Origin: Acidobacteria bacterium 28-1
Lineage (GTDB): Bacteria > Acidobacteriota > Blastocatellia > Pyrinomonadales > Pyrinomonadaceae
Reading direction: 5' to 3'
Assembly (NCBI GenBank): GCA_002050365.1
Contig: MWYZ01000036.1
Coordinates: 1-64,000 of the forward strand
DNA: 64,000 bases
Shown: one piece after another, positions 1-64,000 of the stretch
Layout of the letters: each line of letters opens with the position of its first letter
Numbering within the stretch: position 1 is the first letter of the stretch
Notes under the pieces: generated by a model
What the model was told of the DNA's origin: nothing
The model's database searches: none
What the model saw: only the letters and a program-made list of their open reading frames with translations
Position numbers and translations under genes: made by a program

Positions 1-527
1 GAAGATTTCAGATGTGGTGATGGAAATCGCGTGTGGGTTACACAATTTGCGAGTAACCTTCCGCCAGCCACTTCAAACAATTGATTTAACGAACTTTGAA
101 GAAATATATTATTTCCAATAATGTCTAATAGCATAGTCCCAACACCTTTATAAAAAGTTTGATTGACCAACCAGTTCCGGTTGCGCGGCGCGGAAGCTAA
201 CCAACCGACATAAACGCTTTCTCTGTTCGGTTCGAGTTTTGATTTCGCATTGAATTGGTAAACCATCGCTCCTTCCAAATAGTTTTCCTGAGACAAAACC
301 GCGACGCATTCGTGCAAAATTTTACCGCTATAAATTCGTGCAAGCCTTTCCCAATCCCAATGAAAATCACCTTCGTCATTCATCTCTTCAGCAGAAACAC
401 TTGGAAGTTTCCACCAAACTTTGTCAATCTTTTCCCGCGCCACATCAGTTATAAGCCTGATAATTTCCGCATCAACAGTTTGATTGCGGTCAGCGCGTAA
501 AATTTGTATGCGTTTTAAAGTTTCCAC
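1..527 (-). CDS. Hypothetical protein, possibly GNAT-like acetyltransferase (C-terminus off the window edge)
   Basis: Own reverse-strand reading: GTG start at 527, open to base 1 (VETLKRIQILRADRNQTVDAEIIRLITDVAREKIDKVWWKLPSVSAEEMNDEGDF...GVGTMLLDIIGN...). Absent from the ORF track, which lists only an out-of-frame 60 aa ORF here. Confidence 0.6.
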   Translation of the reverse strand, partial: METLKRIQILRADRNQTVDAEIIRLITDVAREKIDKVWWKLPSVSAEEMNDEGDFHWDWERLARIYSGKILHECVAVLSQENYLEGAMVYQFNAKSKLEPNRESVYVGWLASAPRNRNWLVNQTFYKGVGTMLLDIIGNNIFLQSSLNQLFEVAGGRLLANCVTHTRFPSPHLKS

Positions 528-672
528 CGAGTCACTCCGACTATGAAGATTTAGGAGTTTATATTATAGGTTTCAAATGAATTTTCAAATCAGTTGAATA
601 TTAACAAACACCTAAACGGAGTTTTATTTATCAATAGAGCATCCGTCTTCACCGCGCAGTTCAAAATTTTAT

Positions 673-2442
673 TTAACGCTCTGACATTGTTACGCGGTTA
701 TTCACAGCAGAGGAAAGAATTTGATACAGAGCTGGCAGAATTGTTTCGTCAATTCCGAAGGCACGCAGAACAACAGTATCAAAATTTATTCTGTCAGCTC
801 TTTGAATTTCTTCCGCAATTGTTTGAATCGGTCTTTCTTTGAGTAGCTGAAATGCGTTTATGATTTCCGTTTTAGATTCTTCCGGTAACAAGTTTGGATT
901 TAATACGCGCAAATTTTTGAAGTAATTTGCGTTGAGGTCTAACGCCCCCAAGTTTCTCGACGTGCCGCGCATTTCGATTGTCAAAAATGTAATTGCTGAA
1001 TTAAGCAACGCCGCAATTAGTTCGACATTTTGACCTTGATTAACTGTTATGCCAGTAAATCTTTGGTCAAAAGTGAATCGGCTTTCAGAAAAACCGAAGA
1101 AAAATCTTTCATAAGGATTTATCGCCGTAATGATATTTGCTTGTTTCGGGCGCAGTGAATACCAAAACGGCTTATGTCCTTGGTTTTCACAAGCCTGTCT
1201 AATTGTTCTAACGCCATTTGTATTAGGGCTATTTTCAAATCTTTTTACCCACCGGTAAGCACCCGGAAAATTATTTCTCAATTCCGCTTCGGGCAAATCG
1301 CAAACGAAAAGATAATAATTGTAGTTTCCATCAAACTCTAATTTTTCTAATTCAGTCGGACTTTTGACGTAAGGAATTAAAAATCTTTCTTCGATTCCGG
1401 TTTGTGCAGATTCGTCGGCAGAAATAATAAACATTGGATTCCAGCCTGTTCTTTCGCCGCGAAAAGAATTCATTATATCTGGATAAAGCCGAATTAAATG
1501 CTCGTCGAATTGCTCAAACAAATTTGCGGAAATAAAAAACGTATCCCAATTTTCCTGCGTCGCCAGAGAATTGATTAGTCGCTCATTTGTTACAATGCTG
1601 ACGCTGACGGAATTATCAATATTGTGATAGAGATTTTCAAACGTCGCATCTCGTCGCCAGCCAACGTTTCGCGCATTGTCGCAATTATCAATATCAGTAT
1701 AAAAATCTTCGATTTGGCGCAGTTGATTTGAAATGTTTTCTTGGTCGAAAACTTCTTCGAGTTTGAAATTGATTGTTACAAATTTGGTCAGCTCGTCGCT
1801 TTGCCCGCGCTGAAAGACCGAATAAATTGTCGAAACCTTAGAATCTTCAAACCAATGTTCGGCGTTGCTGCGAACGACGTATTTGATGTGAAAATTGTCG
1901 AGCAGAAATCTCTTAAACTGGAAACCGTATTCTTTGCCGAGCCAAGCGTTTGAAGTTATTGCGGATAGAAATCCATTTTCCGTCAAAAAGCGAATCGAAT
2001 TATAAACGCAATAAGTGAAATAATCTGAACGCTCGTTAATGCGAAATGTGTTGTTTCGCAAAAAGGCTTGCTGTTGTTTTTCAAATTTCTCTCTGAAATA
2101 ATCGGTTAAAACGTTGTTCGGAATGTCTTCCTGTTGAATGAAAGGAAAGTTGCTGGCAATCGCATTAAATACAGGAATTTCCTGCTCAATTTGATTTTGG
2201 TAATTTGCCGAATCTGGAAAAGGAACCGTCCCGCCCGATTCTAACTTGAAGAAATCATCTCGCATTACACGCGGAAAATTATCAGTCTGCCCGACGCTTT
2301 GTTTATAAAGATTAATGACCGAAAGAATTGCAGGAAAATGCGAAGCATCATTTCCCCAAATTTGATTTAGCAGTTGCGGGTGGTTATTATTGCCGTAAAA
2401 TTTTAGAATTTGATAAAAAGAATTTAAGAATGTTCCTATCAT
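673..2442 (-). pseudogene. Truncated Eco57I/type IIG-like N6-adenine DNA methylase (C-terminal MTase/target-recognition part), probably degenerate
   Basis: ERSDYFTYCVYNSIRFLTENGFLSAITSNAWLGKEYGFQFKRFLLDNFHIKYVV is typical of this family; motif IV reads NFPF instead of NPPY, and motif I is cut or degenerate at the N-terminus (DSISMIGTFL). Confidence 0.6.
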
Positions 2443-2467
2443 AGAAATCGAATCAAAAACTTTATCA

Positions 2468-2707
2468 TTACGAATCTAATTGAATTTCAGCTAAACGCTT
2501 TTCGCCAATGTCCGCCAAATAATCGTCAGTTTTACATTGTGGACAGCCCTTAAAAAATTCTCTTGTTTCTGCATCCCAAATAAATGCCAGCGAATTATCA
2601 TCTCTTTCGTCTATAATTTCTTCGTAAAAATAAGTCCAGCAATTATTACAACGAACAATTTCGTAGCCTTCTGCTGCTTTATTTATATTTCGTATTCCGT
2701 AAATCAT
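2468..2707 (-). CDS. Small cysteine-rich (zinc-ribbon-like) protein within the R-M cluster
   Basis: 79 aa ORF with CxxC...CxxC (RCNNCW...GCPQCK), overlapping the upstream gene by 4 bp. Confidence 0.6.
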   Translation of the reverse strand: MIYGIRNINKAAEGYEIVRCNNCWTYFYEEIIDERDDNSLAFIWDAETREFFKGCPQCKTDDYLADIGEKRLAEIQLDS

Positions 2708-3696
2708 TTCTTTCTCAATCTTTCAATCGGGTGAACCTTTCCGCTTTTTTCATCTGTATATTTCCAAAATTTCCAACCATTCACAGGCATTCCGTTTTGA
2801 ACTTTTGTTCCGGCGGCGGACGGCGACTTATAAACTTCATTTTCATAAACAATCTTCGTCGGAGAAAAGTAAATAGCGAAGTGTTGATGATTTTTATAAT
2901 TGGCGAAAATTTCAATTCCTTGTTCTTCATCAATTTCGTTTGACTCTGGAAAATCAAATGCTAATTCGTCGTTGTCAATATCGTAAATTGTAACTCTTTC
3001 AGAAACTACACCGATGCCAAACTCACATAACAAATCAACAAGTTCAATTCCATTCATTAAAGAAATTGGATTTTTGTATGGGTCGGTGGCTTCTTCAATC
3101 GCCGGGCGCGAGAAATCCGAAGTCGTAATAAATAAACCTGTTTGGTGCGGTCTCAAACTTCCTCTTAATTCGGAAATTTCTTTTCTTTGAATGTTGTTCC
3201 GCCATCTTTTTACTTGAACGGAAACGCTGCTTTTAATCACGCCCGCAACTACCAATTCGCCAACCACGTCAATTCCGCCATCGCCCGTTTTGCCTCTTAC
3301 TTCCACGTTCTCAAAATTCAAATTTCTCAAAACTTCGCCAATCAATTCCTCAAATTTTGTTGGGTGCATTGCGTGTAAGGCTTCAAGCAAATGCTTTTTT
3401 ACTTCTTGGTTTTTGTTTCTGATGTCAGCAAAAATTCCTCTCGGTTCGTTTGCGGCTAATCCAAACCAACCTTTTCCATATGAAATAAATGTCGGTTCAG
3501 TTCCTTGAGATTTTGCTTTTCTAACATCGCTGTTCATTGCAGATGAGATATTTCCTGCAATGATTAAATCGTCGCTTTCGATAAAACCCAAATCAAAAGC
3601 CTTTTTCGCCAAATCTCGATAATGGATTTGTTTTAACTTTGGTTCTTCGCTCAAAATTTTGTGAGCTATTTCGAGATAAGTTAAATTTTCCGCCAT
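2704..3696 (-). CDS. Mrr-family restriction endonuclease with N-terminal winged-helix (HARE-HTH-like) domain
   Basis: MHPTKFEELIGEVLRNLNFENVEVRGKTGDGGIDVVGELVVAG...VSVQVKRW matches the Mrr_cat pattern (GxGDGGID, QVKRW). Confidence 0.85.
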   Translation of the reverse strand: MAENLTYLEIAHKILSEEPKLKQIHYRDLAKKAFDLGFIESDDLIIAGNISSAMNSDVRKAKSQGTEPTFISYGKGWFGLAANEPRGIFADIRNKNQEVKKHLLEALHAMHPTKFEELIGEVLRNLNFENVEVRGKTGDGGIDVVGELVVAGVIKSSVSVQVKRWRNNIQRKEISELRGSLRPHQTGLFITTSDFSRPAIEEATDPYKNPISLMNGIELVDLLCEFGIGVVSERVTIYDIDNDELAFDFPESNEIDEEQGIEIFANYKNHQHFAIYFSPTKIVYENEVYKSPSAAGTKVQNGMPVNGWKFWKYTDEKSGKVHPIERLRKK

Positions 3697-3699
3697 AAT

Positions 3700-4497
3700 T
3701 TATTCTGCTAAAGAAAGTTCTTTACAGCCGATATATTTTCCCTGTTCTATTGCCGCCGCAACCAAAAAACTTCCGCTTCCGCAAGCATTGTCGAGAACAA
3801 TGTCGCCTTCATTCGTATAAGTTCTGATAACCCATCTTCCTAATCTGACAGGTTTTTGCGTCGGGTGATGAACAACTCCTTCGCTTTCAGCGGTCTTGAA
3901 ATAAATGGCTTCAACCGTTGAGTCGAGTTGTAATTCTAAATCTTCTTTTCTGTAATAAAAGTTATCCAAATCCCACTTATTCAAATCCATTTCGATAATA
4001 TCGTTTGGATAGCGTTCGCCGCTATCACTTTTAACGTGGCGCGGTTTGAAATCGCCATAGCTTCCGGTGTACTGGTCTTTGCGAACGCCTTTGTCGTAAG
4101 GCTCGCCTTCGGTCATTTGCGGATTATAAGTCGGCTGTTTTTTGTAGAAAATACAAATGTCTTCGTGTTTGCGTAACGGCTGTTTTTTGGCGTTAAGAAA
4201 ATTTGTTGGCTTTGATTTTATCCAAACAATTTTATATTTGAAAAGTTTTTCGTTGCTCAAAATAAGTTTCGCCGTGAAAAGTCCTTGCGCTGTCAGAGCA
4301 ATAGAACCATTGTCTTTAATAATTCTTTCGTATTGTTTCCAAAGTTCCGCAAGGTCAATCACCGAGTCCCATTTATTTTGAGTCGTGCCGTAAGGCAAAT
4401 CACACAAAATCATATCAATTGATTTGTCGGGAAAATCTTTCATAACTTCCAAACAATCGCCTTGAATAACTTTATTCATAAAATTTTTAATAGACAT
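3700..4497 (-). CDS. Site-specific DNA methyltransferase (beta-class, DLPY motif)
   Basis: MILCDLPYGTTQNKWD...HPTQKPVRLGRWVIRTYTNEGDIVLDNACGSGSFLVAA. Confidence 0.9.
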   Translation of the reverse strand: MSIKNFMNKVIQGDCLEVMKDFPDKSIDMILCDLPYGTTQNKWDSVIDLAELWKQYERIIKDNGSIALTAQGLFTAKLILSNEKLFKYKIVWIKSKPTNFLNAKKQPLRKHEDICIFYKKQPTYNPQMTEGEPYDKGVRKDQYTGSYGDFKPRHVKSDSGERYPNDIIEMDLNKWDLDNFYYRKEDLELQLDSTVEAIYFKTAESEGVVHHPTQKPVRLGRWVIRTYTNEGDIVLDNACGSGSFLVAAAIEQGKYIGCKELSLAE

Positions 4498-4536
4498 AAG
4501 ATAGACTTCCTTACAAAGATGAACTCTAGACTATGA

Positions 4537-5544
4537 CTACCAATTCGTTTCCGTATTTTTCACCGCTTCGCCGTGTTCGACGAGAAATCTTTCGGCATCA
4601 ATCGCCGCCATACAACCTGTTCCAGCCGCTGTAACTGCTTGGCGATAATAGGAATCCTGCGCGTCACCGCACGCGAAAACGCCTTCGACGTTGGTTTTCA
4701 TTGTGCGCCCTTCGGTTTTTAAATAGCCGGTTTCGTCCATTTCCAAAACGCCTTTGAAAAGGTCGGTGTTTGGTTTGTGTCCGATGGCGACGAAAACGCC
4801 TTGCGTTGGGAAAAGGCTTTCTTCATTCGATTGTGTGTTAAAGATTTTTACGCCCGTTACGCCTTCTTCTTTTGTGCCGAGAATTTCGCGGATGCCGGTG
4901 TTCCACATAATCTCGATTTTCTCATTGTTAAAGACGCGCTCCTGCATAATCTTTGAAGCGCGGAATGAATCACGGCGATGCATCAGCGTAACTTTTGAAG
5001 CAAAGCGCGTTAGAAACATCGCTTCTTCCATCGCCGTATCGCCGCCGCCGACAATTACGACCGGCTTGCCGCGAAAGAAGAATCCGTCGCAGGTGGCGCA
5101 CGCCGAAACGCCGTTTCCGCCTAACCCTTCCGGCACCGGTTCTTCGCCCGGAACGCCGAGCCATTTGGCTGACGCGCCCGTCGAGATAATTAAAGTTTCG
5201 GCTTTGATTATCGTTGAAATTTCTTCGCTTTCCGCACTTTCCTTGCCATAAAGTTTGAAAGGTCGCTCGCTTAAATCAACTTTATCAATCCACACATTAA
5301 GAATTTCCGTCCCGAAGCGTTCGGCTTGGGCGCGAAATTCATTCATCATTTCCGGTCCCATAATTCCTTTTGAAAATCCCGGATAATTTTCGACATCGGT
5401 CGTGATGGTTAATTGTCCGCCCGGCTGCGGTCCGTCAATAACAAGCGGTTCGAGCTGAGCACGCGACGCGTAAATGGCGGCGGTCAAGCCCGCCGGACCC
5501 GAACCTAAAATTACGACTTTACGATTGATTTCTTTTTCTGACAT
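4537..5544 (-). CDS. trxB: Thioredoxin-disulfide reductase
   Basis: VVILGSGPAGLTAAIYASRA, CATCDG redox motif, C-terminal GVFACGDAQDSYYRQAVTAAGTGCMAA. Start taken at MSEKEINRK rather than the ORF-track 5631. Confidence 0.95.
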   Translation of the reverse strand: MSEKEINRKVVILGSGPAGLTAAIYASRAQLEPLVIDGPQPGGQLTITTDVENYPGFSKGIMGPEMMNEFRAQAERFGTEILNVWIDKVDLSERPFKLYGKESAESEEISTIIKAETLIISTGASAKWLGVPGEEPVPEGLGGNGVSACATCDGFFFRGKPVVIVGGGDTAMEEAMFLTRFASKVTLMHRRDSFRASKIMQERVFNNEKIEIMWNTGIREILGTKEEGVTGVKIFNTQSNEESLFPTQGVFVAIGHKPNTDLFKGVLEMDETGYLKTEGRTMKTNVEGVFACGDAQDSYYRQAVTAAGTGCMAAIDAERFLVEHGEAVKNTETNW

Positions 5545-5690
5545 AGATAATTTAAATTTTAGCCTCTGCTTCCTAAAGAAATTGGGGTTGAGGCATAGCG
5601 TTTTTAATAATGAATATAGTATAACTATCAAACAAAGATTTAGTCGAACAAGATGCAGAGAGATATAAGTTTAATCATTTATTAAAGTGA

Positions 5691-5762
5691 AGAGGTTAGA
5701 GGTTGGAGATTAGAGGTCAGTAGATTTACAAACTAGCCTCTAATCTCCAACCTCTAACCTCT
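5691..5762. repeat. Perfect 26-bp inverted repeat built from TTAGAGG-type heptamers, 20-nt loop
   Basis: AGAGGTTAGAGGTTGGAGATTAGAGG (5691-5716) and its exact reverse complement (5737-5762), ending 7 bp before the ATG at 5770. Confidence 0.9.
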
Positions 5763-5769
5763 AACTATT

Positions 5770-6552
5770 ATGAAAAATTACGAAACTATTCTTGTTGAAA
5801 AACGCGAGAGCGTTGCTCTTTTAACAATCAACCGTCCGGATAAATTAAATGCCTTGAATTCAAAAGTTCATACGGAAGGCGTTGAAATTTTCGACGAGTT
5901 AAAAACTGATTCGGATGTGCGCGTCGTCGTAATTCGCGGCGCGGGCGAAAAAGCGTTTGTTGCAGGCGCAGATATTTCAGAGTTTGCCGACACGACGCCC
6001 GTCGAGCAGCGCGACGTGATGAATTCGCGCTCGCTGTTCACCGTCCTGGATACTTTTCCAAAACCGGTTATCGCAATGATAAACGGCTTTTGTCTCGGCG
6101 GCGGAAACGAATTGGCGATGGCTTGTGATTTAAGAATTGCCTCGGACGGGTCGCGCTTCGGACAACCGGAAATCAACTTGGGAATTATCTGCGGCGGCGG
6201 CGGAACGCAACGCCTGACGAGATTGATTGGCGAATCGAAAGCAATGGAAATAATTCTCAGCGGCGATATGATTGACGCGCAGACGGCTTTCAATTACGGA
6301 TTAGTAAATTATATTTATTCGGTGGAAGAACTCGAAACGAAAACAATGGAACTCGCCGGAAAAATCGCCGAAAAATCGCCGATTGCTTTGCAAATGTCGA
6401 AAGAGGCGGTGAAATTCGCTTCGCGCTCGAATTTAGACGAAGGCTTGCGCCGCGAAATTGATTTGTTTGCCATTTGCTTTTCAACCGAAGATAAGAAAGA
6501 AGGCGTGTCGGCATTTCTGGAAAAACGCAAGCCGGTTTTCAAAGGCAAATAA
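5770..6552 (+). CDS. Enoyl-CoA hydratase/isomerase family protein
   Basis: Crotonase signatures: [50 protein letters not shown]. Confidence 0.92.
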
Positions 6553-6627
6553 ATTTGCGATCAAAAATTTCAAATAGCAATTGATTTGCTCATTCGTAAT
6601 CCGTAATTTATAATTTGTAATTGATTT

Positions 6628-6704
<77 letters not shown>

Positions 6705-6720
6705 TAAATTCAATAGTTTA

Positions 6721-6749
6721 GGGCAACTCTTATTTGAGTTGCCCTTTTC
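6721..6749 (+). terminator. Rho-independent terminator downstream of tRNA-Ala
   Basis: GGGCAACTC-ttattt-GAGTTGCCC followed by TTTT. Confidence 0.8.
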
Positions 6750-6751
6750 AA

Positions 6752-6772
6752 TGAGTGCCTATTGAGTGCCAA
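6752..6772 (+). repeat. 21-bp direct repeat, copy 1 (candidate arm-type recombination site)
   Basis: TGAGTGCCTATTGAGTGCCAA, exact copy at 15690-15710; internally TGAGTGCC-TAT-TGAGTGCC. Confidence 0.85.
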
Positions 6773-6980
6773 ACTCTTAAAGCATGTTATAATAGTCTCA
6801 AAAACGACCCTTTGGAGACTAATAAGTGAATCCATTAATAACACGCCAAAGTCTATGTATTATCAACGGCGTCGGTGTTAATAAATAGTTCGGCTTCTTC
6901 AGTTTCGGAGAGGTAGTTGGAGAAATTAGATGTATGTCAGCATCCAACGAAAATCAGAAAACAGAATTTGCTTAGTCTAA

Positions 6981-7055
6981 GGCGCATTCGTCTAGTGGTT
7001 AGGACACAAGGTTCTCAACTTTGGAACAGGGGTTCAATTCCCCTATGCGCTACCA
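6981..7055 (+). tRNA. tRNA-Glu (CTC)
   Basis: Acceptor GGCGCAT/ATGCGCT, anticodon loop TTCTCAA, GGTTCAATTCC T-arm, encoded CCA. Confidence 0.93.
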
Positions 7056-7131
7056 AAATAATCAAGCTGAAATGTGAAGCGACTGTTGAAGTAAAATCAG
7101 CTCACTTCCATTCACATCGAACGAGAGATAA

Positions 7132-8487
7132 ATGGACAAGCCAGACTTAATTATTCGCAGTCGTCGGGTTGTAACGCCGAAAACCGTAAGTCCGGCTTCG
7201 GTGCATATTCGTGATGGTATCATTGCGGCTTTGGGCGAATGGGATGAAGTTCCGGCTCAAACTCCGCTCGTAGATGTTGGAGATGCAGTGGTAATGCCGG
7301 GACTGGTGGACGCGCACGTTCACGTTAACGAACCGGGACGCACCGAATGGGAAGGATTTGCGACGGCGACGCGGGCGGCGGCGGCGGGCGGCGTGACGAC
7401 GCTGGTTGATATGCCGCTCAACAGCATTCCGCCGACTACAACGCTGGATGGATTTGCGGCAAAACTCGCGGCGGCACGAGGGCAATGCTTGATTGACGTT
7501 GCTTTCTGGGGGGGCGTAATTCCGGGCAATACACACGAATTAAAACCGCTTTTGAATGCAGGTGTTCGCGGCTTCAAATGCTTTTTGATACATTCCGGCG
7601 TTGACGAATTCCCGCATGTGACAGAATCAAATTTGCTTGAAGCGATGCCGGAATTAGCCGCGCTCGGTTCGGTTTTGCTCGTTCACGCCGAAGTTCCCGA
7701 ACCGATTGAAAATGCCGCCGAAGAATTAAAAGACAGCAATCCGCAGGATTATCAAACCTTTCTAAAATCGCGTCCGAGAGCGTCGGAAAACGAAGCCGTC
7801 GCATTAATGGTGCGCCTATGCCGTGAAACAGGGGCGCGTGTTCACATTGTTCACCATTCTTCCGCCGATGCCTTGCCTTTATTGAAAGCGGCGAAAGCTG
7901 AAGGATTGCCGCTGACGGTTGAAACCTGTCCGCATTATCTAACCTTCGCGGCGGAAGAAATTCCCGACGGCGCAACGCATTTCAAATGCTGCCCACCGGT
8001 GCGCGAGCGCGAGAATCGTGAACGGCTTTGGGATGCGTTGGCAGAAAGCATTATAGATATGGTTGTTTCCGACCATTCGCCTTGCACGCCGAATTTGAAA
8101 TTAACGGAAACGGGCGATTTTCTTGAGGCTTGGGGCGGGATTGCTACTCTGCAATTTAGTTTGCCGGTGATGTGGACGCAATTGCAAAAGCGAGGCTTCG
8201 GGCTGCACGAGCTAACTCGATGGATGTCCGCCGCGCCCGCAAAATTGGCGGGTTTGGATAAACGCAAAGGTCGTCTGGCGGTTGGCTGCGATGCAGATAT
8301 TGTAATTTTTCAACCTGAAAAAGAATTCAAAGTCGTGCCGGAAATCATTGAATTCAAAAATAAGCTTACGCCGTATGCGGGAATGAATTTGCGCGGCGTT
8401 GTGGAAACAGCTTACGTGCGCGGCACAAAAATCTATGAAAGTGGACAATTTCCCGCTAATCCGATTGGCGTATTGCTGATAAAATAA
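7132..8487 (+). CDS. allB: Allantoinase (AllB-type cyclic amidohydrolase)
   Basis: MPGLVDAHVHVNEPGRTEWEGFATATRAAAAGGVTTLVDMPLNSIPPTT, GFKCFLIHSGVDEFPHV, SDHSPC; urate-pathway neighbours. Confidence 0.93.
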   Translation: MDKPDLIIRSRRVVTPKTVSPASVHIRDGIIAALGEWDEVPAQTPLVDVGDAVVMPGLVDAHVHVNEPGRTEWEGFATATRAAAAGGVTTLVDMPLNSIPPTTTLDGFAAKLAAARGQCLIDVAFWGGVIPGNTHELKPLLNAGVRGFKCFLIHSGVDEFPHVTESNLLEAMPELAALGSVLLVHAEVPEPIENAAEELKDSNPQDYQTFLKSRPRASENEAVALMVRLCRETGARVHIVHHSSADALPLLKAAKAEGLPLTVETCPHYLTFAAEEIPDGATHFKCCPPVRERENRERLWDALAESIIDMVVSDHSPCTPNLKLTETGDFLEAWGGIATLQFSLPVMWTQLQKRGFGLHELTRWMSAAPAKLAGLDKRKGRLAVGCDADIVIFQPEKEFKVVPEIIEFKNKLTPYAGMNLRGVVETAYVRGTKIYESGQFPANPIGVLLIK

Positions 8488-8506
8488 CAACAGTCAAAAG
8501 TTTATT

Positions 8507-9499
8507 ATGGATTTTACCGAACTGATTGATTTAGCTTCTGAAAAACTTGGCGGCGCGGTTTTATACGCCAATGATGATTTTTTCGCGCCGAAGGAAAACC
8601 TGCTCAAACCAAATACGCCGATTTTTATCGAGGGTAAATACACGGATTTGGGCAAATGGATGGATGGATGGGAAACGCGCCGCCGTCGAAGCCCACGTTT
8701 GGACGAAACTTTTGATTGGTGCATTATTCGGTTGGGACTCGCGGGAATTATTCACGGTGTTGTCATTGACACGAGTTTTTTTCGCGGCAATTTTCCTTCG
8801 CATTGCTCGCTCGAAGCGTGCGCGGCTGACGGGCAGCCCAATGTCGAGCAACTGCTTGATGCGGAAACCGAATGGACTGAGATTTTGCCGCAAGCGGAAT
8901 TGGAAGGCGACTCGCAAAATCTTTTTACAATAAATTTTCCTCAGCGCGTTACGCATTTGCGGCTGAAAATTTATCCCGACGGCGGCGTGGCGCGGCTTCG
9001 CGTCTTTGGCGAGGTTTTGCCGAATTGGACTGCCTTGCGCTGCCGCGAGAGCGAGATTGATTTAGCGGCGGTCGAAAACGGCGGAACTGTGTTGGAAGCC
9101 AGCGATATGTTTTTCGGACAACGCCACAATTTGATTATGCCCGGACACGCTCAAGATATGAGCGACGGCTGGGAAACCAAGCGGCGGCGCGGAGAAGGCT
9201 ACGATTGGTGCGTTATTAAACTCGGCAGCGCGGGGACTATCAGGCGCGTTGAAGTGGATACTTCGCACTTCAAAGGAAATTATCCCGAAAGCTGTTCGAT
9301 TGAAGTAATCCGCGCTGATGATAATGCAAATTTCGATGCGCTTGATTGGCAGGAATTATTACCGAACTTCAAACTTCAAGCGCACACGCGGCACATTTAC
9401 GTTGATGAAATAAAAGATTGCGGCGCGGTAACGCACGTCAGATTTAACATTTTTCCCGACGGCGGCGTAAGTCGTTTGCGTCTTTTCGGGAGAATTTAA
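8507..9499 (+). CDS. alc: Allantoicase
   Basis: Two repeated halves, each with DGWET(K)RRR...DWCxIxLGxAGxI and VDTSxFxGN, typical of allantoicase. Confidence 0.92.
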   Translation: MDFTELIDLASEKLGGAVLYANDDFFAPKENLLKPNTPIFIEGKYTDLGKWMDGWETRRRRSPRLDETFDWCIIRLGLAGIIHGVVIDTSFFRGNFPSHCSLEACAADGQPNVEQLLDAETEWTEILPQAELEGDSQNLFTINFPQRVTHLRLKIYPDGGVARLRVFGEVLPNWTALRCRESEIDLAAVENGGTVLEASDMFFGQRHNLIMPGHAQDMSDGWETKRRRGEGYDWCVIKLGSAGTIRRVEVDTSHFKGNYPESCSIEVIRADDNANFDALDWQELLPNFKLQAHTRHIYVDEIKDCGAVTHVRFNIFPDGGVSRLRLFGRI

Positions 9500-9520
9500 G
9501 ACCAATGCCAGACAAATTTG

Positions 9521-9715
9521 GTTTTATCGCTGAAGGCGACGAATAATATAGCGTAGGGTGAAATCATACATCCGCGAATTAAAATTCTATCCGTCGCTGA
9601 AGGTGTCGAACATTCTCCCAGATTGTTCGACACTTTCAGCGACGGAGTTATCTCTTGCACATTTTGTAGGGTTTTACCCTACGCTATATTGTCAATCGCC
9701 CTTTGCGATAAAAAC
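9521..9715. repeat. Nested inverted-repeat (MITE/REP-like) element between alc and uraD
   Basis: Perfect 15-bp IR AATATAGCGTAGGGT (9545-9559)/ACCCTACGCTATATT (9676-9690); inner 22-bp IR 9591-9612/9624-9645 with one G-T pair; weaker outer arms GTTTTATCGCTGAAGGCGA (9521-9539)/TCGCCCTTTGCGATAAAAAC (9696-9715). Confidence 0.85.
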
Positions 9716-9744
9716 GTTTTGCGTAACACTGTTTAGGATAAAGC

Positions 9745-10260
9745 GTGAGTGAAAGATTAGAAAAATTAAATCAACTTCCACGCGAAACGGGAGAAGCCGA
9801 TTTTATGAATTGCTGCGGCTCGCAAACTTGGGCGCGTTTGATGACCGAAGCGCGACCGTTTGCCCGTGTCGCCGCGCTGTTGAATCAAGCCGAACAAATC
9901 TGGCTGAATCTCGACTCGCAAGATTGGCTCGAAGCGTTTGCCGCGCATCCGAAAATCGGCGCACGAAAAGCCGTTTTGCAGCAATCGGCGCAATCTGCCG
10001 AATGGTCAAACGCGGAACAGGCAGGCACGCAAACCGCCGCCGATTCGCTGCGAACTGAATTAGAAAAGGCTAACCGTTTGTATGAAGAGAAATTCGGGTT
10101 TATATTTATCGTTTGTGCAACAGGAAAAAGCGCGGAAGAAATGCTCGACCTTTGCCGTCGTCGTTTGAACAATTCCGCTGACGCGGAAATTCGCATCGCG
10201 GCTGATGAGCAGAGAAAGATAACGGAAATCCGGTTAAAAAAATTGTTGGGAATTGAATGA
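9745..10260 (+). CDS. uraD: 2-oxo-4-hydroxy-4-carboxy-5-ureidoimidazoline (OHCU) decarboxylase
   Basis: FMNCCGSQTWARLM, AAHPKIG, EKFGFIFIVCATGKSAEEML signatures; gene context. Confidence 0.92.
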   Translation: MSERLEKLNQLPRETGEADFMNCCGSQTWARLMTEARPFARVAALLNQAEQIWLNLDSQDWLEAFAAHPKIGARKAVLQQSAQSAEWSNAEQAGTQTAADSLRTELEKANRLYEEKFGFIFIVCATGKSAEEMLDLCRRRLNNSADAEIRIAADEQRKITEIRLKKLLGIE

Positions 10261-10598
10261 GCGCAATCACGACACATATTTTAGATGTTTCGGCTGGCTG
10301 TCCAGCGCGTGGTGTTCCGGTTACGCTGGAGCAACAGACGACAACAGGTTGGGAAATCATCAGCAGAGGCGCGACGGACGAAGACGGACGCTTGCGCGAC
10401 TTGCTCGATTCAAAAGCAATTTTGCAGGCGGGAAATTACCGGCTCACATTTGACACCGAAACTTATTTCACGCAGCAACAAATCGAAGGTTTTTATCCGC
10501 AGGTAACGGTGGCATTTACCGTGCGCGACGCGGCGCAGCATTTCCACGTTCCGTTACTGCTGAGTCCGTTCGGTTACTCGACTTATCGCGGAAGTTAA
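10257..10598 (+). CDS. uraH: 5-hydroxyisourate hydrolase (transthyretin-like)
   Basis: THILDVSAGCPARGVPVTLE, C-terminal HFHVPLLLSPFGYSTYRGS; 4-bp overlap with uraD. Confidence 0.95.
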   Translation: MSAITTHILDVSAGCPARGVPVTLEQQTTTGWEIISRGATDEDGRLRDLLDSKAILQAGNYRLTFDTETYFTQQQIEGFYPQVTVAFTVRDAAQHFHVPLLLSPFGYSTYRGS

Positions 10599-10602
10599 AT
10601 TT

Positions 10603-11448
10603 ATGTCAGTCAAAATAGTCCATAACAATTACGGCAAATCGCGTGTGCGGCTTTTGAAGGTAGCGCGGCTTGGTGAATGGCACGAATTACAGGAAACTAC
10701 CGTCAAAATCGCGTTTGAAGGCGAATTTACGGAAGTTCACACCGTCGGCGACAACAGCCATGTGCTGCCCACCGACACGATGAAGAATACGGTTTATGCA
10801 TTAGCCTCGCAGACACAGGAAATTGAGGAAATCGAGACTTTTGCTATGCGTCTGGCGAATCATTTTTTGACGAATAATTCGCCCGTAAAAAGAGTTATTA
10901 TCGAAATTGCCGAACACGGCTGGACGCGGATGGCTTTCGGCGGGCAATCACACCCGCATTCTTTCATCAAAGGCAGTAACGAAAAGCACACTGCAAAGGT
11001 TAGTATTATGCACGAAGGCGCAACGATTGAATCCGGTGTTGAAGATTTAATTGTCCTGAAAACAACCAAATCGGGTTTTGTCGGCTACATCAAAGACCAA
11101 TACACAACTTTGCCGGAAACGACTGACAGAATCCTTGCCACTTCCATCAAAGCCGATTGGCGTTACGCTGATTCGGAAAAAGCTGCGGGCGACACTTGGC
11201 GCGACGTGCGGCAAACGATTATTGAAACTTTTGCCGAACACAACAGCCTTTCGGTGCAGCACACGCTTTATGCAATGGGCGAAGCCGTGTTGGAAAAATT
11301 TCCCGACATTGCGGAAATATCGTTCTCGCTGCCGAATATACACTACCTGCCGTTAGATTTGGCACGCTTAGGCTTGGAGAACGGCAATCAAATATTCCTG
11401 CCGACGGACGAGCCGCACGGGTTGATAGAAGCAAGATTGTCGCGTTAG
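10603..11448 (+). CDS. Urate oxidase (factor-independent uricase)
   Basis: NNYGKSRVRLLKVAR, VGDNSHVLPTDTMKNTVYALA, VLKTTKSGFVGYIKDQYTTLPETTDRILATSIKADWRY, FSLPNIHYLPLDLA. Confidence 0.96.
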   Translation: MSVKIVHNNYGKSRVRLLKVARLGEWHELQETTVKIAFEGEFTEVHTVGDNSHVLPTDTMKNTVYALASQTQEIEEIETFAMRLANHFLTNNSPVKRVIIEIAEHGWTRMAFGGQSHPHSFIKGSNEKHTAKVSIMHEGATIESGVEDLIVLKTTKSGFVGYIKDQYTTLPETTDRILATSIKADWRYADSEKAAGDTWRDVRQTIIETFAEHNSLSVQHTLYAMGEAVLEKFPDIAEISFSLPNIHYLPLDLARLGLENGNQIFLPTDEPHGLIEARLSR

Positions 11449-11519
11449 CCGATTTGCTTGTCAATTTTGCTTTATCAATTGCCTCCGGCTTTAGCTCGAG
11501 GATAAAGTTTGATAAAAGA

Positions 11520-11617
11520 CAAACGGCTTTAGCCCAAAGCAAAATAAATTTATTCCTTGTAGCTTTAGCTAAAGCTACAAGGAATAATCCTTTTTAAGAT
11601 TTGGCTAAAGCCGTTTG
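11520..11617. repeat. Nested inverted-repeat element with a perfect 34-bp palindrome (GGCTTTAGCC-type REP)
   Basis: CAAACGGCTTTAGCCCAAA (11520-11538) vs TTTGGCTAAAGCCGTTTG (11600-11617); core ATTCCTTGTAGCTTTAGCTAAAGCTACAAGGAAT (11552-11585) is fully self-complementary. Confidence 0.88.
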
Positions 11618-11687
11618 GTTATTGGCATACTAAACCACTAGCTGATGCTAGGGGCAATTTATTTAGGAAAAATTTAACAAATTTACT

Positions 11688-13022
11688 ATGACAACAACAT
11701 TTTCTCAGGAATCAATGCAGGAAATTACCGAAGGATTACAATCATCTTTCGCCGCGTTTGCATCGCGTTATCCGGGCGAATCGGGTCGCCGTCAGCCGGT
11801 GCATACGGTTTATGGCGGCGCACATCTTTTTAAATCGGATACCGCGCCGCGTCTTGGCACACTTGCGTTGCGCTCATTTGAAACGTATGCGCCCGATGCT
11901 GTGACATTCGCGCAGGCACTCGAACTGCCGGACAAATTAGCCGATACGATTTACGAGCGAGTTCGGGAAAAACTTGTGCGCGAAGCAGTTGAAGATTTCC
12001 GCATTGATTTTGAAGACGGCTACGGCACACGCCCTGACGAAGAAGAGGACGGACACGCTGTATCAGCCGCGCGGGTAGCTGCCGAAGGTCTTGAAGCAGG
12101 CACATTGCCACCGTTTCTCGGCATCCGCATCAAAACATTTTCTGAAGAACTTCATGCTCGCAGTATCCGCACGCTCGATTTGTTTTTGACGACGCTTGTC
12201 GAATCTGCCGGCGGACGCTTGCCGGAAAATTTTGTGGTTACACTGCCGAAAATCGTGCATCCCGCGCAAGTGGCGACTCTCGCCGACATCTTCGATTTGC
12301 TTGAGCCGAAACTCGGTCTGCCGACAGGCTCGCTCAAAATGGAGATGATGGTTGAAACGACACAATCAATCATCAATGAACGCGGCGAAACGAATCTGCC
12401 GCAACTGCTCGATGCCGCTCGCGGACGTTGTGTCGCGGCACATTTCGGGACTTACGATTACACCGCTAGCTGCAGCATCACCGCCGCGTATCAGGATATG
12501 CTGCATCCAGCCTGCGATTTCGCACGCCATATGATGCAGGTTTCCTTTGGCGGAACGGGAATCTGGTTGTCGGACGGCGCGACAAATATTATGCCCGTCG
12601 CGCCGCATCGCGGAGAGTTGACTGCGGAACAGGAAGCGGAGAACCGCGCCGTTGTACATCGCGCGTGGAAGCTACATTACGACCACGTTCGACATTCACT
12701 CACTAACGCTTTCTATCAAGGTTGGGATTTGCATCCGGCTCAGTTTCCGACGCGTTACGCGGCAGTCTACACATTCTTTCTCGAAGGCTTGAACGCGGCT
12801 TCCGAACGACTGAGCAACTTTATCGCAAAGGCGGCGCAGGCGACGCTCGTCGGTGATGTTTTTGACGACGCGGCAACCGGACAAGGGCTGCTCAATTATT
12901 TCCTCCGCGCCATTAACTGCCGCGCTCTTACCGAACAGGAAGCGCAGGATTTAACCAGCCTTTCGGTGGATGAACTTCAGTCCGGTTCGTTTGTAAAGAT
13001 TTTGCAAAATCGGCAAAAATAG
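11688..13022 (+). CDS. DUF6986-like aldolase/citrate-lyase-superfamily protein associated with purine catabolism
   Basis: RQPVHTVYGGAHLFKSDTAPRLG..., FRIDFEDGYG, GSLKMEMMVETTQSI, AAHFGTYDYTASCSI resemble the HpcH/HpaI aldolase/malate-synthase-like barrel. Confidence 0.7.
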   Translation: MTTTFSQESMQEITEGLQSSFAAFASRYPGESGRRQPVHTVYGGAHLFKSDTAPRLGTLALRSFETYAPDAVTFAQALELPDKLADTIYERVREKLVREAVEDFRIDFEDGYGTRPDEEEDGHAVSAARVAAEGLEAGTLPPFLGIRIKTFSEELHARSIRTLDLFLTTLVESAGGRLPENFVVTLPKIVHPAQVATLADIFDLLEPKLGLPTGSLKMEMMVETTQSIINERGETNLPQLLDAARGRCVAAHFGTYDYTASCSITAAYQDMLHPACDFARHMMQVSFGGTGIWLSDGATNIMPVAPHRGELTAEQEAENRAVVHRAWKLHYDHVRHSLTNAFYQGWDLHPAQFPTRYAAVYTFFLEGLNAASERLSNFIAKAAQATLVGDVFDDAATGQGLLNYFLRAINCRALTEQEAQDLTSLSVDELQSGSFVKILQNRQK

Positions 13023-13331
13023 ATAAGCAGCTCCGCGAAAAACTTTATAAACACCAATAATCTCGCGGAAAATCAGCCTTCCCTCCTTGATTTTCCAGAT
13101 ACTTTGGCTAATATTTTTAACTAAAGCAACAAAAAATTTGTCAGTTATTCGGTAGACGAAAGGACACAAGAAGATTATGAACTGCTTATGGATTGGGGTA
13201 ATTGGTATTTACTTGAATCTCGTGGTGTTTTTATTAACCGACTATTCTCTTTGGTATTTTTTCGGATTAATAGTTTGCAGGGTCGGAATAAATGATAGCT
13301 GATAGATAAAACACGCGCTGAGTCGGACGTG

Positions 13332-13399
13332 AGGGCGAAACAGCGACTTTCATCAAAACTTGCGTGTTAAATTTACGTTGTGTGTAGCCGGTTTCGCCC

Positions 13400-13400
<1 letters not shown>
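13332..13400. repeat. 10-bp inverted repeat next to the IS110 end
   Basis: AGGGCGAAAC (13332-13341)/GTTTCGCCCT (13391-13400). Confidence 0.6.
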
Positions 13401-14544
<1,144 letters not shown>

Positions 14545-14655
14545 CTGACTCTGAACAGGTCATAACTCCGCCCCGGCTTCACCGTCGCCGTTCGGTTATC
14601 GCCAAAGTTTGCGGCTTTGTGCGACATCTGTCAACATACAAACTCCGCCGTTCTC

Positions 14656-14690
14656 CGTCTCAAGAACGCCCCTTTTTGAGACGCTTTTTT
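14656..14690 (+). terminator. Terminator-like hairpin outside the IS110 upstream end
   Basis: CGTCTCAA...TTGAGACG followed by cTTTTTT. Confidence 0.55.
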
Positions 14691-14870
14691 GCTTTAATAA
14701 ATAAAATTTAAAACCCAATAAAACACAGCTTAATTTTGCAGTTCTATCTCTTAAACCGTCTAATAATTTAAGAACAAAGAGTTACGCCCTTTCAGGGCTG
14801 ATAAGGAAACCCACGCTGCAAGCAGACGGGGAATTCTTTTCGATTAAACTTAATATTTTGTCTTAATTTT

Positions 14871-15194
14871 TTAACTACTAATTATTGAGTGAACATAATC
14901 GTTATACTTTAAATCTATACCAGCGTTTTTTAGGCAGCGTTGAATTGTCTTGTTATTTACTTTGAGCCGTCTTGCAACAAGTGTTTGTGTCGGAAAAGTG
15001 TAGCTTCCTTTGAATTTTTCAATCGTCTCAATAATTTTGTTTAATGTGATCTTAGGCGTTAGGTTTTTAGTTCCTTTGATTCTTCCGCCTTGCGTCGGAA
15101 CGAAAGTTGTAATTTTGATTTCGTTTTCTTCGCGCACTTCATCTTCTTTATAACGCCAAAGCAAACCTTTGAAATAAGTTTTAAGATTGCCCAC
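14871..15194 (-). CDS. Hypothetical protein, possible HTH
   Basis: 107 aa ORF overlapping the upstream ORF by 14 bp; TLVARRLKVNNKTIQRCLKNAGI resembles a helix-turn-helix. Confidence 0.5.
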   Translation of the reverse strand: MGNLKTYFKGLLWRYKEDEVREENEIKITTFVPTQGGRIKGTKNLTPKITLNKIIETIEKFKGSYTFPTQTLVARRLKVNNKTIQRCLKNAGIDLKYNDYVHSIISS

Positions 15195-15678
15195 AATGTT
15201 GTTGTAACTTTCCTTTTGTTTTAGGATTTTCGGCTTCTTGGCTTCTATAACAAGCCCATGCTAGGTGATAAATATCTCGCTGAAGGCGGAAAGCAATCCG
15301 GCGTTCAAGTTCCATAACTGCCGCATTTGCTTTCGCCGTACCTAATCCTTTGAGCATATATTTGAAATGTCTTCCCGTGCCTTTTGCCGCAATCAATAGC
15401 TCAAGGTCATCTGATTCATTAAGCGTAAATCTTACGTCAAATTCAAAATGAAATTCGCGGCGTGGACAATCATCGTTTGGCGTTGGCAATCCTTCACCTT
15501 CGCGCTCAAAACAACCTAACTTTCTGCCGAAGGTAACGCCTTTTGCGTTAGAATCTTGGAATTTGAAAATTCCAAGTTCTTCGCCTTCGGGCGAATCGGC
15601 AAGTTTCATCAAAGCATCAACATTATCTTCACCAATCTTAAATTCAATTTCCTTTTTGTAATGATTATTCTTTTTCAT
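15181..15678 (-). CDS. Hypothetical protein
   Basis: 165 aa ORF; no family recognised; just inside the right end of the tRNA-flanked segment. Confidence 0.5.
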   Translation of the reverse strand: MKKNNHYKKEIEFKIGEDNVDALMKLADSPEGEELGIFKFQDSNAKGVTFGRKLGCFEREGEGLPTPNDDCPRREFHFEFDVRFTLNESDDLELLIAAKGTGRHFKYMLKGLGTAKANAAVMELERRIAFRLQRDIYHLAWACYRSQEAENPKTKGKLQQHCGQS

Positions 15679-15689
15679 AGCCTATAATT

Positions 15690-15710
15690 TGAGTGCCTAT
15701 TGAGTGCCAA
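15690..15710 (+). repeat. 21-bp direct repeat, copy 2 (candidate arm-type recombination site)
   Basis: TGAGTGCCTATTGAGTGCCAA, identical to 6752-6772. Confidence 0.85.
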
Positions 15711-15825
15711 GCATACCAAACTTAGCAAAACTCAATAGAACTATTATAAACTGAAAAGCGATAAAATGCAGTATAAACGGAAGTCAGGTAAAGTTAGCTA
15801 AACTCAAGAAAACAAACGGTTAAGG

Positions 15826-15870
15826 CTGGCAGTCATAAGGTTAGGGGTTCGATCCCACTCGACTCCACCA
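15826..15870 (+). repeat. Right copy (attR-like) of the tRNA-Ala 3'-end direct repeat
   Basis: CTGGCAGTCATAAGGTTAGGGGTTCGATCCCACTCGACTCCACCA; three mismatches vs 6659-6703; no 5' tRNA half present. Confidence 0.9.
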
Positions 15871-16055
15871 CTTTAACACTAATAAAACAAATAACTTAGA
15901 GAGATAAAAAGGTAGCTCGAAACAGAGTTGCCTTTTTCATCGAATCCTGAATTTTGTGAGAGGTTTGTTGTAAAACTTGATAAAAAAAGGATTAGATGCT
16001 ATTTCTTAGAAGTCTATTTTCAATCAAATCATTTCAAAGTAATTAAGGAGACATA

Positions 16056-17789
16056 ATGAAACAGTTAAATCGTATTCTTTTAAGCTTGGGTTTGGGGCTT
16101 TTTTTGGTCGTGAACTTCGCGTTTGCAGGTGATAACACGCCGAAAAATAGGAAAACAACGCAAAAGCCGGTCGAGATAAGAATTGTTGCTTGGGGACCGA
16201 CACAAGCGGAAGTGGACGCGGCAAAATCGCGCGTCGAGCAAAGCACGGCGGTGCAAGACGCGCTCAAAGGCACGAAATATCGGGTGATGTCATTTGATTA
16301 CATCGAAACAGGAGACAAATCGCGTCCGGCTCAGGTTCCGACCCGGTTTCGCGTCATTTTTTATGATTATACAAACAACCGGACTTTTGTTGCCGAAGGT
16401 GATTTTGCCGCAAAAGAAAAAATTGCGGTGCGCCAGGAAAATTTTGAACCGGGCGTGAGCAACGAAGAACTCGAAGAAGCCTTTGAAATGATAAAAAATG
16501 ATTCCAAATTCGTTTTGCCGTATAAACAAAATAAATTGACAATCGCACCGGCAATGCCGCCGACTTCCTATCTCAATGGTGAGCGTTTGGTAAATATAAG
16601 TATTAAAACACTGCCGGAAGGCTCCAATCAGATTGTTGGCATCAGCTTTAAGAATGGAAATATAGTTCGCTATGAAAACAACGCGCCGCCGACTGCAAAA
16701 GCTGAACCTGATGTTTGCGGTATTCCTTCGGCAGGACAAAGCACTACTTCAAATGGCACAGCCGGACAATATCAAGTAACGGTTTTGCAGAATGGCGCAC
16801 CGCTTTGGGAAATGTTGGTTATTCGCCCTTCGGCTTCGTCAGGTAATACAAGTGAGCGTTCGGGCATTGAAGTGCGCGATGTGCGATTCAGAGGAAAATC
16901 GGTTCTCAAACGCGGGCACGCGCCGATTTTGAACGTGCAATATGCGGGCAATGTGTGCGGACCTTATCGGGATTGGCAATATCAAGAAGGTATGTTTAAT
17001 GCACCCAGCGAAGGTGCCAGCGACCCGGCTCCGGGAATCAGAATTTTAGCACCCGGACAAATTGCCACCACCGCACTCGATACCGGCAACGATACGGGAA
17101 ATTTTCGGGGTGTCGCTATTTATATGCAAGATACAAATATTACCGATCTTGGACCCGAACTTGTGATGGTTTCTGAAATGAATGCAGGTTGGTATCGTTA
17201 CATTATGGAATGGCGGTTTGCGCCGGACGGCACAATTCGACCACGTTACGGTTTTGGTGCAGTCACCAGTTCCTGCGTTTGTGCTACACATTTTCACCAC
17301 GTTTATTGGCGATTTGATTTTGACATCGTTAGCCCAATCAATAATATTTACCAAATTGAAATCGGACCCGCAGGCTCGACAGAAGACTTAATTTCACCAA
17401 TTATAAATGAAGTTACTCGTCTGAGAGATTTTTCGGTATATCGTAGTTTTATCATTCAAAATTCAACCAGCAACGAAGCATATATACTATCGCCGAATCT
17501 CACAGATGGAACAACTGATGCCTACGGCGGAGGTGATGTTTGGTTTTTGCGCTACCAAGCAGGAATAGGGGGCGAACCCGCTGAACTTAACGACCCGAAT
17601 ACCAGCACAGCCGCTAATCTTGCACCGTGGTTGAATAATGAATCGCTAAGTAATCAAGATTCGGTGATTTGGTATGCGGGACACTTTACTCATGCCGACA
17701 CCGGCGCATTAATTAATCCCGACCGGAGCGGCGATGTCTTGTCCGGCGAATATGTTATCGGTCCTGATATTCGTCCGTTGCGCTGGTAA
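16056..17789 (+). CDS. Secreted copper-amine-oxidase-like protein (divergent)
   Basis: N-terminal signal peptide; C-terminal AGWYRYIMEWRFAPDGTIRPRYGFGAV...THFHHVYWRFDFDI resembles the amine oxidase TPQ region and HxH copper-ligand block. Confidence 0.6.
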   Translation: MKQLNRILLSLGLGLFLVVNFAFAGDNTPKNRKTTQKPVEIRIVAWGPTQAEVDAAKSRVEQSTAVQDALKGTKYRVMSFDYIETGDKSRPAQVPTRFRVIFYDYTNNRTFVAEGDFAAKEKIAVRQENFEPGVSNEELEEAFEMIKNDSKFVLPYKQNKLTIAPAMPPTSYLNGERLVNISIKTLPEGSNQIVGISFKNGNIVRYENNAPPTAKAEPDVCGIPSAGQSTTSNGTAGQYQVTVLQNGAPLWEMLVIRPSASSGNTSERSGIEVRDVRFRGKSVLKRGHAPILNVQYAGNVCGPYRDWQYQEGMFNAPSEGASDPAPGIRILAPGQIATTALDTGNDTGNFRGVAIYMQDTNITDLGPELVMVSEMNAGWYRYIMEWRFAPDGTIRPRYGFGAVTSSCVCATHFHHVYWRFDFDIVSPINNIYQIEIGPAGSTEDLISPIINEVTRLRDFSVYRSFIIQNSTSNEAYILSPNLTDGTTDAYGGGDVWFLRYQAGIGGEPAELNDPNTSTAANLAPWLNNESLSNQDSVIWYAGHFTHADTGALINPDRSGDVLSGEYVIGPDIRPLRW

Positions 17790-17813
17790 AATTCATTCTG
17801 ATTTTCAGATAAC

Positions 17814-17849
17814 AAAAGCCCGCCAAGTTGTTCACAGCGCGGGCTTTTT
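17814..17849 (+). terminator. Rho-independent terminator after the amine-oxidase-like gene
   Basis: AAAAGCCCGC...GCGGGCTTTTT. Confidence 0.85.
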
Positions 17850-17962
17850 CAGTGCAATTTATTCATTAGAAAAATACCGGCAGATATTGCGCGAAACGGT
17901 TCGACGACACGCGGCGTTTCAACCGGCGAACGGAAACATTAAGACGCAAGCCGTGATTGACC

Positions 17963-18133
17963 AAGTCCGACGATATTGCCATTGCGCGAATCGGTGATGA
18001 AATGTGCGTTAAAGAATTGTTTATTGATGAAGAAGGTAAAGTCCTTTTGATACCAAAAAAGATAATTACAAAGCCTTTCTCAATCGAAAAATTTTATTAC
18101 CGAGGCAAATCATACTGCCCAAGATTGATATAA
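17963..18133 (+). pseudogene. Remnant of an S24/LexA-like peptidase C-terminal domain
   Basis: KSDDIAIARIGDEMCVKELFIDEEGKVLLIPKK...PFSIEKF resembles the S24 C-terminal half; in-frame stop just upstream, no N-terminal domain. Confidence 0.5.
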
Positions 18134-18178
18134 TCTTGTATTTTCCGATGATATAGTTGCGCTTTAGAAAGATTTTAA

Positions 18179-19126
18179 CTACGCCAATAAATCAAAAGCG
18201 AGTCGCGCCGCGCCCAATATTCCGGCATCGTCTCCTAATTCGCCACGCACTATTTTCGCTCGGACGGATGAACCTCCATAAGCTCTTCGGCGGATTGTTT
18301 CCTGCATTTGAGGCATAAATAATTTCCATCCTGCGCTTGCTCCGCCGCCGACTACAACGATTTCAGGATTTAGAACGTTTAATAAACTGGTCAGCGCAAC
18401 ACCGAGATAGAACCCCATTTGCCGGAAGACTTCCAACGCCAACTCGTCCCCGTTTGTTCCGGCTTGAAATACTTCAAAAGCCTTTAATTGTGCGTTATTC
18501 TTTAACGCCGATTCAGGATATTGCGCCTCCAATTCTTTAGCTATCCGAACAATCGCCGATGCTGAGGAGTATTGTTCAACGCAGCCACACGAACCGCAAC
18601 GGCAGGGCACACCGAATGCTTCAACGCAAAGATGTCCGATTTCTCCAGCCCTTCCGCCGGCTCCGCGCAAAACTTTTCCGTCAATAATAATTCCGCCTCC
18701 GACGCCCGTGCCAAGCGTCACGTAAATTGAATTTTTACATCCTTTTGACACGCCGAGCCAATTTTCCCCGACTGCCGCCACATTAGCATCGTTTTCGAGA
18801 ACCGCTTTGATTCCGAGTTTATTTTCAAGTGCGGCGACCATTCTGAAATCATTCAAAGCAGCTAAGTTTGGAGCCGTTATAATTATGCCGTCACTGACGT
18901 TAACGGTTCCGGGAACAGCGGTGGAGATTGCCTTAACTTGAAAACCGTCGCAGTTTTCCCGACATTCATTTGCGGATTCGACAATTGCCTCGACAATTTC
19001 GTCCGCACATTCGCCGCGAGGAGTTTCACGTCTGGTGCGATACAAAATCGTCCCTTGACAATCAATTGCCGCCATTCGCAAATTCGTTCCGCCCAAATCG
19101 GCAGCTAAAACAATTTCTCTATTCAT
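18179..19126 (-). CDS. ROK family sugar kinase (glucokinase-like)
   Basis: LAADLGGTNLRMA, GTGVGGGIIIDGKVLRGAGGRAGEIGHL, CRCGSCGCVEQYSS. Confidence 0.92.
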   Translation of the reverse strand: MNREIVLAADLGGTNLRMAAIDCQGTILYRTRRETPRGECADEIVEAIVESANECRENCDGFQVKAISTAVPGTVNVSDGIIITAPNLAALNDFRMVAALENKLGIKAVLENDANVAAVGENWLGVSKGCKNSIYVTLGTGVGGGIIIDGKVLRGAGGRAGEIGHLCVEAFGVPCRCGSCGCVEQYSSASAIVRIAKELEAQYPESALKNNAQLKAFEVFQAGTNGDELALEVFRQMGFYLGVALTSLLNVLNPEIVVVGGGASAGWKLFMPQMQETIRRRAYGGSSVRAKIVRGELGDDAGILGAARLAFDLLA

Positions 19127-19165
19127 AAAGATAATTGAAATTAATAAATTTACAATTTTTATCCG

Positions 19166-22100
19166 CTAATTCTTCCAAAGCGCGATAAAAGCATCAGCCA
19201 GGCGATCGCGCCAGCTAGTCCAATTATGTCCGGTGAATTCTTCGCGGTAAGTGACAGGAAAGCCTTTGCCGCGCAGCATGACATTGACGCGGCGGCTGTC
19301 ATCAACGCCTTCAAATGTTCCGTCGTCAAAATAAAACCGGAATTTTATTTTGCTTACATCGAGTTTCGATAATTCTTTTATAACTCGTTCACTATCAACC
19401 CAAAACGAAGAACTTTGTCCGCCAATACGCCCAAACGTTTCAGGATACTTTAGCCCAACCCATATGCTTGTAATTCCGCCCAAAGATGCGCCGAGCAAAG
19501 CACGTCCTTCACGATTTTTGATTGTGTTGTATTTTGCATCAATCGCCGGAACAACTTCTGTCGCCAGAAATTTGGCGTAATCGTCGCTTGCCCAATATTC
19601 TTTCGTGCGGTCTTTATAATCAACAAAAACCATTATAAAAGGTTTAGTTTTTCCGGCTTTGACGAGATTTTCCTGAATTTGGATGGCTTTTGCACGATTG
19701 ATGTAATCGGTTCCATCTTGAAGGTAAAGCGTCGGTAAAAATACTTCCTCGTTTGAATTTATAAGCGGTTGATAAATTTTCACCGTGCGTTTTCCGTAAA
19801 TTTTGCCGTAAATTTCAATTTCTTCAATTTTTGCAGAAGAAAGTTTATCTTCCTTATCCCAAATCGTCGGCTGATAGTCGGGCATCGTGAAAAACGAATT
19901 TTCACTGCCAACGCCGTTGTCGAGTTTACTCGGATTCATCGGGTCGGGAATCCAGTTTCCGTCAATGATGAATTTGTATTCGACTCGCGCTGTTGCGGGA
20001 AATTCCATCACTGCCGCTTTCAAATTTTCTCCAACATCCTGCAAAACCGCGCCGCGAGGCTGCCATCCGGTAAAATCTCCGGCAAGCTGCGCTCGTTTTG
20101 CCGCGCCTCGATAAATAAAGATTGCTTTACCGCCTTCAATTAAGGGACTTTGTTTAGAGTTTTTGACTTTCTCGATGATTTCCGCCGACAGTTTTTTTTC
20201 TTTTTTTAACGCGCCGCCGATTTTGTTTGGCGAGATAAAGGTCGCGCCGTCTGGCGTTTGAATTGCTAAATAGCCGACGGTTTCGCTTACAGGCATTTTC
20301 ATCGTGAAAGAAAATTCGCCATTCGCACTCACTTTAACGCTTTGGCGTTGGTCGTCCAACACGGCGGCGATTATCGAATTCGGCGCGGCTTGTCCCTTGA
20401 CCGTGAAAACTTCTCCGGCTTTCAATGTCGCCAAAGTGTTCGGGTCGGGCGACGAGATATTAAAACCAGTTTGTCCGGGAATACCGTTTCTAACGTAACG
20501 ATTGTAAACAACATCGGGCGTGTCGAGATTTCTGACTTCTTGCAGATTTACTGCTAATCGAATAAATTGCGCCATTGACCACGCAAGCGGAGTTGCCGAG
20601 CCTGTGCCTTCACCGAATTTAAGTTCGGGAATAAATTGTTTGTCTATATTTTTCGGCGTTTCGGCTTTGTCCCAAACTTGTTCGGGAATCATCAAACCTT
20701 CGTTGGAAAAGTTGAGCATTGCGTCAAGACGTTTTTTGGCACTAATATAAAATCCACCTTGAGCGTCTTTAGTTTGAATTTTTTGAGTTTTAATATCTTC
20801 AATAGGATTTAATTTATTCAATGCCAAATGCGCCGCTAATTCATATTGCCCGCGTTCACCCGAGAGCAAAGCCCAAAGCCTTCCTTTTCCGGTATATTTT
20901 CCGTCCCAATTCCAACGCCGTCCGTCGTCCATTTCGCCGTAGCCGTCGTTGTTGTAACGATAAAACGCTTCACCGTTCGGTGTATTGACTTTGATTTTCT
21001 CGTCAATAATTTTGAGAGATTTGACGATTAACGGGTCGTCGGGCGATTTAATTCCCAAACGCACAAGTTCCAAAAATCCCGCGTCAACAATTTCATTTTC
21101 GAGAAAAGTTCCCGCGCCGTTGTTGAGAACGGTTTTTTCATTCGCGTCCGGCGTTCCGTTTTCAGTCAGGCGCAGATAATAATTTCCGTCGCCGTATTTT
21201 CCGGTTGTCGTCGCCGTCCAGCGGTCAACATTTCGCGTCCAATCATCGGCGGTGGCAAGATAAATTGTTGCCGATGCTTCGTCGCCATTTTTCTTGGCAA
21301 TATCCGCCGCGCAAACAAGTCCCGCAATTTCTGCCGCTATCGTCGAAGGCGAATAACCCGACTTTTCTTCCCAACGCTCCTGCACGGTTTTCGGTCCGGT
21401 TTTGACGAGAAAATCGGCAGCTTTTTTCACGTGATTTTCATAAGTTTGTTTGTCGAATCTTTTCAATTGGTAAGCCATAATCAACGGGTAAGCGACTTCA
21501 TCAAGTTGGAGTGAACCCCAGCCGCGTTTGCCGTCGAGCCAGGAATTTTGCGGAAAACTGCCGTCCGGTTTTTGCTGAATATTAAAGAGAAAATCGAGTG
21601 CGCGATTTGCCGCTGCCGTGTCGCCCAAAGCCATATATGCCGTGACAACTTGATATAAATCCCGCGACCAAACCAGATGATAACCGCCGCCGACATCTTC
21701 ATTGGCATTCACGCCGCCGCCCCACGGTATTGTGAGACTTGCCACATTCGCGCCGCGCACGGTTTTGTCTTCCTGCGCCTTCAAAACCATCGCTGCCATA
21801 TTAAATTGCGCTTGATATTTCGGCTCGACTTTTGGAATAGTTTTAATGTAATCGCTCCAGCCTTTTTCGTACTCCTGATTATTTTTACCAAAACCCTTTT
21901 GAACCGAAATCGTCGCTGTTTGCAGTGCTTCTTCCGGCGTTTTACCGAATCCCAAACTCAATTGAAAAAGTTCGTGATTGTTTAATAAAAACTTTGAGTT
22001 TATATGAGCGAGTTGAATGACATTTCCGTTTTCGGCACGTGGAAATTGATTGGTAATTTTTCCGTCACGTTTTAACTGTTCGATGCCGTCGCTCGTTCCC

Positions 22101-22711
22101 AAAAAACCGTTTGTCATTTCGCTGAATTCGCACGAATCGCTTTTACAGACGAGAGCAGATGCCTTGTCGCGATCTGATGAAAGGAAAGCCTTTTCAAGTG
22201 TCCAAGCCGTGTCGTGCATTCCGGTGTTGTTCAAAGACGGGTCGTAATAAACATAAAGTTGAAGGTCTGCTATTCTCGGCGTGAATGCCACACTAATTAA
22301 AATAGAATTATGTGCGGGGTCAATTGTATAGCTTTTTTGGATTTCCCACGCGCGGCTTTTGGCTATGTTGATTTGATGAAAACTCAGAGAATCATTTCGT
22401 GAAACTCTGATTTGATGACTCGCGTCGTCGCGTTCGGTTTCAACCGTTTTCCTTTTCGGATTCACAACGACAAACTGCAAAAGATGAACATTCGCCGTCG
22501 TTACATCAGGATAATAAACTTCCGTCATCGCGCCGCCTTGCAGCGTGAACCAGACTTTTGATTCGAGACTCGCGGAAGTTCCGATGGCTTGTTTGCCCGC
22601 GCTCGCCCATTGCGCGTCTTTGCCGGGCGCACCGGGCGCGAGCGTTTGAGCGTTGCTCAAACAAGTAAAAAGTAAAAAGTAAAAAGGCAAAAACGGAAAG
22701 TTTTTTTTCAT
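19166..22711 (-). CDS. Multidomain secreted glycoside hydrolase: GH15 glucoamylase + CBM48/E-set + Fes-type esterase
   Basis: GH15 region (KVWFTLQGGAMTEVYYPDV...WSRDLYQVVTAYMALGD...), CBM48-like (AQLAGDFTGWQPRG...EYKFIIDGNWIPDPMNP), then GRALLGASLGGITSIWVGLKYPE. Confidence 0.88.
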   Translation of the reverse strand: MKKNFPFLPFYFLLFTCLSNAQTLAPGAPGKDAQWASAGKQAIGTSASLESKVWFTLQGGAMTEVYYPDVTTANVHLLQFVVVNPKRKTVETERDDASHQIRVSRNDSLSFHQINIAKSRAWEIQKSYTIDPAHNSILISVAFTPRIADLQLYVYYDPSLNNTGMHDTAWTLEKAFLSSDRDKASALVCKSDSCEFSEMTNGFLGTSDGIEQLKRDGKITNQFPRAENGNVIQLAHINSKFLLNNHELFQLSLGFGKTPEEALQTATISVQKGFGKNNQEYEKGWSDYIKTIPKVEPKYQAQFNMAAMVLKAQEDKTVRGANVASLTIPWGGGVNANEDVGGGYHLVWSRDLYQVVTAYMALGDTAAANRALDFLFNIQQKPDGSFPQNSWLDGKRGWGSLQLDEVAYPLIMAYQLKRFDKQTYENHVKKAADFLVKTGPKTVQERWEEKSGYSPSTIAAEIAGLVCAADIAKKNGDEASATIYLATADDWTRNVDRWTATTTGKYGDGNYYLRLTENGTPDANEKTVLNNGAGTFLENEIVDAGFLELVRLGIKSPDDPLIVKSLKIIDEKIKVNTPNGEAFYRYNNDGYGEMDDGRRWNWDGKYTGKGRLWALLSGERGQYELAAHLALNKLNPIEDIKTQKIQTKDAQGGFYISAKKRLDAMLNFSNEGLMIPEQVWDKAETPKNIDKQFIPELKFGEGTGSATPLAWSMAQFIRLAVNLQEVRNLDTPDVVYNRYVRNGIPGQTGFNISSPDPNTLATLKAGEVFTVKGQAAPNSIIAAVLDDQRQSVKVSANGEFSFTMKMPVSETVGYLAIQTPDGATFISPNKIGGALKKEKKLSAEIIEKVKNSKQSPLIEGGKAIFIYRGAAKRAQLAGDFTGWQPRGAVLQDVGENLKAAVMEFPATARVEYKFIIDGNWIPDPMNPSKLDNGVGSENSFFTMPDYQPTIWDKEDKLSSAKIEEIEIYGKIYGKRTVKIYQPLINSNEEVFLPTLYLQDGTDYINRAKAIQIQENLVKAGKTKPFIMVFVDYKDRTKEYWASDDYAKFLATEVVPAIDAKYNTIKNREGRALLGASLGGITSIWVGLKYPETFGRIGGQSSSFWVDSERVIKELSKLDVSKIKFRFYFDDGTFEGVDDSRRVNVMLRGKGFPVTYREEFTGHNWTSWRDRLADAFIALWKN

Positions 22712-22729
22712 AACTGCAAATCCGATAAA

Positions 22730-24163
22730 TTATTTTTTCTTAAAAATTCTGAATCCGAACGCTTCCAAGCTAATCGTCGGCAAAGCGGCTTTCGCCTGTG
22801 ATTTCGCTTTCATCTTATCGTCGTCCGGCGGCAAAGGCGCGCCGACGTTCGGCGTGATTTCGTCGTAATTTCCTGAAAGCTCGACCGCGCCGAAAAACGG
22901 TTGATTCGAGAAATTTATCGCTACCAGAATTTCTTCATTTCCGCTTTTGCGCGTGAAAGTCAAAACTTTGGTTTCATCGGAATTTTTCAGCCAAGTTAAA
23001 TCACCACGCCGAAGTGCCGCCGAATTTCTGCGGAGCGCAATCATCTGCTCATAAAAGCGCGGAAATTCGGGACGGCGTTCGGCGATTTGCCAGAAAATCG
23101 GCATTTTTTCAAACAATGCGGGCGCGCCTGATTCGGTCGTGTCGCCCGCTTCCATTCCGTTATAAAACATCGGCACGCCGTCGAGCGTGAAAACTAAAGC
23201 CTGCGCCGCGAGCGCAGCTTTTTCGCCGAAACGCGCAATCGCGCGGCGTTCGTCGTGGTTATCGGAAAAACGCATTCGGAGTGCGGCTTTCGGCATTTTT
23301 GCCTTGTCCGCTTCCCAAACTCGGCGAATTTCCGACGCGGGAACATTGCCCTGCAAAACATTCATCATCGCCGAATGATTTGCCCACGAATAATCTAAAT
23401 CAAACGCTTTGACGAGCAAATCGGGCGATTCCCATTCCGCCAGCCAAATCGTATTCGGCTTGATTTTATCTACTTCCGTCCGCGCCGCTTCCCAAAAATC
23501 GGTCGGTATAAATCCGGCGACGTCACAGCGAAAACCGTCCAAATCATATTCGCTCACCCAGGACTTGAGCATCTCAATCATATATTTGCGGAGTTCGGCA
23601 TTGTCGTAATTCAAGTCGGCAACATCCTTCCAATCAGCGACGGGCGGAATGATGTTGCCAGTTTTGTCCTGCGTGTAAAACGCTTTATTTTTCATCATCA
23701 CGCTGTCCCAAGCCGTATGGTTGGCAACCATATCAATAATGACTTTCATTTCGCGTTTATGCGCTTCGGCAATTAATTTCTGCAAATCTGCTTTCGTGCC
23801 GTAATCAGAATTTATAGCGTAATAATCTTTGACAGCGTAAGGCGAGCCGATGGTGCCTTTCGATTTTTCCTTGCCAATCGGGTGAATCGGCATCAGCCAC
23901 AAAACCGTTACGCCGAGATTTTTCAATCTGTCCAAATCACTTGTAATCGAATTAAAATCGCCCTTTTGCGAATATTGCCGCGGGTAAATTTCATAAATCA
24001 CCGCGTCTTTCACCCATTCCTGCGACATTCGCGCATTTTCTTTCGAGAAGTCGCGCGTCGGTTGCTGTGATTTAATGACGGATGAAAAACTCGTCAGCAA
24101 AAGCAGAACGACGATATTACTAATGAAAAATTTATACAAAGTTTTGTGTTTCATAATTTTCAC
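22730..24163 (-). CDS. Alpha-amylase family glycosyl hydrolase (GH13), secreted
   Basis: AVIYEIYPRQYS, VIIDMVANHTAWDS, LDGFRCDVAGFIP, FSDNHDE. Confidence 0.93.
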   Translation of the reverse strand: MKIMKHKTLYKFFISNIVVLLLLTSFSSVIKSQQPTRDFSKENARMSQEWVKDAVIYEIYPRQYSQKGDFNSITSDLDRLKNLGVTVLWLMPIHPIGKEKSKGTIGSPYAVKDYYAINSDYGTKADLQKLIAEAHKREMKVIIDMVANHTAWDSVMMKNKAFYTQDKTGNIIPPVADWKDVADLNYDNAELRKYMIEMLKSWVSEYDLDGFRCDVAGFIPTDFWEAARTEVDKIKPNTIWLAEWESPDLLVKAFDLDYSWANHSAMMNVLQGNVPASEIRRVWEADKAKMPKAALRMRFSDNHDERRAIARFGEKAALAAQALVFTLDGVPMFYNGMEAGDTTESGAPALFEKMPIFWQIAERRPEFPRFYEQMIALRRNSAALRRGDLTWLKNSDETKVLTFTRKSGNEEILVAINFSNQPFFGAVELSGNYDEITPNVGAPLPPDDDKMKAKSQAKAALPTISLEAFGFRIFKKK

Positions 24164-24177
24164 CTTTATAGATTTTC

Positions 24178-25533
24178 TTACTGCTCAGTTCCGGCAACGG
24201 CACTCGCGCTCGGCACGGTAGTGTCAATGTTTGCCGCGCCGACATCTTTGACAATCAACACGCTGAATGCTGCAAGGAGCATTACGAAACCGCCGAGCAG
24301 CACGACGTTGAGCGGGTCTTTGCCGAGAATGTTTTCGTAGATTTGCGGCACAATCAGGGACATCACAATCTGCGGTAGAACGATGAATAAGTTGAAAACG
24401 CCCATATAAACGCCCATCCGCGAAGGTTTTATAGCACCGGCTAAAATGACATACGGCATTGAAAGAATCGAAGCCCAGGCGATGCCGACTCCCGCCATAC
24501 CGACCCACAAAAAATACTTGTCCTGCGCGTAATACGTCGAAAGCAAGCCCAAACCGCCGAGAGCCAAACAAATAAAATGCGTCGTTTTGCGGTTGGTCGC
24601 TTTAGCAAATGGCGGAATCAAAAAAGCGACGAGAAAACAGCCGACGTTATAAACCGCAAAGGAAAGTCCGCCCCATTCGGTTCCGGCGGCGAACAGCGGC
24701 GATTTTTCGTCGGGCGCGAGAAAAATGTGACGCGCCACCGCCAAACCATAAAACTGCCACATACACGGCAAGGCAAACCAGGTGAAAAACTGCACGACGG
24801 CGAGCTGCTTCATCGTCGTCGGCATATCTTTTAGGGCATCCCAAATCTCTTTGAAAATATGACTGACGACATTTTCTTGCGATTGTTTGCGCCGAAATTC
24901 TTCGATGTCTTCGGGCGGATATTCTTTCGTGCTGACGACCGTCCACAAAACCGCGACAAGAAAAGCCGCTGCTCCAATAATAAAAGCGTAAAGCGTCGCG
25001 TTCGGAATGCCGCTCGCCATCACGCCCGTCACGCCGAGAGTTGCCAGAATAAACGGTGCGGCGTTCGCCAGAGTTTGTCCGATGCCGATGAAAAACGACT
25101 GCATCACGAAACCGGTCGTGCGCTGTTCTTCTGGCAATTTATCACCGACGAACGCGCGAAATGGTTCCATACTTGTATTGATGCTTGCATCCAAAATCCA
25201 CAAAAGGCTCGCCGCCATCCAGAGTGCTGATGAAAACGGCATCAGAAGAAGACAAATGCTCGACAAAATTGCGCCAACCAAAAAATAAGGGCGGCGGCGA
25301 CCGAGCCGATTCCAGGTTCGGTCGCTCATCGCGCCGATAACCGGCTGAATCAGCAAACCCGTAATCGGTCCAGCCAGCCATAAATACGGCAAACTGCTTT
25401 CTTCCGCGCCCAGATATTTATAAATCGGCGACATATTTGCCTGCTGCAAGCCGAATCCAATCTGAATTCCCATAAAGCCGAAGCTCATATTCCAGATTTG
25501 CCAAAAACTCAAACGCGGTTTGGTGTTCATCAA
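24178..25533 (-). CDS. MFS/GPH-type sugar (maltose/maltodextrin) transporter
   Basis: SFGFMGIQIGFGLQQANMSPIYKYLGA..., GPITGLLIQPVIGAMSDRTWNRLGRRRPYF; multiple TM segments. Confidence 0.88.
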   Translation of the reverse strand: MMNTKPRLSFWQIWNMSFGFMGIQIGFGLQQANMSPIYKYLGAEESSLPYLWLAGPITGLLIQPVIGAMSDRTWNRLGRRRPYFLVGAILSSICLLLMPFSSALWMAASLLWILDASINTSMEPFRAFVGDKLPEEQRTTGFVMQSFFIGIGQTLANAAPFILATLGVTGVMASGIPNATLYAFIIGAAAFLVAVLWTVVSTKEYPPEDIEEFRRKQSQENVVSHIFKEIWDALKDMPTTMKQLAVVQFFTWFALPCMWQFYGLAVARHIFLAPDEKSPLFAAGTEWGGLSFAVYNVGCFLVAFLIPPFAKATNRKTTHFICLALGGLGLLSTYYAQDKYFLWVGMAGVGIAWASILSMPYVILAGAIKPSRMGVYMGVFNLFIVLPQIVMSLIVPQIYENILGKDPLNVVLLGGFVMLLAAFSVLIVKDVGAANIDTTVPSASAVAGTEQ

Positions 25534-25548
25534 TTTTTCCTCAAAAAA

Positions 25549-27444
25549 TTATTTGATTGTAAAAATTCCTGCGGTTCGCGCGGGCATTGAAAATTTTATT
25601 TTACCGTTTTCAATTTTTACGTCTTTCACTTTTTCCAAACGGTCGTTTAAAGTCGCATTTCCCGAAAACTGTTTAATCATCGAAACGTCAAACTGCACGT
25701 TAGCCGCATTGGTGTCGTTATTGAAAATCGTCAGGACTGCTTGATTTTCCTTGACGCGCGCGTAAGCCATCTGTTGTTCTTCGTCCAACAAATCAATCGA
25801 TTTTCCGTTTCGCAAAGGCTCAAGCTCACGACGCAGTTTTCCTAAAAGCGCAAGATGATTCCAAACGTCTTTTTCTTCGGCGGTTCTGCCTGAATTCGTA
25901 AAAGCGTTTCGCGTATCGCTGGGAAAGCCGCCGGGAAAATCGCGCCGGTTGTCGGGGTCGCTGCCGCCGCGCATCGCCAGTTCGTCGCCGTAATAAAGAA
26001 GCGGCGTGCCGCGCGAAGTCATAATCAAAGTCTGCGCCATTTTCAAGCCTTCAACCGTCGCGCCTTCTTCGTTCATAAATCGCGGCATATCGTGAACACC
26101 GAGAAATGTCGTCAAGACGCTCGGATTTGGATAAAGCCAATCTTTGGCAAACATCTGAGAAACTTCACGGATATTTTTGCCTTGCGCGAAAGCATTGCGA
26201 ATCGAATAAAAAAGTGCAAAGTCATAGAGCGTATCAATTTGCGTATCAATTCCGTCGTGTCCGCGCCTTCCGGTTTGAAAATACGAAATCAATGCCGGGT
26301 CACCGTCGTAAAGTTCGCCCAGGATGTTTACGTTCGGATATTCGCGTTTTATTGCGCCGCCCCATTTTTGCCAGAACGTGCGCGGAACATGCGGCAAAGT
26401 GTCCATCCGAATCGCGTCGAAGCCGTTCATTTCCAGCCACCAAATCGAATTTTGAATCAGGTATTTTTCAACTTCCGGGTCGTCTTGATTAAAATCAGGC
26501 AGGATGTCTATAAACCATCCGTCAATGTTGCGTTTCTGCGTTTGATAAGTCGCGCGCGGATTCATCGCCGTCCATTTCTGCCAGTTGTTTGAAACGTGAT
26601 TTTCAACCGTTCCATTCCACCAGGTCGGTGTTGGCGGGTCGTTCGCCCAGACGTGATACGGTCCGGTGTGATTCGCCACCTGGTCTTGAATCACTTTCAA
26701 ACCGAGCGCGTGCGCTTTATCAATCAACTCTCGAAGTTTCGCAAACGTGCCGAGATGCTCGTCAACCGCATACATATCAATTGCGCCGTAGCCGTGATAA
26801 CCGGTCGTAGCCGGAACGCCTTCGTAAACTTCCTTTGTATCGAGTTGGTCGTTGTTGTCATAAACCGGCGTTGTCCAAATCGCCGTTACGCCCAAAGATT
26901 TCAAGTAAGGCAATTTATCAATCACGCCTTGAAGGTCGCCGCCGTGATAATGTCGACCTTTCGAGCGGTCGTATAAACCTTTCGACTTCGGTGGATCATT
27001 ATTTGATTGGTCGCCGTCAGCGAATCGGTCGGGCATCAAAAAATAAATCACATCGTCGGGCGTGTAACCCTGAAAACGATTTTGGCGCGGCATCTTTTGG
27101 GAAATTTCAAAAGGCGCGTTGACGAAACCGTTTCTCGTTTCGACCTTAAAGTTATATTTTCCGGCTTTTGTATTCGGCACAATTTCAACATCGAAAAATA
27201 GATAATGTCCATTCTCGCTGTGGCGAAAATTATATGTTTTCAAACCGCTGTTCATTGGTGATAAAACATTTGCGCCGCTTAAATTTTTTCCGCGAATCAG
27301 CACACGAACAGGATTAACCGTCATATTCGCCCACCAATTCGGCGGGTCAATTTTTTCAACTGTCGGCGTTTGCGCATTAGCGGTGAGCGACGAGCAATAG
27401 GCGATAAGTAGTAAAAAAATGAAATAATGCAATTTGTTTTTCAT
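25549..27444 (-). CDS. GH13 cyclomaltodextrinase/neopullulanase-like
   Basis: N-terminal VEKIDPPNWWANMTVNPVRVLIRGKNL, YFLMPDRFADGD, VIQDQVANHTG, FDAIRMDTLPHV. Confidence 0.92.
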   Translation of the reverse strand: MKNKLHYFIFLLLIAYCSSLTANAQTPTVEKIDPPNWWANMTVNPVRVLIRGKNLSGANVLSPMNSGLKTYNFRHSENGHYLFFDVEIVPNTKAGKYNFKVETRNGFVNAPFEISQKMPRQNRFQGYTPDDVIYFLMPDRFADGDQSNNDPPKSKGLYDRSKGRHYHGGDLQGVIDKLPYLKSLGVTAIWTTPVYDNNDQLDTKEVYEGVPATTGYHGYGAIDMYAVDEHLGTFAKLRELIDKAHALGLKVIQDQVANHTGPYHVWANDPPTPTWWNGTVENHVSNNWQKWTAMNPRATYQTQKRNIDGWFIDILPDFNQDDPEVEKYLIQNSIWWLEMNGFDAIRMDTLPHVPRTFWQKWGGAIKREYPNVNILGELYDGDPALISYFQTGRRGHDGIDTQIDTLYDFALFYSIRNAFAQGKNIREVSQMFAKDWLYPNPSVLTTFLGVHDMPRFMNEEGATVEGLKMAQTLIMTSRGTPLLYYGDELAMRGGSDPDNRRDFPGGFPSDTRNAFTNSGRTAEEKDVWNHLALLGKLRRELEPLRNGKSIDLLDEEQQMAYARVKENQAVLTIFNNDTNAANVQFDVSMIKQFSGNATLNDRLEKVKDVKIENGKIKFSMPARTAGIFTIK

Positions 27445-29003
27445 AATTTCTTTTTCGTGTCTTTTCGTGTTTGTTCGTGGCTAACTCTTCCGTAAATCTC
27501 GGTCAAACCGCGCAATCTTTGCTTAATTTCATCGGAAAAATCGCCTTCTCGGCATTGCCAATACCAATTTCCCGAACTCGAGGCGGGCAGATTCATCCGC
27601 GCTTCGTTGCCCAAACCTAACAAATCCTGCATCGGCGCAATCGCTGTGTCCGCTACCGATTCCCAAACGGTCTTGATAAAATCCCAGTGAATTGCTTTGC
27701 CGTCCGACTTTAGATAATCCAGACAAAATTCGCGTTCGCGTTTTATCTGTTTAGCATCGCGCGTTGAACTGCTGCCGGCTTGCGAATTGAACCAGCCGAC
27801 CGTGGTATCGTTGTCATGCGTCCCGGTATAGGCAACACAATTTTTTATATAATTATGCGGCAAATCGTGATTATCCGTGCCGCCGCCGAAAGCAAACTGC
27901 AGAATACGCATTCCGGGAAATCCGAAACCGTCGCGCAATTCTTCCACGTCCGGCGTTATCACGCCCAAATCTTCCGCCCAAAACGGCAAATCGTCCAGCG
28001 CATTTTTCAGCGTCTCAAACAATTTTTTGCCCGGCACATTCACCCAACGCCCGTTCTGCGCCGTCGTGTCGCCGCCCGGCACTTCCCAACTTGCCGCAAA
28101 GCCGCGAAAATGGTCAACGCGCACGATGTCAACCGTTTTCAAAGTTGCCTTTACACGATCAATCCACCAACGAAAATTGTCGCGCTGCATTTGCTCCCAA
28201 TTGTAAATCGGATTGCCCCAAAGCTGACCTGTTTTAGAAAAATAATCGGGCGGAACTCCGGCGACAACCTTCGCCGAACCATCTTCGTCAAGTTTGAACT
28301 GCGACGGATTGCACCAAACGTCCGCTGAATCAAGCGCAACAAAAATTGGAATATCGCCGACGATTTTTATATTTTTCGAGCGGCAGTAATTTTTTAATTC
28401 GTTCCATTGCCGGAAGAAAAGCCATTGCTGAAATTTCTGCGCTTGAACTTCTTCGCGCAAATTTTCTGAGGTTTGCGACAAAGCAGCGGTTTTTCGCAAA
28501 AGCAAACCGGCTTCCCATTTCTGCCAGGATTTCTGGTCTTGCGATTTTTTTATCGCGCGAAACAATGCGTAATCGTCCAACCAAGCGGCTTCCTGCTGGC
28601 AAAAAGTCTCAAATTTCCCGCGCAAATTAACGCTCGTCGTCAGACGAAACCGTTCGTAAGCCTTTGCCAGAATCCAAATTTTCCATTCATAAACTTTTCC
28701 GAAATCAACTCTGCCTTCGGGAAAATTAGGTTTCTGATTCGTTTCCTCTTCGTTCAGAAAACCGTCTTCAACAATTTTCTGCGGCGAAATCAGATTCGTA
28801 TTTCCCGCAAACGCTGAAAAACATTGATACGGCGAATCGCCATAACCGGTCGGACCGAGCGGCAAAACCTGCCAATAAGTTTGCTTGGCAGCTGCCAGAA
28901 AATCTACAAACCAGTAGGCTTCATCGCCCAAATCGCCGATGCCGAATTTACTCGGCAAAGATGTCGGATGCAGTAATATGCCGCTGGCTCTCGGAAAATT
29001 CAT
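27441..29003 (-). CDS. malQ: 4-alpha-glucanotransferase
   Basis: RASGILLHPTSLPSKFGIGDLGDEAYWFVDFLA..., VDIVRVDHFRGFAASWEVPGG, YTGTHDNDT. Confidence 0.95.
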   Translation of the reverse strand: MNFPRASGILLHPTSLPSKFGIGDLGDEAYWFVDFLAAAKQTYWQVLPLGPTGYGDSPYQCFSAFAGNTNLISPQKIVEDGFLNEEETNQKPNFPEGRVDFGKVYEWKIWILAKAYERFRLTTSVNLRGKFETFCQQEAAWLDDYALFRAIKKSQDQKSWQKWEAGLLLRKTAALSQTSENLREEVQAQKFQQWLFFRQWNELKNYCRSKNIKIVGDIPIFVALDSADVWCNPSQFKLDEDGSAKVVAGVPPDYFSKTGQLWGNPIYNWEQMQRDNFRWWIDRVKATLKTVDIVRVDHFRGFAASWEVPGGDTTAQNGRWVNVPGKKLFETLKNALDDLPFWAEDLGVITPDVEELRDGFGFPGMRILQFAFGGGTDNHDLPHNYIKNCVAYTGTHDNDTTVGWFNSQAGSSSTRDAKQIKREREFCLDYLKSDGKAIHWDFIKTVWESVADTAIAPMQDLLGLGNEARMNLPASSSGNWYWQCREGDFSDEIKQRLRGLTEIYGRVSHEQTRKDTKKKL

Positions 29004-29013
29004 AATTAGAAAA

Positions 29014-30900
29014 CTATTTTATAATTTCGTAAGCCACAACACTTTTAGCATTAACGAAAATCCCAAACTCTCCGTTTTTGATGTATGAAACTCCGGCGAT
29101 TCCGATTCTTGGTTCGACTCTTGAGCCGTCAGCAACGCCTATATTTAAGGCTGGTAACATTAAACTTCTTGTTAGTTCGTTTGAATTATTGAAGGCAAGC
29201 ACAAATGTTTCCTGACCAAGTTTCCTCGCAAAAACATAAACATTATTGTCGTAAAATAAGTCAATAGTTTTCCCCTCTTTCAAAGACTTGTTTTCTCGCC
29301 GCAATAAAATCCATCTTTGCGCCCACTCGAACATTTTCTGCTCGTCCGCCGTTCTGCCTTCCTTTGCAAATTTATTGACTGAATCTTCACGCCAACCGCC
29401 GGGAAAATCTTTGCGGTTGTCCGGGTCGTGTCCGCTGGTCATCGCAATTTCTTCGCCGTAATAAAGCTGCGGAATGCCGCGCATCGAAAGTATAAACGCC
29501 GTGTGCAGCATTGCGCCTTCGAGCGTTGCGCCCGGCAGAGACATAAAACGGTCGGTGTCATGGTTGTTTTGCAGAGTCGTGACGCGGTTGATATTCGGAT
29601 AAAGTCCGTCGTATTTCAAAACGTCACGCAAGGCTCGCATCGGTTTCTTGCCGGTGAAAACTTCCTGCGAAGTCTCCCAGAGTTTAAAATCGAAAACGCT
29701 CGGCAGATTTGTGTCAATGTTGTCCCAACCCGTTTTTCCGCCTTGAAAGAAAGCTGTTTGTGCCGAATCGCGCTCGAAAATTTCGCCAACTAAATAAAAC
29801 TTCGGATATTGTTTGAGAATTGCAGTTGACCAATCGCGGATAAATTCGCGCGGCATATATTGAATCGTGTCCTGCCGAATGCCGTCAATACCCGTCATTG
29901 CAATCCACCAGAGCGCGTTTTGAATTTCGTATTTCGCCACTTCCGGCTCGTCCTGATTTATATCCGGCAGTAGTTCGTTGAACCAACCTTTGAGCAAGTT
30001 ATCGCGTTCGGATTGCGAAGCGTTCGGTGAAAGTAGAACTGAGTTATTAAAGGAATTTTGGTCAAACTTGTTGAACCAATTATCCAGCGGCGGATTTTTC
30101 GCCCAAGGATGTTGAATGCCTACATGATTCGCCACTTGGTCTTGAACGACTTTGATACCGTTGCGGTGTGCCGTTTCAACCATCTCGCGCAAATCATGCA
30201 TTGTCCCGAAATGATTTTCCACGCCGTAATAATCAATAGCGTGATAGCCGTGATAATTTGTATTCGGACACCAAGGTTTATCACATTGATTGGCTGCATC
30301 CGGGTTGTCATACCACGGCGTCAGCCAAATCGCCGTAATGCCCAACTCTTTTAAGTATGGAATTTTCTGCGTGATGCCGCGAAAATCGCCGCCGTGCCAG
30401 GCTCGCGGATTCGTGCGGTCAGCGTCTTTATCGTTCGGCATATCGCCGTTGGCAAAACGGTCGGGCATTATTAAATAGATAATGTCGTTATTTGTGATGC
30501 CTTGAAAGTTTGTTTTCGCGTTGAGCGGCGCGGAAATTTCAAAAGGAATCGTCGCCCTCCCGGTTGCCGTCGAAACTTCAAAATCGTATTTCGCGGGCTT
30601 TGTATTTCCGGCGATTGTTACGTCGAAGAAAAGATAATCGCCGCGCCGGTTTATTTTGACGTTGGAAACTTTGAGGAGATTATTTTTTGAAACGATTTTT
30701 GCGCCCTCGAAATTCGCGCCGCGCACGAGTAGGCGAACAGGATTTACCGAATGATTCGCCCACCAACTCGGCGGTTCGACTTTTTCGACTTGCAGCGTTC
30801 GGGTTTGATTTTCGCTAACGTTGTTTTGCGCGTACAGTTCAAAGCCGATGAAATTTATAAGCCCGCTTAGGAAAAAGAAATGAAATATAAATCGCGTCAT
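29014..30900 (-). CDS. GH13 cyclomaltodextrinase/neopullulanase-like (second paralog)
   Basis: VEKVEPPSWWANHSVNPVRLLVRGANF, YLIMPDRFANGD, VVQDQVANHVG, IDGIRQDTIQYMP. Start taken at MTRFIFHFF; the track gives 30996. Confidence 0.9.
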   Translation of the reverse strand: MTRFIFHFFFLSGLINFIGFELYAQNNVSENQTRTLQVEKVEPPSWWANHSVNPVRLLVRGANFEGAKIVSKNNLLKVSNVKINRRGDYLFFDVTIAGNTKPAKYDFEVSTATGRATIPFEISAPLNAKTNFQGITNNDIIYLIMPDRFANGDMPNDKDADRTNPRAWHGGDFRGITQKIPYLKELGITAIWLTPWYDNPDAANQCDKPWCPNTNYHGYHAIDYYGVENHFGTMHDLREMVETAHRNGIKVVQDQVANHVGIQHPWAKNPPLDNWFNKFDQNSFNNSVLLSPNASQSERDNLLKGWFNELLPDINQDEPEVAKYEIQNALWWIAMTGIDGIRQDTIQYMPREFIRDWSTAILKQYPKFYLVGEIFERDSAQTAFFQGGKTGWDNIDTNLPSVFDFKLWETSQEVFTGKKPMRALRDVLKYDGLYPNINRVTTLQNNHDTDRFMSLPGATLEGAMLHTAFILSMRGIPQLYYGEEIAMTSGHDPDNRKDFPGGWREDSVNKFAKEGRTADEQKMFEWAQRWILLRRENKSLKEGKTIDLFYDNNVYVFARKLGQETFVLAFNNSNELTRSLMLPALNIGVADGSRVEPRIGIAGVSYIKNGEFGIFVNAKSVVAYEIIK

Positions 30901-30921
30901 CAACCAATCTCGCTCAAAAAG

Positions 30922-30959
30922 GAAAATAAAAAGGCGTGAGAAACATTGAGTCCCACGCC
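30922..30959 (-). terminator. Terminator-like hairpin after the TonB receptor
   Basis: GGCGTG...CACGCC with T-rich tract (AAAATAAAAA on the + strand) on the minus-strand 3' side. Confidence 0.55.
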
Positions 30960-31010
30960 CTGTAAAAGAACAAGATGCCAATTGCTGGTCTGGCATCTTT
31001 GGTATTCAAT

Positions 31011-34000
31011 TTAGAACTGTAACCGAAGTCCAAATTGAATTTGGCGCGCACTGCGGAACTGTGTTCCTTGGATGCGTCCGAAATTATTGTTGCCGGTATC
31101 GAAATTAGTATCCGGCTGACTTAACTGCGGTGTATTTAAAAGGTTGAAAAACTCAGTTCTGAATTGAATTTTCGCATCTTCAGAAATGCCGAAGTTTTTC
31201 GATACGCCCAAATTGACGACGTAAGTTGAAGGCGAGCGTAGTCCGTTGCGTTCCAGGTTTCCGAAACGTCCCGCCGGAGCCAATCTGAAAGCCGCTCTGT
31301 CCAAGAACTTTTCAGTTGTGCCGCCATACGGGTCACCGACCAAATCCACCCGCACACCGTCGCGGCGAATGTCAAAGGCACTGCCGCTCTGGGCGCGAAA
31401 AATGCCGTTGAGTTGAAATCCACCGATAATCGCGTCGAGAACACGCGGAATGTCCGAACCGAATTGTCTGCCGCGTCCGAACGGAATTTCGTAAATCGAA
31501 CTAAAGACAAATGTGTGCGGATAATCAGAGCGCGAACGGGCATACGGTTCAATAAAATTGATATTCGTATCGCCGACCGAATCAAACGCGCCGTTGCCGT
31601 TGTCTTTCGTTCTTGAATAAGCGTAAGACAAAAGATACTGCCAACCTTGAGCAAAGCGGCGTTCGAGTTGAACTTGCAGCGAATCGTATTGCGATTTGCC
31701 GTTGTCGTCGCGCACGTTGACGCGATTAAGACTGGAAAAACATCTGCCGTTCACCAATGATCGCGGACATCCAACGTTCGTTCCCGGTTCGACAGTGCGT
31801 CCGTTCAAGTTGTAATACAAAGCCAGATTGCGCCCCCGCGTTCCGACATATCCAACGCTGATTGCCGTATCGTTGGTCAATTGCTGTTGAAATTGAACGT
31901 TAAACTGCTGCGTATTGGAAATTTTGTTGTCGGGTAAAACCGCCAACACGTCAATTCCCGAAGGATTGTTTAAGTTGACGCTGCTGATGTCGCCGAGCGG
32001 CAACGCGCCGGTCGCCAATCTGTTGTCGTTGCTTCCGTTCGGAGCGCGTCCCGACAAAGTAATGCGGCAGCCGTCTCGGTAACTGCAAACGCTGAAACCG
32101 CTGAACGGCGCGTTTTGGGCTAATTGATTGTCAATACCGCCGCGGTCGAGGAAATAGAAAATCCCATAACCGCCGCGCAGAACTGATTTGCCTTTGCCGA
32201 AAATATCATAGGCAAAACCGACCCGCGGACTAAAATTGTTTTTATCCGTTTCGGTCAAAGAATCTTTGCCGTCCTTAGCTAAAAGCAAGCGTCCCGTTTG
32301 GATATCAAAATTCGATTGACGACCGTATTCTTCCGTCGGATTGGTAAAATATTCGTAACGCAAACCTAAATTTAAAGTCAATTTGCGGCTGACTCGCCAA
32401 TCGTCTTGACCGAAAAAGCCGTTTTCCCAGGTACGCGTACCGACTGTGCCAAACGGCGGACCGACTTGATAATTACAAACAAAACCGATTAACAAATCGG
32501 CTTGCTCAAACCGCGTCGTTCCTGATGCGGATTCAGGATCGTTATCGTTTCTGCATTGCGTGAAATCGCCGTTTCCATATAAGAAGAAATATCCTTTACC
32601 ACGATTCGGACGGAACAAATCAACCTGTCGGCGCAGAATCGTGCCACCGAATTTGAATGTATGATTGCCCGTCGTGTAACTCATTCCTTCCACCACTTGA
32701 TAGGTGTTTTGCGGAACGCGATACGGACCGAAATCGCCGGTATATTCGAGTTGTCCGTTGTAGCCGCCGATTAACGCGCCGCCGCCTAAGCTCGAATCGC
32801 GGTTGGCATTGACGATGCCGAGATTCTGAGAAACCGGCGTGTCGCCGAACGGCGGTTCATAACCGAATTTGAGACGCGCTGCCTGAATACGAAATTCGTT
32901 AAATAAATTATCGGTCAGCGAACTGTTTAAGCCGACAACGATGGCGCGGTTGCGCGTCGGATTCGTTCCCGAACCGAAACCGGCGGGCAGATTAGGCAAA
33001 CGCGAAGTAACTTCCTGGTCGTAATTGCCGTAACTGATGCGCGTAAAAAGTTGGTTGCGGTCGTTTATGTTGCCGTCAACTCTGACATTGAAAGTATTGT
33101 TGTTTTCGGTTTGATTGCGAAACGCTTCGTAATTATTCTGGGTGCCTGCGCCGGAAATATTCGGCAGCGGAAACGCCCGCAAGTAATTTAATGCCGCTTG
33201 ATTTAAACGTCCGCCCGGTAGTAAATCCAAACGATTATACGGGGTTCCGTTACAAGTAGCGTTGCCGGGAGTATTACAGATGTTTAATCCGGTCAACGGG
33301 TCACGGAGTTGAGTCGTAAGGGCTGAAAAATTTCCGTTGCGGAACTCTGCCGTTGGCACGCTCGCCGTTTCTCGTCCGCGCGGCAAGAATTGGCGCAAAC
33401 CTTCGTAATCAGCGAAAAAGAACACCTTGTCTTTTCCGTTATAAAATGTCGGTCCGCCTTCGCCAAAGCGGGGCAGAAAAATCGGACCGCCAATGGAGCC
33501 GCCGAATTGTCCACGGCGGAAAAGACTCTTTGTCGGGTCAAATGTTTGCCTGGCGTCAAAGACGCTGTTGCGAATAAAAGTAAATGCGCTTCCGTGAAAA
33601 GCATTCGTCCCCGATTTGATAGCGGCGTTGACGATGCCGCCGCCGCCGCGTCCGAATTCGGACGGCGCGACGCTGGTCTGAATACGAAATTCCTGCACCG
33701 AATCGGCAGTCGGAAAAATGTTGATTGTGCCGACGAGTGCTTCATTGTTGTCCACGCCGTCGAGCAAATAATTATTTGACTGCGTGCGCTGACCGTTGAC
33801 GCTGAGTGCCGCGCCGCCGACATTGTTGCCGCGATAAGTTTCGGCATCGCCTCCGACACCGGTTGCAAATCCGCCAACTACGCCTTGCGTTACGCCCGGC
33901 ACTAGACGCGCCAGTTCTATTACATTGCGTCCGTTCAACGGAAGTTCGACAATTTGTCTTCCCTGAATGACTTCGCCGAGTGCCGAACTCGACGAATCTA

Positions 34001-34391
34001 CTAACGGAGTATCGTTTGTAATTGTAACTGTTTCACTGACCGCACCGGTTTCTAACGTAAAATCTAAGGTTGCTGTCTGGGCAACTTCGAGCGTTATCTC
34101 CTGCTTGGTTGTTTTAAAGTTACTTTGGGTTACTGCAATCTGATATTTTCCCGGCTGCAACGTCAGAATCGAATAAGCCCCTTCTCCGTTGGTTTGGGCT
34201 GTAATTTCCCGGTTAGTACCTAAATCAGTCACCGTCAATGTCGCGCTTGGCACTGAGGCTCCCGTCTGGTCGGTGACAGTACCTTGAATTCTCGCCGACT
34301 CGGTCTGCGCCATAGTCGTAAAGACAAAACATAAAACATATATTGCCGTCCACAAAAATCTATATTTCTTCAAACTTTTTAATTTACACAT
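31011..34391 (-). CDS. TonB-dependent receptor with carboxypeptidase-regulatory-like N-terminal domain (Oar-like)
   Basis: ARIQGTVTDQTGASVPSATLTVTDLGTNR, VELPLNGRNVIELARLVPGV plug, C-terminal RQIQFGLRLQF. Confidence 0.93.
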   Translation of the reverse strand: MCKLKSLKKYRFLWTAIYVLCFVFTTMAQTESARIQGTVTDQTGASVPSATLTVTDLGTNREITAQTNGEGAYSILTLQPGKYQIAVTQSNFKTTKQEITLEVAQTATLDFTLETGAVSETVTITNDTPLVDSSSSALGEVIQGRQIVELPLNGRNVIELARLVPGVTQGVVGGFATGVGGDAETYRGNNVGGAALSVNGQRTQSNNYLLDGVDNNEALVGTINIFPTADSVQEFRIQTSVAPSEFGRGGGGIVNAAIKSGTNAFHGSAFTFIRNSVFDARQTFDPTKSLFRRGQFGGSIGGPIFLPRFGEGGPTFYNGKDKVFFFADYEGLRQFLPRGRETASVPTAEFRNGNFSALTTQLRDPLTGLNICNTPGNATCNGTPYNRLDLLPGGRLNQAALNYLRAFPLPNISGAGTQNNYEAFRNQTENNNTFNVRVDGNINDRNQLFTRISYGNYDQEVTSRLPNLPAGFGSGTNPTRNRAIVVGLNSSLTDNLFNEFRIQAARLKFGYEPPFGDTPVSQNLGIVNANRDSSLGGGALIGGYNGQLEYTGDFGPYRVPQNTYQVVEGMSYTTGNHTFKFGGTILRRQVDLFRPNRGKGYFFLYGNGDFTQCRNDNDPESASGTTRFEQADLLIGFVCNYQVGPPFGTVGTRTWENGFFGQDDWRVSRKLTLNLGLRYEYFTNPTEEYGRQSNFDIQTGRLLLAKDGKDSLTETDKNNFSPRVGFAYDIFGKGKSVLRGGYGIFYFLDRGGIDNQLAQNAPFSGFSVCSYRDGCRITLSGRAPNGSNDNRLATGALPLGDISSVNLNNPSGIDVLAVLPDNKISNTQQFNVQFQQQLTNDTAISVGYVGTRGRNLALYYNLNGRTVEPGTNVGCPRSLVNGRCFSSLNRVNVRDDNGKSQYDSLQVQLERRFAQGWQYLLSYAYSRTKDNGNGAFDSVGDTNINFIEPYARSRSDYPHTFVFSSIYEIPFGRGRQFGSDIPRVLDAIIGGFQLNGIFRAQSGSAFDIRRDGVRVDLVGDPYGGTTEKFLDRAAFRLAPAGRFGNLERNGLRSPSTYVVNLGVSKNFGISEDAKIQFRTEFFNLLNTPQLSQPDTNFDTGNNNFGRIQGTQFRSARQIQFGLRLQF

Positions 34392-34513
34392 TAATTGATT
34401 ACCTCTCTTACTTACACTTTTACGTTACTTGAATAGACCAAATTATAATTAACACCCTTAAAAGGGTCTTCTGACCAAATTTGAATAATGAATACTAAAA
34501 AAAGAATTTTTTT

Positions 34514-34536
34514 GTTTGTTGTGGAAACAAACAAAG
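34514..34536. promoter_or_regulatory. Candidate ROK operator 1, upstream of the TonB receptor/starch operon
   Basis: GTTTGTTGTGGAAACAAACAAAG; 7-5-7 inverted repeat GTTTGTT/AACAAAC; near-identical to 35852-35874. Confidence 0.7.
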
Positions 34537-34600
34537 TTTTAATATATTTGTAACACTCTTGTCAAGACTTTATCGCAAATTTTTCCAACTTTTTTAAAAT

Positions 34601-35800
34601 TTAATTAGCTGAAGCAAATTTTCGCGCCAAAACAAGGCTCAAAGAACCTTTCAAGGTGGGAAAATCTCCGAGTGAAGAAGCCCTGATAACCGTATGCGGT
34701 AATCCTTGGCGGACGCTTCTTCCCGCTAAAAATTCGATTTCATCTTTTATCAAATCCCAGGCTCTAACTACGCGCCCGCTGACGACGACGGCTTGCGGGC
34801 TAAATCCGATAATCAAGTTTGAGATACCGATACCGATATATTTTGCAGTTTCCTTCAACGCTTCGACGGCTTCCTTTTCACCGTTATTTGCCAAGTTAAT
34901 TAACTGCTCTACGTTTATATCTTCATCGGCGGGCTGACGGTTTTTGATTTGATTTTGGTAACGAGCGACAATTGCTTTTTCCGAAGAATGCGCTTCCCAA
35001 CAATTTCGGCTGCCGCAGGAGCAGAGAGTCGGCGCGTTCTCACCGACTATCATATGACCGAATTCTCCGGCTGCGCCTCTCTCGCCCCGATAAACCTGCC
35101 CGTCGAAAACAATTCCGGTTCCGACTCCCTCGGCGACCAAAACCGTGATAAAATTTTTATCTCGCCGGTTGACTTCATCACCAAACCACAACTCGGCTAA
35201 GGCAATGGCGTTCGCGTCATTATCAATTGTTACCGGAAGACTGGTTTTAGTAGTAATTTGTCTAGAAATTTCCCAGTTACTCCATTGAAAATACGGAATA
35301 TAACGAACTCTCCCGGTCGCTTGATCGGCGACTCCAGGAACGCTGATACCGACTTCAAGATGGTGTTTTTTATTATCAAGAACGTGTTTTTCAACTCCCT
35401 TAATAATTTGCTCTGACATATAATCGGCATCGGGCGAGGTCGGGAAAGTGTTTTCTTTCAAAACCTGTCCTGCCAAATCAGCCAGCGCAATTGTCGTGTA
35501 GCGCGGCGTAATATCTACGCCGATGGCAACCGGGATTCCGGTTCTTAGTTTCAACAAAGTCGGTTTTCTGCCGCCGGTAGAATCGCCCGTGCCGATTTCC
35601 TCAATCAAACCGTCAAGATGTAGATCGTCAACAATTGCCGAAACCGTTGATCTTTGCAACTCAGTTTGGCGGGCAATCTCGGCGCGCGAAATTGGCGCGC
35701 GGTCACGGACATAAGTTAAAACTATCTGTTTATTAATGTCGCGGATTGTGTTGGGACGGGCAATTTGGGCTTTTGCCTTATGCAAATAAATTCTCTTCAT
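34601..35800 (-). CDS. ROK family transcriptional regulator (NagC/XylR-like)
   Basis: N-terminal wHTH RAPISRAEIARQTELQRSTVSAIVDDLHLDGLIEE, then ROK domain with CSCGSRNCWEAHSSE. Confidence 0.93.
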   Translation of the reverse strand: MKRIYLHKAKAQIARPNTIRDINKQIVLTYVRDRAPISRAEIARQTELQRSTVSAIVDDLHLDGLIEEIGTGDSTGGRKPTLLKLRTGIPVAIGVDITPRYTTIALADLAGQVLKENTFPTSPDADYMSEQIIKGVEKHVLDNKKHHLEVGISVPGVADQATGRVRYIPYFQWSNWEISRQITTKTSLPVTIDNDANAIALAELWFGDEVNRRDKNFITVLVAEGVGTGIVFDGQVYRGERGAAGEFGHMIVGENAPTLCSCGSRNCWEAHSSEKAIVARYQNQIKNRQPADEDINVEQLINLANNGEKEAVEALKETAKYIGIGISNLIIGFSPQAVVVSGRVVRAWDLIKDEIEFLAGRSVRQGLPHTVIRASSLGDFPTLKGSLSLVLARKFASAN

Positions 35801-35851
35801 CGGTATAGATATTCTTAGAAAGTTTTAATAATATTAAATATTAAATTCAAA

Positions 35852-35874
35852 GTTTGTTGTGAAAACGAACAAAG
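35852..35874. promoter_or_regulatory. Candidate ROK operator 2, upstream of the ROK regulator gene
   Basis: GTTTGTTGTGAAAACGAACAAAG, 21/23 identical to operator 1. Confidence 0.7.
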
Positions 35875-36184
35875 CTATACATAAACTCTTTTTTAATTTT
35901 TTTCAATAGCAATCATAAACTTTTGTAACAAACTAGAAGACTTTTTACCCTCACGTCTTGGAAGTTCTTATGTTTCAAATGAATAGAACCATAACTTTAT
36001 ACGTGGGGGAACGGGAAAATTATGAGCGTGCCAAGTATGTCGGACTTGCACAAAATCAATCCTACCAGAAGAACATTTCAAAGCAAGATAAACATATGAG
36101 GGCTTGATTTTATCTATCGGCAAAGAGATTTTATCTATACACATTTTTAGCTCATCTTTTTAAACTTTATCGGAGGAAAATCGA

Positions 36185-36787
36185 ATATTCACAAGAGTCT
36201 TTGTCAAGACTGCGTTTCTTTTTCTATTGTTTGCCATGCCTGTTCTCGCGCAAACTAAACTGTTACGCTTTCCCGATGTCTACGGCGACCGCGTGGTTTT
36301 TACTTACGGCAGCGATTTATGGACTACTTCGGCTAACGGCGGACAGGCTGTGCGCTTGACGGCACATCCCGGATTGGAAGTTTTTGCTAAATTTTCACCC
36401 GACAGCAGATGGATTGCCTTCACCGGACAATATGACGGCGACGAACAAGTTTATGTTATGCCTGCAACCGGCGGTGAACCGAAACAACTGACATTTTATC
36501 CGGCGAAAGGACCGCGGGCACCGCGTTGGGGCTACGACAACCAGGTTAAGGGTTGGACAAACGACGGGAAATCAATCGTTTTCCGCTCGCAGCATGATAG
36601 CTGGTCGCTACCGCAGAGCAAACTTTATACAATTGCCGTAACGGGCGGCGCGGCGATTCAGTTGCCGATGCCCGAAACCGGTTCAGGAGATTTTTCATCT
36701 GACGGTACGAAAATGGTTTATTCGCCGAGAACCCGCGATTTTCGCACGGAAAAACGCTATGGCGTGATTGCGGAGAGGCTTATTTAA
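36185..36787 (+). pseudogene. Truncated tricorn-protease N-terminal beta-propeller
   Basis: [70 protein letters not shown]...; ends after ~190 aa; the natural start position is ATA (36185), 8 nt after GGAGG, giving [23 protein letters not shown]. Confidence 0.75.
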
Positions 36788-38513
36788 TCCTCTTCCCCTC
36801 AATCTTCTGACCGTTTTGGTTAAGAATCAACGCGGTCACTACCCCTTTTTCGTCTTTCACGAAACTAACCTGCGCGTTAACTTCTTTCACAAAAAATTGC
36901 GTGTCTGACTCGGGGAGAAGCTCGATTTTAGGCTGACCGGTCGCCTGTCCCATTAGTTTGTCGCCTTCTTTCGTCACCGTGAGGACAAAGTTCGGCGCGA
37001 GTTGGTACTCACCGACGTATTGGTCGTAAATTTTCGGATCAGCTTTGTTAGTGACCGCCGGGCTTTCGAGCCGTTTTATAATGCTCGCGGCGTTTGCGTT
37101 CTGCGGATTTAGTTCGAGCGCCTTTTTGTAGTTTTTAAGCGCTAGTTCTTTGTTGCCGCTCATCATATACGCCTCGCCGAGACTGTCATACGGGTTCGAC
37201 GCTTGCGGATAAGCCTCGACGTTGAGTTTGAAGATTTCTATCGCGTCTTTGATTTTCTTCAAGCTGGTGAGTTGGTAGCCGAGAGTGTTTAATTCGGCTT
37301 CGTTGAAATCGTAAGTCGCGGATTGGTTAGCTTTCAAATCGCGATATTGTTTGACGGCGACTTCCGCTCCCTGTTCGGCGGCTAAACTAAAAAGCGCTTC
37401 GGCGATTGATTTTTTCGGCTGGCTGTAAGGCTGGTTATACAGGATGCTAGTTATATTCTTGCTTATTTTATCCAGATTCCGTCCCTGCGAAGTGTTATCT
37501 AGTAGGACGATTAAATGTTGGTTTCCGACCAATCTGACAATGGTTGTGTTAAAGCCGTTTATCCCACCGCCGTGCGTAATGACCGGAATCGTTTCTTTGG
37601 TTGCGCCGACAGACGCATTCGTTATGGAAAAACCGTAACCATAGTTTTCCAGATTCGGCTTGAACATCAATTCTTTGCTTTTGGCGGATAACAATTTATC
37701 CGTATACAAAGCCCTATCCCACAAATACAAATCCTCGACCGTCGAATACAGCGAACCTGCCGCATACGGAATTGACATGTCCAGATACGGCGCGTTTATG
37801 TAACCTTTAGGGGTTTTATTGTAGCCTGAAGCGCGTTTGCTGAGGACTGCATCAAAGTGGTCGTAGCCCGTGTTCTTCATTCCCAGAGGGTCGAGAATAT
37901 TTTCCTTCAAGACTTGCTCGTAAGGCTTGCCCGTCACCTTTTCGATAATCGCTCCGAGTAGGAAATAGCCTGAATTGTTGTAAGAAAATTTCGAGCCTGG
38001 CTCAAACTCCAAATCGCCGCTCGTGTATTTTTTGACAAAGTCAGCGACGACGAAAGGATTACGGCTGACATCTTCAAAGAATCTCGGCTGATTCGTGTAG
38101 CTTGGTATGCCGGAAGTGTGCGTCAACAAATGGTGGATGGTAACCCTGTCGCCGACGTCCTTGCGATAATCCGGCAGATAATCGGAAACATTTCCGTCGA
38201 GTTTAATCTTTCCCTGTTCGACCAGTTCAAGAATAAGAGCGGCGGTAAACTGTTTCGTGATTGAGCCGAGCCGGAATTTGGTGTCCGTTTCGTTCGGAAT
38301 GTTCCACTCCATGTTGGCAAGACCCAATCCTTTCTTATAGATGACTTTTCCGTTTTCGGCAACCAGTGCCGCGCCGTTAAATTGACCGTAACTCTGGTAA
38401 ATTTTCATCAGTTCATCAATTTTAGCAGATTTGTCCTGGGCATAACCGGAACCTTGACCAGCCAAAAAGGCTATTAAGAACAAAAACAGCACATTGGTAA
38501 TTTGAAGTTTCAT
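36780..38513 (-). CDS. Serine hydrolase (beta-lactamase/class C PBP family) with C-terminal TPR region
   Basis: [14 protein letters not shown] (SxxK), [12 protein letters not shown] (YxN), [11 protein letters not shown]-terminal [21 protein letters not shown]. Confidence 0.9.
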
Positions 38514-38807
38514 AGAAGCTTATTGGTAAATTTTCCGAAGAATCGATTAGATTGAATTAGACGAGTCCATTTGTACATCAGTTTCAAGCTTTTATCTATA
38601 GGATTGATTATGTTCAATTAGAAAGAAATAAACAACACCTGGCAAATCGCCGTTCTGTCTTTTCGGGCGATGCCGCACCACGATTCATAAAACCATACGC
38701 CAATAATTTTTTCAGAAATCCGCAGGAACGCTCGCATAGTCGCCCGATGGAAGTTTTCTATATTTTCTAAATACCACGAACGGTGTCGCCACATTTTCCG
38801 CATCGCC

Positions 38808-38954
38808 GTCGAAGAAAACGAGCCGCCCGTTCAGTTGACGCACTTTAAATCGGGCGAAATTTTCGATTTTTCAACCGCGCCCAACGGCAAACGCGCCGTG
38901 CGCGCTCGCGGCTTGACTTCGAGCGATATCGTAATTTTCAAAAATTCCTGCTAA
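38808..38954 (+). pseudogene. C-terminal remnant of a TolB/WD40-type propeller protein
   Basis: VEENEPPVQLTHFKSGEIFDFSTAPNGKRAVRARGLTSSDIVIFKNSC* resembles QLT.FKS..IFDFAWSPDGK..A.SRG..TSDVVLIKNF tails. Confidence 0.6.
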
Positions 38955-39210
38955 TTATCGTCGAAGGTGTTAGATTTTTTGCGTAATTGAATTTTCAGAT
39001 TGTTCCGTAATCGGTATTCTTTAATCGAAAAGTATCGCCATTTAATTTATTGCTAGATTTCAGTTCTGGATATGGAATGTTTATTTCTTCAAGGAGTTTT
39101 GCCAGCCGAAATAAAGCTGCTTGGCGTGGCTTCTTCAGTCGGAGAAGCAGATTGGGTTGCGCGTGATTTTCCGTAATGAATAATTCAATTATTCAATCAC
39201 ATTGGTTGTA

Positions 39211-40173
39211 TTACGCAACCTGAATCATAGCCCGCATTCTTTCGGCAAAATGGTTTGCTTCCCATTCGCTCCAAAGTTTGAGCGCGGAGCGATATTCTTT
39301 GGTTCGTTTCTTGACGAATTCGGATAACAGCCAAGTACCGGTTTGGTAATCGCTTCCATTTGTGGTTACGTTTTCTTGCCCGCGCCCGAGATGCTTGCCA
39401 AAACTTTCAATCCAAATGTCGCAGTCGTGAACTTCGCCCAGGAAAGATTGCATCTCGGCGATTTCGTCGGCAAACGGCTCGATTCGCGCGCCCCAACAAA
39501 CAACGAAAAGTTCGATGGCATAGCGCAGACGCTTGGCGGCGATGCGCATTTCATGTAACTCCTGGATATTGAAAGGCTTATAAAGACTCGTGCCCAAACC
39601 GAGTAAATCCTGCAAACTGCCGGCGACCACCTCGCGTCCGGCTTCGTTGAAACTAACAGTCCGCTTCGATTTTTTTCGTCTCGCCACTTTATCAATTGTT
39701 GCTGTGAATCGCTGCTGCAAATGGTTGAGGTTGCCGATGGCGAGGGCTTGCGTCAAATCTGATCGGGCAATCTCGCGCAAATTGCTCCGTTCTTCCAGCA
39801 ATTTTCCAATACCTTCTCTAATCAGTTCAGTTTCCGCTTTGGCATGCAATTCTTCAAGCGCGACAATCGCTACGTCTTGGTCGCGGACTGCGCCGAGCGC
39901 ATCGGCAAGTTGTTTTAGTTCCTTTCTTACCCGTTTGGGCGGGCGTTTATCCATCAGCGGCATAAAATCACGCAGCGCACTTCGAAGTCGCCGCGTCGCC
40001 ACGCGCATACTATGAACGCCTTCGATGTCCGAGAAATCAAGTGCCGCGCCGCGCAAACTCACCACTTCATCGAAACGCACGCGCAAAACTTCTGCTGCCC
40101 ATTCGAGAGCGTTTGCCGCACAATCAAGTCCGATTATTTCCTTCGCTTTCGCCATAATTAAAATTTGAAACAA
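39211..40173 (-). CDS. CHAD domain-containing protein
   Basis: VHSMRVATRRLRSALRDF, HEMRIAAKRLRYAIELF, LGEVHDCDIWIE. Confidence 0.9.
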   Translation of the reverse strand: MFQILIMAKAKEIIGLDCAANALEWAAEVLRVRFDEVVSLRGAALDFSDIEGVHSMRVATRRLRSALRDFMPLMDKRPPKRVRKELKQLADALGAVRDQDVAIVALEELHAKAETELIREGIGKLLEERSNLREIARSDLTQALAIGNLNHLQQRFTATIDKVARRKKSKRTVSFNEAGREVVAGSLQDLLGLGTSLYKPFNIQELHEMRIAAKRLRYAIELFVVCWGARIEPFADEIAEMQSFLGEVHDCDIWIESFGKHLGRGQENVTTNGSDYQTGTWLLSEFVKKRTKEYRSALKLWSEWEANHFAERMRAMIQVA

Positions 40174-40290
40174 TCATTGGCTTCATCCGTAAAGTTTAAA
40201 CTTCTGCCGATATTATAGGCAAATTTGGTGATAACGGGCAAATCATTTTTCATACGCTTGGATTTATTTGCCTGCCTTAAATCAAAAAAC

Positions 40291-40463
40291 ACTAAATTAA
40301 CCCAAGTTGCCAGCTATAATTTTTCACCGCAGAGACGCAAAGATTTCACGCAGAGATTCGCCGCAGATTTCTTGTTTTTCTCCGCGTTCCTCAGCGAGAA
40401 CTCCGCGCCTCTGCGGTAAAATTATTCAGTGTTTTCATAACTGGCAACCTGGATTAATTTAGT
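40291..40463. repeat. Nested inverted-repeat (MITE-like) element
   Basis: Outer imperfect IR ACTAAATTAACCCAAGTTGCCAGCTAT (40291-40317)/ATAACTGGCAACCTGGATTAATTTAGT (40437-40463); inner ACCGCAGAGACGC.../...CGCCTCTGCGGT. Confidence 0.85.
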
Positions 40464-40468
40464 ATTCG

Positions 40469-40942
40469 TTATTCTCCAACCAATACTCCACTACTTGCCA
40501 AGTTTTTGTTTTTATACATTCCGTCAGTGGTTACGTCCCTTTCGATTACTTCGGCAATCGAGGGCGGGATTTCAGGAACGACCGATTCATCTGGTAATTC
40601 TACTTCGGCTAAAAATAATCCCTCGGTTAATGTGGTTTGAAATTCATCAATTTCCCATATTAATCCGTCTTCACCGATGATTTCATAGCGTGTTTTTTCA
40701 ATTCTGGCATTTTCGGTCAGCGACCAGAGTATCTCAAACACTTCCTTTGAAATTTCATATTCTTCCTCTTCACGAACAAAACCTTCGCCGCCTTTTCTGG
40801 TCAGAAAAAACTTCTCGCCTTTCGCCCTTACGCGCACCTCAGGATTACCGACGCTGAAATAGCCTTGTAAAATTTTAGTTCCTTTTGTAATTCCAGTCGG
40901 GAGAGTACGTAACAAAAATTTTTTTTCAATTTCCTTATTCAT
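40469..40942 (-). CDS. CYTH domain protein (triphosphate tunnel metalloenzyme family)
   Basis: MNKEIEKKFLL (ExExK), KFFLTRKGG, EEYEISKEVFE, WEIDEFQTTLTEGLFLAEVELPDE. Confidence 0.92.
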   Translation of the reverse strand: MNKEIEKKFLLRTLPTGITKGTKILQGYFSVGNPEVRVRAKGEKFFLTRKGGEGFVREEEEYEISKEVFEILWSLTENARIEKTRYEIIGEDGLIWEIDEFQTTLTEGLFLAEVELPDESVVPEIPPSIAEVIERDVTTDGMYKNKNLASSGVLVGE

Positions 40943-41172
40943 AATTCTCTTCTAGCGAGAAGTTTACAACTTTATCTGTAACACAAAATTTACTCAAATT
41001 TAATCTTTACCTAAAACCGCTGATACATTTTGTTCATTTCCGGCTGTTAATCTTTCTCTTCTACATTCAAAACATTAATACATTTGAAACTGAAAATATG
41101 AGTCGGAAAAGGACGGCTAAACCTTTTCAAAAACAAAAATATATTTTCAATTTTAAGGAGAGAACTATAAAA

Positions 41173-44100
41173 ATGTTCACAGAAAAAAAACTTATCTATC
41201 GAATTTTCTTGATGTTGGCGTTATTTGCCAGTGGAATGATGGCGGTTGAAGCGCAAGTTGATACAGCGTCTCTGACCGGACAAGTCAACGACCCGCAAGG
41301 CGCGGCGGTTGCCGGAGCGCGTGTCGTCGCTACCAATCAGGCAACAAACATTACCGTTGAAACAATTACCAACGGCGAAGGTTATTATACTTTTACAAAT
41401 TTGCGTCCGAATTTATACACAATAGAAATTACGCAGCAAGGATTTAAAACCGATTCGCGCAAGGACGTTGAATTAAATGTGGGGGAGAAAGCGCGGTTCG
41501 ATTTTCAGCTTTCCGTTGGCGACACAACTACTATTGTTGACGTAACGAGCGAAAATCAAACTCTGGTGCAGCGCGAAGATGCCATTGTCGGCAGTGTCGT
41601 TGACAATCGAAGAATTACCCAACTGCCTTTATTGCAGCGTAGTTGGGATGATTTGCTGTCGCAGGTCGCGGGCGTGCAAAACGAACCTTACACCGAACAA
41701 GGCGGCGGCACGGCGGCGGGACGCACCGGCTCGGCAAACATTCACGGAGCGCGCTCCTTGCACAACAATTTTATCCTTGACGGTCAGGACAACAATTCAA
41801 TCTCGACCAATGTGCAGGAGTTTTCAACTCAGGTTTCGCGCCCATCGGTTGATGCTATCAGCGAATTTAAAGTTGTTACGTCGCCGTTTTCGGCTGAATA
41901 CGGACGGGCGGCGGGCGGCGCGATTATCGTGACCACCAAATCCGGGACAAACGATTTTCACGGCGTCGCTTACGAATATCATCGCAACCGCGTTTTCGAT
42001 GCCAACGACTTTTTCTCGAACCGCGTCGGACGTTCGCGTCCGCAGCGCGTCCAAAACCAATTCGGCGCAAACCTGGGCGGTCCGATTTGGAAAAATAAAG
42101 CGTTTTTCTTTGCCGATTACGAAGGCACACGCATTCGTCAGGGCATTCTTTTAACCGGACAAGTTCCGCTGCAAAGCGAACTGCGCGGCGATTTTTCCAC
42201 GCGGCTCGGCGGCAATCTTTTTGAAATAATCGCCCCGAACGCGCAAGGTCAATGCGTCGGAACGGGACAATTCATTCGGAGCGGACAAATTTTCAACCCG
42301 GCGACGACGCGCCCGAATCCGTGTTTCACGAGCGGAACAGCCGCTAATCCATATCAGCGACTGGCGGTTATCCGCGACCCGTATCCGGGCAACATTATCA
42401 CCAACATCAATCCGACGGCGGCGCGCCTGGCGGCGTTTTATCCCGCGCCGAATTTGCCGGGACGCGCCAACAATTTTGTTCGCACGCCCGCCATTTCCGA
42501 CGACAACGACCGCTTTACGACCAAGCTCGATTACAAATTAAATGCCGCCAACGACATCTTCGGGCGTTATTCTTACGGCAGGCGCGACCGCTTTTTGCCC
42601 GGCGTATTCGGCGGAGTCGCCGACGGCAGCGACAGTTCGGCGCGCGGTTTGACGACCGTGAAAAATCATTCGATTTTAATCGGCTGGAATTATCTGGTTT
42701 CGCCGAGCGTCGTCAACCAATTTCGCTTCGGCTACAATTACGCCAACGCCTTCACCGCGCAAGAACCGTTCGGACAAGGTTCGAGTTCGGACTTTGTTCC
42801 GGGAATCCCGAACGACCCGGTTGTGCAGGGCGGACTTCCGGCGATTCTTCTGACGACCGAAGGTTTTAACCCGCGGCTCGGCTCGGCGGATTTTAATCCG
42901 AAATTCCAAAACTCAAAACAATTTCAATTCAGCGATACGCTGACTTATCTGCGCGGGGCGCACACATTTCGTTTCGGCACGGAAATTTTAGCTCCGCTCA
43001 AACTCCGCTTTCTCGATATTCCGGTGGCTCGCGGACGCTTTGCCTTTAACGGTTTTTACACGCAGCTTTCGCCCGGTGTGAGCGGAACGGGCAGTTCGGT
43101 TGCCGATTTTTTGACCGGCAATCCGATTCAAGCGGCTCTGACTAATGTTTTCGTCGTCAATCAACGCCGCGAAATGTATTCGTTTTTCGCTCAGGACGAT
43201 TGGAAAGTGATGCCGAATTTAACCGTCAATTTAGGTTTGCGATACGATTACGGAACGCCGTATTACGAAGCCCAAAATCGCCAGGTCAATTTTGACCCGG
43301 TTGCCGCCGCCGCCGCAACAAACCAGGCCCAAGCCTTCGCCAGTTTGCGCCAAGCCACCGACGGAAGCATCGAAGAACGCGCTCTGGTCAAACCGGACAG
43401 AAACAATTTCGCGCCGCGCGTCGGTTTCGCTTATTCGGTCAATGACAAACTCGTCGTGCGCGGCGGTTACGGAATTTTCTACAACCTGCTCGACCGCATC
43501 GGCTCGGAAGACCAAATCTCGATTAATCCGCCGTCGGTTGTGCAATTTCAGGCAACCGGCAACGGCGTTGCATTGCCGCTCGGCACGATTAATTTGACGA
43601 ACGGATTTCCGGCGAACACGCTCGACCCGAATAATGTTCAAGTCCGCAATCTGCGGATTCGCGCCATCAACCCGGAATCAAAAGTTCCATATTTGCAGCA
43701 AGGCACAATCGGCGTTCAATACCAATTCGCCAACAACTGGTTTGCCGAAGCCAACTATGTTCACACCAGAGGAACGAAACTTTACGTTTTACGCGACTTG
43801 AACCAAGCCGACCCAGCGACGATTGTGGGCGGTTTGGTTACGGCGCGTCCGCGTCCGTTCGCGCAATTTGGCGAAGTCGAATACCGCGACGATTTGGGAA
43901 TATCGCGTTACAACGCGCTCGAAACGACGCTCGACAAACGCTTTTCAAACGGCTACACGATTCGCGCCGTCTATACTTTGTCGAATTCAAAAGACAACAC
44001 GGGCGAACATTTGACCAATAACGGTTCGAGTTCGAGTTTGCCGAATTCGCGCGACGCTTCGCTCTGGTATGGCAACTCGGATTTTGACGTAAAACATCGT

Positions 44101-44631
44101 TTCGTGATGAATGCGATTTGGGAACTGCCGTTCGGCAAAGGCAAGAAGTTTTTGAGCGAAGGCATCGGCGCGGCAATTTTCGGCGGCTGGGATATAGCCG
44201 GAAGTTTCAATCACCGCACCGGCAGACCGTTCACCGTTACGCAGGGCGGCGACCCGCTTCGCGTCGGAAGTTTTCAGCCGACGCTGCCGAATCTCATCGG
44301 CAACCCGACTTTGGAAAATCCGACAATTGACCGCTGGTTTGACCGGGCGGCGTTTCAACCTTTAACGCCGGGCGTGTCCACCTTCGGCGACCAACGCCGC
44401 AACGTTTTGCGCGGACCGAAATTCGCGTCGCTCGATTTCGCCGTTCATCGCCGCTTTGGATTGTGGAACGAAAATACGAATTTGGAGTTTCGCTGGGAAG
44501 TTTTCAACGCGCTTAATCGGGCAAACTTCGCTTTGCCGAATCGTTCGATTGATTCTTCGAGCGTCGGAACAATCACCGCTCTGCAGGGCGACCCGCGCGT
44601 GATGCAGTTCGCTGTGCGATTCAATTTTTAA
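41173..44631 (+). CDS. TonB-dependent receptor, Oar-like
   Basis: ASLTGQVNDPQGAAVAGARVVATNQATN, ITQLPLLQRSWDDLLSQVAGVQ, C-terminal RVMQFAVRFNF. Start set at ATG after AAGGAGAGAACTATAAAA; the track uses 41098. Confidence 0.92.
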   Translation: MFTEKKLIYRIFLMLALFASGMMAVEAQVDTASLTGQVNDPQGAAVAGARVVATNQATNITVETITNGEGYYTFTNLRPNLYTIEITQQGFKTDSRKDVELNVGEKARFDFQLSVGDTTTIVDVTSENQTLVQREDAIVGSVVDNRRITQLPLLQRSWDDLLSQVAGVQNEPYTEQGGGTAAGRTGSANIHGARSLHNNFILDGQDNNSISTNVQEFSTQVSRPSVDAISEFKVVTSPFSAEYGRAAGGAIIVTTKSGTNDFHGVAYEYHRNRVFDANDFFSNRVGRSRPQRVQNQFGANLGGPIWKNKAFFFADYEGTRIRQGILLTGQVPLQSELRGDFSTRLGGNLFEIIAPNAQGQCVGTGQFIRSGQIFNPATTRPNPCFTSGTAANPYQRLAVIRDPYPGNIITNINPTAARLAAFYPAPNLPGRANNFVRTPAISDDNDRFTTKLDYKLNAANDIFGRYSYGRRDRFLPGVFGGVADGSDSSARGLTTVKNHSILIGWNYLVSPSVVNQFRFGYNYANAFTAQEPFGQGSSSDFVPGIPNDPVVQGGLPAILLTTEGFNPRLGSADFNPKFQNSKQFQFSDTLTYLRGAHTFRFGTEILAPLKLRFLDIPVARGRFAFNGFYTQLSPGVSGTGSSVADFLTGNPIQAALTNVFVVNQRREMYSFFAQDDWKVMPNLTVNLGLRYDYGTPYYEAQNRQVNFDPVAAAAATNQAQAFASLRQATDGSIEERALVKPDRNNFAPRVGFAYSVNDKLVVRGGYGIFYNLLDRIGSEDQISINPPSVVQFQATGNGVALPLGTINLTNGFPANTLDPNNVQVRNLRIRAINPESKVPYLQQGTIGVQYQFANNWFAEANYVHTRGTKLYVLRDLNQADPATIVGGLVTARPRPFAQFGEVEYRDDLGISRYNALETTLDKRFSNGYTIRAVYTLSNSKDNTGEHLTNNGSSSSLPNSRDASLWYGNSDFDVKHRFVMNAIWELPFGKGKKFLSEGIGAAIFGGWDIAGSFNHRTGRPFTVTQGGDPLRVGSFQPTLPNLIGNPTLENPTIDRWFDRAAFQPLTPGVSTFGDQRRNVLRGPKFASLDFAVHRRFGLWNENTNLEFRWEVFNALNRANFALPNRSIDSSSVGTITALQGDPRVMQFAVRFNF

Positions 44632-44703
44632 TCAACTCCCGGTTGATTATGCGCGGAGGAGCGGGAAACCCAAAGCCTGCTCCTCCAAATTTTATTTTCA
44701 GTT

Positions 44704-46185
44704 ATGATTAAATTTATTTTTGCTCTGATTCTGCTTTTCATTCCGCTGCTTGCGTCGGCGCAGACGTTTGAGAAAACGGTTTTAATCGCGCCGCCGAAAG
44801 AGAACGAAAGCCGCTATTTTTACGTTCCGTTTGATGTTCCGGCAGGCGCGAAAAGTATTTCTATAAACTATGAATACGACCGAGCAAATGGCGCAAATGT
44901 TTTAGATTTAGGCGTATTCGATTCGCATTTCGCAAAAGATAAATCCGATATGTCCGGTTTTCGCGGCTGGAGCGGCGGGCGCAGAAACTCGATTTTTATC
45001 TCCGAAAACGAAGCGACCAACGGTTATATTGCGGGAAAACTGCCTTCAGGTCAGTGGCGTGTAATCTTGGGACTTTATAAAGTTGCGCCCGAAGGCGCGA
45101 GTGTAATGATTAAAGTTAAAATCAACGAAGTTGAAGCCGCCGCCCGGCAGCAATTGACCGAAGAAAAAGCTAAAGTTTTCGATTTTCCTAAAAGGAGACG
45201 AATCGCGCCGCCGACCGCTAACAGTTACACTTGGTTTCGCGGTGACCTTCACACACATACTTTCCACAGCGACGGCAATTGGACGATTAAAGGAATTTTG
45301 GATTACGCGCAGGCGAACGATCTGGATTTCGTCGGCATTACCGAACACAATACTTTTTCGCATCATACGGAGATTGATTCGCTCGCCGTAAATTATAAAA
45401 ATCTGCTTGTCCTGCGCGGCGAGGAAGTGACGACTTACGGCGGACATTTCAATGTTTGGGGTTTGCCGAAAAATGAATTGATTGATTTTCGCATTACGCC
45501 GAAAGACGTGAGTCGTTTGCGAGTGGCTGTTGATCGTGTTCACCAACTCGGACTGATGGCTTCGATAAATCATCCGACTGCGCTGTGCGGCGGCTGCGAT
45601 TGGAGTTACGGCGATTGGAGCGTAATGGATTCGGTTGAAATCTGGAACGGCGCGTGGGATTTTCAAGACGAAGCCGCGCTCAAATTATGGGACGCGCTTT
45701 TGCAACGAGGAAATCGCATCACGGCAATCGGCTCAAGCGACACGCACAGTCCGCCGCTCGCCGAAAATAAAAACGGATTGGCAATCGGCATCCCGACCAA
45801 TCACGTCGGAATGAAACAATTAGCCCAAAATGATTTATTAGCGGCAATCAAGAACGGTCGGGTTTGGATTAGCGCAAATCCGACCGATTACAGTCTGGAA
45901 TTTTCCGCATTTAACGGCTCACGAATAAACATCGGTGACCTGGCTGCAAATTTGAATAATAAAATTCGCTTTGATTGCCAGGCGAAAAATTTTCCCGTCG
46001 GCGCAACGGTTTCCTTAATCTCTAACAATCAGGTTTTGCTGAAAGAAAAAATCGAACGGGCGGAATACGTTTTCGCCAAAGAGTTAAGCGGCGAAAAAGA
46101 TTCGTATTTTCGCCTCGAAGTGCGAAGCGAAACGGGCGCGATGCTCGCCTTTACCAACCCGATTTATATTCAAATTAAAAAATGA
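44704..46185 (+). CDS. Secreted PHP/CehA-McbA-type metallohydrolase
   Basis: WFRGDLHTHTFHSDGNWTIKGILDYAQANDLDFVGITEHNT, SINHPTALC, AIGSSDTHS. Confidence 0.88.
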   Translation: MIKFIFALILLFIPLLASAQTFEKTVLIAPPKENESRYFYVPFDVPAGAKSISINYEYDRANGANVLDLGVFDSHFAKDKSDMSGFRGWSGGRRNSIFISENEATNGYIAGKLPSGQWRVILGLYKVAPEGASVMIKVKINEVEAAARQQLTEEKAKVFDFPKRRRIAPPTANSYTWFRGDLHTHTFHSDGNWTIKGILDYAQANDLDFVGITEHNTFSHHTEIDSLAVNYKNLLVLRGEEVTTYGGHFNVWGLPKNELIDFRITPKDVSRLRVAVDRVHQLGLMASINHPTALCGGCDWSYGDWSVMDSVEIWNGAWDFQDEAALKLWDALLQRGNRITAIGSSDTHSPPLAENKNGLAIGIPTNHVGMKQLAQNDLLAAIKNGRVWISANPTDYSLEFSAFNGSRINIGDLAANLNNKIRFDCQAKNFPVGATVSLISNNQVLLKEKIERAEYVFAKELSGEKDSYFRLEVRSETGAMLAFTNPIYIQIKK

Positions 46186-47612
46186 AAAATCTATTTTGGT
46201 TAATTTTACTGATTTCTTTATATGCGTCCGCAGCATTCGCGCAATGCGAGAAAGAACCGACGATTGAACGGACGGGCAAAATCATCCACGCGAAAAAGTT
46301 CAGCGTTCCGTTCAAGACGAATTTTGCTTCAAAAATGCTTTTCAAAATGATCGGCGCATTGACCGAAGGGCGCGAAAACGAAATGTTTCTATCGTTCGAC
46401 GCGAGCGTGACGGGCGCAGATTGGATGGTGAAAAACGCCGAAGCCGCCGTTTTAACCGTGTTCGTTGACGGCAAATATAATCAGGATGTAATTCTTTTCG
46501 CGGGCGCGAAAAAGTTCAACTATCGAGCGAGCTTGGGAAAATTTGAGACGGGCGAATACATATTGAGCATCGCCCTCAACGAAGCGCGTTCCGCACCGAA
46601 CGCCAAACAGGTGAAATTATTCTCTTCTTCAATTTTCCCAAGCGAGTTGACTCTGGTAAAAAACGGCGGCGACGAGCGCGACTTCATCGCGTTGACTCAC
46701 GCGCCCGTGATTTACGCGCGTCCCGACACGGTTGATAAATTCTCTGACATTCCGCTTTTAACTTATTACGAAATTTTTCCATTTGGTGAAAACGCTTTCA
46801 AAATTCGCTACACCGTCATATACAGCAACGAAGACGGCGGCACGCAAACCGCCGCGCTGATGGCGCGTTGGGGACGCGCAACTGACATCGAATGGGTTTA
46901 TGAAATCGAATTTAAAGACGGCAACCTCGTTTCCGAAATTTATCAAGGCGCAAATCACGAAACGAAAAAGTTTGCAGGCAAGCGCATTTTCGGAAATCAT
47001 TCGCTAATTTTCGACGTAACCGTGAACAATAATTTTTCCGACGCGGGTTGTTCCGAATTGCGCTCGGCGCAACTTCCGATAAAAGTTGATTTATCACGAA
47101 AGTCGCGTGAAACCATTATGGACGAAAACGAATGGACGTATCGCTTAATGGCGCAGGAAGCAACGAGAGAAGGACGCATCAACGCGGCGAAACTCGACGC
47201 GAACACGATTGCCGACCCGCGTGATTATCTCTACGCTGAGATTTACAGCGAACCGAAAGCGGCGGCGATTGCGCTCGAAGCCGAATCTTTTAGCGGTGAA
47301 AAGTTTTCTTCCGATTTAGGAAACGCGGCTTTGCGTGTCAGCCGCAACGGATTTGTGCGGATTGCGATGCGCTTTCCGAAAGATTCTATGGCGAATTTTC
47401 CGGCGGCGGTTACCGTTGCTTGTTATGCGGCTTCAAACGACGGTTCGACGCGAGAAGGTTCTTGCCAAAATCTGCGATTGATAAAATTGGTGCGGCTTGA
47501 CCAAAATTATTTGCCCGTCGTCCAAAAACTTGACTCGCCGCCGCAAACGGTTAAAGTTGGCGAAAAAGCCGTCTTTCCGTTTTCGCAACGCAGACAAGCA
47601 ATTTTGAGATAA
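46182..47612 (+). CDS. Secreted hypothetical protein
   Basis: MKNLFWLILLISLYASAAFAQ signal peptide; 4-bp overlap with the PHP gene; no family recognised. Confidence 0.75.
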   Translation: MKNLFWLILLISLYASAAFAQCEKEPTIERTGKIIHAKKFSVPFKTNFASKMLFKMIGALTEGRENEMFLSFDASVTGADWMVKNAEAAVLTVFVDGKYNQDVILFAGAKKFNYRASLGKFETGEYILSIALNEARSAPNAKQVKLFSSSIFPSELTLVKNGGDERDFIALTHAPVIYARPDTVDKFSDIPLLTYYEIFPFGENAFKIRYTVIYSNEDGGTQTAALMARWGRATDIEWVYEIEFKDGNLVSEIYQGANHETKKFAGKRIFGNHSLIFDVTVNNNFSDAGCSELRSAQLPIKVDLSRKSRETIMDENEWTYRLMAQEATREGRINAAKLDANTIADPRDYLYAEIYSEPKAAAIALEAESFSGEKFSSDLGNAALRVSRNGFVRIAMRFPKDSMANFPAAVTVACYAASNDGSTREGSCQNLRLIKLVRLDQNYLPVVQKLDSPPQTVKVGEKAVFPFSQRRQAILR

Positions 47613-47675
47613 TTATTTTTAAGCGTTAGAATAAATATTCCAACAAGTTCTAATTTTCCGGGAGAATCTAAACAA

Positions 47676-50600
47676 ATGTCTGCCTTTGCCCGACGATTTT
47701 TTATTTTTGCATTCGGTTTATTGATTTTAGCCACAATGGTTACCGCTTTTTTATGGCTGCCGCCCGAATCGGCGGCGCAAGGTGAAATTGTTAATAATGT
47801 CGGCACGCAGGGACGCGCTTTAACGCCTGCCGGAAAACTTATTGTGGACGCGGCGACGAATCTTCCGGCGGTTGCGCCGCTTACGGTTGATTTTGTTCGC
47901 TCGCCCGATAATTCCGGCACGGACGGCAAAGGTCGTTTCTTGATTGCCGTCAATAGCGGGTTCGGTTTGCAGTTTAATTCCGAAAGCAAAGCGCAGCAGA
48001 CATTATCGGTTATTGATTTGAACTTAATGCCCGAACCGCAAGTTATTCAAAACGTCTATTTTCCGACTCCGAACAGCGCGAATTTCGGCGTAACATTTTC
48101 CACCGAAAAAGATACGGACGGCACTTTTACGATGTTTGTTGCGGGCGGTTTTCAAAACCGCATCTGGATTTTCAAATTCAATCCGAACGAAAAAGAGCCG
48201 ATTTCACCCGGCAATAAACCCGACGCAGAACTTAAAGCCGGATTTATCGATGTCGGCGCGTTTTCCGATTACGCCCCGAGTCCGTATTACAACCGCAATC
48301 TAGCGCCGGTTTATCCGACCGGAATCGCTTTAAGTCCCGACAATGCGACGCTTTACGTCGCTAATAATTTAGGCGACAGTTTAGGAATTTTGCAGGATTG
48401 GAAAGGTGAGCGAAAAATCACGAGAGTTCGGCTCAGGCGCAACGGCTCGTCGCAGTTTGTTTATCCGTATGATGTCGAAATTCTTCCCGAAGCCAACAGT
48501 AATCGAGTCGCAAAAGTATATGTTTCGCTGTGGGGCGACGCTTCCGTGGCAGTGGTTAATCCCGAAAATCCGGCTCAAACTTTGAAACATATTGCAGTCG
48601 AACGGCACCCGACGGCGATGCTTTTGAACGCTGATAAATCGCGCCTTTTCGTCGTTAATTCCGATGCCGACAGCGTTTCCGTTATTGACACGGGAAGCGA
48701 CCGCGTGTTTGAAAAAATCAATGTCAAATTGGCTGAAAATGCTTTGGGCGGAATGAGTCCCGAAGGTTTAGCTTTAAGCGCGGACGAAAAAACTTTGTAT
48801 GTCGCCAATTCTCACACGAACGCCGTCGCCGTCGTTTCGCTTGCGGATTCGGGTGTGCAGAGTTTTGACTCAAAACCACAAAATCCAAAATCGAAAAAGC
48901 AAAATCCAAAATCCAAAGTTGCCGGTTTTATTCCGACCGGAAATTATCCGTCGGCAGTTGCCGTCGTGCAAAATCGTTTGTTTATCGGCAATGGCAAAGG
49001 CACCGGCTTTGAAAACTCTTCGGTGATTGTCAACAATTCGGGACGCGCTCCGAATATGCCCAACGAAAAATTTCCGGCAGGCAAAACCAATCGGCGCGGG
49101 CAGTATAATCCGTCGCTGACCAGCGGCAACCTTAGTTTGGTTGATTTGCCGAACGAACGCGCTCTTTATGAATACACGCAGGCGACGATGCGAAATAACG
49201 GCTTGCTCGGTGCGAAAAACAAACCGCTTTTTGCCGGAAATCGTTCGCCATTCAAACACATTATTTACGTTATCCGTGAAAATCGCACTTACGACCAGGT
49301 TTTCGGCGATTTGGAAAAATCAGGCGATGGCTCAAAAGCCGACGGCGATGCTTCGGTTGCTATCTTCGGCGCGGGAGAAATTGCCAAATCGCCTTCCGGC
49401 AAAAGTCAAAACATCACGCCTAACGCCCGCGCTTTAGCGTTGCGTTTCGGCTTGCTCGACCGCTTTTTCGTCAACGCCGAAGCCTCGCCAGACGGACATA
49501 ACTGGTCAACCGCCGCTTTTTCCAGCGATTTTGTGGACAAGGTTTTCCGCTGGAATTATTCGGGGCGCGGTCAGACCTATGATTTTGAAGGCTTTAACCG
49601 TCTGCCGTCGTTCGAGCCGCCCGCGAACCAGCCGCCCGGCAGTGTTCCGTCCGTTTTTCGTCTGCCCGCAACGGAAAACGACATCGCCAATTTTATGAAG
49701 CGGTTTGTTCCGTATTTGAACGGCAGCCGCGACATTGCCGAACCGGAAACGCTTTATTTGTGGGATGCGGCAAAGCGTGCCGGTTTGACATATCGCAACT
49801 ACGGCGAATTCGTCGCCACCGTCTCCGAAGCCGATGTCGAGGAGGTCAACACGCGCAAATCGAAATCCTATCCTGATTTATCGCCGACCGAGACCGCTTT
49901 TGCGACGAAAAAATCTCTCGAAGGCAATTTTTCGCCTGCGCATCCGAATTTCGATATGCTGATTCCAGATGCGATGACGACCGATTCTTACCGCGCGGCA
50001 AAGGAAAATAAAGCGATTGACGCGGCAATTACCGGAAATAATTCCGAACCGAAGTTTCGCGGCACGTCACGTTTCGGCGCGTGGCGAAGGGAATTTCGCG
50101 GGTTCGTAGAAGATTTGAAAAGCGGTAAAGGCGACCGTCTGCCGAATCTTTCGATTGTTCGTCTGTCGAATGACCACACGGCTGGCTTAAATGAAAAAAT
50201 GCCGACTCCGCAGTTTTTCGTCGCCGAAAATGATTACGCGCTCGGGCGAATGGTTGAAGAAGTGTCGAACAGCCCGTATTGGAAGGACACCGCGATCTTC
50301 GTGGTTGAAGATGACGCGCAGGATGGACCCGACCACATTGACGCGCATCGTTCGCCCGCGCTGGTTATTTCCGCTTATAACCGGAAGGGCGCGCTCGTTC
50401 ACGATTATCACAACACGGTCAGCCTTATTCGCACAATGGAAATTTGTCTGGGCTTGCCGCCTATGAACTTCTTAGATGCGAACGCCGCGCCGATTGATAT
50501 TTTTACCGTTGAGCCGGATTTAACCACGTTCCGGGCGAGTTTGCCAGATGTGGCTTTGGATAATCTCTTTCCGCCGAAGAAAGTATCAACCGCAATGCGT

Positions 50601-50789
50601 GAATATATGAAACTCACTGATGAGCAAAATTTAGAATTTGCTGATATGGCAAACCCGCGCCAGCTGAACGAAATCATCTGGTTTTCAGTGCGTGGCGAAA
50701 AATTTCCGATGCCCGAAATCGCGCGTCTTCCGGCGTTCGATTTGTTAATCGCCGGTATTCGGGAAGAAGACGAAGATGCGGAGGAGTAA
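47676..50789 (+). CDS. YncE-like beta-propeller fused to an alkaline phosphatase/phosphoesterase domain
   Basis: Propeller repeats (ALSPDNATLYVANNLGDS..., TAMLLNADKSRLFVVNSDADSVSVIDTGS), then FKHIIYVIRENRTYDQVFGDL...VEDDAQDGPDHIDAHRSP. Confidence 0.9.
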   Translation: MSAFARRFFIFAFGLLILATMVTAFLWLPPESAAQGEIVNNVGTQGRALTPAGKLIVDAATNLPAVAPLTVDFVRSPDNSGTDGKGRFLIAVNSGFGLQFNSESKAQQTLSVIDLNLMPEPQVIQNVYFPTPNSANFGVTFSTEKDTDGTFTMFVAGGFQNRIWIFKFNPNEKEPISPGNKPDAELKAGFIDVGAFSDYAPSPYYNRNLAPVYPTGIALSPDNATLYVANNLGDSLGILQDWKGERKITRVRLRRNGSSQFVYPYDVEILPEANSNRVAKVYVSLWGDASVAVVNPENPAQTLKHIAVERHPTAMLLNADKSRLFVVNSDADSVSVIDTGSDRVFEKINVKLAENALGGMSPEGLALSADEKTLYVANSHTNAVAVVSLADSGVQSFDSKPQNPKSKKQNPKSKVAGFIPTGNYPSAVAVVQNRLFIGNGKGTGFENSSVIVNNSGRAPNMPNEKFPAGKTNRRGQYNPSLTSGNLSLVDLPNERALYEYTQATMRNNGLLGAKNKPLFAGNRSPFKHIIYVIRENRTYDQVFGDLEKSGDGSKADGDASVAIFGAGEIAKSPSGKSQNITPNARALALRFGLLDRFFVNAEASPDGHNWSTAAFSSDFVDKVFRWNYSGRGQTYDFEGFNRLPSFEPPANQPPGSVPSVFRLPATENDIANFMKRFVPYLNGSRDIAEPETLYLWDAAKRAGLTYRNYGEFVATVSEADVEEVNTRKSKSYPDLSPTETAFATKKSLEGNFSPAHPNFDMLIPDAMTTDSYRAAKENKAIDAAITGNNSEPKFRGTSRFGAWRREFRGFVEDLKSGKGDRLPNLSIVRLSNDHTAGLNEKMPTPQFFVAENDYALGRMVEEVSNSPYWKDTAIFVVEDDAQDGPDHIDAHRSPALVISAYNRKGALVHDYHNTVSLIRTMEICLGLPPMNFLDANAAPIDIFTVEPDLTTFRASLPDVALDNLFPPKKVSTAMREYMKLTDEQNLEFADMANPRQLNEIIWFSVRGEKFPMPEIARLPAFDLLIAGIREEDEDAEE

Positions 50790-50868
50790 ATTTGAGTTCT
50801 GGTAGTAAAAGAAAATAAATCAATTTTAAAATTAGCCGCGATAAAAGAAATTCAGACAAAAGAAAGTC

Positions 50869-51477
50869 TCACTTAGAATTGGCTTTCCACAAAGAACCAT
50901 CTTCATATTCAATGCTCTGTATAACTATTTGCTCGGAATACAGTTCGCGCGATTTGTCACCGGCTTTCGTCGCATCGATAGTTTCAGTTGGAGGAGAGGC
51001 TGAATGTGCAACGATATTTTTGGTTTTGCCGGGAGAAATGCTCACTTTGCTGATAAACTGCCGTTGACCGACTATTGCTTCCGTACCCGGCTCGAAAAAC
51101 ACATACTCCCAGAGGATTGCTCGAATCGTTTTCTCTCCATTGTTTTTAATTTTTAGTTCATATATGTATCTAGTCACATAGTTGCTAACTGCTCTTTCGG
51201 ACGTGTTTTTGCGCGGTGGAGGAGCAATTTCCGGCGATTTTCCCTGCCGAATTCTCAGTTCATTTTTCCGCATATATTCTTTGCGGTCATACTCTGCCTG
51301 TCGCTGTTCATTGTTTGCGCGTAACGGATCTTCATCAAGTGCCGGGTTACGTACTTCGAGCCGCCATTTCCTTTGAACAATTATCACATTCGATGTATCG
51401 GACGGATTCAGTAAAGCCTGTGCCCAAGCCGCGGCCGCCAATAAAAACAGCATTGTTACCGCGTATAAAACTTTCAT
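50869..51477 (-). CDS. Secreted hypothetical protein
   Basis: MKVLYAVTMLFLLAAAAWAQ signal peptide, 202 aa ORF. Confidence 0.7.
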   Translation of the reverse strand: MKVLYAVTMLFLLAAAAWAQALLNPSDTSNVIIVQRKWRLEVRNPALDEDPLRANNEQRQAEYDRKEYMRKNELRIRQGKSPEIAPPPRKNTSERAVSNYVTRYIYELKIKNNGEKTIRAILWEYVFFEPGTEAIVGQRQFISKVSISPGKTKNIVAHSASPPTETIDATKAGDKSRELYSEQIVIQSIEYEDGSLWKANSK

Positions 51478-51697
51478 AACAAATCCTTATCCTATCTTTT
51501 AATTACAGATAACGCTGACTATAAGTCATATTATCATCAGGTGGCATTTGTTTAAGTCGCTTAGATTTTGAATTTTACAGCATTAGATTTCGTTTTTTCT
51601 CAACGATACAACCATCTCAAAAACTTTTCTTTATGAAGTTATAACAACAAAATGTAAATCTAAGAACGAATCTTAAATCATCTCACTGGCTTGGATA

Positions 51698-51726
51698 GAA
51701 AAGGTATCTGTGAAAGATACCTTTTC
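51698..51726 (-). terminator. Terminator-like perfect hairpin downstream of the split hydrolase locus
   Basis: GAAAAGGTATC-tgtgaaa-GATACCTTTTC. Confidence 0.75.
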
Positions 51727-51746
51727 TGTTTGATTAAGCCAAAATT

Positions 51747-53707
51747 CTAACGCGCTGCATAAACGTTCATATTCGTGTTACGCGATGAATCGGTCGTCTG
51801 CGCCGGGTCGCGCATTCCGCTTGTATGACACCAACCGGTTTTGTGTCCGAGATTATTTGCGCCCGGCAGTTGAGCGTAAGCCTTTTCGACTACGCCGTCT
51901 TCCGGGTCGCCTAAAAACAAATCCGTCGCCAAACTACAGTAATCATAGCGATACCAAAGGTCGGTGAAAGATGTCGTGTGATAGAAAACTTTTGCCCGCG
52001 CCCACGTGGGAATGTTTGCCATCCACGCCGCCGCTCCCGAATAAGTCAAATCATTGTTCGAGCCGCACCCTGCACCAAAAACGCTTCCTAAAGCCGCCAG
52101 ATTTCCCGCGATAGCTGTGCCTTGATACGGCGTTCCGACCGATTGAATCAGGCGCGTTCCGGTTGCGTAATCAAGCCCGCTCCAATAATAAGTGTAGAGA
52201 TGAAGCGAAGCCGCCCCGCCCTGACTGTGCGCGACGATGCCGAATGACGGCAAACTTGCGCCGAAATCCCGAATGAGTTGGGCAAATTGGTCGTGCGAAC
52301 GGTTTTGACCTAAATCCAAAAAAGTAACGTAATTGGAAAAATGCCCCGCGTTTCGCGCCGTCGCCCAAACGTCACCCGAACAATAACCGTGAACGAGCAT
52401 TAATTTTCCGCCCGGCGCGTCGGTTTCGATTTCTTTGACGGGACGAACACCCGTTCGCATTTCTTCGGTGATTTCGCCGCCCGAATTTCTTTGCAGATTT
52501 TCCGGCAACTCAATGTTCGGAAGCGAAACAATTTCTCTCGTGCCAAGCATGGCAAACGAATCGGAGTCTTGGGCGCGAATGTTTCTCAATTCATAATTAC
52601 TTTCTGCATCGGAACGCGCCAGCCAACGCGCGTCGAGCGTTATTGGCAAAACAATTTGTCTTCCAAAGGATTTTTCTGCCAAAGTCATTCCGCCAATCCA
52701 CGCAATCGCTTTTTGATTTCCATCTGCACCGCGTCCCCAAACTTCGGCGTGCGCGAGAACTTTTTGTCCGGCTTTCAAGTTACGCACGGGCAATTCAATT
52801 CTCAAGCGCGTGTCGTCATTGATTTAGCAAATGCTTCTCCTTCAAAAACAGCGCGGCTTGCCGCTACATCAACGATGTGTTCGCCCGTACGGATGAAGGT
52901 TTCGCCGTTCGGCGTTATACCTTTAGCAGTAATTTGCGCGACGAATTTTCCTGCTTGCGTCGGCACGAATGCACCGCCGAAGATACCGTCGTCGGCTGCT
53001 GCGTCATTGTGATTTCCATCGTCGAACATTTGGATTCTGACAATTTCACCGTTCGGCGTTTCAATTCTGACTGATGATTCGCGGATGTTACCCGCCAAAG
53101 CCGCATCGTTTTTATTATCGAATAACGACGCGATTAATCCGACGCTGTTTCCGCGCACGGTTTCCAGCGTGTTGATATAAGAATAAAGTCGGTAAGGCGA
53201 TTCGCTCGAAACAACCAAAAAACCTGCTGATCGCGATTCGCTTGTATTTATTTCGACACGCAAGACACCAGACGCTACGCCTTTGAAACTGAAAACTTCG
53301 GCGGGAAATTGTTCATCACCCAAACCGTAAAAACTTTCCGTGCGCTCGATACCGTGCAGATTTCCGTCTTGCCGCAAATTGAAAAAATTTGCATTCGGCA
53401 AAGCGAGTTTTATCCGCCAACTTTCACCGTTCGGCGCAAGCAACATTAATTTAAAATCGTCGGCATTTTCAATCGGAATTTCAAATTTTTGCACGATTCG
53501 ATTGGCGAGAATAGGAAGCATCGCGGTTTTCGATTTCAAACCCAAATCGGCTGGATTTGGAAGGCGCATTTACGGAATTTCTTCCGCCGTTCCGGCAAGT
53601 TGTTTGAAATCTGCGTTGGTCAAATCGTTTTTCTGCGCAGCAACGGCGGTTACAAAATAAGCCGAAAGCAGCAAAAAAATCAGAAAGTTCGGTTTTGGAA
53701 TTCGCAT
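51747..53707 (-). pseudogene. Secreted 'choice-of-anchor X'-like protein with alpha/beta-hydrolase domain, split into three ORFs
   Basis: 45 aa signal-peptide ORF (53570-53707) ends in TAA followed in frame by the ATG of 52802-53569; that ORF ends where 51747-52805 (VHGYCSGDVWATARNAGHFSNY..., GIVAHSQGGAAS) resumes in another frame. Confidence 0.7.
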
Positions 53708-53811
53708 TGACAATTCTCCTCATTAATTTTCAGAAATTTAGAAAAGCTAAAAAATGTGGTTGGTCAGTAAAAAGTGAATTGATTATAAAGTTGATTTTAA
53801 TATAAAGCAAC

Positions 53812-53936
53812 GAAAAAATGGATAACGGAAAATAATAACGGAAAATTTGAAGACGTTTTGCAAATTAGCTGAAAGTTTCGTTCGACAACGGTTATCGTTT
53901 TTACTTTAAATTATTATTTACCATTATCCATTTTTC
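53812..53936. repeat. Imperfect inverted repeat of 'GAAAAATGGATAA' words
   Basis: GAAAAAATGGATAACGGAAAATAATAA (53812-53838) vs TTATTATTTACCATTATCCATTTTTC (53911-53936). Confidence 0.7.
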
Positions 53937-54022
53937 ATTTTCCATTAACAACCCTTTTCCAAACGGCAAATCTTCGCTACTATTTAATTCAAATCATTAG
54001 CCGGTAAAACAAAAGGAAAATT

Positions 54023-55015
54023 ATGAAATCAGCAAAATTGTTTATATTTTTAGTTGCTCTCGCCGCTTTTTCAGCTTGTGCGACTTCAACGACAAACACA
54101 AACGCAAACACGAATAACAATGCAAATCTAACAAACACGGCAAACGTTAATACTAAACCGACTGCGCAAAATTTAACGGAAGTTCCGCGCCCGCAAAAGA
54201 TTCAAGATGAAATGACGACGCGCGGCGAACAAGATAATGCCGCGCCGACCATTACAGTTGTCGAACCGAAGAACGGCGCGACCGTTAACAGTTCGGTTGT
54301 GAAAGTTAAATTAACCCTGGCGGGCGATTTGAAAGGCTATAAACCAACGAAAGATATGACGACGGGTATGGGAAATCACATTCACGTCATTCTCGACAAT
54401 CAACCGTATGAAGCTTATTACAATCTTGACCAAGAGTTTGAACTGCGAAATGTTTCAGATGGCGAACACACTTTGCGCTTTTTCCCTTCGCGCCCTTGGC
54501 ACGAGAGTTATAAAAACGCCAACGCTTTTCAAATGGTAAAATTCACCGTCAGAAACGGCGGTGCGGATACGACAAAACCTGCAACAACTAACGCCAATCA
54601 AGCGATGTCGAACGCGAATACTTCCGCTACGCCCGAAGGAAAAGATATGCAATCTTCGACGGCGGGTGCGATTGACGCGGCGAAGCCGCTCTTAACTTAC
54701 AGTCGTCCGAAGGGCGAATACAAAGGCGCAGATGCCGAAGCGATTATGATTGATTTTTGGCTTTCTGGTAATCAGCCCGTGCTACAAAATGATGATCCAA
54801 ATGGTCAGCTCGTAGCAATTGGAAGTCCTTTTCGTGTGCGTTATTCAGTTGATGGCGGCGAAGCTAAATTTATTGATAAATGGCAAGCGATTTGGCTTTC
54901 CGGTTGGACGGAAGGAAAACACACAATCAAACTCGAACTTGTTGATAAGGACGGAAATCTCGTGGACAACGGCGGTTATAATTCGACGACACGCGAAATT
55001 ACCGTTACGAAATAA
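54023..55015 (+). CDS. Lipoprotein with Asn/Thr-rich linker, unknown function
   Basis: Lipobox-like FSACATS, TNTNANTNNNANLTNTANVNT linker, Ig-like repeats. Confidence 0.75.
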   Translation: MKSAKLFIFLVALAAFSACATSTTNTNANTNNNANLTNTANVNTKPTAQNLTEVPRPQKIQDEMTTRGEQDNAAPTITVVEPKNGATVNSSVVKVKLTLAGDLKGYKPTKDMTTGMGNHIHVILDNQPYEAYYNLDQEFELRNVSDGEHTLRFFPSRPWHESYKNANAFQMVKFTVRNGGADTTKPATTNANQAMSNANTSATPEGKDMQSSTAGAIDAAKPLLTYSRPKGEYKGADAEAIMIDFWLSGNQPVLQNDDPNGQLVAIGSPFRVRYSVDGGEAKFIDKWQAIWLSGWTEGKHTIKLELVDKDGNLVDNGGYNSTTREITVTK

Positions 55016-55118
55016 AAAGTTTAGAGTTTACGCTTCAGCGTGCCTTTCGCATAAAAAAGGAAACTAAAGTTTGAACTCTAAACTTTTTTCTTTTAATCTC
55101 ACATAATCAAAAATCAAA

Positions 55119-55871
55119 TTGGAGTCAAAAAATTTTATGCGTCGTGATACGACATCTTGGTTCAGTCATAATCTTGGAATGGAAATGCCGATGGTTGCCT
55201 ATGGACACGCGGGCTATCCGCTTTTAATGTTTCCGACAGCGGCGGCGGATTATCTTGAATATGAAAGATTTTTGCTGGTTGATGTAATAAAACCTTTTAT
55301 AGAATCGGGATTGCTTCGCGCCTATTCGATAAATTCGGTCAATCGTTACAGCCTTTTGAACGAGCAGGCTTCGCCGCAATGGAAGGCTGAACTTTTGACG
55401 TGCTATGACCGATACATTATGGAAGAAGTGATGCCGCTCATCCGCGACGAATGCGGGCAAGACGCAAAACCTCTGACTACGGGCGCGAGTTTGGGAGCGT
55501 TTTTAGCAGCAAATTGCTATTTCAAACATCCCGACCAGTTTCGCGGCACGATTGCGATGAGCGGAAGTTATGACATTCGCTCTTATCTAAGAAATTATTT
55601 TGACGACAACGTTTATTTCAACAATCCGATGCAATATGTCGCCAATCTCAACGACAATCATCATCTGCCAACTCTGCAAAAAGCCGATTCAATTGTCATT
55701 GTTACCGGACAAGGTACATTTGAAGCTCCGGAAAGAACCAAGCAATTCTGCGGCGTTCTTCATCAAAAAGGCATTCCGCATTTGTGCGAACTTTGGGGAC
55801 ACGATGTCAATCACGATTGGGACTGGTGGCGCAAGATGTTGCCGTATTATTTAGAAAGGTTTTTTGGATAA
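55119..55871 (+). CDS. Esterase family protein (alpha/beta hydrolase, Fes-like)
   Basis: TTGASLGAFLAANCYFKHPDQFRGTIAMSGSYD, ELWGHDVNHDWDWW. Confidence 0.85.
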   Translation: MESKNFMRRDTTSWFSHNLGMEMPMVAYGHAGYPLLMFPTAAADYLEYERFLLVDVIKPFIESGLLRAYSINSVNRYSLLNEQASPQWKAELLTCYDRYIMEEVMPLIRDECGQDAKPLTTGASLGAFLAANCYFKHPDQFRGTIAMSGSYDIRSYLRNYFDDNVYFNNPMQYVANLNDNHHLPTLQKADSIVIVTGQGTFEAPERTKQFCGVLHQKGIPHLCELWGHDVNHDWDWWRKMLPYYLERFFG

Positions 55872-55893
55872 AAATTTTCTTACACAATGAAAA

Positions 55894-55920
55894 GCAACCT
55901 TAAATTAAGGTTGCTCTTTT
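55894..55920 (+). terminator. Rho-independent terminator
   Basis: GCAACCTTAAATTAAGGTTGC followed by TCTTTTG. Confidence 0.85.
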
Positions 55921-55930
55921 GTTTTATTAG

Positions 55931-56018
55931 GGAACGCCAGCATCTTGCTGGCAATGAACGCCTCAAGCGTTCAAACGACTGAGATTAACGACATTTGCCA
56001 GCAGGATGCTGGCGTTCC
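55931..56018. repeat. REP-like inverted repeat between convergent genes
   Basis: GGAACGCCAGCATCTTGCTGGCAA (55931-55954)/TTGCCAGCAGGATGCTGGCGTTCC (55995-56018), inner TGAACGC-ctcaa-GCGTTCA. Confidence 0.85.
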
Positions 56019-56020
56019 GT

Positions 56021-57208
56021 TCAAATCCGCAAAGGCATCACGATATATTTATAATCGTAAGTTTTATCGCCGGCGATGTTTAATTGGGTTTGCGCGTTAC
56101 CGTCTTTGAATTCAAAGGCGATCCGCAACCGATTCGCGCTTTCTTTAACGCGGACGGTTTCGCCGTCAGTTTCCTTTTCGTTAGTTCCCTCGGTTTCTGA
56201 CTCACCTGCGCCGACGACATTGAGAAATTCTTGCAGATATTGCGAATTAAAGCCGACTTGAACTTCTTCGCCTGTGTATTCGGCGGCAACTTTCTCGCTC
56301 GCTTCGCCTTCCTCCGACGATTGCGCTCCGATTTCGATTTCGTTCGGTCTGATAGTCATTCGCACCGACCGAGTTCTTTCATCCGCCATTAAACTGACGC
56401 GGCGAATTGCGGTCTTCATTTCTTCAGCGTCAAACGTCGCCGTTTTGTCGTTGTCCTTCGGAATAACCATTTCATAATTCGGAAATGTTCCTGAAAGTTT
56501 ACGCGTGATGAGTAATCTGCCGCCCACTTCAAAATAAATATGATTCGCGTCCTCGCCGAAACTGACATCGCCTTTCGCATCGCGGGCGATTTTCGTGAGT
56601 TCCATCAAAGCCTTTTTTGGAATCAGCGCGTCCATCGTATCTTTCGCTGCGCTATCGGTTAATTTCTTTTCGATAAATGCCAGGCGATGACCGTCGGTGG
56701 TAACCATTCGCGCCGCGCCGCCGTCAATCATAAATTTCGCGCCCGAAAGCGTAAAGCGTGATTGTTCATTCGTAATTGCAAAGGCGGTGTTTTGAATAAA
56801 ATGATTAAAAATATCGGCGGAAAGTTTCATCGGCGCGCTTTTGAAACTCGGAACTTCCGGAAATTGCTCGCGTGCAACACCCGCTAACTTAAAATTCGCT
56901 TTTCCGCATTTGAGTTTTACCCATTCGTTTTCTTCTTTCGTAAAATGCACGTCCGCATCATCGAGTAGCCGCACAATGTCAAAAAGTTTTCGGGCTTGAA
57001 TGCACATCGCGCCGGCTTGTTTTATATCAGCAGTTGCTTCACAACGAATCGTTACGTCCAAATCCGTCCCGACAAACCGAATCGTATTTTCGCCAACCGA
57101 TTCAATCAAGATATTTGAGAGAACGGGAATCGTGCTTTTCTTTTCGACAATTCCTTGCACAAATCCAAGTTCTTCTTTTAAAGCGTTTTGCTTGATTACA
57201 AATTCCAT
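56021..57208 (-). CDS. dnaN: DNA polymerase III beta sliding clamp
   Basis: MEFVIKQNALKEELGFVQGIVEKKSTIPVLSNILIES, GHRLAFIEKK, C-terminal YKYIVMPLRI. Confidence 0.97.
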   Translation of the reverse strand: MEFVIKQNALKEELGFVQGIVEKKSTIPVLSNILIESVGENTIRFVGTDLDVTIRCEATADIKQAGAMCIQARKLFDIVRLLDDADVHFTKEENEWVKLKCGKANFKLAGVAREQFPEVPSFKSAPMKLSADIFNHFIQNTAFAITNEQSRFTLSGAKFMIDGGAARMVTTDGHRLAFIEKKLTDSAAKDTMDALIPKKALMELTKIARDAKGDVSFGEDANHIYFEVGGRLLITRKLSGTFPNYEMVIPKDNDKTATFDAEEMKTAIRRVSLMADERTRSVRMTIRPNEIEIGAQSSEEGEASEKVAAEYTGEEVQVGFNSQYLQEFLNVVGAGESETEGTNEKETDGETVRVKESANRLRIAFEFKDGNAQTQLNIAGDKTYDYKYIVMPLRI

Positions 57209-57309
57209 TTCTTTATCTCCTAAATTTTTCTTTATTATATGTTAAAAATTCACATTTAATACGCGACGCTTTTTACTATTTATACTAATTTAAAAACCTT
57301 ATTTATTTC

Positions 57310-57565
57310 TAGTAGTAGTAGTAGAGCCTGTGGAAATGTGGAAAACCGACTTTATTATTCTAAATAATAGACTTATATTTCCACAGGCTTTGTGGAAAAC
57401 TTGTGGAAAATTTTGTTCCCTGTGGAAAATTTAGACAAAATTATAGCTTTTCCATTTTTCCACAGGTCAAAAATATCTCCAACCTGTGGAAATGTGGAAA
57501 ACTTTGTTTAAGTGTCTGTAAAACCTACAACAATTAAACAGTTTCGCTAAATTTGCTGTGGAAAA
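57310..57565. other. oriC: Predicted oriC: DnaA-box cluster with DnaA-trio-like (TAG)5
   Basis: (TAG)x5 at 57310-57324; TGTGGAAAA/TTTTCCACA-type boxes at about 57329, 57337, 57377, 57391, 57402, 57421, 57456, 57485, 57493, 57557; lies between dnaA and dnaN. Confidence 0.85.
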
Positions 57566-57598
57566 CTTCCACTGAAAATACTGTTGGATAACTTCTAA

Positions 57599-59062
57599 CT
57601 AACTGCAAAGATTATCTATAAGCTCACTAACAACCCTGTGGAAATTTCTATCTTCCTTAATTATCGAATCAATCTTCCCGACAGAGTGCATAACGGTTGT
57701 GTGATGCTTGCCGCCATATTCGCGTCCAATTTCCGGGAAACTATGTTTTGTCAATCTTTTACATAAATACATCGCCACTTGACGCGGCACGGCGATTTGT
57801 CTGGCGTTATTTTTCGATTTCAATTCTTCAACAGATAATTTATAGTGCGTGGCAACGGTTTTGGCGATTCTGTCAAGCGTCAAACCTTCCGGCTGGTCGC
57901 TGTCAATTATGTTTCGCATCGCATCTTGTGCGAGCATTTTGGAAATCGGCAAACCTCTTAAGGAAGAAATCGCCACGAGGCGTACCAGCGAGCCTTCGAG
58001 TTCACGAATGTTGCTTTTAACTTTGCTGGCGATAAAAAATGCTATGTCGTCGGGCAAATTCACGCCATCTAAATCAGCTTTACGTTTAAGAATCGCCACC
58101 TTAGTTTCCAAATCAGGCGGTTCAATGTCGGCAATCAAGCCCCATTCAAAACGCGAATGCAGGCGTTCTTCTAAAGTCGGAATTTCGCGCGGCGGACAGT
58201 CTGATGTAATTACGATTTGCTTTTGGTCGTTGTGAAGCGCGTTAAATGTGTGAAAAAATTCTTCCTGAGTGCGTTCTTTTCCAGCCATAAATTGCACATC
58301 GTCCATTAAAAGAACGTCAATCGAACGATATTTATCGCGGAAAGTCTGCGTTTTGTCGTAACGAATCGCGTTAATCAATTCGTTCATAAATTTTTCGGCT
58401 GATATATAGGCAACGCGAAGGTGTCGGTTGCGTTCTTTAATAGCGTGTCCGGCAGCGTGCATCAAATGTGTTTTGCCGAGTCCGACACCGCCGTAAATAT
58501 ACATCGGATTGTAAGTTTTACCGGGCGATTCGGCAACTGCCAGAGCCGCCGCGTGTGCAAATTGATTGCACGAGCCGACAACAAACGTATTAAAGGTATA
58601 TTTGCGGTTGAGAGAATTCTCAATCGGTTCAATATCAACGAAATTGGTCGAACTGCTTTTGATTGAAACTTCATTTTTGGATTTTTCAATGAAATTAAAC
58701 CCGTTGCTGATTGCTGGATTTTTCGTTTGTTTTTCTTTAAAGAAAAACTCTGTATCGTCATCGTCCGCAAAATCTCCTTCGTTCATTTCCGACGAAACGA
58801 TATCCCAATCAAGACTGTAGCTAGGCAAATTTAATTCTTTCAAGATTTGCACAATAACCTCTGAATAGTAACTACTTACCCAATCTTTATTAACTTGGCT
58901 AGCCCGAAGCCGCAGAATTTTATCTTGCTCATCGCAACTTTCAAACTGTATCGGGCGAAACCAAGCATCAAAAATTTGTTTGTTCAGACGCTTTTCAACC
59001 GATTGAAGAATGTTATTCCAAACATTTTTTTCTTCCGTTCTATTTTCCACCAAATTTTCCAT
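57599..59062 (-). CDS. dnaA: Chromosomal replication initiator DnaA
   Basis: NPMYIYGGVGLGKTHLMHAAGH, LLMDDVQFMAGKERTQEEFFHTFN, REYGGKHHTTVMHSVGKI. Start taken at MENLVENRTEEKNVW; the track gives 59158. Confidence 0.97.
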   Translation of the reverse strand: MENLVENRTEEKNVWNNILQSVEKRLNKQIFDAWFRPIQFESCDEQDKILRLRASQVNKDWVSSYYSEVIVQILKELNLPSYSLDWDIVSSEMNEGDFADDDDTEFFFKEKQTKNPAISNGFNFIEKSKNEVSIKSSSTNFVDIEPIENSLNRKYTFNTFVVGSCNQFAHAAALAVAESPGKTYNPMYIYGGVGLGKTHLMHAAGHAIKERNRHLRVAYISAEKFMNELINAIRYDKTQTFRDKYRSIDVLLMDDVQFMAGKERTQEEFFHTFNALHNDQKQIVITSDCPPREIPTLEERLHSRFEWGLIADIEPPDLETKVAILKRKADLDGVNLPDDIAFFIASKVKSNIRELEGSLVRLVAISSLRGLPISKMLAQDAMRNIIDSDQPEGLTLDRIAKTVATHYKLSVEELKSKNNARQIAVPRQVAMYLCKRLTKHSFPEIGREYGGKHHTTVMHSVGKIDSIIKEDRNFHRVVSELIDNLCS

Positions 59063-59222
59063 ATCTTTTCTCCGCACTTTTTTAGTTAAATCTCTGTGAA
59101 AACTTTTAAGCAAAATTCCTTCTGAAAAACTTTTTAAGCACTCTGCTATCCTCTTCAAAAGATTTCTTTCAAACCTTTATAAACTGGTTAGTTTTAGCCA
59201 TTTGAAATATCCATTTTAAAAG

Positions 59223-59257
59223 TTTTCCACAAGGTTTTCCACAGGCTTGTGGAAAGT
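59223..59257. promoter_or_regulatory. DnaA-box cluster upstream of dnaA
   Basis: TTTTCCACA at 59223-59231 and 59235-59243, TGTGGAAAG just downstream; a further ATATCCACAG near 59368. Confidence 0.7.
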
Positions 59258-59488
59258 TGCTTAAATGCTAATGTAAAACCTTAACTGTAATGTTTTCAAT
59301 AATTTACAAGAAATTTTTCTACTGGAAACGAGTGAAAGCCTAACAGAATAAAAACTAAAATGCAAGAAATATCCACAGGGTTTTAAAATAATTTTCGATA
59401 GCCGATAAAGTCTTTTTTTAACAGCGACTTGGCGTGATTTTAGATTGTGTTAGACTTACTTTATTCGGGAAAGGAAGCGCAAAATTTT

Positions 59489-59974
59489 ATGCCGAAGAGA
59501 AAAAAATCAAAAAAATTAAAGGAAGAAAAGTTGGAAATACCAAAAAATAAAGTTTTGGAAAAACAAAAAGCGGATTCTTGCGATAACAATTTGGCGGAAC
59601 AAATCAAAATCGCTGTTAAAGGTCTATATTACATCAGCGAAACTGACGCTTTAATCCGGTCTTTTGTCGGCAGGCAAGCCAAAGCAGTCAGCAAACAGGA
59701 AATTTTAAGCCAAACTAAAAAAGCGGCAGACTCAAAAATTGAAGAAAAAGATTTTGCAGGATTTTTTGCGCGTTTAACGGAGATTCAGGATTGGTTCGGA
59801 GATGAAGAAAAGGAAACTGCACAAATTTTTGTGCAGTTAAGAGAATTGTTGGAGAAAAATTTGCGAGATTTGAAAGTATTTAGGATCGGAGAAATTCAGT
59901 TAGATGTTTATGTAGTCGGGCTTGACGCGGAAGATAACTTATTGGGAATCGAAACGAAAGCTGTCGAAACTTAA
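59489..59974 (+). CDS. Nuclease A inhibitor (NuiA)-like protein
   Basis: GLYYISETDALIRSF...FRIGEIQLDVYVVGLDAEDNLLGIETKAVET matches the NuiA-like pattern. Start at MPKRKKS; the track gives 59447. Confidence 0.7.
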   Translation: MPKRKKSKKLKEEKLEIPKNKVLEKQKADSCDNNLAEQIKIAVKGLYYISETDALIRSFVGRQAKAVSKQEILSQTKKAADSKIEEKDFAGFFARLTEIQDWFGDEEKETAQIFVQLRELLEKNLRDLKVFRIGEIQLDVYVVGLDAEDNLLGIETKAVET

Positions 59975-59998
59975 TTAAACGGCTTAATTGAAGAAATA

Positions 59999-60041
59999 GA
60001 AACGCGGTGAGTGAGAAAATTTTCTTACTCACCGCGTTTCC
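59999..60041. terminator. Bidirectional terminator hairpin
   Basis: GAAACGCGGTGAGTGAGAAAATTTTCTTACTCACCGCGTTTC between convergent genes. Confidence 0.85.
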
Positions 60042-60059
60042 AATTCGTTTTACTAAAAA

Positions 60060-60737
60060 TTATTTTTTCTTTATCGAACTTGCGCCCGAAGAATCCTGCT
60101 TGATGTTTTTCGGCTCGCCAACGTAAGAAATTTTGCTTGCGCCGCTCGCGTTAAGGTCTAAATCATTAATTGCTGAAACTGTTGCGCTGCTCGCTCCGTT
60201 TGCTTCGACAGTTGCATCTTCAACCTTCAACTTTTCTGCATCAATTGAACTTGCGCCGCTCGCATCCGCATCTAAAGTTTGCGCTTCACCGTTAATTTTA
60301 ATTTTCGACGCGCCGCTGGCTTTAAGTTCGAGCGAATCGGCTTTGACGCCTGCGACATTTGCGCTCGATGCGCCTGAAATTTCTAAACCTTCAATCGCCG
60401 GCATCGAAATTTTGACATTGATGCGTGTTTTCGACGAAATTCTATCTTCGCTGTAAATTTTCAACGTGTCGCCGCTGACTTCCGTTTTAATGTTAGCGAG
60501 CAAATTGTCGTCGGCTTGAACTTCAACTGCAAAACTATTGCCGACCGCAACTTCGACGTTGACTGCGCCGCTCGCGTCAATTTTCGTAAAATCGTCAACA
60601 TTTCTCGTTTCGGTTTTCGGCGTTCCCGAACCTTGAATGCCGCCGAAATTTTTAAAACTGTTGAAGCCGCAATTAGTCGAAAATGTTAAACCGATTGACA
60701 AAGCGAATATAAAAACCAATAAACCAAATTTTTTCAT
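60060..60737 (-). CDS. DUF2807 / GIN-domain putative auto-transporter adhesin-like protein
   Basis: Repeating SGASSANV/SGASKI units after a signal peptide; start at MKKFGLLVF; the track gives 60845. Confidence 0.85.
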   Translation of the reverse strand: MKKFGLLVFIFALSIGLTFSTNCGFNSFKNFGGIQGSGTPKTETRNVDDFTKIDASGAVNVEVAVGNSFAVEVQADDNLLANIKTEVSGDTLKIYSEDRISSKTRINVKISMPAIEGLEISGASSANVAGVKADSLELKASGASKIKINGEAQTLDADASGASSIDAEKLKVEDATVEANGASSATVSAINDLDLNASGASKISYVGEPKNIKQDSSGASSIKKK

Positions 60738-60804
60738 TATTTTTCCCTCCACGAAAGTTCCTTCGGTAATGGCAAACGAACAAATTTCCCCGCAAGTTCC
60801 AAAT

Positions 60805-62421
60805 TTATTTGGCAAACGCCCAATAAGAAAGGATTGCCTGCACAATCCCGATAATTAAACCGAACAACGCGCCGAAGAGTTCGATGGTTCGCAGATGTTC
60901 TTTGGATATGGAAAGAACAAGCGATTCGAGTTTTTCGACCGGGTAATTATTGATTTTTTCGCGCACGACTTTGCCGATGTCAAATTCTCGAATCGCCGCG
61001 GGAAGTTTTTCTCGCGCGGCGGAAATTATCGTTTCGGTCAAGGATTTTCCCGCCTGGTGGACTTTTTCTTCCGAAACGTGCGCGGAAAGTTTGCCGATTG
61101 GCGTGGCAAGCAAGCGTTCGATTTGGTTTGACAGCACGCCGTTGACAATATTCGATGTTTCTCCACGATTGAGGACGCTTATTAAACTCTTTGACAACAT
61201 ATTTTTGAGTTTTTCTTCCGCTTCGGGATGTGCCGTTTGGAGAATCGCTCCCAAACTGTGCGGGCGAAGTTTTTGCAAAGTGTCGGTCAGATAAGCCGAA
61301 ACCGAATTCATCATTTCGTCGCCCTGAACGAGTGAAAAAACGTTTTTCGAGATTTGCGATTTGAGCCGTTCAAGCTGTTCGGGCGCGATGTTTCCGATGA
61401 TTTCAGGGATTGGACGCGCCAGCGTATTGTCAATGGTCGTATCGAGAAAATTTCTGGCTTCTTCGGCAAAAAACGCGCCGCGCAAACTTTCCTCAATGCG
61501 CTTTGGCAAACTGTCGTTGACCAAATCATCAACTTCTTTTAAGAGATTTTCCCGCGACACGAATATCTTTTTAAAAAACGCCAAATTTTCGTAATAACCG
61601 TGAACTTCACGTTTGATAAGTGCGCTAATTTGATTGCGCGTGCGCTCCGCTGTAACGATTTCGGCTAATTTATGAACGATCGGTTCGATTTGTTCGCTCG
61701 CTTTGTCTTTCAAAAGCAAAACCGCCTCTTCGGTGAACATTTCGCCGAGCGGCGTCGGCGTGTTGGCTAAATCATCAACTCGTCGGCTGATAAAAGCTCT
61801 GATTTTCTGCTCGAACGCCGATTCTTTGACGACCGAGCGAATTCGATTTTCGAGAAAACCCGTAATTTTAAGAAATGTTTCTTCGTCAACAGTTTCGGAG
61901 ATTCGGCGCGAAAGAGCTTCGTCAACGCGTCGCCCGACAAATCCGCGAATCGTCTCAACGGTTTCTTCGCTTCTTAAAACCCCTTCGATATATTCGGTAA
62001 TTTTTAACTGAAGAGAAGAAATTGCGTCCAAAACAGGTTCGCGGATGTTCGCCGGCAACGCTTCAATGAGCGACGGATAATCTTGCGACATTAAATCTTC
62101 GGTATAAGAATCAACCACGGCTTGAATTTTCTTTCGCAAAAATTCTTTCCCAAAAAGTTCCTCGACAATGGTTTCCTGTGAAACAAGCTCTTCGCCGACA
62201 GCCTTTCCAATTGCTTCTGCTAAACGCCCCCGATGGCGGGGAATCATTCCCTGCGGGAAAACTGTTAAGCCAAGAAGTTTGACAGGATTGCGCGGACGAA
62301 AAAGCATCCGCACGGCAAGCCACGCGCCGATATAGCCGTGAACAGTTGCAAAAATGATGAGCAGCGCAACTTGCACCCACAAATTTTTGAAAAACTCTTC
62401 AAAACCTTGAATAAAATCCAT
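60805..62421 (-). CDS. DUF445 family membrane protein
   Basis: N- and C-terminal TM segments; WLAVRMLFRPRNPVKLLGLTVFPQGMIPRHRGRLAEAIGKAVGEELVSQE. Confidence 0.88.
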   Translation of the reverse strand: MDFIQGFEEFFKNLWVQVALLIIFATVHGYIGAWLAVRMLFRPRNPVKLLGLTVFPQGMIPRHRGRLAEAIGKAVGEELVSQETIVEELFGKEFLRKKIQAVVDSYTEDLMSQDYPSLIEALPANIREPVLDAISSLQLKITEYIEGVLRSEETVETIRGFVGRRVDEALSRRISETVDEETFLKITGFLENRIRSVVKESAFEQKIRAFISRRVDDLANTPTPLGEMFTEEAVLLLKDKASEQIEPIVHKLAEIVTAERTRNQISALIKREVHGYYENLAFFKKIFVSRENLLKEVDDLVNDSLPKRIEESLRGAFFAEEARNFLDTTIDNTLARPIPEIIGNIAPEQLERLKSQISKNVFSLVQGDEMMNSVSAYLTDTLQKLRPHSLGAILQTAHPEAEEKLKNMLSKSLISVLNRGETSNIVNGVLSNQIERLLATPIGKLSAHVSEEKVHQAGKSLTETIISAAREKLPAAIREFDIGKVVREKINNYPVEKLESLVLSISKEHLRTIELFGALFGLIIGIVQAILSYWAFAK

Positions 62422-62502
62422 TGTAAAAATAAGTCTAATGTCTAAAGTCCAGTGTCTAAGGTCAGTTATTTTCTAACAATAAGCGACGGATTTTGAACTG
62501 CT

Positions 62503-62886
62503 TTAAAAAACCTGAAAACCTTCCGATTTAAGGCAAAACTCTGAAAAATCTCTCAGCCAATCGTGACTTGCGCTGTAATTCTTCCATTCCCCGTCGCCTT
62601 CGCTGTGAAATGTGCCGTCGTCGGGCGCGTCTGTGACAGACAAATCTCCGAACATACGCTTGTTCGGCTCTAATTTCGGCAGAATTTCGTCACGGATTTT
62701 TTCGCCGATGGCTTGCGCTTCTTCGTGAGAGAATTGCGCGCCGGTCGCGTTATAACTCATCTGCCGCAGCTTCCCTTCGTCAACGATGTCAAAACTTTTA
62801 ATAATTTCAAGCGTCGGCTTCCAATTCCAAATGTTGGCGCGAAACTCAAAATTTTCCGAACCCAAATCCAACAATGTAAAACTCAT
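62503..62886 (-). CDS. Hypothetical protein
   Basis: 127 aa ORF, no recognised family. Confidence 0.6.
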   Translation of the reverse strand: MSFTLLDLGSENFEFRANIWNWKPTLEIIKSFDIVDEGKLRQMSYNATGAQFSHEEAQAIGEKIRDEILPKLEPNKRMFGDLSVTDAPDDGTFHSEGDGEWKNYSASHDWLRDFSEFCLKSEGFQVF

Positions 62887-63074
62887 AAATTTTCCCCCTC
62901 GAAAATGCTAAACGCGAAAGGCGATTAGAGTCAATGAAGTTTTATCAACAAATCGCTATAATCAATCGTTCAAGTCAGGTAACTTTAACTGCGTAGGACA
63001 CAGGGAACGTAGAGGAAATTATAAAATTGATTGTGATTTTTCTATAATCTCTGTCTACTTTTACAAATTTCTTT

Positions 63075-64000
63075 ATGAGTAAATCAATTACATATTCGGA
63101 CGCGGGCGTTTCGATTGACAATGCTAATATTGCGCTCGATAAAATTAAAACTTTCGCCAAATCAACATTTAACGAGCGAACTCTGACGGAAATCGGCAGT
63201 TTCGGCGGAATGTTTTCTGGAATGTTCCCCGAAATGAAAGAGCCGATTCTGGTCGCTTCGGCGGACGGTGTCGGCACAAAACTAAAAGTCGCTTTTTTGA
63301 CGGGCAAACACCACACAATTGGACAAGACCTTGTCAATCATTGCGTCAACGACATTCTAGTGCAAGGCGCAAAACCTCTGTTTTTCCTTGATTACTTTGC
63401 AACGGGAAAACTCTCGCCGGCTGTAACGGCTTCGGTCGTCGAAGGAATTTCAATCGCCTGCAAAGAAAACAAATGTGTTCTGCTCGGCGGCGAAACGGCG
63501 GAAATGCCCGGGTTTTATGCGGCGGGTGAATACGATTTGGCGGGTTTTATCGTCGGCGTAGTTGATAAATCAAAAGTGATTGACGGGAAATCAGTCGAAG
63601 CGGGCGATGTTGTTTTGGGTTTGCCTTCGAGCGGTTTGCACACGAACGGTTATTCGTTGGCGCGAAAACTGCTTTTTTACGTCGGGCATTACAAAGTTGA
63701 TACGGAATTAAAAGAAACCGGCGAAACCGTTGGTGATACTTTGCTTAAACCGCACAAAAGTTATCTGCCAACGCTCGGCGGTCTTCTCGATTCCGGGAAA
63801 ATTAAAGGCTTGGCGCACGTCACCGGCGGCGGATTGCTGGAAAATATTCCGCGAATTTTGCCCGAAAATGTTTCGGTTGAAATTGAAAAAGGAACTTGGG
63901 ATGAACTTCCCGTCTTCGGATTGATGCAAAAACTCGGCAATGTCAAAGAAACGGAAATGTTCCGCACATTTAATATGGGCGTTGGAATGGTGATTGTCTG
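63075..64000 (+). CDS. purM: Phosphoribosylformylglycinamidine cyclo-ligase (partial, runs off window)
   Basis: Own translation: MSKSITYSDAGVSIDNANIALDKIKTFAKSTFNERTLTEIGSFGGMF...VASADGVGTKLKVAF...GQDLVNHCVNDILVQGAKPLFFLDYFATGKL. Not in the ORF track. Confidence 0.96.
   Translation, partial: MSKSITYSDAGVSIDNANIALDKIKTFAKSTFNERTLTEIGSFGGMFSGMFPEMKEPILVASADGVGTKLKVAFLTGKHHTIGQDLVNHCVNDILVQGAKPLFFLDYFATGKLSPAVTASVVEGISIACKENKCVLLGGETAEMPGFYAAGEYDLAGFIVGVVDKSKVIDGKSVEAGDVVLGLPSSGLHTNGYSLARKLLFYVGHYKVDTELKETGETVGDTLLKPHKSYLPTLGGLLDSGKIKGLAHVTGGGLLENIPRILPENVSVEIEKGTWDELPVFGLMQKLGNVKETEMFRTFNMGVGMVIV

Follow-up and report, generated by a model that had tools for sequence, protein, structure and literature searches.

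A ROK regulator gene with paired putative N9 operators, predicted to control itself and an adjacent alpha-glucan operon in Pyrinomonadaceae

The closest known counterparts of the sites considered here are operators of two ROK-family regulators. The XylR operator of Bacillus subtilis, xylO, is TTAGTTTGTTTGGGCAACAAACTAA, and XylR sites of A. bescii were verified in vitro (PMC12034463, PMC12285236); in Streptomyces coelicolor, the RokB site on PnovH is TTTGTTC-N11-GAACAAA (PMC4856308). Other ROK sugar regulons include those of Thermotoga (XylR, TreR, GluR, and BglR) and of Bifidobacterium NagR, in which 10 of 11 operators overlap a −10 or −35 element (PMC3750489, PMC9599254); these respond to other sugars through other motifs, and they serve ABC uptake, in contrast to the TonB uptake seen below. 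The ROK protein Lmo0178 of Listeria (structures 5f7p/5f7q/5f7r) comes from another phylum as well, and its likeness to the regulator studied here is at the protein level. Lmo0178 is linked to an alpha-glucan pathway. We searched the literature for starch or ROK regulons of Acidobacteriota and found nothing relevant, and no described ROK regulon in Pyrinomonadaceae.

We analyzed a 64,000-nucleotide stretch (the window) of contig MWYZ01000036.1 from Acidobacteria bacterium 28-1, which contains a ROK regulator gene flanked by two nearly identical 23-bp sites and followed by an eight-gene operon for alpha-glucan uptake and breakdown (Table 1). Its regulator is a member of the ROK repressor family, and the predicted mode of action is that of XylR and RokB. 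The locus shares with XylR the identical GTTTGTT/AACAAAC half-sites and the local sugar operon (which in A. bescii includes xylR itself), and with RokB the TTTGTT half-site in an inverted repeat that overlaps the start of the controlled unit. The spacing is different in each: counted between GTTTGTT and AACAAAS, it is 5 for XylR (a 10-5-10 palindrome), 9 here, and 13 for RokB, whose own genomic sites are degenerate and whose regulon is different. The regulator is only distantly related to XylR (a solved structure under that name, 4ija, matches at 4e-34), and the conserved spacing of N9, not N5, and the alpha-glucan rather than xylose genes also set it apart from an XylR ortholog of a xylose regulon. 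It is neither NagC nor Mlc: it scores 188 bits against a cut-off of 650 for the NagC equivalog and 148 bits against 530 for the Mlc equivalog (NCBIfam).

Table 1. Predicted features of the ROK/alpha-glucan locus (positions in the window).
Feature	Position	Strand	Basis or remark
ROK-family glucokinase-like sugar kinase	18179..19126	-	PF00480; TIGR00744 3e-72, just under cut-off; DLGGTN loop kept
GH15 glucoamylase with C-terminal putative esterase domain (fusion, 1181 aa)	19166..22711	-	PF09137, PF00723, PF00756
GH13 alpha-amylase family enzyme	22730..24163	-	PF00128
MFS sugar transporter	24178..25533	-	PF07690; GPH sucrose model below cut-off
GH13 cyclomaltodextrinase-like amylase	25549..27444	-	PF00128, PF09087
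GH77 4-alpha-glucanotransferase (MalQ)	27441..29003	-	TIGR00217 above cut-off
GH13 cyclomaltodextrinase-like amylase	29014..30996	-	PF00128, PF09087
Oar-like TonB-dependent outer-membrane receptor (operon begins with this gene)	31011..34391	-	PF25183 9e-209, CarboxypepD_reg
Operator 1 (predicted)	34514..34536	-	perfect STTTGTT-N9-AACAAAS; kept at the same place 3' of ROK orthologs
Operon promoter (predicted)	34537..34565	-	TTGACA (34565-34560)-N17-TTAAAA (34542-34537); abuts operator 1
ROK-family repressor (predicted), 399 aa	34601..35800	-	PF00480 1.6e-61; Lmo0178 (5f7p) 3e-53
Operator 2 (predicted)	35852..35874	-	perfect N9 site; upstream site kept in most orthologs
ROK promoter (predicted)	35878..35906	-	TTGAAA (35906-35901)-N17-TATGTA (35883-35878); 3 nt before operator 2

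The regulator has both hallmarks of a ROK repressor, a helix-turn-helix fused to a ROK domain and a lost DxGGT loop. A winged helix-turn-helix occupies residues of about 17-75 (HTH_24 is found at 21-67, above its cut-off), and the ROK domain (PF00480) covers residues 93-391. Its closest solved relative is Lmo0178 (5f7p), which matches over the full length, including the helix-turn-helix and the wing GGR. In an alignment with glucokinase, the ATP loop is degenerate (GVDITPRY vs. GVDIGGTK), whereas NDAN, EFGH, and CSCGSRNCWE (a CxCGxxxCxE motif) are retained; the loss of the ATP loop with the sugar-site and cysteine motifs kept fits a sugar-sensing repressor, not a kinase. Two paralogs of this protein in the same genome, 49% and 36% identical to it, have flanks without such sites.

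The genes form a minus-strand tandem. The ROK gene is followed by the operon (34391 to 18179), whose genes are closely spaced, with no gap larger than about 40 nt; the glucokinase-like gene is its probable last member. On the other side of the locus, beside the predicted ROK promoter, a 186-aa open reading frame (36227-36787) ends abruptly and is similar to a larger secreted protein in the N-terminal beta-propeller (PD40) portion only; it is possibly the remnant of a truncated gene.

Site 1 (GTTTGTTGTGGAAACAAACAAAG) and site 2 (GTTTGTTGTGAAAACGAACAAAG) are identical at 21 of 23 positions, as an earlier note on this DNA had reported with the correct positions. On the gene strand, site 1 reads CTTTGTT-TGTTTCCAC-AACAAAC, directly 3' of the predicted operon promoter, and site 2 reads CTTTGTT-CGTTTTCAC-AACAAAC, 51 nt 5' of the ROK start codon. 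With up to three mismatches allowed, the two sites are the sole matches in the window (0.00 in shuffled sequences), and only two further matches (C27:23100 and C49:15947) exist in the 4.15-Mb genome, both of which we regard as coincidences in coding sequence: one lies within a glycosidase gene, and the other straddles the point where an unrelated gene begins. The pair is far beyond chance and non-random.

The note described the sites as a GTTTGTT-N5-AACAAAC palindrome, which holds perfectly for site 1 but not for site 2 (GTTTGTT-N5-AACGAAC). With the register set to GTTTGTT-N9-AACAAAG, the arms of the two sites are identical and both differences fall within the N9 spacer. We traced the ROK protein through 119 Pyrinomonadaceae genomes and scored STTTGTT-Nk-AACAAAS palindromes (k = 0 to 15) in the flanks (220 nt upstream, 330 nt downstream) of 35 ROK genes, namely that of the window and orthologs with at least 57% identity, giving 69 usable flanks. 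Of the 69 flanks, 40 carry a perfect N9 element and 59 carry one with at most one mismatch, in the same places as in the window, although these counts overstate independence since many of the orthologs come from one genus. For N5 the corresponding numbers are 26 and 38, for N13 they are 2 and 14, and the remaining spacings reach at most 1; first-order Markov control sequences gave about 1 even at two mismatches. The same operator stands before the regulator and before the adjacent operon, and is kept in relatives, with exceptions (e.g., G070 and G025) in which one or both flanking sites are absent; in G034, the operon that includes ROK has a perfect site at its head instead. The recurrence of the same sites at the same places in many relatives makes them very probably the docking sites of the ROK repressor.

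One alternative is that the functional palindrome is nonetheless GTTTGTT-N5-AACAAAC, as in Bacillus XylR, or that two overlapping registers, offset by 4 bp, are in use and the N9 arms play a secondary part. The N5 palindrome is perfect in site 1, more than half of the flanks come within one mismatch of it, and xylO is built from these same arms; in addition, a 1994 paper describes, in its title, the B. subtilis xyl operators as tandem, overlapping, and spaced by four base pairs. We nevertheless consider this unlikely, since N9 is conserved in far more flanks and is kept where N5 has two to four mismatches (for example, in L108, L109, L059, L092, and L111 at its upstream site), and since the inner TT that N5 requires carries 0.3-0.6 bits per column compared with 1.4-1.8 bits for the outer TTT. 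Flank counts and column information favor N9, and the N5 palindrome is a product of the left arm's TTTGTTTG repeat.

Both sites are found next to putative promoters. In most orthologs, a TTGACA-N16/17-TATTAAAA-like stretch running directly into CTTTGTT is kept 5' of the downstream operator; at the upstream site, TTGAWA-N17-TATnnA (TATSAA-like) hexamers stand before the operator in the closest orthologs. We inferred both promoters from this conservation, because a strict sigma-70 scan called a promoter at neither site. If they are correct, both N9 operators would cover the transcription start, the position expected for repression; their location near −10/+1 is consistent with repression, short of proof. 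The ROK protein might instead bind the sites and activate the operon, or act both ways, as proteins of this family can be activators or repressors (PMC9599254). This seems very unlikely: both sites lie at or just 3' of the predicted −10, where a bound protein would block polymerase, and we saw no site at an upstream activator position.

Within the genome of the window (about 91% complete, so that a further site may be missing from the assembly), the two local sites are the only perfect N9 sites; the eight one-mismatch matches all lie inside open reading frames and are fewer than the control count of 16. The motif had been put forward as a means of regulon discovery, and here the genome scan adds nothing to the local pair; in relatives, it does lead to unlinked alpha-glucan genes. 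The 119 genomes contain 71 perfect sites, compared with 20 for the reversed pattern; 53 of them belong to the 34 genomes that encode a close ROK ortholog, and 18 belong to the other 85 genomes. Among the 71 sites, 47 are no more than about 200 nt away from an end of a ROK gene, one is at the head of a ROK-containing operon (in G034), and six are 5' of unlinked TonB or GH13 genes (one each in G065 and G005, two each in G034 and G030); the approximately 17 left over are near background. Two more sites, each with one mismatch, precede a GH13 gene of G030 and its homolog in G070.

Several of these arrangements serve as natural experiments. G008 lacks the TonB and first GH13 genes, and MalQ directly follows ROK, yet both operators are kept, one before ROK and one before MalQ. 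In G065, the ROK gene and a TonB-MalQ-GH13-MFS operon are on different contigs, each with a perfect site of its own. In G005, a perfect site is found away from the regulator, 5' of a GH13 gene orthologous to the third one in the window. These arrangements favor a link that acts in trans over the simple inheritance of neighboring DNA; the unlinked GH13 genes of G030 also have perfect sites. As a separate observation, G065 has two N9 operators 32 bp apart 3' of its ROK gene (L223 2983-3037), one perfect and one with one mismatch.

The half-site also covaries with the regulator. The recognition helix starts with LHRST in six examined orthologs and with LQRST in the others. Half-site position 7 is C in 10 of 22 half-sites of the LHRST group vs. 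0 of 96 half-sites of the LQRST group, and positions 8-9 are GG in 13 of 22 vs. 3 of 96, although the counts ignore phylogeny and this covariation may reflect a single event. Such covariation bears on the possibility that another sugar regulator, e.g., a LacI-type protein, binds the sites and that the ROK gene is a mere neighbor. In other bacteria, LacI-type regulators often control alpha-glucan operons. Here, however, we regard such a regulator as very unlikely, given that about two-thirds of the perfect sites adjoin ROK genes, that genomes lacking a close ROK ortholog have few sites, that the half-site follows the ROK recognition helix, and that the same half-site occurs in known ROK operators.

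Taken as sequence evidence, these observations make it highly probable that sites 1 and 2 serve as operators for the ROK repressor, whose gene lies between them and which would control the rok gene and the alpha-glucan operon. The proposal of the earlier note that the ROK protein regulates its own gene and the adjacent operon thereby gains strong support, at the level of prediction, from phylogenetic footprinting, promoter overlap, and the trans-linked sites in relatives. Apart from its register and from a regulon that is smaller in this genome, the note's reading is largely right. In the mechanism we propose, a ROK dimer would use its winged helix-turn-helix to bind STTTGTT-N9-AACAAAS, covering the −10/+1 region of the two promoters. 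Binding to operator 2 would repress its own gene, rok, and binding to operator 1 would repress the alpha-glucan operon, i.e., the genes for the TonB receptor, GH13, GH77, GH13, MFS, GH13, the GH15-esterase fusion, and the ROK glucokinase. A glucose-type sugar derived from starch or maltodextrin would then bind the kinase-like domain, in which the ATP loop has been lost, and release the repressor; from the enzymes of the operon, our guess is that this inducer is glucose or a maltodextrin.

The mechanism itself is familiar, a standard kind of switch. What the locus adds is a proposed operator and regulon for starch use in a family of Acidobacteriota, a little-studied group, with a TonB receptor operon tied to a local ROK switch and with the operator register corrected. 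It also provides natural experiments for ROK specificity, in the N5/N9/N13 spacing and the Q/H recognition helix. One could speculate, with considerable doubt, that ROK repressors across phyla share a common TTTGTT half-site and gain specificity through spacing in 4-bp steps (5, 9, and 13) and through the Q/H switch. If this rule were true, one could predict ROK operators from sequence, and an operator containing TTTG repeats could be read in several overlapping registers.

Some further arrangements were observed in the family. The operator at the head of the ROK-containing operon in G034 is located at a gene for a cytochrome/TPR-like protein (L065 11146-13398), which precedes ROK-MalQ-GH13; in G060 (L188), an operator is likewise found at a gene whose protein has an N-terminus similar to that of the G034 protein. 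ROK genes, many of them paralogs of the one in the window, are followed by genes for Oar-like TonB receptors at L089 (6210-10706), L075, L080, L081, L087, and L206, which suggests that ROK-TonB modules are a general arrangement in Pyrinomonadaceae.
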